The translations under genes and the position numbers were made by a program. Of a DNA stretch of 41,105 bases, positions 1-41,105 are shown piece after piece. The notes below the pieces were generated by a model. That model saw nothing but the letters and a program-made list of their open reading frames with translations, was not told the DNA's origin and searched no databases. Source of the stretch: Pseudomonadota bacterium (GTDB taxonomy: Bacteria > Desulfobacterota > Desulfuromonadia > Geobacterales > Pseudopelobacteraceae); contig JABBNX010000013.1 in NCBI GenBank assembly GCA_019352135.1, positions 1 to 41,105 on the forward strand, given 5' to 3'. Within the stretch, counting starts at the first letter, position 1. Each line of letters begins with the position of its first letter.

Positions 1-1
1 C

Positions 2-97
2 GACATTTCGGGCTTCGAGGTCAGCTCTGACGTCAGCGTATATTGGCCCCGGGGGGAAGTGAAGATCGTGCAGTACCGGCTGATAAGGGAGAGGTAG
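2..97 (+). CDS. 3' end of an unidentified gene
   Basis: An open frame enters from the left edge and ends at TAG 95-97, giving 31 residues that finish in QYRLIRER. It is followed five bases later by the ATG of the next gene, so the two are likely co-transcribed. Too little is present to assign a family. It could be a chance frame, but the tight spacing to a gene with a plausible ribosome site supports it. Confidence 0.4.
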   Translation, partial: DISGFEVSSDVSVYWPRGEVKIVQYRLIRER

Positions 98-102
98 GAA
101 AC

Positions 103-405
103 ATGATCGGCAAAGCGATGCCAGATTTCCTCATTTGCCGGTTTTCTTCGGGAAAAAAGATCTACGCCTTCCCGGAGGTGCTGCCGAAATTCCGAGTCGT
201 TACGATGTGTTCGGGCAATACCCACTATGGCAAATCGTTGGGGGAGAAGATTGTCGAGATGGAGATTGAAAAGCGCCGGGACCAGCTTGCGCCAGGCCAG
301 GTCACCTCCACCTCCGAAGATTACCAGAACAGTCGAATCGGATTGTTGCGTAAGCATGCTTGCGCCTTTCTATATGACAGTGAGGTGGAGAACCAGGTGT
401 TATAG
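103..405 (+). CDS. hypothetical protein, 100 aa
   Basis: I do not recognise this protein. The chosen ATG at 103 is preceded by GAGAGGTAGGAA, a usable ribosome site that overlaps the stop of the upstream frame. The frame stays open further upstream to 43, but that part overlaps the previous gene and has no ribosome site. The product is soluble and mixed charged, with no signal peptide or membrane segment. A charged stretch (KIVEMEIEKRRDQ) in the middle may be helical. It converges with the 6-phosphogluconate dehydrogenase gene, whose stop lies 11 bases away. Existence as a gene is moderately supported; function is unknown. Confidence 0.45.
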   Translation: MIGKAMPDFLICRFSSGKKIYAFPEVLPKFRVVTMCSGNTHYGKSLGEKIVEMEIEKRRDQLAPGQVTSTSEDYQNSRIGLLRKHACAFLYDSEVENQVL

Positions 406-416
406 AGTCCTCGTTG

Positions 417-1445
<1,029 letters not shown>

Positions 1446-1517
1446 CAGCTGTTCTCCTTGTGGCAATTCAACAGAATAGGTGACATTTGACTGATATTCT
1501 TCGTGTTTAAATAATAT

Positions 1518-1540
1518 CCCCGAATAGTATGTATTCGGGG
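1518..1540 (-). terminator. stem-loop between the stress gene and gnd
   Basis: A perfect 9-bp stem (CCCCGAATA / TATTCGGGG) closes a 5-base loop. Read on the minus strand it is followed by ATATTATTTA, which is T-rich but not a clean T run. It sits just after the universal stress gene stop, so it is probably a partial terminator or processing hairpin before gnd. Confidence 0.5.
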
Positions 1541-1563
1541 GCAGAAGCGCCAAGCTGCCCGGA

Positions 1564-2013
1564 TTAATTTTTTACCAGCAGGATCGAACAGGGCATCTTG
1601 CGAAGTATGGCATTGTTCTCACCGCCAAAAAGCGTATGTTCAAGAAGCCCCTCCTTATGGGCACTCATGAGAATCAGGTCGATTTTTTCTTCTTTGACCG
1701 TCTTCACAATTTCCTCAACCGGATCTCGATCGGTGATCAGTTCCTTAATGGGAAACCCGCCATGGATCTCCCGCTTGATGAGTTTGTCCAACTGCTCTTG
1801 CGCTTCCTGATGACTGTTCATGTAATTCTTGTACTGTTCGCCGGGAAACAGCCCCGGTGCGTTCACCGCCATCATATCAACGGGATTGGAGACAAGATGC
1901 ATGACTGTAAGTTGTGCGTCGTACTTGCGAGCAAGAGAAATTCCAGTCGTAATAGCTTTCAGACAGTGGGGGATCATTCTGCTGATGACAAGAATATTTC
2001 TGTAATCTTCCAT
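1564..2013 (-). CDS. universal stress protein, UspA family
   Basis: Single-domain UspA-fold protein of 149 residues, the usual family length. It opens with [12 protein letters not shown] (first strand), has a central LTVMHLVSN strand, and ends with the typical DLILMSAH ... PCSILLVKN. The ATP-binding signature of the nucleotide-binding subgroup (G-x2-G-x9-G-S/T) is not intact: the region reads [19 protein letters not shown] therefore infer that it may belong to the non-ATP-binding subgroup. CAGGAGG lies five bases before the ATG. Members are cytoplasmic stress-associated proteins whose specific partners vary; none can be named here. Confidence 0.88.
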
Positions 2014-2183
2014 GTGAACCTCCTGTAAAAAATGCAGTCATCATTTAATTTCATGGGCTGTCTCACGCCTCTGGTAAAAGTTTACCCGCAAGTTTTGATC
2101 TTGCAAGGCAATTTGAAAATGATCTCGTACCATTCTCGCTCTACAGTCGGCATTCGGTCGCGTAGGCTACTCCCCACATTGGA

Positions 2184-3386
2184 TTACATGATGCTGCGAG
2201 GTCTCTTCTTGTTGGCGGTTGTACCTTGGAATACGATTTCCAGGCGAAAGGTAACGTCAAATCTGGCGTGCTGTATCCCGACAGGGTCACTGGGCCAGCT
2301 AAGCTGGGGTTCCACTTCGTAATACAGCCATGGTTTCAGGAAGTTTCGCCGGTATCTGGCAAGAAGCAGGTAATTCTGTATCTGGGAGGAGGCGGTGGTG
2401 TTGCCGTAAATGCCTGCCTTAAAGGTAGCTGCAGCTTTGGAAGAGATCTGTCGGGTGAGGGACAATTCCGAGCCCCACTCCAACCCATTGATTTCTCTGG
2501 AAGCGGTCGCGGCACCGGCCCAGTTCAGGAGGGTGGCCTCATTTAGCAACCTTTCAAGGCTGACCTCAGTGGTCTCTCCGAAATAATCAGTATTCTTCAC
2601 AAAGAACGTCTCGCCAACACGCATGAGTGCAAGCTCGCCGAGCTTTTTCCGATACTGAACGCGGCTCCGCGCGAAAACTTCGAAAGGGAGTGCCAGTCTG
2701 ACTCCTGTACCCAAAAACAGGTTCAGGGAAGGTTTTTGAATTAACTCATAACGCAGTTCGGTATTGGCAAAGTGGGTTGTCGGGGTGGTCCGGTCGAATC
2801 CGGGGTTGCCGGGGTCTTCCGGGAGGCTGTGCGTGGTCAATCCCGGATCGTTTTCCCCTGTTATGAAGAGGTGGAGCCGTTCGCTGATTTTGGTCAACGC
2901 AAAATTGGCTTGCAGGGCTGAACCCAGATTAAAAGTCCCTCCGTGGCCAATTCTCAGGGAATTTCGCCAGCGGATAATGTAACTTGTCGTGTGGTTGTTT
3001 TCAGGTTTGACGGTACCGAAGAAGTTGTCAAAGCGGATCGTCTGCCTGAGAATGTTCCGTTCAAGCATGGTGTGGGTTTCATCCACGGTCTCTTCGATGG
3101 TATCGAAGTAACTGGTCGGTGGGGTGGGGCTCCACCAGGGGACAGGTTCAGGCCATGGGACAGGTACTAACCATGGTTTTGTTTCCTCCCAGGGGATTGG
3201 CCCCGGCCATGGGGCAGTTCCAACTGAAGGTGGAGATTTTGCCGTTATATTCTCGCTGGCAAACGAAAATCCTGCCGCAGTTTGACACAAAATAACTGCA
3301 GTCACGACGACCCCGCGGGTTCTCCGTGTTGATCCGGATAGCGTTTTCCACCAGGATAAATTGAGAGTCGTGTATGGAACATTCAT
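2184..3386 (-). CDS. predicted outer-membrane barrel protein with Pro/Trp-rich linker
   Basis: Exported protein of about 400 residues with no family I can name. After a basic n-region (STRRTRG) and a hydrophobic stretch ending near FSFAS there is a short segment built of PWP/VPW-type repeats. Next comes an acidic helix (DTIEETVDETHTMLERN), then a long region of alternating amphipathic strands typical of an outer-membrane barrel. The C-terminus is a strand (RFDVTFRLEIVFQG) followed by a short basic tail. The start is uncertain: ATG 3386 or ATG 3422 are both possible, neither with a strong ribosome site; the shorter one gives a more normal signal peptide. No partner gene is obvious nearby. Function is unknown. 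Confidence 0.6.
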   Translation of the reverse strand: MNVPYTTLNLSWWKTLSGSTRRTRGVVVTAVILCQTAAGFSFASENITAKSPPSVGTAPWPGPIPWEETKPWLVPVPWPEPVPWWSPTPPTSYFDTIEETVDETHTMLERNILRQTIRFDNFFGTVKPENNHTTSYIIRWRNSLRIGHGGTFNLGSALQANFALTKISERLHLFITGENDPGLTTHSLPEDPGNPGFDRTTPTTHFANTELRYELIQKPSLNLFLGTGVRLALPFEVFARSRVQYRKKLGELALMRVGETFFVKNTDYFGETTEVSLERLLNEATLLNWAGAATASREINGLEWGSELSLTRQISSKAAATFKAGIYGNTTASSQIQNYLLLARYRRNFLKPWLYYEVEPQLSWPSDPVGIQHARFDVTFRLEIVFQGTTANKKRPRSIM

Positions 3387-3558
3387 GGCGTGATCCGTCG
3401 CAATTAATGTGTAAATAAACATAAATGCTCACATAAAGTATGCGTGGAACGTCATCTTTTGTAATGCCGGTGCCATGATTACTTGTGATGATCCTGCCTT
3501 GCGGTGGTTGGCGCGGCAGGATACGCAATGCCGTTGCTATCCAAACACTTCCACGAGG

Positions 3559-4239
3559 TTAAAATTTAACTCTAATCCCTACCGCAGCATTGTGGCTCTG
3601 GAATTTAAGATCGGTACTTATGGTGCGGTCAGCACCGAACCTGGCATTTGAGGTGGCAAAATAGCGATAACCTACGTCCAGAGAGAGCCTGCTGTTGAGG
3701 GCAAGCTCAAGTCCGGCTCCTGCCTGGTATGCAAAAACGGTGTCGTCATCTTCCTGATAAATGGGATCAGTGCCGTATTCTGAAGCGTACGTATCGCTCA
3801 GATGCATGGCGGCGAAGCCAATGCCGCCTCCCACGTATGGGGTAATCAATGTGGAGTTATGCAGGTCGATGAATGCATTGAACATCATGGCGAGGGCTCC
3901 GAGGTTGCCGTCTGCATTGTGAAGCCGCGTACTCTGGCCGCCACTTTGCTCAGTAATCGTCGCAATCTTGCCATGCTTGTACGACAGTTCGCCTTCCAGG
4001 CGGATGAAGCCGTAGTCAAAACCGCCGGTTGCGCCAACATTGACGCTGGGATCGAACTCGACACGATCAGAATAAGACGTGTCCGTCCCATAATTATAGC
4101 TGGACACATCAGTGTTCTGAGGGACACTCACTCCAATAAAACCGGACACATACGGGCCGGGACGATATGGAGCTGCTGAACAGATTGCAGGGACTGCAAG
4201 GGTTGCGAGGGCAGCAAGAATGACAAGGTGTTTTTTCAT
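3559..4239 (-). CDS. outer-membrane beta-barrel protein, 226 aa
   Basis: Small porin-like protein of the OmpW/opacity-protein type of eight-stranded barrels. It has a clear signal peptide (MKKHLVILAALATLAVPAICSAA), then alternating strands including YVSGFIGVSV, FIRLEGELSYKHG, LITPYVGGGIGFAAMHL, LELALNSRLSLDVGYRYF, and it ends in HNAAVGIRVKF with the terminal Phe expected for BAM-dependent insertion. ATG 4239 has CAAGGAGG seven bases upstream. Upstream in-frame codons to 4341 run through the predicted promoter and are not used. It is a single gene flanked by the other barrel gene downstream and an enoate reductase upstream. Specific role not deducible. Confidence 0.82.
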   Translation of the reverse strand: MKKHLVILAALATLAVPAICSAAPYRPGPYVSGFIGVSVPQNTDVSSYNYGTDTSYSDRVEFDPSVNVGATGGFDYGFIRLEGELSYKHGKIATITEQSGGQSTRLHNADGNLGALAMMFNAFIDLHNSTLITPYVGGGIGFAAMHLSDTYASEYGTDPIYQEDDDTVFAYQAGAGLELALNSRLSLDVGYRYFATSNARFGADRTISTDLKFQSHNAAVGIRVKF

Positions 4240-4313
4240 GGACGTACCTCCTTGAAGATGTACCAAGCCTGGGGATTTTCGGTCGGATAAACTTCGACGC
4301 ACCAATAGTTCAT

Positions 4314-4341
4314 ATTCTAGCACTAATTTTATCTTTCTCAA
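4314..4341 (-). promoter_or_regulatory. sigma-70-type promoter for the 226-aa barrel gene
   Basis: On the minus strand TTGAGA is followed after 16 bases by TAGAAT, each five of six to consensus. It lies about 75 bases before the ATG at 4239. No tool was used, so this is a pattern match only. Confidence 0.45.
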
Positions 4342-4456
4342 CCGCAGACACCCCGTTGTATTGTGCGGTGGAAAAAGTTGGCAAAGGTTGTAAATTCAAC
4401 CGTTTACTTCACCCGTTAAAATATTTGAAGGATGCAGATTCAGACAGCGGCAGCCG

Positions 4457-5569
4457 CTATTTTATTCTTATCTGATCATCCGGCAGGTAGGCCGGGGTAT
4501 TGGGCGGCGCCGAGCGGACATACTGGGCCGGCCACGGCGTCATGAAACCGAGCTCCCGGGCGGCCCGGAGCGGCCAATAGGGATCGCGGAGCATTTCCCT
4601 GGCGAGCAGCACCAGGTCGGCCTGTCCTGAACGTATGATATGATCTGCTTGAGCCGGGGCGGTAATCATTCCCACAGCACCGGTCTTGCCACCGGTTTCC
4701 CGCCGGATCTGTTCGGCAAACCGGGTCTGGTACCCCGCACCGAGAGGGATTTGGGCATGCGGGTCGCTGCCACCCGAGGAACAATCGATCAGATCCACAC
4801 CCAAGGGCAGCAGCTGACGCACCAGTGCAACGGACTGATCAATATCCCATCCATCTTCGACCCAATCGGTGGCCGAAATCCGTACCAAGAGCGGCAGATG
4901 CTCCGGCCAGATAGCCCTGACGGCAGCCACGATATCCCGGAGCAGGCGGGTACGATTCTCGAAACTTCCGCCATAGCCGTCAGTTCTTCGATTGCTGAGC
5001 GGGGAGAGAAACTGGTGCAGCAGGTACCCATGGGCAGCATGGATTTCGGCAATCTTGAAACCAGCAAGGAGTGAGCGCCGGGCCGCCTCTGTAAAAGCTG
5101 TTACAATCTCCTGGATTTCATCTTCGGTCATCTCTTTTGGTACGATACATCCGTCATCGAATGCTACGGAGCTTGGGGCCACAATCTGCCAGCCACCCTC
5201 CGCTTCAGTCAAGGTGACGGCCCGGTGCTTCCACGGGGGAGGGGTGCTGGCCTTACGGCCGGCATGGGCCAGTTGAATACCGGCTATGCTCCCGCGTTGT
5301 GATATGAAGTGAACAATGCGTGTCAGGAATTCTATGTGATTGTCGCTCCAAATACCCAGATCTTGCGGGCTTATCCGGCCTTGAGGAGTTATGGCCGCAG
5401 CCTCGGTCAGCACCAGTCCCGCCCCGCCGGTTGCCCGGCTGCCGAGGTGGACCAGATGCCAATCATTGGCATAGCCCTCCACACTTGAATACTGGCACAT
5501 GGGCGATACGGCAATCCTGTTGGGAATAGTCACGCTGCGCAGGGTGAGTGGTTCAAATAGATGTGACAT
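4457..5569 (-). CDS. namA: NADH:flavin oxidoreductase, YqjM-type old yellow enzyme
   Basis: FMN-dependent TIM-barrel ene-reductase of 370 residues that reduces activated C=C bonds with NAD(P)H. The thermophilic-like/YqjM subgroup is indicated by SPMCQYSS near residue 25 (the flavin-tuning Cys), QLAHAGRKAS, and the substrate-anchoring His pair in EIHAAHGYLLHQFLSP. The C-terminal DLVLLAREMLRDPYWPLRAARELG is the phosphate-binding end. ATG 5569 has AAGGAGA eight bases upstream; the long in-frame extension overlaps the upstream gene and is rejected. It is 38 bases downstream of the acrylyl-CoA-reductase-like gene and likely co-transcribed with it. The physiological substrate is unknown; such enzymes often detoxify quinones and enals. 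Confidence 0.9.
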   Translation of the reverse strand: MSHLFEPLTLRSVTIPNRIAVSPMCQYSSVEGYANDWHLVHLGSRATGGAGLVLTEAAAITPQGRISPQDLGIWSDNHIEFLTRIVHFISQRGSIAGIQLAHAGRKASTPPPWKHRAVTLTEAEGGWQIVAPSSVAFDDGCIVPKEMTEDEIQEIVTAFTEAARRSLLAGFKIAEIHAAHGYLLHQFLSPLSNRRTDGYGGSFENRTRLLRDIVAAVRAIWPEHLPLLVRISATDWVEDGWDIDQSVALVRQLLPLGVDLIDCSSGGSDPHAQIPLGAGYQTRFAEQIRRETGGKTGAVGMITAPAQADHIIRSGQADLVLLAREMLRDPYWPLRAARELGFMTPWPAQYVRSAPPNTPAYLPDDQIRIK

Positions 5570-5607
5570 GATGTCTTCTCCTTGTTGATACAGCTTTCGT
5601 GGTATCT

Positions 5608-6609
5608 CTACGGTAATTTCACGACTACCCGCCCCCGGATTCCCCCGTGAAGGATGGCCTGTATTTTTTCCTCCAAACCCTCCAGAGGCACCTCTGTTGC
5701 CATTTCTGCCAATTGCTCCGGTTTCCATGTGTCTGAAAGTTTATCCCAGACCTGCAGACGTGTGTCGGCAGGGCATTGAACCGAATCAACGCCGATAAGC
5801 CTCACCCCGCGCAGGATGAACGGGTAGACATTCAAGGGCAGGTCTGGTGAACCGGCCAGACCGCAGCACGTGACTGCTCCGCCGTAGCGGGTTGACTTGA
5901 TTGCCGCCGCGAGGGTTTCCCCCCCGACCATGTCAACAACACCAGCCCAGCGCTCTTTCATCATCGGCCGCTCCGCTCCCTCTGTTACTTCTGTACGTGA
6001 AATTACTTCAGTGGCCCCTAACGTGCGCAGGAACGTTTCATCAAAACTTTTTCCGGTGGCGGCTGTAACCCGGTAACCTGCCTGGGCCAGAATGGACACG
6101 GCGATGCTCCCGACGCCGCCGGTGGCGCCGGTGACAAGGATCTCGCCGTCTGATGGCTTCACTCCGGCCTGCTCCAGTTTTAATACCGACAGGGCAGCAG
6201 TGAAGCCGGCAGTGCCAAGTATCATCCCTTCGCGCAGTGTCAGTTGCTCCGGAAGGCGCACGGCCCACGCGGCCGGGATTCGAATATATTGTCCCCAGCC
6301 GCCGTCGGTCTCCATCCCCAGGTCATAACCGGTGACGATAACTGCGGCTCCCGGTTTAAAACTGCCACTTTCGCAGGAAACAACCTCACCGGCACCGTCT
6401 ATGCCGGGGGTGTGGGGGAACTGCCGTGTCACTCCGGGGTGTCCGGTGGCCGAGAGGGCATCCTTATAATTGAGCGAGGAGTAGCGGACCCGGACGACCA
6501 AATCACCTGGAGGCAGATCGGCGATGGTGCGCTCTCGAATCTCCCGCGTAAACGTGTTGTCGGGTTTCTTTGCTACGACCAGTGCCATGAACCGGGTATG
6601 ATTGTTCAT
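5608..6609 (-). CDS. acuI: YhdH/AcuI-family NADPH-dependent enoyl/acrylyl-CoA reductase
   Basis: Zinc-free medium-chain dehydrogenase/reductase, 333 residues. It has an N-terminal GroES-like fold (SSLNYKDALSATGHPG, HTPGIDGAGEV) and a nucleotide-binding loop VTGATGGVGSIAVSILAQAGY. FILRGVRLIGVDSV and the C-terminal GGIRGRVVVKLP are typical of the YhdH/AcuI branch, whose characterised members reduce acryloyl-CoA to propionyl-CoA with NADPH. No structural-zinc Cys cluster is visible, as expected. ATG 6609 follows GAAAGGAAGACAGAA. It is the first gene of a two-gene minus-strand unit with the old yellow enzyme, and divergent from a mesaconyl-CoA-hydratase-like gene, which supports a role with unsaturated acyl-CoAs. 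The exact substrate is inference. Confidence 0.85.
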   Translation of the reverse strand: MNNHTRFMALVVAKKPDNTFTREIRERTIADLPPGDLVVRVRYSSLNYKDALSATGHPGVTRQFPHTPGIDGAGEVVSCESGSFKPGAAVIVTGYDLGMETDGGWGQYIRIPAAWAVRLPEQLTLREGMILGTAGFTAALSVLKLEQAGVKPSDGEILVTGATGGVGSIAVSILAQAGYRVTAATGKSFDETFLRTLGATEVISRTEVTEGAERPMMKERWAGVVDMVGGETLAAAIKSTRYGGAVTCCGLAGSPDLPLNVYPFILRGVRLIGVDSVQCPADTRLQVWDKLSDTWKPEQLAEMATEVPLEGLEEKIQAILHGGIRGRVVVKLP

Positions 6610-6826
6610 TTCTGTCTTCCTTTCGGTGATATTTATTGGCATGGTGTCCCGGACCGCTATCCGGAAAAAATGCCCTACGTCTATATAGAAATCTACTACA
6701 GTCGGCCACAGAAACAAGCATAACGTGTTCATTTACGATAAATTGTTTGTTATAAGTACCGTATGAAGTGTTTGAATAGCATCTGGTATTTTTCCACAAA
6801 AATGTCACAGGGAGGAATAAGAGCAT

Positions 6827-7678
6827 ATGAGCGTGATTGACCTTGATTATCTTCGTACCTGGATCGGCACATCACGGACTGACGAGGACCTGATTGCTGC
6901 CCGTCATGCCCGGTTGATGGCTGCCACAGTGGATTGTCTGGATTTGGATACCATCCGTGACGGACAACCCCTGCCACCATTGTGGCATTGGATCTATTTT
7001 CTGGAAGGGATGCCTTCACGCGAGCTCGGCCTTGATGGTCATCCGGCCCGGGGCGGCTTTATGCCGCCGGTATCACTGTCCAACCGGATGTGGGCCGGCG
7101 GACGCGTGTCATTTCTGGCGCCGGTGCAGATCGGCTCGACCGTGCGCAAGAAGTCAACTATTCTGAAAGTGGATCTCAAACGTGGCACCTCAGGAGATTT
7201 GGTTTTCGTGACGGTCCTTCACGAGTTTACATCGCTGCAGGGCGAGCTGCTGATTCGGGAGGAACAAGACATTGTTTATAAAAATTCCATCCCGCCCGGA
7301 AAAATCTCCGGTGGCGCACCACCCATTCCTTCCGCACAATTCATGAAAGCGTTTACTCCTGATTCAACGACGCTGTTCCGGTATTCGGCGCTGACTTTTA
7401 ACGGGCACCGCATTCACTATGATGTTGACTATTGCCGCGAGACGGAAGGGTACAAAAACCTGGTGATTCACGGCCCGCTGAATGCCACCATGTTGGCTGC
7501 ATATGCCGAAGAGATTAGCGGCCGCCAAGTACGCGACTTTAGTTATCGTGGCGTGTCACCGGCCTTTGTTGGTGACTCGATCATGCTCCATGCGACTGTG
7601 CTGGGAGATAACGTCACTCTGAATGCTGTACTCGGCACCGGCGCGGTATGTATGCAGGCCGAGGCCCGTATCGCCTGA
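6827..7678 (+). CDS. MaoC/HTD2-like hydratase, mesaconyl-C4-CoA hydratase type
   Basis: Double-hotdog protein of 283 residues. The N-terminal half is a FAS1-like dehydratase domain (RMWAGGRVSFLAPVQIGSTV, HEFTSLQGELLIREEQDIVY). The C-terminal half carries the family signature FRYSALTFNGHRIHYD followed by EGYKNLVIHGPL, the hydratase active-site region. Relatives include mesaconyl-C4-CoA hydratase and itaconyl/beta-methylmalyl-CoA-related enzymes, and mitochondrial HTD2. GGGAGGAATAAGAGCAT precedes the ATG, with slightly long spacing. It is divergent from the acuI-like/old yellow enzyme pair across 217 bases, where both promoters should lie. Activity on a C4-C5 unsaturated CoA ester is likely; the precise substrate is not. 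Confidence 0.8.
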   Translation: MSVIDLDYLRTWIGTSRTDEDLIAARHARLMAATVDCLDLDTIRDGQPLPPLWHWIYFLEGMPSRELGLDGHPARGGFMPPVSLSNRMWAGGRVSFLAPVQIGSTVRKKSTILKVDLKRGTSGDLVFVTVLHEFTSLQGELLIREEQDIVYKNSIPPGKISGGAPPIPSAQFMKAFTPDSTTLFRYSALTFNGHRIHYDVDYCRETEGYKNLVIHGPLNATMLAAYAEEISGRQVRDFSYRGVSPAFVGDSIMLHATVLGDNVTLNAVLGTGAVCMQAEARIA

Positions 7679-7794
7679 AAACGTGCAGTGAATTTTGACA
7701 CATTTACCCGGAAGTTTGAGATTAGTGTATAAAATGAGTGGACATAACTTGTTTCTGAGTATATATCGTACGAAAATTTCATAAAGGAGGGTTT

Positions 7795-8106
7795 ATGAAC
7801 AAATCAGAACTCGTTGCAAAAATTGCAGAAGGTGCGGATCTAACCAAGGTTCAGGCAGAAAAGGCACTTAACAGTTTCATTGCTGAAACCACAGCAGCTC
7901 TTAAAGCCGGTGACAAAATTACTCTCGTTGGTTTTGGCACATTCAGCGCGGTAACCCGTGCTGCCCGTACCGGAAGAAATCCCCAGACCGGCAAGGAAAT
8001 GAAGATAGCTGCCAAGACGAATGGCAAATTTGCCCCCGGCAAGGCCCTTAAAGATCTGAACGCCAAGCCTGTTAAAGCGGTCAAAGCCCCAGCCAAGAAG
8101 AAATAA
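7795..8106 (+). CDS. hup: HU-family nucleoid DNA-binding protein
   Basis: Histone-like protein, 103 residues. [18 protein letters not shown], the dimer core [14 protein letters not shown] and the DNA-binding arm [16 protein letters not shown] are all standard, and [11 protein letters not shown] is the usual C-terminal helix. A 13- to 15-residue Lys/Ala/Pro tail ([13 protein letters not shown]) extends beyond the usual 90 residues, reminiscent of histone-like tails seen in some HU proteins. ATAAAGGAGGGTTT precedes the ATG. The upstream 116 bases contain TTGACA and, further on, TATAAA, but not at canonical spacing to each other. A strong terminator follows, so it is probably monocistronic. Confidence 0.95.
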
Positions 8107-8115
8107 TTAAAACCG

Positions 8116-8146
8116 CGGGGAGCTCATCCTGAGTTCCCCGTTTTTT
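8116..8146 (+). terminator. intrinsic terminator of hup
   Basis: An 11-bp stem (CGGGGAGCTCA / TGAGTTCCCCG, one G-T pair) with a 3-base loop is directly followed by six T. It begins ten bases after the hup stop. A textbook rho-independent terminator. Confidence 0.92.
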
Positions 8147-8283
8147 CCCTGCTGTTTTATATTCTGTAGCATTCCTTGATTATTACAGATGTTCTCCACC
8201 TCCTCCGGTCCGCGCTGCCTTAGTACGCCTGAATCACCCATTATAACCAGTAAGATAGACCTATAACGTTGAGAGGAGACACT

Positions 8284-9240
8284 ATGATAGCCGGCAGAGG
8301 TGCATCATTTCAGGAGACAGTAGCGGCATCCCCGGTTATTCTCGGTGAAGGAGCGGTCATCGAGCGTTTGCGGCGTTCAAACAGTATCCGGCTTGACGAT
8401 CATGTGGTTAATTCGGCCCTCATCTATCAGGAAACAGGTCGGGCGGGACTGGAAGTTATTTATCGCCAATACCTGGATATTGGCCGTCGCTACAACCTGC
8501 CTTTGCTGCTCTCCACTCCCACCTGGCGCGCCGGCCGGGAGCGAATTGCCGCAGCCGGACTGGCGGGCCGCGATCTGAATGGAGACAACTTCCGTTTCCT
8601 GGCGGGACTACGCAGCAGGTACGGTGATTATGCGCACCACGTGACTATCTGCGGGTTGATGAGCTGCCGCGGAGATGCCTACAAGCCGGTCGAGGCTATG
8701 ACTGCTGACGCAGCCAGAAAATTCCATGCCTGGCAGGCCGAAGCACTTGCTGCAGCCGGTGTCGACTTTCTGCTGGCGTCCACGCTTCCTGCGCTGAGCG
8801 AGGCGATGGGGTTGGCGCGGGCTCAGGCTGCAACCGGATTGCCGTACGTGATCAGTTTTGTGGCCCGGCCTGAAGGTACCCTGCTGGATGGCACGCCACT
8901 CAACGATGCCATAGCCTCCATCGACGCAGCCGTAACTCCGCGCCCCCTCGCTTATCTGATTAACTGCACCCACGCTTCGGCTTTTCGTAGTGCCATGCTG
9001 AGCGGCACTAACTCCTCTCCATTGGTCAGGGAACGGATTATCGGCCTGCTGGCCAATACAGCGGCTCTTAGCCCGGAAGAACTGGATGCAAGCCCTGAAC
9101 TGGTGGAAGAGGAGCCGGAGACGTTTGGGCGGAGCGTCGCGGCACTTAACGGTGAATTGGGCATGAAAGTGCTGGGAGGTTGCTGCGGAACCGATGAACG
9201 GCATATCGAATGGTTGGCGCGGGAGCTTGCTTCAGAATGA
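8284..9240 (+). CDS. homocysteine S-methyltransferase family protein
   Basis: Barrel enzyme of 318 residues that transfers a methyl group to a thiol acceptor, normally homocysteine to methionine, using a zinc-bound thiolate. The ligands are visible: the Cys in INCTHASAF and the adjacent pair in LGGCCGTDERHIEWLA. The N-terminus (ILGEGAVIERLRR) replaces the usual LDGGMGTEL and is atypical, so the acceptor or donor may differ. ATG 8284 with GAGAGGAG upstream is preferred over an in-frame TTG at 8269. It is a lone gene; its 3' end overlaps the convergent barrel gene by nine bases. MmuM-like use of S-methylmethionine or betaine is possible but unproven. Confidence 0.82.
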   Translation: MIAGRGASFQETVAASPVILGEGAVIERLRRSNSIRLDDHVVNSALIYQETGRAGLEVIYRQYLDIGRRYNLPLLLSTPTWRAGRERIAAAGLAGRDLNGDNFRFLAGLRSRYGDYAHHVTICGLMSCRGDAYKPVEAMTADAARKFHAWQAEALAAAGVDFLLASTLPALSEAMGLARAQAATGLPYVISFVARPEGTLLDGTPLNDAIASIDAAVTPRPLAYLINCTHASAFRSAMLSGTNSSPLVRERIIGLLANTAALSPEELDASPELVEEEPETFGRSVAALNGELGMKVLGGCCGTDERHIEWLARELASE

Positions 9241-10581
9241 TTTGCTCCAGGTAATGATCAGGGCGCTTCCCGACTTGCCGTTACGGATGAAGCTTGAATC
9301 CCATGAATAGCCGAGATACAGAGAGGAATCCCAGAAAAAACCGGCATCCACGCCGATGGTCGTTGCCGCTCCGGTTGAGCTTTTGAACAGAAACTTGTTG
9401 GTGTTCGTAACTGCTGCCCGGTCCGCCCAGATCAACGTTTCACGCAGGTGGAGATAAAGGAAGGGGGCGATTTCGCGCCGGTATTGCAGGACCGCCAGAG
9501 CATAATCGGAGACGAGAACCTGATTGAACATGGTGCCGGGGTAATCGGGGCGGCTGAGGTCATCCGATTCGCCGGGGAGCGGACCGCCGCCGATCGTGAT
9601 GGCATTGTAGCGGTCGGCGCTTTTATCGGGAGTAATACCGCCATGGAAGCTGAAGAGCATCCGGTTCTTCTCCGACAGCCCCGGAATTCCGCCGACCCCC
9701 ATGAAATAACCGTTGAATTGGAGGTAGCTTCGGGTATTCGCCCGGGTGAAGATCGCATCGGGGATGGTGCCGAAATTCGCCCATTTATCCCGGTACATGT
9801 AATCAAGGTCGAATCCGGCTGCCATGCCCGTATGAGGAAGTTCCAGCAGATTACGGCGCATCCCGTCATAACGGCCTCGCAGTTTTACGCCGTACAGCAT
9901 GGTGTCGGGCGGCAGCACCAGATTTGGTCCCGTGTCGTTTGTCCGTTTGGCATAAAAGTAGCCGATCTTGCCGAGCAGCTGGAGTCTCAGGTCGTTGTCA
10001 ACCTGGAAGGGAGCCACCTTGTAGCGGAGACCGGGGCCCAACGAGCCGATCACCGTCCCCCATTCTGCGTCGGATGATTTAATCTCCTTATTATTAACCA
10101 CTTCCCTCTGGCCGCCCGGAAGCGTGTTGTTATCGAAGCGCGCGACGAGTTCAAGATTCCCGAAGCTTCTGTCATACTCCAGGTCATTGACGAAAATGCT
10201 TATTACATCGCGTGTCCTGGATTCCTCCCACATCCGCTTCAGATAGAGCGCGCCAATCGGGGTGCCAGCGGTGTTTCCCTGCTTGGGAGTATAAAATTCT
10301 CCTCCCAGAACCAGGGCCGTCACGTGACCGCGGTCACGGGCGGGGATGTCTAGCGCTTTACCCATGAAAACAGTGTGTAATGGCTCTCCGGCCAAAGGTG
10401 TGTGATATTCTGCAGTTTTTCTGGAGGTTGTATTCACTAGCTCTTTATGGGAAATATCCGTCTCATCCATTTGGGCGGCAGTCGCACTTCCCTGTTTCAT
10501 CCAGCCCGGATACAAAAGGGTGCCCGCCAGAATCAAGACCACGGTAAAAGAACTCCCGCTCTTCACTCGCCATCCACTCAT
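9232..10581 (-). CDS. predicted outer-membrane barrel protein, 449 aa
   Basis: The N-terminal KSGSSFTVVLILAGTLLYPGWMK plus GSATAAQ reads as a signal peptide. The rest alternates short amphipathic strands with polar loops and ends in SGSALIITWSKSF, with the terminal Phe of BAM substrates. The C-terminal third (DAGFFWDSSLYLGYSWDSSF) resembles barrels of the Omp85/BamA-like superfamily, but I see no POTRA domains and cannot assign it. AAGGAGGGCGAAGAGC precedes the ATG. It lies 67 bases downstream of the glycerol-1-phosphate dehydrogenase gene on the same strand, so it may be the last gene of that operon. Function unknown. Confidence 0.7.
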   Translation of the reverse strand: MSGWRVKSGSSFTVVLILAGTLLYPGWMKQGSATAAQMDETDISHKELVNTTSRKTAEYHTPLAGEPLHTVFMGKALDIPARDRGHVTALVLGGEFYTPKQGNTAGTPIGALYLKRMWEESRTRDVISIFVNDLEYDRSFGNLELVARFDNNTLPGGQREVVNNKEIKSSDAEWGTVIGSLGPGLRYKVAPFQVDNDLRLQLLGKIGYFYAKRTNDTGPNLVLPPDTMLYGVKLRGRYDGMRRNLLELPHTGMAAGFDLDYMYRDKWANFGTIPDAIFTRANTRSYLQFNGYFMGVGGIPGLSEKNRMLFSFHGGITPDKSADRYNAITIGGGPLPGESDDLSRPDYPGTMFNQVLVSDYALAVLQYRREIAPFLYLHLRETLIWADRAAVTNTNKFLFKSSTGAATTIGVDAGFFWDSSLYLGYSWDSSFIRNGKSGSALIITWSKSF

Positions 10582-10648
10582 GCTCTTCGCCCTCCTTATG
10601 CCGCAGAAACTGCCCCGGTCCAGTCTCTATTTACCTCGTCGTACTCCG

Positions 10649-11704
10649 TCAGGCAACAAAACATCCCGTAAGGGTATTGTCGTTTTCCAGCATTGAACGA
10701 AATTCATCGACGCAATCGCGTGACGAGAGAACCGTATAGAATCCCTTCTTAATGGTCACTGCCTGTCTGGTCGCTTCAATCCACTCCGAGGTGCTGAAAG
10801 GATCGCTTCTGATCACGTCCCAGAAGCCGGTCGTTTCGAACAGGGTGCGGATGGTGTCCGTCTGTCCTCCCTGGAGCCTGCTGACGATGTAGGTGGCAAC
10901 GCCGACCTGGAGCCCGTGCATCCGGGGGCGTGCAGATATTTGATCGAGCGCGTGTGATATGAGGTGCTCGCTGCCGCTGGCCGGACGTGATGAGTTGCAA
11001 ACCTCCATGGCAATGCCGTTCAGCATCAGTGCTGTTCCCAACAACCTGGCGCCTTCGTGATCCCTTATCGGCCGTGATATGAATTGGTAGACCGTCGCAT
11101 CGGACAGCAGGGCTGCAAAATCATTGACCGGTTCACCCGTGGCGTGGAAGGCAAGTTTCCAGTCTCGTACTGCGGTCAGTTTGGCCGCCAGATCGCCAAT
11201 TCCGGACAGCCAGAGTTGTTTCGGGGCGGCCAGGCAGGAATCGGTATCAATTATTACGCCGAACGGCATGGCCGCCGGAAGAGAACGCTTGCATCCTTCG
11301 ATGGTCAGACTGGCACCGGGACTGCAGAACCCGTCGTTGGAAAGTGATGTCGGTACCGCGATATTCGGCAACCGGCCCAGAAAGGCCACATATTTGGCAA
11401 CATCCAGCGCTCTTCCCCCACCAAGTCCGATGATGGCCGAGACATCGCCAGGCAAGGACACGAAAATGCTCTGTGCCTGTTCGAAGCTGGCTTCGGAGCA
11501 ATTGAACCACTGTTGAATCTGTACATCCGCAGCTGCCAGTGCTTTTTTTGCAGACGCCATAATGGCGGCCGGGATATCGCTACTGCTGATAACCGCTACA
11601 GTATTAAAACCGTACCGGCAGCAGTAGATGCCGAGTTTTTCAAGCGCCCCGCTCTTGATTCTTACCAGGCTCGGGATAGCGATGGTCGTGCGTGATTGTA
11701 TCAT
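10649..11704 (-). CDS. sn-glycerol-1-phosphate dehydrogenase family (EgsA/AraM type)
   Basis: Iron/zinc alcohol-dehydrogenase-fold enzyme of 351 residues. In characterised relatives it interconverts dihydroxyacetone phosphate and sn-glycerol 1-phosphate with NAD(P)H. Visible motifs are the nucleotide loop GLGGGRALDVAKYVA, the family segment PTSLSNDGFCSPGASL, and three metal ligands: the Asp in GIGDLAAK, the first-motif His in GSEHLISHALD, and the His in MHGLQVGV. The start at 11704 is fixed by a 4-base ATGA overlap with the upstream phosphatase gene, which implies translational coupling. It is common in archaea for ether lipids but less so in bacteria (B. subtilis AraM). No prenyl-glyceryl-phosphate synthase is in the window, so the fate of the product is open. 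Confidence 0.8.
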   Translation of the reverse strand: MIQSRTTIAIPSLVRIKSGALEKLGIYCCRYGFNTVAVISSSDIPAAIMASAKKALAAADVQIQQWFNCSEASFEQAQSIFVSLPGDVSAIIGLGGGRALDVAKYVAFLGRLPNIAVPTSLSNDGFCSPGASLTIEGCKRSLPAAMPFGVIIDTDSCLAAPKQLWLSGIGDLAAKLTAVRDWKLAFHATGEPVNDFAALLSDATVYQFISRPIRDHEGARLLGTALMLNGIAMEVCNSSRPASGSEHLISHALDQISARPRMHGLQVGVATYIVSRLQGGQTDTIRTLFETTGFWDVIRSDPFSTSEWIEATRQAVTIKKGFYTVLSSRDCVDEFRSMLENDNTLTGCFVA

Positions 11705-12357
11705 GCGCTTCCCCCGCATAAGCTGACCGGGATGTCGCACCATCTGTCGAAGTACACGAACGGCTCCCGGCGGCTTTCAAGTTCCTCCGCCAGCCAGCCC
11801 CGTGCAAAGCGGCGCTCTGGCGGTATCAACAGCGCCGGTGCCAGATCCGGGCGGCCGTCTCCGGCAAAAGCGGTATCAAAATCCTGATCAAGATAATGTT
11901 GTACTACGGCAGCCTTGTCGATTCCTGTTTCAGCGCTAAAAAATGGTGATTGACGCGGCGGTTTCATGAAAAGCCCCCTACCGGGGAAAAACTCGCCCGG
12001 ATTCGCGTGGATGTGAACCTTGATCCCGGTAGGGGCCAGCATCCGTTCGATATAAAAAGAGCATCCGGCCGAGGCGATTACCAGTGCCCAGCCGGTATGG
12101 TGCAGGTGTTCAAATCCCTCGACCAGGCAGCTTTCTACCTTCATCTCCGCCAGCATATTATCAAGTTCATGTTCATCGACCCGGAGTCCGGAAAATATTT
12201 CAGCTAGAGCATTGAAATGGCTTGCAAGGCCCTGCTCGTAGCGCTTCCACGGAGCAACCGCCCCGGGAGGCAGATGAGACAAGGCGACCATGAAAAAATC
12301 GCGTTCGGTCATGGTGCCGTCAAAGTCGCTGATCAGTATCTTATTCTTAGTGGTCAT
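11701..12357 (-). CDS. HAD-superfamily phosphatase, MtnX/SerB-like
   Basis: Haloacid-dehalogenase-fold phosphatase of about 218 residues. The four HAD motifs are present: I is DFDGTMTERD (nucleophile Asp and acid/base Asp), II is the Ser in VIASAGCSF, III is the Lys in GIDKAAVV, and IV is FAGDGRPDLAPA. Order and spacing fit the phosphoserine-phosphatase/MtnX branch. Two ATGs are adjacent (12360 and 12357); GGAG is better spaced for the second. It overlaps the glycerol-1-phosphate dehydrogenase by ATGA and follows the M20 gene by 42 bases. A plausible inference is hydrolysis of the phosphate ester made by its coupled partner, but the substrate is not known. Confidence 0.8.
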   Translation of the reverse strand: MTTKNKILISDFDGTMTERDFFMVALSHLPPGAVAPWKRYEQGLASHFNALAEIFSGLRVDEHELDNMLAEMKVESCLVEGFEHLHHTGWALVIASAGCSFYIERMLAPTGIKVHIHANPGEFFPGRGLFMKPPRQSPFFSAETGIDKAAVVQHYLDQDFDTAFAGDGRPDLAPALLIPPERRFARGWLAEELESRREPFVYFDRWCDIPVSLCGGSA

Positions 12358-12399
12358 CATTTCTCCGCTTTGAGTTGGTTTATGTTGCTTCACCTCAGC

Positions 12400-13530
12400 T
12401 CAGGATGCCTCAAGGCAGAGTGCTGCATAGATCCGGGCTGCGCCGGACACTTCCTCAAAAGCCACCCGCTCATCAGGTGTATGAGCTGTTTCCAGAGACC
12501 CAGGGCCGAGGATAAGCGGCTTTACACCTGCCGCATAAAAGAGATTGCCGTCCGAATGAGAACGGAAGGCATTCATCTTTAATGGCTGGCCAAGACGAGG
12601 GTAGACCTCTTGTAAAATTTGTGCCAGACGGTTGTCGGTGCCAAGATCGTAGCCTGCGGAGGCAAAATCGAACGTGACTTCAAGATTCAGCCCGGAAATG
12701 GTCCGGTCAAGATTTGCGACGATACAGCGAATTTCATCCTGGAGTGAGAACGGGTCATGGTTGGGCGGCAGATGCAGATCTATCCAGGTTTCACAACGAT
12801 CCGGAACGACAAAACCTGCCTGTGATGATCTCATTTCCCTGATCGAATAGACTATGTCAGATGTCGCCCGATCGAACAACGGGTCATTCCCTAACAACAA
12901 CAAAACCCGCAGCATCGATTCAACGGCATTATGTCCCAGTTCAGGAAGAGAGGAATGGCTGCGGAGGCCGCGTGTGACGAAGCCGGCCTCCAGATAACCG
13001 TAATGAGCGAATCCGGCAGCCAGGTTGGTCGGTTCGCCGATAACCACCCAGGGAGGATGGCATGATTCAAGAAAGGTCGCGCTGCCGTCGCCGTTTTCTT
13101 CTTCTCCCACTACCAGTAGAAGACCAACCGAAGGGCGCTCGGCCGGTTTAAGAGCTTCGGTAATAGCCAACCATGTCTCGACCATGGCTGCGCAGCCTCC
13201 CTTCATGTCAGCACTTCCCAAGCCATGGATGATGCCGCCTTCTTCCTGCGGCCCGACCTCATCCAGGTCCCAGGCCGGGACAGTATCCACATGGCCTACC
13301 ATGTAGAGTCGCGGTTCATTCGGCCCCATGGTAACGCACAGATTATAACGGTCTTCGTCCACTTCCTGCCGTTCTACGCAAAAGCCGGCCCGGGTGAGGA
13401 GTTCCTCCAGGTAGATCTGGATGTCTTCTTCCTTGCCGGACGGAGAATAAATATCGAGGAGTTCCAGAAACGTTTTTCTCAGCCGCTCAGGATTAATGAA
13501 GTGCCAGATCTTTTCCACGCGGGCGTTCAT
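12400..13530 (-). CDS. M20-family metallopeptidase/deacylase (ArgE/DapE-like)
   Basis: Di-zinc amidohydrolase, 376 residues, cytosolic. Ligand and catalytic motifs run in order: GHVDTVP (His and catalytic Asp), GLGSADMKGG (bridging Asp), VVGEEENGDG (catalytic Glu and ligand Glu), GEPT, and the C-terminal His in ETAHTPDE. The dimerisation lid lies between (TRGLRSHSSLPELGHNA). Family members remove N-acyl groups from amino acids (acetylornithine, succinyl-diaminopimelate, acetyl-lysine) or cleave dipeptides. The ATG overlaps the stop of the acetyltransferase gene as ATGA, so the two are translationally coupled. The pairing with a GNAT enzyme suggests turnover of an N-acylated compound, which is inference. 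Confidence 0.85.
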   Translation of the reverse strand: MNARVEKIWHFINPERLRKTFLELLDIYSPSGKEEDIQIYLEELLTRAGFCVERQEVDEDRYNLCVTMGPNEPRLYMVGHVDTVPAWDLDEVGPQEEGGIIHGLGSADMKGGCAAMVETWLAITEALKPAERPSVGLLLVVGEEENGDGSATFLESCHPPWVVIGEPTNLAAGFAHYGYLEAGFVTRGLRSHSSLPELGHNAVESMLRVLLLLGNDPLFDRATSDIVYSIREMRSSQAGFVVPDRCETWIDLHLPPNHDPFSLQDEIRCIVANLDRTISGLNLEVTFDFASAGYDLGTDNRLAQILQEVYPRLGQPLKMNAFRSHSDGNLFYAAGVKPLILGPGSLETAHTPDERVAFEEVSGAARIYAALCLEAS

Positions 13531-14039
13531 GGTCTTTTTACCGGTTTTTTAGTGGCTTTGCGCGACAGATTTAGAGACATATACACGTGCTCCTGAATAT
13601 CACCAAACCCCTGTTTTTGAAAAAAATGAATTGCCGGTTGGTTGTCGGCAGAGGTGTCAATGATCATCATTCGTACTCCCTGCACCTTCATGCGGTGCTT
13701 GATCTCCTTGAACAGCCTGCTCCCTACGCCCACTTGTTGAATATTTCTGCGAACTCCTACCCAGACAAGATACCCATATTTCCAGGGTGAATTATGTTTG
13801 GTGACTGTTGTTCCCAAGGCAAACCCGAGTATTTTCCCGCCTGCTTCCGCCACCAGGCAGAGTTCGTTATCCGAGTTGAAGAGCGTGGTGATTTCGTATT
13901 CGTCCCACGTGCGATAGAGACTTTGGAACGATTCGGCGGTAAAGACCTCTTCGCCGATATGGAAGACCACGGGGAAATCGTCGATGGTCATCTCCCTGAT
14001 ACGGAGCGTATCCTTACCTGCTGGCGAAATTTCTGGCAT
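13527..14039 (-). CDS. GNAT-family N-acetyltransferase
   Basis: Acetyl-CoA-dependent acetyltransferase, 170 residues. It opens with LRIREMTIDDFPVVFHIGEEVF, has the core strand pair KILGFALGTTV / GYLVWVGV, the acetyl-CoA loop VRRNIQQVGVGSRLFKEI (R/Q-x-x-G-x-G variant), and motif B DTSADNQPAIHFFQKQGF. The pattern resembles RimI-like and small-molecule GNATs. GAGGTAATTTC precedes the ATG. It is the first gene of the coupled minus-strand operon, and its stop overlaps the M20 start. The C-terminal tail (RKATKKPVKRP) is basic. Substrate unknown. Confidence 0.85.
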   Translation of the reverse strand: MPEISPAGKDTLRIREMTIDDFPVVFHIGEEVFTAESFQSLYRTWDEYEITTLFNSDNELCLVAEAGGKILGFALGTTVTKHNSPWKYGYLVWVGVRRNIQQVGVGSRLFKEIKHRMKVQGVRMMIIDTSADNQPAIHFFQKQGFGDIQEHVYMSLNLSRKATKKPVKRP

Positions 14040-14112
14040 GAAATTACCTCGGTAATAAAAGTAGCAATATGGTGGCGCGGCATTGGGTGAACCATTACTC
14101 CGGGCATCTCTG

Positions 14113-15543
14113 CTATTTTTTTGATTTTGTTCTTCTTAAGCGATTATTAAGGGCTTGGCGCGTTATGCCGAGCATCCTGGCGGCGGTACCCTGATTGTTT
14201 TTCGCCAATTCAAGCGCCTTTTCGATAATGACGCTTTCGGCATATTTCAGTGTCGGTATTGACGAAAAGCTAATGCCATTGATCTCGCAACCGGGTGCAG
14301 CATTCCTCTGTTGCATTACAGCATTTGCCGGTTCTTGTTCGCGGGCAATAACCTTTTTCAGAAGCGCTGTAGAAAGCCTGGATGTCGTACTCCTGCTGAC
14401 AAAATCATAGATGATCGACTGAAGCTCTCGAATATTGCCGGGGAATTCATAGGTAACAAGAAAATCGACCAGTTCTTTGCGATATGAAAGTCTGCCCTTT
14501 CCCATGGCATTTGCCGCCTCCCTGATAAAATGGCTTAACAGAAGAGGGATATCTCCGGTCCGTTTTCGGAGTGGCGGAATCGTGACCTGATGGGTGCAGA
14601 GGCGGAAATAGAGGTCTTTGCGAAACTTTCCGTCGTTCATGCTTTGCCACAGAACCTTGTTGGTTGCCACTACCAGTCGCGCGTTGCTTTTTATCGGATT
14701 GTCAGAGCCAAGCGGGTAGTACTCGTTCTCCTGCAGCAGTCGCAGCAGCTTTATCTGCGAAAGCTCGTTCAGGTCTCCGATCTCGTCAAGAAAGATGGTT
14801 CCGTTGGCCGCCTTCATAATCAGTCCGTCCCGATCATTGAGTGCGCCGGTAAAGGCCCCTCGACGGTGTCCAAAGAGGGTATCGGAAAACATCTGATCAT
14901 CAAGACCGGCGATGTTGATGCTGACGAAGCCGCCTTTCAGGCCACTCAGCGTATGTACCGCCCGCGCCGCCAGTTCCTTGCCGACACCGGTTTCTCCGGA
15001 GATAAGCACCGGCTGCCGTGATTTTGCCACCACCTCGATATACGTCAGAATCGATAGCATCTCCCTGTCCTGGGTAATGATGGAAGGGATGAGCGGAGCC
15101 CGGGCAGCGATCTCTTCATCGGTCGCCTTGTCCAGCAACATTATATCTTCGTTGAGACTCTGCAGTTCGAGTGCCCTCTTCACGCCGGCAATAAAGCGAT
15201 TGATGGAAATCGGTTTGGTAAGATAGTCAACCGCTCCCGTTTTCATGCAATCGATGGCCGTTTCGATGTGACTTTCTGCAGTAACAACGATCACCGGCAC
15301 ATGCGGCTTCAACTCTGAAAACGCTTCCAGGAGGTCCCTGCCGTGGAGTTTGGGCATCCTCAGATCTATGATGACCAGAGCAACCTCCTCGCTCTTGAAA
15401 TTTTCCAGCGCCAGCAGGCTGTCGTTGAACGTAATCACCTTCTGGAACCCCTCGTGGCAAAGAAAAGAACTCAGCAGCGATAGCGCAGCCACCTCGTCGT
15501 CCACAAGCATAATCGGATAGGTACTGAAATCGTGGTGGTTCAT
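14113..15543 (-). CDS. NtrC-type sigma-54 response regulator (orphan)
   Basis: Three-domain activator, 476 residues. The receiver has IMLVDDE, phospho-acceptor Asp60 in VIIDLRMP, Thr in VVTAES and Lys110 in YLTKPIS, so it looks functional. The AAA+ domain has Walker A GETGVGKE, the sigma-54 loop GAFTGA, Walker B TIFLDEIGDL and a sensor segment GNIRELQS. The C-terminal Fis-type helix-turn-helix reads GTAARMLGITRQALNNRL. ATG 15543 has GGAG ten bases upstream. It shares the unusual AGLDDQMFSDTLFGH segment with the two regulators at 28128-31008. No kinase is adjacent. It is divergent from the aconitase gene, whose promoter region carries a sigma-54 site; control of that gene is inferred. Confidence 0.93.
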   Translation of the reverse strand: MNHHDFSTYPIMLVDDEVAALSLLSSFLCHEGFQKVITFNDSLLALENFKSEEVALVIIDLRMPKLHGRDLLEAFSELKPHVPVIVVTAESHIETAIDCMKTGAVDYLTKPISINRFIAGVKRALELQSLNEDIMLLDKATDEEIAARAPLIPSIITQDREMLSILTYIEVVAKSRQPVLISGETGVGKELAARAVHTLSGLKGGFVSINIAGLDDQMFSDTLFGHRRGAFTGALNDRDGLIMKAANGTIFLDEIGDLNELSQIKLLRLLQENEYYPLGSDNPIKSNARLVVATNKVLWQSMNDGKFRKDLYFRLCTHQVTIPPLRKRTGDIPLLLSHFIREAANAMGKGRLSYRKELVDFLVTYEFPGNIRELQSIIYDFVSRSTTSRLSTALLKKVIAREQEPANAVMQQRNAAPGCEINGISFSSIPTLKYAESVIIEKALELAKNNQGTAARMLGITRQALNNRLRRTKSKK

Positions 15544-15666
15544 GTCGGAAACTCCAATTTTACCTTTGATTGGATCATGGTCCATACGGGGAGAAGCGGC
15601 ATGTATTAGTGTAGCCACGTTTTTATAATAATCAAGCGGGTTCGCGACCAAATTTGCAATTATTGT

Positions 15667-15689
15667 TGCACCACAGGGTCCGTGTTGCA
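15667..15689. promoter_or_regulatory. inverted repeat, candidate enhancer site
   Basis: TGCACCAC and GTGTTGCA form an 8-bp dyad with one mismatch and a 7-base spacer. Its centre is about 62 bases upstream of the -24 element, a normal position for an NtrC-type enhancer-binding site. A further TTGCA lies a dozen bases upstream. Binding by the divergent regulator is inferred. Confidence 0.45.
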
Positions 15690-15739
15690 GCGGATTCGGT
15701 CTGATTACTACCGGTTCTATCGCTAACATGCCAAAGTAC

Positions 15740-15755
15740 CGGCACTATTTTTGCT
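15740..15755 (+). promoter_or_regulatory. sigma-54 (-24/-12) promoter for aconitase
   Basis: CGGCAC, five bases, then TTGCT. Compared with TGGCAC-N5-TTGC(A/T), only the first base differs, and the invariant GG and GC are at exact spacing. Transcription would start near 15767 and give a leader of about 130 bases before the aconitase ATG. Confidence 0.75.
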
Positions 15756-15897
15756 CCCCGCACACGCGAGTTGTCAGATTGTGCCGCAGCTCCTCTTGAT
15801 TTAGTGCGATGCGGGATTATACTTAAACTGTGCAGATGGTAGTCATTGAATATGTTAACCGCACAGTAAGATGTTTCACATACCACGGAGGTGTACA

Positions 15898-17832
15898 ATG
15901 CCAAAAAATCTGACGACAAAAATACTTGAAGCTCATCTGATTGAAGGTGCGCTGGTTCCGGAGACGGAGATTTCAATCCGGATTGACCATACCCTGCTTC
16001 AGGACGCCACCGGAACGATGGCGATGCTGGAATTTATCGCCATGGGGCTTCCGGAGGTGAAGGCCGCCTTGGCCGCACAGTATATTGATCATAATCTGTT
16101 GCAGACCGATTACAAAAATGCCGATGATCACGCTTTTTTGACATCTGCTGCGATGAAATTCGGCATGTATCTCTCCAAACCGGGAAACGGCGTTTCCCAC
16201 CAGGTGCATCTGGAACGTTTCGGGGTCCCCGGCATCATACTTCTGGGGGCGGACTCCCACTCGCCGACAGCGGCAGGAATATCAGTTCTGGCAATTGGCG
16301 CCGGTGGCCTGGATGTCGCGTTGGCCATGGCCGGACATCCTTTCAACCTCCCCTGTCCGAAGGTTATGGGGGTCAAGCTTACCGGAAAGCTTCCTGACTG
16401 GGTTTCGGGTAAGGATGTCATTCTTGAGATGTTACGACGACATACGGTCAGAGGGGGCGTCGGTGCGGTGATTGAGTATTATGGGCCGGGGGTGGCAACC
16501 CTGTCAGCAACGGACCGGGCTACGATTGGCAATATGGGGGCCGAATTGGGAGCCACTTCATCCATTTTCCCTTCCGATGAACGGACGCGCCAGTTTCTGG
16601 AATCACAGGGGCGCGGCGATGACTGGCGGCCATTGTCGGCAGACGAAGGGGCAACGTACGATGAATATGATGAAATCGATCTCTCGACATTGGAACCGTT
16701 GATTGCCTGTCCGTCGTCGCCCGACAAGGTGGTGCCGGTCCGGGAAGTAGCAGGGACTAAAGTCGATCAGGTTATCGTTGGCAGTTCGGTGAACTCTTCA
16801 TACCGCGATCTGATGACCGTCTGCCGGATAATGGAGGGAAACCGAGTCGCATCAGGGGTACATTTTCATGTCAATCCCGGAAGCCGCCAAGTGTTGGAAA
16901 ATATTGCCCAGGATGGTGGCGTTATGATGTTGCTGATGGCGGGAATCAGCATTCACCAGTCAGGTTGTCTCGGGTGCATCGGTATGGGACAGGCACCGGG
17001 AACAGACCAGGTCAGTCTTCGCACCTTTCCGCGCAATTTTCCCGGTCGAAGCGGCACCACGGGCGACAAAGTGTACCTCTGTTCCCCGGAGACAGCCGCC
17101 GCATCGGGTATTTATGGCGTCATCACTGATCCGCGCATGTTGGGAACGACCAGATTGTATCCGGCTGTACAGAATCCCGGGAAATATCTTCTGGACGACT
17201 CAGGTATTATTTTTCCGCTGGCAGACCGCTCAACGGTCGAAATCAAAACCGGCCCAAATATCCTGCCGTTTCCGGATTTTGCGGCTCTTCCTGACACTCT
17301 GCATGCTGGCGTCGTCATTGTGCTTGGTGACAATATTACAACCGATCATATTATGCCTGCCGGAAATAAAGTGTTGCCGTTACGCAGTAATATTCCTGCG
17401 ATCAGTGAGCATGTGCTCGAACAGGTGGACGCGGAATTCCCTGCGCGCGCATTGGCTACCGGAGATGGCATTATTGTCGCCGGCGAGAATTATGGGCAGG
17501 GGTCTTCTCGCGAACATGCTGCCATTGCTCCCCGCTATCTGGGAATTCGCGCCAAGATAGTCAAAAGTTTTGCCCGCATACACAAGGCCAATCTGGTTAA
17601 TTTCGGCATTGTACCGCTGGTTTTCAAAAATCCGGCAGATTTTGATCTTTTTAAGCAGGGTGATCAGGTTGTGATTCCCGACATCCGGCGCCTTGTCAAA
17701 AGCGGAGTCAGTGAAATACCGGTGTTCGTTAATGGCCGGGAGGTTGCCACAATACTGGAGATATCAGACCGCCAGCGTCAGGAGCTTTTAGCCGGTGGAA
17801 CGCTGAATTTAGTGAAACAGAATCAACATTGA
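15898..17832 (+). CDS. aconitate hydratase, Aquifex-type
   Basis: Citrate/isocitrate isomerase of the aconitase superfamily, 644 residues, shorter than AcnA (about 890) and like the putative Aquifex-type class. Conserved parts are GADSHSPTAAGISVLAIGAGG, the two-Cys loop SGCLGCIGMG, RNFPGRSG, the swivel-domain start GDNITTDHIMPAG, and GENYGQGSSREHAAIAPRYLG with SFARIHKANLVNFGI. The position of the first cluster Cys of canonical aconitases (GSCTN) reads GSSVNSS, so only two of the three usual Fe-S Cys are in their expected motifs. ATG 15898 has ACGGAGGTGTACA upstream. A sigma-54 promoter precedes it. A 2-methylcitrate or related hydro-lyase role cannot be excluded. Confidence 0.85.
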   Translation: MPKNLTTKILEAHLIEGALVPETEISIRIDHTLLQDATGTMAMLEFIAMGLPEVKAALAAQYIDHNLLQTDYKNADDHAFLTSAAMKFGMYLSKPGNGVSHQVHLERFGVPGIILLGADSHSPTAAGISVLAIGAGGLDVALAMAGHPFNLPCPKVMGVKLTGKLPDWVSGKDVILEMLRRHTVRGGVGAVIEYYGPGVATLSATDRATIGNMGAELGATSSIFPSDERTRQFLESQGRGDDWRPLSADEGATYDEYDEIDLSTLEPLIACPSSPDKVVPVREVAGTKVDQVIVGSSVNSSYRDLMTVCRIMEGNRVASGVHFHVNPGSRQVLENIAQDGGVMMLLMAGISIHQSGCLGCIGMGQAPGTDQVSLRTFPRNFPGRSGTTGDKVYLCSPETAAASGIYGVITDPRMLGTTRLYPAVQNPGKYLLDDSGIIFPLADRSTVEIKTGPNILPFPDFAALPDTLHAGVVIVLGDNITTDHIMPAGNKVLPLRSNIPAISEHVLEQVDAEFPARALATGDGIIVAGENYGQGSSREHAAIAPRYLGIRAKIVKSFARIHKANLVNFGIVPLVFKNPADFDLFKQGDQVVIPDIRRLVKSGVSEIPVFVNGREVATILEISDRQRQELLAGGTLNLVKQNQH

Positions 17833-17995
17833 GGCAACATAAAGGTGATGCTGGCCGTGCTGCACAGGTCGCTTTCACTGTGATGTAAACCAGCAACAAA
17901 TGTGACACCGGGCAACAAACGTAACTTTGTGCGTCATCAGTCAGTTACTGGCGTATTCTCCATGCTTCCCACCAGAATATCTGCAAAATCTGTTT

Positions 17996-18028
17996 CAGCT
18001 GGCTCTGATCAAAGATCAGAGCCAGCTG
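17996..18028. repeat. perfect 15-bp inverted repeat, AAA spacer
   Basis: CAGCTGGCTCTGATC, AAA, then its exact reverse complement. There is no T run on either strand after it, so a plain intrinsic terminator is unlikely. It lies about 60 bases upstream of a weak -24/-12-like site, so it may be an operator or enhancer dyad; it could equally be an mRNA 3' stabilising hairpin. Confidence 0.7.
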
Positions 18029-18069
18029 TTATAACATGCCGATTTAACACGATAATTATTTTTATAAGT

Positions 18070-18085
18070 TGGCTCGGTTTCTGCC
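18070..18085 (+). promoter_or_regulatory. weak sigma-54-like site before the PPOX gene
   Basis: TGGCTC, five bases, CTGCC. The GG and GC pairs are at the right spacing, but three other positions differ from consensus. It lies about 50 bases before the PPOX gene start. Low-confidence pattern match. Confidence 0.25.
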
Positions 18086-18135
18086 TTGGTTTCTGCTGAT
18101 AGTGCTGCTGATTCGTGCGGCATAAGGAACCCGGG

Positions 18136-18567
18136 GTGCGCGTTATGGTCGATATGATCACTGAACCGGTAAGAAGTTTGATGGGAAAGACCACTCTTGT
18201 TTTTGTTGCCACCGCAGATTCATTCGGTCAGCCGCACATGGCTATCGGGGAACAGGTTACCGTCTCCGGAGACTCGGTGCTGATTTTTGAAAACTGGTTT
18301 TGTCCGTCAACATTGCAGAATATCGAGTGCAATTTCCGCATAGCTATTGTGGTGGTTTTGCCTGACTCCGGAAAGGGCTACCAGATGCTCGGATCGGTCA
18401 TTAAGAGTACAGAAACGGCGATTCATGATGAGTATAAACAACCTGTCAACACACTGGAAACGCCCCAGATACTGACCAGATTCGCCGTTAAAATAGATCG
18501 GGTGCTTGAGTTTACGAGCGGGGTGCATTCGGATGTACCCATTGCTGGGGTGACCTTGCACTATTAA
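18136..18567 (+). CDS. pyridoxamine 5'-phosphate oxidase (PPOX)-fold family protein
   Basis: Small flavin-type split-barrel protein, about 143 residues. TTLVFVATADSFGQPHMAIGEQVTV is the typical opening strand pair of PPOX-like proteins, followed by SVLIFENWF and FRIAIVVVLPDSGKGYQMLGSV. The family binds FMN, heme or F420 and includes many uncharacterised reductases, so the reaction cannot be named. The start is uncertain: GTG 18136 has AAGGAA at good spacing, ATG 18145 is nine bases on, and an upstream GTG at 18115 is less likely. It is preceded by a perfect palindrome and followed by 251 bases before the cytochrome gene. Confidence 0.72.
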   Translation: MRVMVDMITEPVRSLMGKTTLVFVATADSFGQPHMAIGEQVTVSGDSVLIFENWFCPSTLQNIECNFRIAIVVVLPDSGKGYQMLGSVIKSTETAIHDEYKQPVNTLETPQILTRFAVKIDRVLEFTSGVHSDVPIAGVTLHY

Positions 18568-18818
18568 TTGCAGAATTATCTGGTTGAACAGACCGATTGA
18601 GCCGTCACAAAAACTTCTCTGAGAAGGCGTCGGAAGTGTTTTATGGCGCCCATGACAAGCGGATATAAACTATTTTGACGGAGCACTGTTGCAAAACCAT
18701 GTATCTCTGTAATAATGGAAAAGAAACTTTTGTCAGCATGGTGTCGTAAAATATTGTCGCATCAACGATGCACTAAAGGCAGTGAGCTGCCGGTAACTAA
18801 ACTACAAGGAGAAATACA

Positions 18819-19184
18819 ATGAATTTCAATCGAACTGCTCTCAGAACCATGTCATCAACCGGAACTTCAACGATCGCAATTTCGGCAGCTGCATTTTTGG
18901 CTGTCCTCTTGCTGTGGCAGACGCCACTTCATGCTGCCGGCAAAAGCGGCGAAGCCGGATTCAAGGCAAATTGTGCTGCATGCCATGCCGATGGCGGCAA
19001 TATCATCAAGGCCGACAAGACTCTTTCGCGCAAGGATCTTCATAAAAACGGCATCAAGACGGCAAATGATATCGTTAAACTTATGCGCCATCCCGGGCCA
19101 GGGATGAGCACCTTTGACAAGAAAATGGTGTCAGACAAGGATGCAAAGGCTATTGCAGAGTATGTCCTTAAGGCATTCAAGTAG
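18819..19184 (+). CDS. monoheme cytochrome c (class I, c6-like)
   Basis: Exported electron carrier, 121 residues. A long N-terminal signal segment (AISAAAFLAVLLLW, cleavage probably after LHAA) is followed by GFKANCAACH: the heme-binding CxxCH at residues 52-56. Met96 in PGPGMSTFD is the likely distal ligand, and KDAKAIAEYVLKAFK is the C-terminal helix that packs on the heme. CAAGGAGAAATACA precedes the ATG. It is 75 bases upstream of a Tat-exported superoxide-reductase-like gene on the same strand and is probably co-transcribed with it. I infer that it donates electrons to that protein in the periplasm. Confidence 0.92.
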   Translation: MNFNRTALRTMSSTGTSTIAISAAAFLAVLLLWQTPLHAAGKSGEAGFKANCAACHADGGNIIKADKTLSRKDLHKNGIKTANDIVKLMRHPGPGMSTFDKKMVSDKDAKAIAEYVLKAFK

Positions 19185-19259
19185 TTTCACTAAACATATT
19201 TTACAATTCTCTGCAGGAGTACCTGCAACCTATTCAATTTGTTATGTGAGGAGCACCTC

Positions 19260-19739
19260 ATGGACAGACGGAGTTTTTTGACTGCGACCGTTATCGGTTC
19301 ACTTACCGCTGGCATCAACTCGTTAGCCGCCGCATCTGAGCGTTATTTTCCCGTCAAGGTGGATCAGTCCCTGTTCGATTCGATAAACCGGGTTAAGGAC
19401 TCCGGGAAAAAAACACCCTTGGAAATGTCACATGTACCGGTAATTTCCGCGCCGGCTTCGGTTAAGGCCGGAGAGCTTTTTATGGTAGAAGTTTCGGTTG
19501 GTGAGAAGATCCACGTTATGGGACCGGCTCACTGGATTGAATATATCGAACTCTCCATCGGAAACGAACCGGCAGGAAGGGTAGACTTCCAGCCCCGGGG
19601 TTTTATGAAGCCAAAGGTTTCATTTACTGTCGCGCTTCCCAAGGATGTTGCTCCGAAAGGTAAAGTTACGCTTGTTGTGCGGCAACGGTGTAATCTGCAT
19701 GGCTTATGGGAATCAAATTTGGATATTACCGTAGTATGA
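19260..19739 (+). CDS. Tat-exported superoxide reductase-like protein (class II SOR fold)
   Basis: Protein of 159 residues with a twin-arginine signal (DRRSFLTAT, hydrophobic region to about residue 25) and a neelaredoxin/desulfoferrodoxin domain. All five ligands of the SOR iron centre can be placed: His58 (SHVPVI), His85 (KIHVM), His91 (AHWIEYIEL), Cys144 and His147 (CNLHGLW). The Glu-Lys pair that precedes the first His in classical SORs (EKH) is Met-Ser here, so kinetics or substrate may differ. There is no N-terminal desulforedoxin domain. ATG 19260 with GTGAGGAG is preferred over a TTG at 19239. The tandem cytochrome c gene suggests reduction of superoxide, or another small oxidant, in the periplasm. 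Confidence 0.85.
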   Translation: MDRRSFLTATVIGSLTAGINSLAAASERYFPVKVDQSLFDSINRVKDSGKKTPLEMSHVPVISAPASVKAGELFMVEVSVGEKIHVMGPAHWIEYIELSIGNEPAGRVDFQPRGFMKPKVSFTVALPKDVAPKGKVTLVVRQRCNLHGLWESNLDITVV

Positions 19740-19815
19740 CAAAATTCTGGTTGGTTGCCTGACCGCTTCCGGAGTTTGGCCACTTATCCGGATGAGTTAT
19801 GAAAGGAGAGTGACC

Positions 19816-20025
19816 ATGGATACCAACAAGTACGACAAGGTTTGTTACCGGACAGAACAGCGGGAGGAAAATGTTGCCCTGCGTAATCTTAAGACCGGTG
19901 AAATTGGCTACACTTTTGGCTGCACCAATGAGGGGGAAACCGTTCAGGTAAAACTTGCCAATGGCGAACTGGATACGTGGAGCCGGGATGAGTGTGCAGA
20001 AGTTGATTCGGAACAGCTGCCATAG
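19816..20025 (+). CDS. small hypothetical protein, 69 aa
   Basis: I do not recognise a named family. The sequence reads as a small all-beta domain (NVALRNLKTGEIGYTFGCTN, ETVQVKLANGELDTWSRDEC), like an SH3-type barrel, with three Cys. AAAGGAGAGTGACC precedes ATG 19816, a strong ribosome site that supports it as a real gene. It follows the superoxide-reductase-like gene by 76 bases and is followed by a likely terminator, so it probably closes that transcription unit. No signal peptide, so it should be cytosolic. Confidence 0.7.
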   Translation: MDTNKYDKVCYRTEQREENVALRNLKTGEIGYTFGCTNEGETVQVKLANGELDTWSRDECAEVDSEQLP

Positions 20026-20076
20026 ATGAAAATTCAATCGGGTTTGCTGTCGCGTGGTTTATGCGCAAACCAACTG

Positions 20077-20115
20077 AAGCTCACCTGATCATGCATTGAG
20101 ACGGTGGGCTTTTTT
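20077..20115 (+). terminator. likely intrinsic terminator
   Basis: AAGCTCACC pairs with GGTGGGCTT (9 bp, one G-T pair) around a 17-base loop and is followed by a T run and ATT. It lies 52 bases after the small gene's stop. Confidence 0.65.
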
Positions 20116-20195
20116 ATTGCTGAAGTATCCGGTGGTTGGATCATTACGTGATGGTTACCGGCAAAGTTATATCAAAAGATGGGAGTGAGTGCGTT

Positions 20196-20630
20196 ATGCC
20201 AGCATATGTTGTTACCTGCAGTTCTTGCGGCACGGCAAACAGGGTCCCGGCCGAAAAGGAAGGCAAAAGCGGCCGTTGCGGCAATTGCCGCACGGAGTTG
20301 CCGCTTATGTACTATCGGCCTCAACAACTCACGGATCGCTCCTACGACACATTTATCAGCAGGTACAGTGGCCCGGTGCTGGCCGAGTTATGGGCGCCAT
20401 GGTGCCCGCACTGCAAGTCGTTTGAACCTGCAGTGCGCAAGGTGGCAGAATTACTGGCAGGCACTGCAGCAGTTGTACAGATAAATACCCAGGAAAATCC
20501 GGGATTGGCAGGTCGTTTCGGTGTTCGAGGCATTCCGGCGCTCTTGTTGATCAGGAATGGGAACGTTATCGATCAGCTTTCCGGTGCCCAGAGCAGCGAA
20601 GCGGTAATCGCCTGGTTCCGTCGCCATTGA
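20196..20630 (+). CDS. trxC: thioredoxin, TrxC-like with N-terminal zinc ribbon
   Basis: Thiol-disulfide oxidoreductase, 144 residues. The N-terminus carries two CxxC pairs (TCSSCGTANRVP and GRCGNC), the zinc-binding ribbon of thioredoxin 2. The thioredoxin fold follows, with active site WAPWCPHCK, cis-Pro in VRGIPALLLI and the C-terminal helix. The dipeptide between the cysteines is Pro-His, as in DsbA, rather than Gly-Pro of normal thioredoxins, which should make it more oxidising. ATG 20196 is chosen because TrxC proteins start just before the first CxxC. GGGAG is upstream; longer in-frame starts exist. It has no signal peptide. Confidence 0.85.
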   Translation: MPAYVVTCSSCGTANRVPAEKEGKSGRCGNCRTELPLMYYRPQQLTDRSYDTFISRYSGPVLAELWAPWCPHCKSFEPAVRKVAELLAGTAAVVQINTQENPGLAGRFGVRGIPALLLIRNGNVIDQLSGAQSSEAVIAWFRRH

Positions 20631-20695
20631 TGATGCCGGCATTTGCACGGTGCCGGGGACAAAATATTTTCGCTGGTTATGTTGATAGTGCTTGA

Positions 20696-20701
20696 TATAA
20701 T
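20696..20701 (+). promoter_or_regulatory. candidate -10 (TATAAT) before pdhA
   Basis: An exact TATAAT lies 55 bases upstream of the pdhA ATG. The -35 at normal spacing is poor, so an activator may be needed or the match may be chance. Confidence 0.3.
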
Positions 20702-20755
20702 TTTTGTATGAAGCCGCAACGTTGGAGTGCACGGCAGACAACTCGGAGGAAACCA

Positions 20756-21733
20756 ATGGAAGCCAAGTTGCGCATACTATTACCGGATCAGGAGTTGCTC
20801 AGGTTTTACGAGCAGATGTTCATATCAAGGGAATTTGAGGAGCGGTGTGCTGAACAGTATACAAAAGGAAACATTACCGGCTTCCTCCATCTTTATAGCG
20901 GCCAGGAGGCCGTAGCTGTCGGAGCAACCGCAGGGTTGCATCGGGATGACTATATTCTCTCCGCCTATCGTGAACATGCCCAGGCTATCGTGCGGGGAGC
21001 CGATCCACGGAGGGTAATGGCCGAACTTTTCGGCAAAGCTACCGGCATCTGCAAAGGGAAAGGGGGCTCCATGCACCTTTTTGACCCCGCTCTGAACTTT
21101 ATGGGTGGGTATGCTATCGTTGGGGGGCAGTTCCCGATCTCGGTCGGTTTGGCGTTTGCTGCACGGTACCGTGGTGAAGATCGCATCGCTGCCTGTTTCT
21201 TCGGTGACGGAGCGGTCAACCAGGGCACTTTCCACGAATCGCTTAACTGGGCACAATTATGGCAACTGCCGGTCCTTTTTATCTGCGAGAATAATTACTA
21301 CGGCATCGGCACAGAAGTCCACCGCTCGTCGGCGTTGGCATCCATCCATAAGCGTACCTGCGGCTATGATATCCCATCAGAAAAGGTGGATGGCATGGAC
21401 GTGATCTCCGTCTATCGGGCGGTCAAGTATGCCTCGGAAAAGGTTCGCGAAACCGGACGGCCTTATTTTATCGAAGCGACCACGTACCGCTTTCGGGGCC
21501 ACTCCATGGCCGACCCGGCAAAATATCGCTCTGCGGCAGAACACGAAATGTGGAAGGCCCGCGATCCGTTGCCTAACTATGCCAAGCGTTTGATTGAGGA
21601 AGGCATCGGCACTCGCAAGGATCTTGACGCCATCGAGGCGCGCTGCAGGGCAACTGTTGACGGGGCGGTAACATTTGCCGAAGAGTCCCCCTGGCCCGAG
21701 GACGGCGAAGTTTGGGAGGATTTATATGTCTGA
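20756..21733 (+). CDS. pdhA: pyruvate dehydrogenase E1 component, alpha subunit
   Basis: Thiamine-diphosphate subunit of the 2-oxoacid dehydrogenase complex, 325 residues. HLYSGQEAVAVGATAGL and YREHAQAIVRGADPRRVMAELFGK are typical of PDH E1 alpha. The ThDP motif runs from GDGAVNQGTFHESLNW to ICENNYYGIGT, and the phosphorylation-loop region TYRFRGHSMADPAKYR is conserved. TCGGAGGAAACCA precedes ATG 20756; an in-frame ATG at 20708 lacks a ribosome site. Its last eight bases overlap pdhB, so translation is coupled. The complex would convert pyruvate to acetyl-CoA; acetoin dehydrogenase is a closely related alternative. Confidence 0.92.
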   Translation: MEAKLRILLPDQELLRFYEQMFISREFEERCAEQYTKGNITGFLHLYSGQEAVAVGATAGLHRDDYILSAYREHAQAIVRGADPRRVMAELFGKATGICKGKGGSMHLFDPALNFMGGYAIVGGQFPISVGLAFAARYRGEDRIAACFFGDGAVNQGTFHESLNWAQLWQLPVLFICENNYYGIGTEVHRSSALASIHKRTCGYDIPSEKVDGMDVISVYRAVKYASEKVRETGRPYFIEATTYRFRGHSMADPAKYRSAAEHEMWKARDPLPNYAKRLIEEGIGTRKDLDAIEARCRATVDGAVTFAEESPWPEDGEVWEDLYV

Positions 21734-22712
21734 GATGACCTATCGCGATGCACTCAATCTGGCTCTGAAAGAGGAGATGCGTCATGATCCCTCCGTTGTT
21801 GTCCTCGGTGAGGACGTGGCGCTGTATGAGGGGTCGTTCAAGGTAACCCGTGGTCTGCTGGCCGAGTTTGGCGAGGAACGGGTAAAGGATACCCCCATTT
21901 CAGAGAATACCATCATCGGTGTTTCGATCGGGGCGGCCATGGGGGGCTTGAGGCCGGTGGCCGAGCTGATGACGGTGAACTTTGCCCTGCTCGCTATGGA
22001 TCAGATCATCAATCATATGGCCAAGATTCGCTCCATGTTCGGAGGCCAGACTTTTCTGCCCATGACAATCCGCATGCCGGGTGGAGGCGGCAGCCAGCTG
22101 GGAGCCCAGCATTCCCAGAGTCTTGAAACCTACTTCATGCACTGTCCCGGCATGTACGTCCTCTATCCGTCTACACCGGCAGATGCCAAGGGTCTGCTTA
22201 AAAGCGCCATCCGCAACAACAACCCGGTTGTCTTCCTGGAGCACGAGTTACTCTACAACAGCAAGGGAGAGGTGCCGGAAGATCCGGAATACCTTATTCC
22301 GATTGGACGGGCAGATGTGAAGCGACTCGGGGAACATATAACCATCGTGGCCTATGCCCGCATGACCGTGCTGGCACTGCAGGCGGCGGAGGAACTGGCA
22401 CAAGAGGGAATTTCATGTGAAGTTGTCGATCTGCGCAGTCTGGCCCCTCTGGACGAGGAAACCATCCTGGCCTCGATCCGCAAAACCGGGCGTGTAGTGG
22501 TGGTGGAGGAGTGCTGGCGTACGTGCGGTCTAGGGGCGGAGATTACCTCGCGAATATATGAGCACTGTTTCGACATTCTCAAAACTCCGGTAATAAGAGT
22601 ATCCGGTCTTGATGTACCCATGCCCTATTCACGCAAGATCGAAAAGATCTGCATACCGCAGACCGAGTCAATCCTGCAGGCGGTAAGGAATGCCATGGCC
22701 GGCGCATATTAA
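21726..22712 (+). CDS. pdhB: pyruvate dehydrogenase E1 component, beta subunit
   Basis: Partner of the alpha subunit, 328 residues. MTYRDALNLALKEEMRHDPSVVVLGEDVALYEGSFKVTRGL is cut here to its key parts: the MTYRDALN start, the Glu of LGEDV that activates ThDP, then DTPISENTIIGVSIGAAMGG, GGGGSQLGAQHSQS and the C-terminal transketolase domain with VEECWRTCGLGAEI and GLDVPMPYS. ATG 21726 has GGAGG seven bases upstream inside pdhA. It overlaps pdhA by eight bases and is followed 89 bases later by the E2 gene. Confidence 0.93.
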   Translation: MSEMTYRDALNLALKEEMRHDPSVVVLGEDVALYEGSFKVTRGLLAEFGEERVKDTPISENTIIGVSIGAAMGGLRPVAELMTVNFALLAMDQIINHMAKIRSMFGGQTFLPMTIRMPGGGGSQLGAQHSQSLETYFMHCPGMYVLYPSTPADAKGLLKSAIRNNNPVVFLEHELLYNSKGEVPEDPEYLIPIGRADVKRLGEHITIVAYARMTVLALQAAEELAQEGISCEVVDLRSLAPLDEETILASIRKTGRVVVVEECWRTCGLGAEITSRIYEHCFDILKTPVIRVSGLDVPMPYSRKIEKICIPQTESILQAVRNAMAGAY

Positions 22713-22801
22713 CGGTCCCGTAATTATTTTCTGCACAAATAAGGCGAATAGTACTTTTGTTAACGCACTGGTCCGGTTTTAATTTGTATTAAGGAGGATT
22801 C

Positions 22802-24052
22802 ATGGCTACCGAAATCATCATGCCCAAGTTATCCGACACCATGACCGAGGGGCTGTTTGCCTGCTGGAAAAAAAAGGTTGGGGACCATATCGAGCGGGGG
22901 GATGTTATTGGCGAGGTGGAAACTGACAAGGCGACCATGGAACTGGAGGCCTTTGCGTCGGGCATTCTGATTAAAACCATGGTAAATGGCGGAGAAAATG
23001 TGCCGGTTGGAACAGTGCTCGGCCTGATCGGAGAAGCGGGTGAAATAGCAGAAACGGTTGCCGTCAGCCAGTCTGCTTCCCTGGCAACGGAAGCCCGGCC
23101 ATCAGCACCGGAAATAGCGCAGGAAACTTCATCCCCACCGGAGGTGCCCGAGGCTGCCATGTCTCACCGTGAGATGATATATGAGGCTGAGATGACACAC
23201 GAGAAAGCATCTCCGCTGGTGCGCCGTTTGGCGCGTGAACAGGGTATTGATCTGGAACAGGTGCAACACAGTGGTCCGGAAGGGAGGATTACTATGGAGG
23301 ATTTGACAGCCTTTGCCGGACAGCAGCAGGAGAAGCATGGCGCGGAAGCTCCCTCCACAACTCCTTCGGCGGAGATGCCGATAGCATCAATAAAGAGCAC
23401 CATGCCACCTTCGATGCGGCAGGCTATCGCCACCACGGTTACCCGTTCATGGCAAACAATCCCGCATTTTTCCGTTACCATTGAAATTGATATGGGAGCG
23501 TGCCGTGAGATTATTCGCGAACTGAAGGAGAGTCCTCACCCCATCGGTTACAATGCCTTGGTGATCAAGGCCTGCGCCAGTACATTGTTGAGATTCCCAC
23601 GTTTTCGTTCCAATGTCTCTGCGGATATCGAGGATATTCATATCAACTTTGCGGTGTCAACGTCCGACGGGCTGCAGATGCCGGCTGTCAGGCGTTGCCA
23701 GCGTCTGTCGGTTGCCGAGATTCAGGCCGAGTCCTCACGTCTGGCCGAAAAAAGCCGGAGCGGCCGGCTTACCTCCGAAGAGATGGCAGAAGGATCTTTC
23801 TCTGTTTCGAACCTGGGAATGTATGGAGTGGATGAATTTACAGCCCTTATTATGCCCGGACAGACCGGCATCCTGGCAGTTGGCGCAATTATCGAGAGGC
23901 CGGTTGTACGCACCGGCCTGCTTGCTGTAGCAGCAACTATGCGGGTCACTCTCTCAAGTGATCATCGTACTGTTGATGGTGCTTACGCTGCTTCTTTCCT
24001 TGCAGAATTACGCTCTGTTCTGGAAAAACCGGTCTCGCTTCTGATGCAGTGA
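22802..24052 (+). CDS. pdhC: dihydrolipoamide acetyltransferase (E2 of pyruvate dehydrogenase)
   Basis: Core subunit that carries the swinging lipoyl arm and forms acetyl-CoA, 416 residues. One lipoyl domain (residues 1-78, lipoylated Lys in EVETDKATMELEA), a linker rich in Ala/Pro/Glu, a peripheral-subunit-binding domain (SPLVRRLAREQGIDLEQV to EGRITMEDL, about 138-175), and a catalytic domain with the active-site His in SSDHRTVDGAYAA near the C-terminus. TAAGGAGGATTC precedes the ATG. E3 (lipoamide dehydrogenase) is not in the window and must be shared from elsewhere. The gene converges with prsR 85 bases downstream. Confidence 0.93.
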   Translation: MATEIIMPKLSDTMTEGLFACWKKKVGDHIERGDVIGEVETDKATMELEAFASGILIKTMVNGGENVPVGTVLGLIGEAGEIAETVAVSQSASLATEARPSAPEIAQETSSPPEVPEAAMSHREMIYEAEMTHEKASPLVRRLAREQGIDLEQVQHSGPEGRITMEDLTAFAGQQQEKHGAEAPSTTPSAEMPIASIKSTMPPSMRQAIATTVTRSWQTIPHFSVTIEIDMGACREIIRELKESPHPIGYNALVIKACASTLLRFPRFRSNVSADIEDIHINFAVSTSDGLQMPAVRRCQRLSVAEIQAESSRLAEKSRSGRLTSEEMAEGSFSVSNLGMYGVDEFTALIMPGQTGILAVGAIIERPVVRTGLLAVAATMRVTLSSDHRTVDGAYAASFLAELRSVLEKPVSLLMQ

Positions 24053-24137
24053 GGCTTTCGGCGACAATCAGAACTACCTTCGCACTAAAAATACGCCGAG
24101 CCTGAAACCACTCCGAATCCAGATACAGATACGGGCG

Positions 24138-25526
24138 TTATGCCGGTTCCTGTTCCAAAAATTTTGCAATGTTATGTTTTTTTACCAGATCATAAAGGGT
24201 CGGCCTGCTGATGCCAAGTACTTCGGCGGTCTTGGCCATGTTGTTCTTCTGATTTTCTATCGCTGCAATCACCATTTCTCGCTCAACCATATCACGGGCG
24301 TCTCTCAGAGACAGGTTGGCAAAGGAATGGATTCCTTCTTTGGCAGTTTTAAGGGAAAAATCGAGCGCCTCGGGTTCAATGATGGAACTATCTGACATAA
24401 TGACCGCCCGCTGTACCTTGTTCTCCAGTTCCCTCACATTACCGGGCCATTCGTATGATTCAAGAAGTTTTACGGAGTCAGGGCTGAACCGATGAATTTT
24501 TTTTCCGAATTGATGGCTGCAGCGGCGAAGAAAAAAGTTCGCCAGAAGCGTGATGTCTTCTCCGCGATCACGCAGTGGCGGCAATTTAATGTGGATGACT
24601 GAAATCCGATAGTAGAGATCTTCGCGAAAAGCGCCCGTTTCAGTTTCCTTGACGATATTCCTGTTGGTCGCGGCAATGATGCGGGCATCTACGGCGATAT
24701 CTTCTCTTCCTCCAACGCGCTGGATAGTCTTTTCCTGCAGAAAACGAAGCAGTTTGACCTGAAGATTGAGTGGCAGTTCGCCAATTTCGTCAAGGAAAAG
24801 GGTTCCTTTATGGGCGTATTCCACTTTTCCCTGAACACGCGTATTAGCCCCGCTGAAAGCTCCTTTTTCGTAGCCGAACAACTCGGCTTCCAGCAGATTT
24901 TCAGGAATGGCTCCACAATTTATGGCAATGAAACTCTTCGATTTTCTCGGGTTGAGTTCGTGAATCGCCCTGGCGACCAACTCCTTTCCGGTACCGCTTT
25001 CACCGGTAATCAACACTGCTACTTCTGATGAAGCAACCTTGCGGATAGAAGAAAAAACCCCCAACATGCGGGGCGATGTGCCGATGATCCCTCCCGTGGT
25101 GAAGCCATGCAGGTCGATATTGCTCTGAAGACGTGAATTTTCATTTTCAATTGCCGCCAGGTGAAAGGCTCTTTTGAGGATCACTTTCAGTTCCGGCAGA
25201 TCAAAGGGTTTGCAGTAATAATCGTACGCACCGCATTGCACTGCCCGTAAAGCATTTTCACGCTCATCATTGCCGGTAATCATGATCACTTTTGCGGAAG
25301 GTGTTTTTTGAAGAATTTCCTCCAGGCACTGAAATCCTTCTTCGCAACCCGCTTCGTCAGGCGGCAGACCGAGGTCGAGAGTTATTACTTTCGGGGTATG
25401 CTTTTTTATAAGCGGGAGCGCTTCCATGCGGTCACAGGCTACAAAGACTTCGTATTCCTTTGCGAGCCCCCAGCGAAGCTGATTGCTTATTTCCTGATTG
25501 TCCTCAATTATGACGAGCTTTTCCAT
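24138..25526 (-). CDS. prsR: PrsR, sigma-54 response regulator of the PEP-CTERM system
   Basis: NtrC-type activator, 462 residues, paired with PrsK. Receiver: IIEDNQEI, acceptor Asp in ITLDLGLPPDEAG, Thr in MITGND and Lys in YYCKPFD. AAA+ domain: GESGTGKE (Walker A), TLFLDEIGEL (Walker B). The sigma-54 contact loop is GAFSGA instead of the usual GAFTGA. Fis-type helix-turn-helix at the end: KTAEVLGISRPTLYDLVKK. The insert after the phosphosite (PPDEAGCEEGFQ) is typical of the PrsR family. ATG 25526 with AAAGG upstream is chosen over GTG 25532. It lies 12 bases after prsK in the same direction. In its family it activates genes for exopolysaccharide and PEP-CTERM proteins. Confidence 0.93.
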   Translation of the reverse strand: MEKLVIIEDNQEISNQLRWGLAKEYEVFVACDRMEALPLIKKHTPKVITLDLGLPPDEAGCEEGFQCLEEILQKTPSAKVIMITGNDERENALRAVQCGAYDYYCKPFDLPELKVILKRAFHLAAIENENSRLQSNIDLHGFTTGGIIGTSPRMLGVFSSIRKVASSEVAVLITGESGTGKELVARAIHELNPRKSKSFIAINCGAIPENLLEAELFGYEKGAFSGANTRVQGKVEYAHKGTLFLDEIGELPLNLQVKLLRFLQEKTIQRVGGREDIAVDARIIAATNRNIVKETETGAFREDLYYRISVIHIKLPPLRDRGEDITLLANFFLRRCSHQFGKKIHRFSPDSVKLLESYEWPGNVRELENKVQRAVIMSDSSIIEPEALDFSLKTAKEGIHSFANLSLRDARDMVEREMVIAAIENQKNNMAKTAEVLGISRPTLYDLVKKHNIAKFLEQEPA

Positions 25527-25538
25527 AGACACCTTTTG

Positions 25539-27599
25539 CTAGGCGGTTCCTACGTTGATTTTTGGTAACCAGACGGTGAATTCTGAGCCGTGGTTGATGG
25601 TGCTCACAACTTCAATCCTGCCGCCGTGCGCCTCAATAATCTGCCTGCTTTGGTAGAGTCCGATTCCCATTCCCTGTTTCTTTGTACTGGTGAAGGGTCT
25701 AAACAGCACATATTGCATGAATGCCGCAGGAATACCGCGTCCCTCATCTCTTACGCGAATAAACGGGCTTTCGCTTTCACCTACTTCCACCTTCACCGGC
25801 GTATTCCCATCTGAAGCCTCAACAGCATTCAACATAAGATTGAGGGCTACTTTTTGCAGTTCTTCCCTGTCTACCTCTGCTATTACATGCTTTCCTGTTA
25901 CATCCAGAGCCGTTCCATTTACTAAGGCTGCGGTTTCACGAGCCATTACCAGTAGATCAACAGGAGTCAGTTGTAGTGTGCTTTTCTCCGGCAGATGCTT
26001 AAGGCGCAAGATCAGAGCATTCATCTTGGTGACGATATTCCTGAGGGATGTGAGCAAGTCGCTTTGAAAAGCAGGGAGGTCGATGTGCTCCTGTGCATTT
26101 TCCAGCATAAGTGAAAGAGCGGAAATTAGATTTTTCAAGTCGTGCATTACAAAGGTAGATACCTTGCCAATCGCTGCCAACTCTCGTGAACAGGATAGCT
26201 GATCCGAAAGCCTTAAATTCAAAAGTGCCGATGAAGCCTGTTTTGCGAGTGTTCTCATCAAGTCGAAGTCTTCGTGGTTATAAATTTCTTCATTGCTGTG
26301 AGGTCTCCCCAATATTATGAACCCATCAACAGCTTCGTTCATGAAAAGCGGGATAATGAAGCAGGCGTCTAATTTATTTAAAAACGCTTTCTGGCAGTAG
26401 TTTTCATGTACCGTAATGTCATTCCGTAAATCAACAATCCATCGGCTTCTGGTCAAAGATTCAATAACAGGGTCGTCGATGCCGAAAGTCACCTCGCCAC
26501 TCTCCATCGAAATGCCGGCAGCCTGTTGATATTTGTCATGCTCCAGGCTTATTGTGAACAGAGCTCCCGTTCCCATCCCGAACGTGTCACAGAATTCTGA
26601 AACAATCGAATCCAGCAGGTTCTCACTGGTCTGTGATGAAGAAAGTCGATCAGTGAACTGAATCCATTGGTTACGGTAGTCATATTTGTTCTCGTAGAAG
26701 TTTTTGTGAATGAACACCCTGACTCTGCGTTTGATTGTTTCCGATAGGAGAATGATGAACAGACCAAGGCCGAGAAAAAAAACAGTAGTGAAGATCATTG
26801 CTCGCTGGAATCCGTCGCCGAAGTATTTCATTCCTTCACCGACGAGTCCGAGGCAGAGGATATATAAGCCAACGGCGAGGAGCACAACTGACTTGCAGGC
26901 AATTTGCTGGGAAACGTGAACATTTACGACGCCCCCTCGTTTCAGGCGTGAATAGGCGATCATCGCTATTCCGACAATCAGCACGATACTGCGCATCGGT
27001 ACCAGTTGAATGTTGAGCGTGCGAAAAAGGAGGCTCTGACTGTAGTATATGATCATGATTGCAAGAATAGCCCCTGATCCGAGTAACTCGAACTTGATCT
27101 TCCAGCGTGAGGTCCTTGCTGTATGCACAAGAGTTTGTTCCAGTTGAATCAGACATATGATCAGATAGATGAGTACCAGAAGATAAAATATGAAGCCGTT
27201 ATTGCCGAGAAAGAGGATTTTTTCCGTGGCAAAATCAGGTGAATACACAAACGAACGGATTGGCAGCATGAATGCAAATATGGCTATGAGTGGTGAGACA
27301 GCCAGCAGGATCCGGAACGGGATTGATGTTGTTTGGTAGCAGTCTTGTCGCGCATATGTCAGGGAGAACCAGAGCCAGACAGGGGGCAGGAAGGCTTCGC
27401 ACATAAGAGAAAACTTCTTCCAGAAATATATTTGTTCCGGATTTTGCAATATCAGCAGGTCGAAAAATTCCAGGAATGCAGACAGCAAGACTGCAATAGC
27501 AAGAGGGATCGGCAGGGATGGTGTGTCCTTCCGTAGTGTAAAATACAGTGGAAAGAGTACTGCAAATGATATTGCAGTGATGGAAAGTGCCATTATCAT
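25539..27599 (-). CDS. prsK: PrsK, membrane histidine kinase of the PEP-CTERM system
   Basis: Sensor kinase of about 686 residues. The N-terminal half has roughly eight to nine membrane helices (for example SITAISFAVLFPLYF, IPLAIAVLLSAFLEFF, VVLLAVGLYILCLGLVG). A GAF domain follows (NLLDSIVSEFCDTFGMGTGALF onward in the middle). The kinase core has a PrsK-type H box, FVMHDLKNLISALS, an N box (NLMLNAVEASDG) and G boxes (DEGRGIP, GMGIGLYQSRQIIEAHGG). ATG 27599 is chosen; a longer in-frame start at 27671 is possible. Immediately upstream of prsR, so they form a two-component pair. No exosortase, PEP-CTERM target or EPS gene is in this window. Confidence 0.93.
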   Translation of the reverse strand: MIMALSITAISFAVLFPLYFTLRKDTPSLPIPLAIAVLLSAFLEFFDLLILQNPEQIYFWKKFSLMCEAFLPPVWLWFSLTYARQDCYQTTSIPFRILLAVSPLIAIFAFMLPIRSFVYSPDFATEKILFLGNNGFIFYLLVLIYLIICLIQLEQTLVHTARTSRWKIKFELLGSGAILAIMIIYYSQSLLFRTLNIQLVPMRSIVLIVGIAMIAYSRLKRGGVVNVHVSQQIACKSVVLLAVGLYILCLGLVGEGMKYFGDGFQRAMIFTTVFFLGLGLFIILLSETIKRRVRVFIHKNFYENKYDYRNQWIQFTDRLSSSQTSENLLDSIVSEFCDTFGMGTGALFTISLEHDKYQQAAGISMESGEVTFGIDDPVIESLTRSRWIVDLRNDITVHENYCQKAFLNKLDACFIIPLFMNEAVDGFIILGRPHSNEEIYNHEDFDLMRTLAKQASSALLNLRLSDQLSCSRELAAIGKVSTFVMHDLKNLISALSLMLENAQEHIDLPAFQSDLLTSLRNIVTKMNALILRLKHLPEKSTLQLTPVDLLVMARETAALVNGTALDVTGKHVIAEVDREELQKVALNLMLNAVEASDGNTPVKVEVGESESPFIRVRDEGRGIPAAFMQYVLFRPFTSTKKQGMGIGLYQSRQIIEAHGGRIEVVSTINHGSEFTVWLPKINVGTA

Positions 27600-28127
27600 C
27601 GTATATCCATCCCTTTTCAACGAGGCAGTTTCTTTATGTCTTTTTCCATAATTGCCATGGTTGCGCTGCATTTCTACAATGCAAATCTGGTTGACGCTGA
27701 GACCACTTACATTCGCTTGTTGATGCGATGTCCTCCCATATGGTTATCACATACTGTGCCATGTGAGGTTTGTAAAAATATTTAATAATAACGGCATATT
27801 ATTGAAAGAATGACAGAATCGTTACCAACGAAAAGATGTTACGTTAGAAATCAGGGAAGTTGGTGAATGGTGGGGGACAATGACTGAAAAACGTTATTAG
27901 TGACGATTGTTAATAAAAACAGCAGTTGTTACTATTGGAGCCATGGCGATATCGACACCCATGTGAGTAAGAGTAAAAAAATAGACGCATGCAAACTTGA
28001 CAAGCGAAACAAATGCGATAAAAGGGAATAGTTATAAGGACTTTTCAGGGATCATCATTGCATGTTGATACGCTTGCTTGAAAAACACCTGGGTACAACA
28101 TGGAAATGATAATAAGGACGATGGATT
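27600..28127. other. divergent intergenic region prsK / regulator
   Basis: A 528-base gap, AT-rich relative to its neighbours. It must hold the promoters of prsK (minus) and of the tandem regulators (plus). A TTGACA lies at 27997-28002 with only poor -10 candidates, and a TTATTA/TAATAA dyad spans 27894-27916. No gene or terminator is convincing. Confidence 0.5.
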
Positions 28128-29552
28128 ATGACAGTTGAAGTGCCTGGAGTCGTAAATACGGTCTTGCTGGTCGGTGATGATGCAGAACCGTTGGAACTGA
28201 CCCGGTCCATACTTCTGGATGCTGGAATAGGCCCGGTTCTCACCCTTACTGACAGCCGTGCCATCCTACCGTTTCTTGAACAGAATTGTGTTTCCCTAGT
28301 TATTTTTGAAATGACCCATACTGTGGATAGAGCTGACCTTTTATCAAGAATCTGCAGTGATTATTCTCATCTCCCGGTTATTGTGGAAACGGTATCTTCC
28401 GATGTAGAAATAGCTGTCAACTGCATGAAGTTCGGAGCTGTTGACTATATGGTCAGGCCGGTTGAGCCTGCCCGTCTGGTCCAGGCAGTTGAAAAGGTAC
28501 TAAATTCAAGCCGATTACAGCAGGAATCGTTGTCCCTGAAAGAATATCTACTCAACGACCGCCTTGAACATCCAGAGGCGTTTACAGAAATAAAGACAAC
28601 CTGCAGAAAGATGCGTTCGATCTTTCAATATACCGAGGTTGTCGCCTGCTCGCCTCAAGCGGTGCTGATTACGGGAGAAACCGGTGTTGGTAAAGAGTTG
28701 TTTGCCCGTGCGATTCACCGGATCAGTAGAGTAAGGGGGCAGTTTGTCAGCATTAATGTTGCCGGTCTTGATGACGCCATGTTTTCCGATACGCTCTTCG
28801 GGCATAAGAAGGGCGCTTTTACCGGTGCAGATCAATGCCGTGATGGATTGGTCTGCAAGGCTGCAATGGGCACACTGTTTCTGGACGAAATTGGAGACTT
28901 GAATGAATTGTCCCAGGTTAAGCTTTTGCGGCTACTGCAAGAACGGGAATATTACCCGGTTGGCGCCGATCTGGTGAAAACCTGTTCTGCACGGATTGTT
29001 CTGGCGACAAATGTAAATTTGCAGGAACGTATCAAGGAGGGGCACTTTCGGCGGGATCTTTATTACCGGCTTTGCACCCATCAAATACACATTCCTGCAC
29101 TGCGCGAGCGACGGGAGGATATCCCGCTTCTGCTTGACAGCTTCGTCGAAGTGGCCGCACGGCACTTTGGGAGAAGTGTTCCTGTCGTCTCCCCTGAACT
29201 CATCAAAGCACTTGCCGAGTATGATTTTCCCGGCAACGTCAGGGAGTTGCAGGCAAAAGTCAGCGATGCCGTAGCCCGCCATGAAGAAGGCCTCCTGACA
29301 TGTGATGATTTTTCAGGTATTTCCACCGCGGCATCGGGGCCCTCTCGCGCCCCTTCTGCCACGCCAGTTGTCGCCACTGCAGGGATCTACAGCCTCTTTG
29401 GCCGTCTGCCCACGTTTCGTGAGATTGAAGATTATCTGATAGTGGAGGCATTGAAGCTTTCGGAGGGTAACTACGCGGCCGCTGCTGCAATATTGGGGGT
29501 CACGCGCCAAACCATAAGTAAGCGTTTAAAATCTATCGAATCTGTCTCTTGA
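28128..29552 (+). CDS. NtrC-type sigma-54 activator with degenerate receiver
   Basis: Protein of 474 residues with receiver, AAA+ and Fis domains. In the receiver the acceptor Asp is Glu61 (LVIFEMTH, against LDL in its sister) and the conserved Lys is Arg110 (YMVRPVE), so phosphorylation by the normal route is unlikely. The AAA+ domain is intact: GETGVGKE, AGLDDAMFSDTLFGHKKGAFTGA (with the sigma-54 loop GAFTGA), TLFLDEIGDL. The helix-turn-helix is AAAAILGVTRQTISKRL. It has AAGGAC ahead of the ATG. It is 37 bases upstream of a close paralogue with a normal receiver. It may act constitutively or as a heteromer with that sister. Confidence 0.92.
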   Translation: MTVEVPGVVNTVLLVGDDAEPLELTRSILLDAGIGPVLTLTDSRAILPFLEQNCVSLVIFEMTHTVDRADLLSRICSDYSHLPVIVETVSSDVEIAVNCMKFGAVDYMVRPVEPARLVQAVEKVLNSSRLQQESLSLKEYLLNDRLEHPEAFTEIKTTCRKMRSIFQYTEVVACSPQAVLITGETGVGKELFARAIHRISRVRGQFVSINVAGLDDAMFSDTLFGHKKGAFTGADQCRDGLVCKAAMGTLFLDEIGDLNELSQVKLLRLLQEREYYPVGADLVKTCSARIVLATNVNLQERIKEGHFRRDLYYRLCTHQIHIPALRERREDIPLLLDSFVEVAARHFGRSVPVVSPELIKALAEYDFPGNVRELQAKVSDAVARHEEGLLTCDDFSGISTAASGPSRAPSATPVVATAGIYSLFGRLPTFREIEDYLIVEALKLSEGNYAAAAAILGVTRQTISKRLKSIESVS

Positions 29553-29589
29553 CGATAGTTGTACGCCATCAAGGAGACGAAAGGACAAT

Positions 29590-31008
29590 ATGATTTCAAA
29601 ACTCAATTTGCAGTTGCCGTTGTTATTGATAGACGATGATCGCGTAGTACTTGACATACATGTTACCGCTCTGGAGAGTGAAGGAGTCAAAAATGTCCTG
29701 ACCCTCACCGACAGCAGGAAGGCCGTTCAGTTTCTTGAAGCTCATCCTGTCTCAGTCATCGTTCTTGACCTGATGATGCCTCATGTATCCGGGTTGGAAC
29801 TTCTCCCTGTTCTGATTCGTAATTTTCCGCACATCCCTGTTGTCGTTATGACTTCATCTGATGATATTGAGACGGCGGTAAGCTGCATAAAAGCAGGTGC
29901 TGTTGATTATCTCACCAAGCCGGTCGAGGTTGAGCGCCTGTTGCTGAGTGTCGTGAATGCGCTCCATATTAACGAGCTGTCTCTGGAAAATCGCAGCTTA
30001 CGGGAATATCTGCTTAATGACCGTTTGGAACATCCTGCTGCATTTGATGCTATTATTACGACCAGCAAAAAAATGCGGGCTATTTTTCAGTATATTGAAG
30101 TTATCGCTAAATCAGACCAGCCAATATTGATTACTGGTGAAACCGGTGTCGGTAAAGAGTTGATTGCTCAAGCGATAGGAACATTGAGCGGCAGAAAAGG
30201 AGCTTTTGTTACGGTCAATGCTGCTGGGCTTGATGATAATATGTTTTCAGATACCTTGTTTGGCCATAAAAAAGGTGCCTTTACCGGTGCGGATCAGCCT
30301 CGTGACGGCCTTATTTCCGCAGCAGCCGGTGGCACCTTGTTTCTTGATGAGATCGGTGATTTGAATGAAACATCCCAAATCAAACTGTTGCGGCTTATCC
30401 AGGAACAGGAATTTTATCCTGTGGGATCGGATGTTCTGAAAAAAACCGATGCCCGACTGATCGTAGCGACCAATAAGGATCTTTCCAGCCTCATTGCCTC
30501 CAACAAATTTCGCAAGGATCTCTACTACAGGCTTTGTGCTCATCATATTCAGGTTCCTCCATTGAGAGAACGTCGCGAAGATGTTCCGGCCCTGTTGGAT
30601 TATTTTCTCGAAAAAGCGTCAAAATCACTCAATAAACCCAAGCCAGTCCCTTCACGGGAAGTTACGGCGCTTCTCTCTACCTATCATTTCGAAGGAAATG
30701 TCCGCGAACTGTATGCCATGATTTCTGATGCCGTTGCACGACACGCTTCTGGTTTGTTGACGCTCGACTGCTTTGTCGGTTTGACCGACCAAGAGCATAG
30801 CCTTTCAAATGCGGCACTTCTGGTGCCGAGTAAGGAGCTGGATGCGGCTTTGTATGCTTTCTTTGGCCGTTTCCCGACTATAAAGGAGACGGAAGATTAT
30901 CTGACATCATCCGCTATGAACCTGACCAACGGTAATCAGAGATCTGCGGCACTCTTACTCGGCATAGCCCGACAAACACTCAGTAAGCGTTTGGGTGTTC
31001 CTGATTAG
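29590..31008 (+). CDS. NtrC-type sigma-54 response regulator, intact receiver
   Basis: Protein of 472 residues, sister of the preceding gene over its full length (shared LTLTDSR, EYLLNDRLEHP and AGLDD-MFSDTLFGHKKGAFTGADQ segments). The receiver is complete: LLIDDDR, Asp60 in IVLDLMMP, Thr in VMTSSDD, Lys110 in YLTKPVE. The AAA+ core has GETGVGKE, GAFTGA and TLFLDEIGDL; the C-terminus has SAALLLGIARQTLSKRLG. GAAAGGACAAT precedes the ATG. No kinase is adjacent, but the hybrid kinase at 33490 is close. It lies 309 bases upstream of glmS, which it might control; this is inference. Confidence 0.93.
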   Translation: MISKLNLQLPLLLIDDDRVVLDIHVTALESEGVKNVLTLTDSRKAVQFLEAHPVSVIVLDLMMPHVSGLELLPVLIRNFPHIPVVVMTSSDDIETAVSCIKAGAVDYLTKPVEVERLLLSVVNALHINELSLENRSLREYLLNDRLEHPAAFDAIITTSKKMRAIFQYIEVIAKSDQPILITGETGVGKELIAQAIGTLSGRKGAFVTVNAAGLDDNMFSDTLFGHKKGAFTGADQPRDGLISAAAGGTLFLDEIGDLNETSQIKLLRLIQEQEFYPVGSDVLKKTDARLIVATNKDLSSLIASNKFRKDLYYRLCAHHIQVPPLRERREDVPALLDYFLEKASKSLNKPKPVPSREVTALLSTYHFEGNVRELYAMISDAVARHASGLLTLDCFVGLTDQEHSLSNAALLVPSKELDAALYAFFGRFPTIKETEDYLTSSAMNLTNGNQRSAALLLGIARQTLSKRLGVPD

Positions 31009-31317
31009 CGCAATTGGATTGTCAAACCGCCTCGCCACAAAAGTAACACTGGTAAAAATCATGACAACGTACGGATTACGCTCAATTGCCGCTACATTCT
31101 CTCTCTTTATCGTACTTCCCACTAAATTTTCCTGCCTGTTGTGTCTGTAGCACGCCTCATGCGTTCCCATTAACATATTGATATAAAAAACATGTTATTG
31201 CTTTTAGCTGCTGGCACAGTATGTGTAAAAGCATTCTCTGCAAACAGGAGACAGTTTCTTCTGCAAGTACATTCTTTTTCCAAGAGAAGAGTGAACTCTT
31301 TGAAGGGAGCAAAAAAT
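31009..31317. other. leader region of glmS
   Basis: A 309-base gap. No terminator follows the regulator gene, so read-through into glmS is possible. A TATAAA at about 31184 may be a -10 but lacks a good -35. No glmS ribozyme features were recognised. An in-frame ATG at 31192 gives no sensible N-terminus. Confidence 0.4.
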
Positions 31318-33147
31318 ATGTGCGGCATCGTGGGGTATATGGGAAACCAGGACGCTGTCCCGGTAATAATGAACGGGCTGAAAATGCTTGAATATCGAGG
31401 CTATGACTCTGCCGGAATCTGTACCATGGATTTAGGCGATGTAGAGATTCGGCGCAGCCCCGGAAAACTGGTGAACCTGGAACGACTTCTTATAGAGCAG
31501 CCTATGCACGGAACCATTGGTATCGGCCACACACGCTGGGCTACCCACGGGAAACCGACTGTAGCAAATGCCCATCCTCACAAAGGCGGATCTGTCGTGG
31601 TTGTCCATAATGGCATTATTGAAAACTATCTTGCACTGAAAGACGAATTATCTGATCGAGGGCATATTTTTGTTTCTGAGACGGATTCAGAGGTCATATC
31701 CCACCTCATTGATGAAAAAATGGAAACGACAGGATCATTCGAAGAGGCCGTTCAGCAAGCATTGAAAATGGTTCAGGGCGCATATGCTCTCTGTATACTG
31801 AGTAAGAAAGACGATAAGACACTCATTGTTGCCAAGTCCGGTTCTCCGATGGTCATTGGAATCAAGGGAAAAGAATTTTTTATTGCATCGGATATGCCGG
31901 CCATTATTTCCAACACGCGGGAGATGGTAATAATGGAAGATGGAGAGATGGCGGTATTTAGAGATGGCGGCGTAAAATTCAGCACCATTGACGGGCTTGA
32001 GATCACGAAGGAGCCGCGTTATATTGACTGGTCTCCACTGAAAGCTGAAAAAAACGGCTATCCAAATTTTATGCTCAAGGAAATTCATGAACAGCCCCAG
32101 GCAGTCAAAAATGTGGTTGCAGGCCGTCTGCTGGTAGATGAAGGAAACGTCTTTCTGGAAGAATTACATCTGAATGATCAGGAGCTGCAAGCGTTCGAAA
32201 GAATCTGCTTTGTGGCATGCGGCACTTCGTGGCATGCGGCCCTTGCGGGAAAATACCTGATTGAGGAGTATTGCCGGATTCCTGTCGATGTGGAGATAGC
32301 TTCGGAATTTCGCTACCGCGATCCTCTCGTCTCGGTGAAAACGCTGGTGATACCGATTTCCCAGTCCGGGGAAACGGCAGATACGCTGGCGGCATTGCGC
32401 GAGGCGAAGAACAAGAACGCACGCATCGTGTCAATCTGCAACGTTGTCGATTCTTCCATTGCCCGTGAATCAGATGGGGTTATTTATACACACGCCGGCT
32501 TGGAAATCGGTGTTGCTTCAACTAAGGCATTTACTACCCAACTTGTAGCGCTCTATCTGTTGACCATCCGTCTCGGACGCGCCAATGGCAGCATTGATTT
32601 GAAAAAGGGTCAGGAAATGATCGCCGCATTGAGCGATCTGCCGGCTTTGGTTGAAAAAACGCTGGAACTTGACCCTCAGATTGAAGAGATTGCCTGTGAG
32701 TATCTGACGTCTTGGGATGCTATTTATCTGGGACGCGGCATCAGCTTTCCGATTGCTCTTGAAGGCGCTCTCAAGTTGAAGGAGATATCGTATATCCATG
32801 CCGACGGATATCCAGCCGGAGAAATGAAGCATGGGCCGATTGCCTTGATAGACAGAGAGATGCCGGTTTTTGTTCTGGCTCCTAACGACCGGCATCTTGT
32901 AAAGGTCAGATCCAATATGGAGGAGGTCATTACCCGTGGAGGAAAAGTTGTTGCCTTGTGCTCCGAGGGAGATTTTGAAACCGGCAGAAGAGCTGATTTT
33001 ACCTTGCACATTCCATGGGCAGGAGAGGCCTTATCCCCTGTACTGTTTGCCGTAGCACTCCAGCTTCTGGCATATAATTTTGCGATACTGAAGGGTAAAG
33101 ACGTTGATCAGCCGAGAAACCTGGCCAAGAGTGTCACGGTAGAATGA
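31318..33147 (+). CDS. glmS: glutamine--fructose-6-phosphate aminotransferase
   Basis: First enzyme of UDP-N-acetylglucosamine synthesis: fructose 6-phosphate + glutamine to glucosamine 6-phosphate + glutamate. 609 residues, the normal length. The start is fixed by the mature N-terminal nucleophile in [10 protein letters not shown], with GAAGGGAGC upstream; longer in-frame starts are excluded. The glutaminase domain shows [22 protein letters not shown] and NAHPH. Two SIS domains follow ([57 protein letters not shown]), ending in NLAKSVTVE. Its place beside PrsK/PrsR and other regulators fits a supply role for exopolysaccharide and cell wall, though it is a housekeeping gene in any case. Confidence 0.97.
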
Positions 33148-33176
33148 ATAAATTCATCAGAAAATGGTGGTGAAAA

Positions 33177-33380
33177 ATGCACAAAACCTCAAGAGAACTG
33201 AAATGTCGGGAAGAGATTTTTGCTGCTGAATATCAAAAACTTCAGTGCATAGTAAGCCAGCTTAGTAGCGAGCCACTACCGCCGTGCTCCTTTTGTACCG
33301 CTAAACAGATATGGCATTGCTCCAGAACGGGTAAGGAATGCGATTCTTTTACTCAGTATTATTCAAACTACGAGCTGTAA
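33177..33380 (+). CDS. small Cys-rich hypothetical protein, 67 aa
   Basis: I do not recognise the family. The N-terminal half is helical and charged (SRELKCREEIFAAEYQKLQ). The C-terminal half has four Cys spaced as CSFC-x7-C-x5-C plus a His (IWHCSRTGKEC), which could bind a metal. The ribosome site (GGTGG) is weak. It lies 29 bases after glmS on the same strand. The compositional pattern and spacing favour a real gene, but this is not secure. Confidence 0.5.
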   Translation: MHKTSRELKCREEIFAAEYQKLQCIVSQLSSEPLPPCSFCTAKQIWHCSRTGKECDSFTQYYSNYEL

Positions 33381-33489
33381 CATATTTGCAATTAGTGCAA
33401 TTGGGGTTAATATAAAGCCGGATCAACTATCTGTACTGTTGAAGTCAGCACATCAAAGCCACATCTGACGTAGCGGGAGGGATCGGAAT

Positions 33490-36384
33490 TTGACGCGCAA
33501 ATACAGGATAATGATAGTTGAAGATGAGACCGCAACTGCACAAAGGCTCGGCAAGTCGCTGGCTCGTCTTGAGTACGATATCGTTGCGATAGTTGATAAT
33601 GGTATTGAAGCCATCGAGACGGCATCAACCGTGCTCCCGGACCTGATTCTGATGGACGTCACACTGAAGGGGGACATTGATGGTATCGCTGCCGCCAACC
33701 GGATTTGTACGGAAGTCGATATACCGATCATCTTTCTTACGGCGCATGGAGACGATGATACTTTTTCCCGGAGCAAAATCGCAAACTCTTTTGCCTTTCT
33801 TGAAAAACCGGTCAACCTTAATCATCTTAAGCACTGTGTCGAGATGGCCATTTACAAACAGACACAAGAACGTATCCATAACCAGATGCAGAAGGAACTT
33901 CATGAGAGCGAGTTGAAAACGCTTGCTCTGTTAAAGGCTATTCCGGATCTTATTTTTCGGTGCCGCAACGATGGCACCATCCTTTACTGCCAAAAGCCGA
34001 ACTCAACTGATTTTTCATTTATTCCCGACGACCTGATTGGAAAAAAAATTACTGATGTGCTGACCCCCGGGGCAGAAACTGCTAATTACAACAACATCAC
34101 TCAAGGACTTCAGTCTGACGATATGCAACTCTGTTTCAACTTTTCGGTACAAAGTGTGCCCCGTTATCTTGAGTTGCGTTCTGTTCGGAGTGGAGAAGAT
34201 GAAGTCCTGATTATCGTGCGGGATATCACCGAACAGCATTTGGCGGATGAAAAAATCCTACGCTATATGAGCGAACTTAAAACTTCGCAAGACCTGATTC
34301 TTCAGCAGTCTCATGAGATCATTGCGGCACACAATCAAGCTGAAACGGCGAATCAGGCAAAAAGTGATTTTTTGGCAACCATGAGCCATGAAATCCGCAC
34401 CCCAATGAACGGTGTCATCGGAATGTCTGATCTACTCTTGAAAACCGGATTGTCAGAACAACAGCTTCTGTTTGCCAATGGTATACTTAACTCTGCAACT
34501 ACTCTGCTTGATATTATTAACGATATTCTTGATTTCTCCAAAGTGGAGTCTGGAAAAGTTGAAATCAAACCGGTCCCTTTTGATTTACGCTCCGTATGTG
34601 AAAATGTGGGCGATCTCCTTGCTCCGAGAACTGTTGGTAAGCAGGTCGAGCTTATAATCTGTTATTCCCCTGAGATACCGACCCACTTGATCGGTGATGC
34701 GGGGCGTATCAGGCAGGTGTTGGTAAATCTTACCGGCAACGCGATTAAGTTTACCGATCATGGCCAAATAACTATTGATGTGGAATGTCTTGGCGCGAGC
34801 GGAAAGGAGACTTCTCTCAAGATAAAAGTCTCGGATACCGGCATCGGCATTCCGGAGGAGGGGCTCCCACTACTCTTTCAAAAATTCTATCAGGTGGATT
34901 CATCTCTGCACCGTCCGATTGGTGGTACCGGCCTTGGGCTTGCAATCAGCAAAAGCCTGGTCGAAATGATGGGGGGGGAGATTGGTGTTACTAGCAGCGT
35001 GGGCAAAGGTTCTACGTTCTGGTTTACCCTGACGTTGCCGCTTGATATGTCATGCCGGGCGGAAACAATATCACATTCCGAGCTCACCGGCATTCGCGTT
35101 CTGGTTGTAGATGACGTCCGGCAGAATCGTTTGATCCTTGCCAGATATCTTACCTCCTTGGGATTGCGCTGCAGTCTGGTTGCGTCGGGGGAGAAAGCAC
35201 TTAAAATGCTGAAAAGCGCACAGAGTAACGGTGATCCCTACGGGATTGCGCTCATTGACAGGAATATGCCGGATATGGATGGTGTAGAGCTTGGCGAAAA
35301 CATAAAAGCAGATAAACATATCAGCAAGACCCAGCTTATACTTCTCTCGCCACTTTCACATGACACCGGAAAGGTGCCTGATTTTCCGGATACTATTTTT
35401 TCTGCATTATTGTCCAAACCGATTCATCAACATCGGGTTATAGGCGCTGTTACCGTTGTTTCTCTCTGTATGCAGCAGAAAAATTACGGCACGTATGCCG
35501 AAAGCGATGCAAACGTGCATGTTGATCCGAAAGAAACGTCCTCTCGGGAAGATTTTGGGCAGGTGCGTGTTCTTGTCGCGGAGGATAATCCTTCCAGTCA
35601 GGTTGTCGCGGCCACCATGCTGCAGTTTATCGGCTGCAAGGCCGATGTAGTCTCATCCGGAAGGGCCGCCGTTGCAATGGTTCTTCAGCATACCTACGAT
35701 ATTGTATTGATGGACTGCAATATGCCGGATATGAATGGTTTTGAAGCTACCGATGAAATACGGCGGCTGGAGGGGAACAAGAAACACACTATTATTATTG
35801 CTCTCACTGCGAATGCCATCAAAGGGTTCCGGGAAAAATGCCTTGCAGCCGGGATGGATGATTATCTGAGTAAACCGATACGCTCCAGCACGTTGCAAGA
35901 GATTGTAACCCGCTGGGCAGTTCCGATTCGGCATTTTACTTCTCAGAATGCAGAGCCTCTTTGTGAGATGGACGGTCATGAAGCGTCTGCCGGGGCTGTT
36001 TTTGATGCGGCACGGTTACATAAGCTGTTGCGCATGTTCAAAAAAACGGGGAAAGACTTCGTACCGACAGTGGTGAAACCGTACCTGGAAAATGTCGAGA
36101 AAAACATACCGGCATTGTATGCAGCAGTTGAGGAGAAAAACTTTTCAGGAGTGTACAAAACAGCTCATTACCTGCTGGGGGGAAGCAGAAACCTGGGCTT
36201 GCAAAAACTTTCCGAAATCTGCACCGGTATTCAGGATAATGCCACTCGTGATAATCACGCCAACGTCCGAGAGCTTGTAATTGCTCTGGAGCGGGAACTG
36301 CCGTTGGTGAAGGCGTATGTTAACGATATGGGAGATAGTTGTGTGGTTGAAATGGATAGTTCGTCTTCTCTGCCATCTGCATAG
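33490..36384 (+). CDS. hybrid sensor histidine kinase, REC-PAS-HisKA-HATPase-REC-REC-Hpt
   Basis: Cytosolic phosphorelay kinase of 964 residues with no membrane segment. Order: receiver (IMIVEDE, Asp in LILMDVTL, Lys in LEKPVN, to about 120); PAS (about 140-260); HisKA with H box [18 protein letters not shown]; HATPase with N box LTGNAIKF and [26 protein letters not shown]; receiver 2 ([21 protein letters not shown]); receiver 3 ([23 protein letters not shown]); and a C-terminal Hpt with [13 protein letters not shown]. In the Hpt motif the usual Lys after His is Leu. A TTG start at 33490 is used, with GGGAGGG nine bases upstream. Its output is unknown; the tandem regulators nearby are candidates. 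Confidence 0.92.
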
Positions 36385-36389
36385 CTGTT

Positions 36390-37358
36390 TTATACCGATG
36401 CTGCAACAAACGGCAGACTAAAGACGACAGCATTACAGGATGAAACAATTATTTGCCGTGGCATATTTTGGAAAACTCTCTTTATTTCCTCTATGAAATT
36501 GCCAAACACCGGTGTTAATGCAGAGGTGTTGTTGACGATAAGGGTACGCATATAGGAGTGCTCAAAGCCGGTGGCGTGATGGGTGCGCAAGGCGCCTTCC
36601 TTCACCAGATCCTTGACGACGGACATGGATACGAAAGCGAGGCCATACCCTGCGAGTGCCGAACTGATAATCAGATGAAGGTCATCATAATAGATTATCC
36701 TCTTGAAATCCGCCAGATCCCTGCCCAATTTTTTCATGTTGTACTCAAGCACTTTGCTGGAACAGCATCCTTCCCTTCTGATGTAAAGATCATAAGACTC
36801 CAGATTATCAATGGTCATCTCCTCTTCCGTAATCGACAATTGTGGCGAACTGACAAAGACAACTTCATCTCCCGGCAGCTCAAAGGTTTCAAACTCAGCA
36901 AGATCATAATCCTTGTTATGTTCAATTACACCTACCTGGTACAGCCCCTTTTGCATTCCTTCTATAACCCTTTCCGGCATTTCAAAAAAGAACTTCAACT
37001 CCAGCATGTCAGGCTTGAGTATCATAAACCGCTTCATTATTTCAGGTAGGTACGTAATCCCAAAGGAAGGCGTGCAGCAGAAAGAAATTCCGGGTATGGT
37101 GGAAAGTCCGCAAAGATCGCTCTGCAGGTCGCTTTCAAGTTGCAATATTTTTTCAGCTTTTTCCATTACGATCCGACCCATATCGGTTGCAACCAGCACC
37201 GGTCCACTGCGGTCTATAAGTGAATGACCATACTGATCTTCCAGAAATTTGATTCTACGTGACACAGCAGACTGGGTGATAAAAAGATTTTCGGCCGCTT
37301 TGGAAAAGCTTCCGGTAATAATTGATTCTACAAGTGTGCGTAAATAAACGGTTTTCAT
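36390..37358 (-). CDS. LysR-family transcriptional regulator
   Basis: Regulator of 322 residues. The N-terminal winged helix-turn-helix reads SFSKAAENLFITQSAVSRRIKFLED (split here by its key residues AAENLFITQSAVSRRI), followed by the linker helix and an effector-binding domain with two lobes (FCCTPSFGITYLPEIMKRF, GVIEHNKDYDLAEFE, SALAGYGLAFVS). CAGGAGGACTCA precedes the ATG. It is divergent from the extHIJ genes across 527 bases, the classical LysR arrangement, so control of that operon is likely but inferred. Its stop is only five bases from the stop of the hybrid kinase. Confidence 0.92.
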   Translation of the reverse strand: MKTVYLRTLVESIITGSFSKAAENLFITQSAVSRRIKFLEDQYGHSLIDRSGPVLVATDMGRIVMEKAEKILQLESDLQSDLCGLSTIPGISFCCTPSFGITYLPEIMKRFMILKPDMLELKFFFEMPERVIEGMQKGLYQVGVIEHNKDYDLAEFETFELPGDEVVFVSSPQLSITEEEMTIDNLESYDLYIRREGCCSSKVLEYNMKKLGRDLADFKRIIYYDDLHLIISSALAGYGLAFVSMSVVKDLVKEGALRTHHATGFEHSYMRTLIVNNTSALTPVFGNFIEEIKRVFQNMPRQIIVSSCNAVVFSLPFVAASV

Positions 37359-37885
37359 TGAGTCCTCCTGTGAAACCTTGTTTTATTGCCTAACACGCAT
37401 AGCTTCATGATTAACTTTCATTTTCAAAATATCATATGTCCATATTAAGATACAGACGAAATCAGTGGCTGACGCGGTTTAAAAACTGAATGAGCAGTCT
37501 GCTCCATCTGAAAAACAGCAACGATGCGTCAAAGAAATACAAAAACGGCAGTGAAGTATCTGCTGTCCAGCGTAAAATTTCGCGAACGTCGCCTTCAACA
37601 GTGCCGCAGGCACACCTTCGACCTGCAAACCGGAGCAATGTAAATGATGTTTACCCTGATTCCATGCAACATGTTTTCAACAATGCAGAGTAAAACACTC
37701 TGCCACAAAAGCCCCTGTTTTACAATACCGACGGTTTAAATACCGTCGGTATTTTTATGTCATCTTGCCGAGTTTGCACCAGTCCGGCTACACATTATTC
37801 GAAGGGAGGTGAAGAGGGGAGAGATGTTGAAGCTGAAACGTCACAGTAACGGTTGTATTCTCACACATTTTTACGAGGAGGAATT
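37359..37885. other. LysR/extH intergenic region, possible structured leader RNA
   Basis: A 527-base gap. On the plus strand it holds a GTGCC/GGCAC hairpin (37601-37613), a GCAGAGT/ACTCTGC hairpin (37685-37703) and then a terminator (37724-37756), ending 129 bases before extH. A 67-codon frame at 37490-37693 lacks a ribosome site. The layout fits either a small RNA or an attenuator leader. No known riboswitch class was recognised. Confidence 0.45.
37724..37756 (+). terminator. intrinsic terminator upstream of extH
   Basis: A perfect 12-bp stem (AATACCGACGGT / ACCGTCGGTATT) with a 6-base loop, running into five T on the plus strand. The minus strand lacks a T run after it, so it is directional. 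No recognised gene precedes it. Confidence 0.8.
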
Positions 37886-39328
37886 ATGTCGGAAAAGATG
37901 ATGAAGAAGAGCAAAGTGCTGATCGCAGCCCTGCTTGGAACAGTAATGATTGCCGCGCTTACCATCTGGGGGTGCGGGACGAGCGGCTATGATAACCCTG
38001 CGGCAAGCGCCAGCATTACCACAACAAAGACGCTCAGTGGAAATGCACTCGTTACCGCTGCAGAGTTAAAGAGCTGGATTGACGAGGGAAAAGTCAATGC
38101 GCCGTTTGGAAACTACGACCGTGTTGTTATTCTTGATATGACGGGAACAACTGCAACGACTGTGACCGTGCCAGTCACGCCGGCCACAGTGCCTCCCACC
38201 TACACAACAACCACCATAATGGATGTTACAAAAAATCCTTACAATGCAACAGGTCACATTCCCGGTGCACAACTGATAGATGGAACGGGTCCACTTATGG
38301 CTAACCGTGCTGAAGGCCCGTTTAATATTACCGGCAGCATGGTCTGTACCGGTAAAACTATGGATACATTGATTCAACAATATGGAATTGACGGTAACAC
38401 CACAATTGTACTCACAACAACCAGCGGTGTCTCAAATGTGACAAGGGCCTACGCCACTTTCCGTTACTGGGGATTCCCCAAAAACCGCTTAAAGGTACTG
38501 AATGGAGGCAATGCCGCTTGGACAGCAGGACCGTATGCACTGACCAAAGCTGTTCCTGCTATTGCAGCCTCAAAATATAGTGTTGCTCCAGGGACCACAA
38601 CGCGAGTCAATACAGATATGCGTGCGTCGCTTAGTGAGATGATCGGCTACGTAAAAAGTATAGTTGCCGGCAACCCAAACAACGTCATTATACTTGATAC
38701 GATTCGACCGGCAACACAGATTACATCGACAACTGATCTTCTCGACTCCGGAAATACACCTTTCGAAGGTGCTATTAAAGGTTCCTACCGTTTCCCTGGC
38801 GGAGACGTGGTATCACCAACAACAGGTCTTTACTTCAAAGACGCTGATGCGTTAAAGGCGATGATCAGTGCTGGTACCGCTTTTGACAATACTACTCTTG
38901 GTGACACAACACGTGATGCAGCGAAAACCTTTGTAACCCAATGCAGGGCTGGTAACTTGGCCTCTCAGGCTTATTTCGCCCTCGACGGCATTGCTTACTA
39001 TGACTCAAATGTGGACGTCAAATGGTACGACGGTTCCTATGGTCAATGGAACCTGTGCGCCTCATCGGACCATGTTGCGCTGAATGGAACCAATGCCGGA
39101 GGCAAACTGGCAGTGGGCTCAATATGGGATACCACTTCACTGATGGATAAGCTGACATGGACTAAGGATCTTGTCCCTGCTAAGGCTGTTGTTGACTATG
39201 GAACTCGAGTGTTTACTGTTGAACCGAGTTTTGCTGAAGGCAACCAAGTAGAAACAGCAGATAAAGCATATCGCAGCCCCGTAACCACTGCCGTCGGCGG
39301 AGGAGCATCCGGCGGTGGCGGTTGTTAG
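37886..39328 (+). CDS. extH: ExtH-like rhodanese lipoprotein (selenite/tellurite or conduit operon)
   Basis: Exported lipoprotein of 480 residues. The signal VLIAALLGTVMIAALTIWGC ends at lipid-attachment Cys30. Two rhodanese-like domains follow. The first (about 55-220) ends with LKVLNGGNAAWTAG, but its active loop reads TTTSGVSNVT, without Cys. The second (about 240-390) has TQCRAGNLAS with Cys353, a proper active-loop Cys. The C-terminus is Gly-rich and ends in Cys: GGGASGGGGC. ACGAGGAGGAATT precedes ATG 37886. It is first of extH-extI-extJ, which in Geobacter relatives belongs to porin-cytochrome loci linked to metal or selenite reduction. Role of the sulfurtransferase fold there is not established. 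Confidence 0.85.
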   Translation: MSEKMMKKSKVLIAALLGTVMIAALTIWGCGTSGYDNPAASASITTTKTLSGNALVTAAELKSWIDEGKVNAPFGNYDRVVILDMTGTTATTVTVPVTPATVPPTYTTTTIMDVTKNPYNATGHIPGAQLIDGTGPLMANRAEGPFNITGSMVCTGKTMDTLIQQYGIDGNTTIVLTTTSGVSNVTRAYATFRYWGFPKNRLKVLNGGNAAWTAGPYALTKAVPAIAASKYSVAPGTTTRVNTDMRASLSEMIGYVKSIVAGNPNNVIILDTIRPATQITSTTDLLDSGNTPFEGAIKGSYRFPGGDVVSPTTGLYFKDADALKAMISAGTAFDNTTLGDTTRDAAKTFVTQCRAGNLASQAYFALDGIAYYDSNVDVKWYDGSYGQWNLCASSDHVALNGTNAGGKLAVGSIWDTTSLMDKLTWTKDLVPAKAVVDYGTRVFTVEPSFAEGNQVETADKAYRSPVTTAVGGGASGGGGC

Positions 39329-39349
39329 CCCTATTTATCATTCCAACTC

Positions 39350-39370
39350 CCCCCGCCTTGATAGCGGGGG
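39350..39370 (+). other. hairpin between extH and extI
   Basis: Seven base pairs (CCCCCGC / GCGGGGG) with a 7-base loop; no T run. Sits 21 bases after extH stop and 27 bases before extI. Probably a processing or partial-termination element that sets the ratio of lipoprotein to porin. Confidence 0.55.
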
Positions 39371-39397
39371 ATCATATCGCTGCAAAGGAGTGAATGC

Positions 39398-40603
39398 ATG
39401 ATTAAGATCACTAATACTGGAAGAATCCCGGCACTTGCCATCGGCCTGACCCTGATGGCCGGCACCGCCTTCGCCGGTCCGCAGATGACCTTCGGCCCGA
39501 ATGACGAGGGGACGCTGCAACTGGACTACAAAGGACAGTTCCAGATGACGGTCCGGGATACCGGATCGGGCGACAACAACACCGACACCACCACCAACTT
39601 CAACTTCCGCCGCAACCGCCTTGCCTTGATGGGAGCATATGGCGACATGCTGAGTCTCTACGTCCAGACGGAATACACCGAGGACCCGAACGTCACCACC
39701 CTCGGCGTCGCCAGCAGCAACCAGGGAACGGAATTCCAGCTCCTTGACGCCGTGATGCGCTTCAAGCTGAACGACAGCTTCCACGTAAACGTCGGCAAGT
39801 TCAAATACAACCTCTCCCGCGAAAACCTGGAAGCATGCGAAATGCCGCTGACTCTCGACCGGTCGCTCTTCATCCGTGCTCCCTACACCAGCACCAGGGA
39901 TATGGGGGTAGCGGTGTGGGGCAACCTGTTCAACGATATGTTCCAGTATCGCGCCGATGTCATGGAAGGGCGCAAAGCCGTATCCGGCGATACCGCTCCC
40001 AGCTCCAACTTCCGCTACTCCGTCCGGGGCCACGTCACACTGCTCGATCCTGAAAATGAATATGGCTACAAAGGCACCTACCTGGGGAAGAAAAAGGTTC
40101 TCACCTTTGGCGGCGCCTATCAGTACGAACCGGAAATTGCCTACGGCGATACGGTCTTGAAAACAGACAAAAAGGATTACAAAGCCTGGACGGTTGATGG
40201 TTTCTTCGAATATCCGCTGGAAGGGATCGGCACCGTCACCGCCTCTGCCGCCTATGAAGATATAAACCTCGATGACGCCTACAAAGGCGCTAACCCCGAC
40301 CTGGGGACCATCGGCCTCAACGGGCAGAAAAACGGCTGGTACACCAAAGCCGCCTACATGCTTCCCATGATACCGCTGCAGTTCTTCGGCCGTTATGAGA
40401 AATGGCAGTTTGCCTCACTGAACAACATCTTTGACCAGAAGATCGACTGGTACGGCGGTGGCGCCAACTACTACTTCCGTGACCAGAACCTGAAACTGAC
40501 CATGGAACTGTCACACACCGCCTTCGACAAACAAGGAACGGTCAGTGGAGTGATGAGCAAGGATTTCACAACATTCGTTACCCAGTTGCAGCTTATATTT
40601 TAG
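39398..40603 (+). CDS. extI: ExtI-like outer-membrane porin
   Basis: Outer-membrane barrel of 401 residues. Signal peptide to about residue 26 (LTLMAGTAFA-GP). Then strands typical of phosphate-selective-porin-like O/P barrels: FNFRRNRLALMGAYGDMLSLYVQTE, HVNVGKFKYNLSRENL, RDMGVAVWGNLF, YGGGANYYFRDQNLKLTMEL, ending in FVTQLQLIF with terminal Phe. TGCAAAGGAGTGAATGC precedes the ATG. GC-rich third positions (ACC, AAC, CTC) set it off from its neighbours and suggest high expression. Follows extH by 69 bases. In Geobacter the homologous porin is linked to selenite and tellurite reduction and to electron conduits. Confidence 0.88.
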   Translation: MIKITNTGRIPALAIGLTLMAGTAFAGPQMTFGPNDEGTLQLDYKGQFQMTVRDTGSGDNNTDTTTNFNFRRNRLALMGAYGDMLSLYVQTEYTEDPNVTTLGVASSNQGTEFQLLDAVMRFKLNDSFHVNVGKFKYNLSRENLEACEMPLTLDRSLFIRAPYTSTRDMGVAVWGNLFNDMFQYRADVMEGRKAVSGDTAPSSNFRYSVRGHVTLLDPENEYGYKGTYLGKKKVLTFGGAYQYEPEIAYGDTVLKTDKKDYKAWTVDGFFEYPLEGIGTVTASAAYEDINLDDAYKGANPDLGTIGLNGQKNGWYTKAAYMLPMIPLQFFGRYEKWQFASLNNIFDQKIDWYGGGANYYFRDQNLKLTMELSHTAFDKQGTVSGVMSKDFTTFVTQLQLIF

Positions 40604-40643
40604 TGCGTATGGGCAGGGAGAACGGTCTCCCTGCCCGAAAGCA
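40603..40643 (+). other. strong hairpin between extI and extJ
   Basis: A perfect 11-bp stem (GGGCAGGGAGA / TCTCCCTGCCC) with loop ACGG, extended by a second GTGC/GCAC stem across 4-base internal bulges. No T run follows. A stabilising hairpin at the 3' end of the porin message is the simplest reading. Confidence 0.7.
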
Positions 40644-40664
40644 CAACCACCGGGCGGACCAGCT

Positions 40665-41018
40665 ATGAACTACCTGAATATGATCGCAGTGACAATCGGA
40701 CTTTTACTGATGGCATGTCCTGCGCCGGCCGACGAAGTTGTCATCACGTACCGTTCCGGCAAGGTGCAGACCATCCCGGTCAACGATACAACTGATCCGG
40801 TTGAGCAGGTCAGTTATCGTAAGACTGAAAAGGCTGCACCGAACGCTCTACCCGGGTCACAGAATATCCCCGTCCGTTCGCCTTCCCCTTCCACTGAGAC
40901 AAAAACGCCTCAGCCGGAACAGGAGAAAGCGTCGACACAAAAAGCTCCGCAACCGGTCAAAAATTCGGACACACCCAATGTTAAATTCAAGTGGGCCCAA
41001 CCGATAGATGCCCAGTAG
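40665..41018 (+). CDS. extJ: ExtJ-like exported protein
   Basis: Small exported protein, 117 residues. Signal peptide MNYLNMIAVTIGLLLMACPAPA, possibly a lipoprotein because of MACPA near the cleavage site. A short strand pair (DEVVITYRSGKVQTIPV) is followed by a Pro/Ser/Thr/Lys-rich, probably disordered segment and a short conserved end, NVKFKWAQPIDAQ. Ribosome site is weak (GGCGGACCAGCT). Assigned mainly from order after extH and extI and its size. Function not established. Confidence 0.7.
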   Translation: MNYLNMIAVTIGLLLMACPAPADEVVITYRSGKVQTIPVNDTTDPVEQVSYRKTEKAAPNALPGSQNIPVRSPSPSTETKTPQPEQEKASTQKAPQPVKNSDTPNVKFKWAQPIDAQ

Positions 41019-41055
41019 CACAGCAATAAACCCAACATCAACAAAGGAGATTAAC

Positions 41056-41105
41056 ATGAAAAAAATCATCATCATGCTGGCCCTGTCGCTGTTTGCCGCT
41101 ACCGC
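41056..41105 (+). CDS. 5' end of an exported protein, next gene of the ext operon
   Basis: ATG 41056 with ACAAAGGAGATTAAC upstream starts MKKIIIMLALSLFAATA, a typical signal peptide, and runs off the window. In related ext loci the next genes encode multiheme cytochromes or similar exported proteins, so one is expected here; the visible part cannot show it. Confidence 0.75.
   Translation, partial: MKKIIIMLALSLFAAT

Follow-up and report, generated by a model that had tools for sequence, protein, structure and literature searches.

Sigma-54 is best known for the control of nitrogen, motility and carbon genes. In Geobacter sulfurreducens, over-expression of RpoN is reported to have up-regulated stress-response genes, and the RpoN regulon of that species is close to the present case in that it concerns related bacteria and sigma-54 acting with activators (PMC2725144). 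A search of the main text of that report for the terms aconitase, aconitate, oxidative stress, rubrerythrin, superoxide, ferritin and TGCAAC found none of them. According to the available part of a sigma-54 promoter survey, in some classes such promoters are over-represented ahead of gene groups for peroxiredoxins and universal stress proteins; the survey is arranged by gene groups, and the same part names no regulator or dyad like the present one (PMC12316311). The PerR-type peroxide regulons of the delta-proteobacteria share targets of the rubrerythrin and peroxidase type, but they depend on Fur-family repressors and other palindromes and not on a sigma-54 activator (PMC545781). Among the matches listed in open-licence literature (titles and beginnings of abstracts), none describes the sigma-54 regulon presented below.

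The window analyzed here is the whole stretch of 41,105 nucleotides of contig JABBNX010000013.1 (GCA_019352135.1, Pseudopelobacteraceae). It encodes an orphan response regulator on the minus strand (14113-15543), which contains a receiver, a sigma-54-interacting AAA+ domain and a Fis-type HTH (PF00072, PF00158, PF25601, PF02954) together with the GAFTGA loop, namely the features that define response-regulator-type bEBPs. The Pfam domains, and the loop as read in the sequence, confirm the preliminary description of a divergent orphan NtrC-type activator with a GAFTGA loop and a receiver. Its DD, D, T and K motifs are present, as expected of a phosphorylatable receiver. The loop varies among orthologs (GAYTGA or GSYTGA), while the HTH core RQALNNRL is identical across 19 aligned orthologs and missing from the two paralogues in the window. 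The regulator shares its receiver, AAA+ domain with GAFTGA and Fis HTH with the NtrC-family bEBPs (NtrC, ZraR, AtoC and GlrR types), as well as the placement of dyads upstream of a -24/-12 promoter. However, it differs from them by a dyad of its own, by the pairing of two dyads at a distance of about 88 bp and by predicted targets among which redox and stress genes are frequent. The top NCBIfam match was AtoC (325.5 bits, the cut-off being 714), and the protein was under the cut-off for every one of the 25 families listed among 108. The gene probably starts at 15543 rather than at the longer ORF start of 15729, as GGAGTTT precedes the former and the starts of the orthologs agree with it.

Upstream of the gene, a putative sigma-70-like promoter (TTGATT-N16-TACACT, 15608-15635, minus strand) was located, whose TTGATW/TTGCTW box is co-located in the 10 genus orthologs aligned and whose -10 part is variable among them. 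Further out lies the dyad TGCAAT-TATT-GTTGCA (15655-15670), with 6-bp arms and one imperfect position, which we predict to be an upstream activator site and probably an autoregulatory one; 8 of the 10 genus orthologs have it at the same place, -126 to -133 relative to their start, regardless of the divergent gene. Comparison of regulator upstream regions revealed a larger module: the dyad TGCAAY-N4-RTTGCA occurs twice, at an interval of about 88 bp, and is followed, about 89 bp further on, by an outward-facing -24/-12 element, directed away from the regulator and 289-297 bp from its start codon in 7/10 genus orthologs. Spacings peak at 86-91 and 86-92 bp, though ranges of 61-110 and 40-139 bp were searched. 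Within the order, 16 of the 20 genomes that encode a regulator ortholog contain paired dyads, as do 3 of the 121 that lack one (Fisher p 9e-15); when the region in front of the regulator itself is excluded, the figures are 11/20 and 3/121 (p 7e-09), both p values being too strong because the genomes are related. A reversed control pattern gave 0 in 141 genomes. The module is also present at L116 and L117, which come from two genomes of another genus. In five genomes (G022, G006, G031, G025, G011) the sole matched pair is the regulator's own upstream region, four others (G034, G115, G042, G087) have the regulator and no exact dyad pair, and for the regulators of G042 and G052 the usual module was not found within 420 bp upstream. 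A single dyad is a weak marker, with 2 in this genome vs 1 for the control and up to 6 in some genomes lacking the regulator (G018, G035, G003). The dyad-to-promoter pattern was set aside as a basis for counting (19/39 genomes, 10 without the regulator, the reversed control sometimes above zero).

A second module was identified in the window. Its distal dyad AGCAACAAATGTGACA (17892-17907, 9/12) is followed 90 bp on by the proximal dyad TGCAAAATCTGTTTCA (17982-17997, 10/12) and, 87 bp after that, by the -24/-12 element TTGGCTCGGTTTCTGCC (18069-18085, plus strand); none of 60 shuffles of the window produced such a module. It precedes a small PNPOx-like gene (18154-18567, plus strand, start picked by ortholog resemblance), whose product matches PF01243 with an E-value of 3.7e-05 and 24.5 bits, under the Pfam cut-off of 28.1. 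The arrangement recurs before the gene in G020, G027, G015, G113, G114, G116 and G117; the alignment covered these genomes and our own, eight in all, each of them with the module. By its upstream sequence, the PNPOx-like gene is the regulator's clear predicted target in the window. A canonical module was also looked for before the desulfoferrodoxin gene (18567-19260) and before the thioredoxin gene, and none was found; of the elements seen there, the -24/-12-like site (18897) and the 11/12 dyad (19142) stand in the wrong order to constitute one.

The divergent gene, acn (15898-17832, plus strand), encodes an aconitase homologue of the NF005558/TIGR01342 type. The protein passes the cut-offs of both aconitate hydratase families (939.7 bits vs 612 and 859.6 vs 719.15, respectively). 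The [4Fe-4S] ligands of mitochondrial aconitase are Cys358, Cys421 and Cys424 (PMC8184944). Here the three-Cys set is incomplete: the first Cys is replaced by Ser in all 40 acn loci covering the position, and the second and third are kept in 40/40. The regulator adjoins acn in 4 of 42 acn loci, with a remnant in a fifth. Acn as a fixed partner of the regulator was rejected, since G006 has the ortholog without this acn and the two genes are on different contigs in G015, G031, G011 and G022; in G025, a genome 66% complete, the regulator ortholog is present and acn was not found. In the acn tree our sequence clusters with those of G020 and G027 (100/98), and G028 joins next (96/87).

Between the two genes, the preliminary description had flagged a -24/-12 promoter directed at acn. 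The element, CGGCACTATTTTTGCT (CGGCAC-N5-TTGCT, 15740-15755, plus strand), is indeed present, with GG and GC cores at the correct spacing, one mismatch to the short form TGGCAC-N5-TTGCW and two to TGGCACGNNNNTTGCW. Of the 8-bp dyad reported about 62 bp upstream of it, what exists is the 6-bp-arm dyad at 15655-15670, ending 69 bp before the element; none of 8 bp was found at the distance given. The same description had made its case depend on conservation upstream of orthologous acn genes, and this failed: in 400 bp upstream, 0/41 other acn loci have a site above 19.5 and 16/41 have weaker -24/-12-like sites (17 or more). The scan covered 42 of the 43 acn-bearing genomes, a broken partial copy in G054 being left out. 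A counterpart at the same place is absent from all 12 other acn loci aligned. In a three-way alignment, the element coincides with the second (proximal) dyad of G034 and G028 and not with their -24/-12; the dyad match in this slot is 7/12 positions here, 10/12 in G034 and 8/12 in G028. The inherited -24/-12 place (15828-15844, plus strand; TGGCATAGACAATGCT in G034) is degenerate, with scores of 10.2 (15828) and 10.5 (15829) and the cores missing, vs 19.5 in G034. Just before it, a scan found a candidate sigma-70-like promoter, TTGATT-N16-TATACT (15796-15823, plus strand), common to our genome, G020 and G027, where G034 has TAACATATTGATTT; its TTGATT overlaps what we take to be the IHF-like site of the ancestral module.

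Sigma-54 control of an aconitase thus survives from the preliminary description in part. The activator is of the right type and has dyads of its own, and in G034 the module is complete, with both dyads and a -24/-12 directed at acn, for which reason control of the homologue by sigma-54 is likely in that genome; the flagged element itself is not conserved. In our genome, with the distal dyad intact and the inherited -24/-12 slot degenerate, acn appears to be largely uncoupled from the regulator. The explanation that we regard as probable is that of an autoregulated sigma-54 activator of redox stress, whose acn promoter has decayed here and whose clear target in the window is the PNPOx-like gene. 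The regulator would bind both dyads of a module, which lie about 88 bp from each other, and DNA looping, perhaps aided by IHF, would bring it to the -24/-12 promoter about 89 bp downstream. Ancestrally, the module beside the regulator would have driven acn, as apparently it still does in G034. In our genome, G020 and G027 the ancestral sigma-54 promoter of acn would have decayed, and acn here would most likely be transcribed from the sigma-70-like site at 15796-15823, which scores only 9/12. The element at 15740-15755 would then be a remnant of the proximal dyad, and its likeness to a -24/-12 would come from the TTGCT half-site, which was kept and can pass for a -12 box. Sequence comparison supplies the sites, their spacing, co-occurrence and alignment, and from these we infer binding, activation, signal and promoter use.

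A less likely, though serious, reading is that the element functions as a sigma-54 promoter, newly formed at the place of the proximal dyad, the former distal dyad now serving as proximal activator site for acn. On our own hand-set scale (maximum 23.2, a good site being 21 or more) it scores 21.0, equal to or above most module promoters, and an intact dyad begins 84 bp upstream. On the plus strand of the 354-bp intergenic stretch, shuffles reach such a score in 0.59% of 20,000 trials, and 0/60 window shuffles placed such a site at 60-111 bp from an exact dyad; given this rarity (0.0059) and the combination, the element may be selected. Against its use as a promoter, the sisters G020 and G027 lack the element and share the sigma-70-like site, no equal site occurs in the 41 other acn loci, and the dyad is single. 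In addition, 84 bp falls outside the 86-94 bp peak (41/57 rows), about half a helical turn off its 89-bp summit, and spacings of 83-85 bp occur in no other row. A plain chance match, unlinked to the dyads, appears improbable. In its favour, the window holds 2 sites of 21 or more vs 0.93 expected from 60 shuffles, and the element is not conserved; against it, such a match is rare in this stretch, and when G034 and G028 are aligned the element falls in the slot of their proximal dyad and its TTGCT half agrees with that dyad. We give very little credence to the dyads belonging to a different regulator, such as one that responds to metals, with the activator adjoining by accident. A similar palindrome, ATGCAACNNNGTTGCAT, is described upstream of Desulfovibrio zinc-uptake genes (PMC545781), but its spacer there is 3 bp and not 4. 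Moreover, the paired dyads track the activator ortholog and keep a constant spacing to the -24/-12 sites that follow them, and no zinc-uptake family was present among 20 targets run against Pfam.

Returning to the autoregulated activator, among its predicted targets are genes of the rubrerythrin, ferritin, redoxin, HtrA and universal stress types, a richness in redox and stress functions that was judged by eye and that suggests oxygen or redox stress. The proposal that carbon flow is tied to an unknown signal is weakened, as AcnA- and AcnB-type aconitases are encoded elsewhere in the genome and many other targets are of the redox or stress kind. A formate-dehydrogenase target of G020 was sought here through its promoter DNA and is not claimed for this genome, as only the outer part of that stretch matched. 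More broadly, and somewhat less firmly than for the locus itself, we lean toward a redox/oxygen-stress sigma-54 regulon in Geobacter relatives. Its enhancer would be a pair of dyads at a set distance, a PNPOx-like gene would be a recurrent member, and genes like acn would have been wired in and out through module gain and loss. If true, a dedicated regulon of this kind would help explain the oxygen survival of iron-reducing anaerobes, and it is directly testable because each of its sites is predicted to the exact base. The acn locus would offer a legible case of promoter loss among close relatives, intact in G034, regulator-deleted in G028 and decayed in our genome, G020 and G027. In G042, the regulator is located between a desulfoferrodoxin-like gene and an apparent WrbA-like gene.

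The -24/-12-like element that the preliminary description placed upstream of the aconitase homologue gene acn is present (CGGCACTATTTTTGCT, 15740-15755), with two mismatches to TGGCACGNNNNTTGCW. Two sites of this quality were found in the window vs 0.93 expected (60 shuffles), and the shuffled probability of one on the same strand of the 354-bp intergenic stretch is 0.0059. Both neighbouring genes are as described: the divergent regulator (14113-15543, minus strand) carries receiver, sigma-54 activator and Fis HTH domains with a GAFTGA motif, and 15898-17829 encodes an aconitase of the NF005558/TIGR01342 family. In place of the 8-bp dyad claimed upstream, the dyad found is TGCAATTATTGTTGCA at 15655-15670. 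The acn type was counted in 43 of 58 searched genomes (table read by hand, at least 71% identity, partial copies included), and 42 acn loci were examined, with about 1.5 kb of upstream DNA covered for most (L014, L011 and L012: 693 to 881 bases). The element is not conserved: none of the 41 other loci has a site scoring >19.5 (hand-set scale, maximum 23.2) within the 400 bp scanned. Weaker -24/-12-like sites occur there in 16/41; those of G034 and G028 score 19.5 each and lie at a different position, closer to acn. Among the 42 loci, the divergent regulator adjoins acn in our genome, G020, G027 and G034, a contig end falling inside the regulator gene in G020 and G027 and inside acn in G034.

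Upstream alignment of 10 regulator orthologs from the genus, ours included, revealed a dyad at -126 to -133 from the regulator start in eight. Seven of the 10 have a second dyad at -216 to -221 (8 to 11 of 12 positions on the strict scale) and a -24/-12 promoter facing away, 289-297 bp from the regulator start codon. No such module was found upstream of the G042 and G052 regulators. The gene across from the regulator is ferritin-like in G011, G022 and G025 (assigned by resemblance to L088, since the lone 90-residue piece matched nothing in Pfam), and ADP-ribosylglycohydrolase in G031 (by Pfam) and in G006 (by similarity). In G015 it encodes an unnamed secreted protein, and in G034 it is acn. 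Because this gene varies among genomes, the sites belong with the regulator and not with acn. The same kind of module precedes genes like the ferritin-like ones at L116 and L117, from two genomes of another genus.

Strict dyads (TGCAAY-N4-RTTGCA) number 21 in G015 vs 1 for the reversed control, and 2 vs 1 in our genome; with so few here, and as many as 6 in genomes lacking the regulator, a lone dyad is weakly informative. Paired dyads occur in 11/39 genus genomes (9/10 with the regulator vs 2/29 without) and, across the order, in 16/20 genomes with a regulator ortholog (E up to 1e-160) vs 3/121 without, one of these three (G079) being a tandem repeat. The sole pair matched by the order-wide scan in G022, G006, G031, G025 and G011 is the regulator's own upstream region; without regulator-upstream pairs the counts are 11/20 vs 3/121 (p = 7e-09), and the sampled species behind all these counts and the p value are related. 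The paired pattern was built from genus members, and g12 (G113, G114, G116, G117), another genus, lies outside its design. In a set of 57 module rows, the interval from one dyad to the next peaks at 86-91 bp (43 rows) and that from dyad to promoter at 86-92 bp (39 rows); these figures include the row of CGGCACTATTTTTGCT and are partly circular because spacing patterns served to choose some loci; L081-L098 were chosen from single dyads alone.

In the acn protein tree (24 proteins), our sequence clusters with G020 and G027 (100/98), G028 comes next (96/87) and G034, its row 37% filled, is nearby. A three-way alignment gives the G034 order toward acn as dyad, dyad TGTAATATTTATTACA, TAACATATTGATTT and promoter TGGCATAGACAATGCT. 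We take TAACATATTGATTT to be an IHF-like site from the IHF consensus; such sites were seen by eye in a few modules. G028 has kept the promoter and mostly lost the regulator; at L064:6019-6144 a 42-residue remnant, the C-terminal HTH part, adjoins intact acn, with the promoter slot retained. Our genome retains an intact first dyad, its second dyad slot is occupied by CGGCACTATTTTTGCT (7 of 12), and its promoter slot reads CTGTGCAGATGGTAGTC, neither core being kept; the dyads too are lost in G020 and G027. TTGATT-N16-TATACT is common to these three genomes, its TTGATT part overlapping the IHF-like site. Given this decay and the shared sequence, we favour a history in which acn would have lost sigma-54 control and a sigma-70-like promoter would have taken over. 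It is possible that CGGCACTATTTTTGCT is instead a relocated sigma-54 promoter of acn, since its match and the intact upstream dyad are improbable by chance, although its 84-bp spacing to the dyad is without parallel in the module set.

The acn product is perhaps not the principal aconitase of the citric acid cycle. Other contigs of our genome encode aconitases of the AcnA type, truncated at a contig end, and of the AcnB type. In the order-wide set, the equivalent of Cys358 (mitochondrial numbering), the first Fe-S cluster ligand as named in PMC8184944, is Ser in 40/40 acn loci covering the position (residue 296 here; motif GSSVNSS or GSSANS in orthologs), and the CxxC pair supplying the other two cysteines is kept in 40/40.

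Redox stress is the probable theme of the predicted targets. Of 24 target proteins located, 20 were run against Pfam, and 17 of these matched: rubrerythrin (2), ferritin, redoxin/AhpC, HtrA-type protease, universal stress protein, cytochrome P460, pirin, FMN reductase (WrbA-like by eye), NADH:flavin oxidoreductase, short-chain dehydrogenase, rhodanese with YceI, multicopper-oxidase-like, cytochrome c7, ADP-ribosylglycohydrolase, amylase-type (trehalose synthesis by eye) and molybdopterin oxidoreductase (formate dehydrogenase by eye). On contig C103, the other exact dyad of our genome precedes an OmpA-family gene and is joined, at the typical distances, by a further dyad and a -24/-12. Away from the regulator, the commonest target among those inspected is a PNPOx-like gene (Pfam match under cut-off), whose module-bearing orthologs occur in G020, G027, G015, G113, G114, G116 and G117. 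In our window (17892-18567) its dyads lie at 17892 and 17982 and its -24/-12 at 18069, a module left out of the 57 rows because it fell under the row-set threshold. Downstream are a desulfoferrodoxin-type (superoxide reductase) gene (19260-19739) and a thioredoxin gene (20136-20630), and the three genes form a small redox-defence island. A sigma-54 tie to stress is not in itself new: PMC12316311 reports that some classes have sigma-54 promoters enriched ahead of peroxiredoxin and universal stress groups, and PMC2725144 that stress genes are raised in an RpoN over-expresser. No description of this paired-dyad sigma-54 regulon was found among the listed titles and abstract openings, a scope of mainly open-licence PMC papers.

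Elsewhere in the window, two orphan receiver-AAA-Fis regulators stand in tandem at 28128-31008, the second 46% identical to the regulator at 14113-15543, and adjoin a PrsK/PrsR pair (24138-27671). A glycerol-1-phosphate dehydrogenase-like gene (10649-11743; 219.6 bits vs a cut-off of 413) adjoins an HAD phosphatase gene. Finally, a G/C-centred dyad of related type, GCAACC-N2-GGTTGC, precedes a strong -24/-12 at L113 and is found alike in G011, G022 and G025; such dyads perhaps mark the regulon of another activator.
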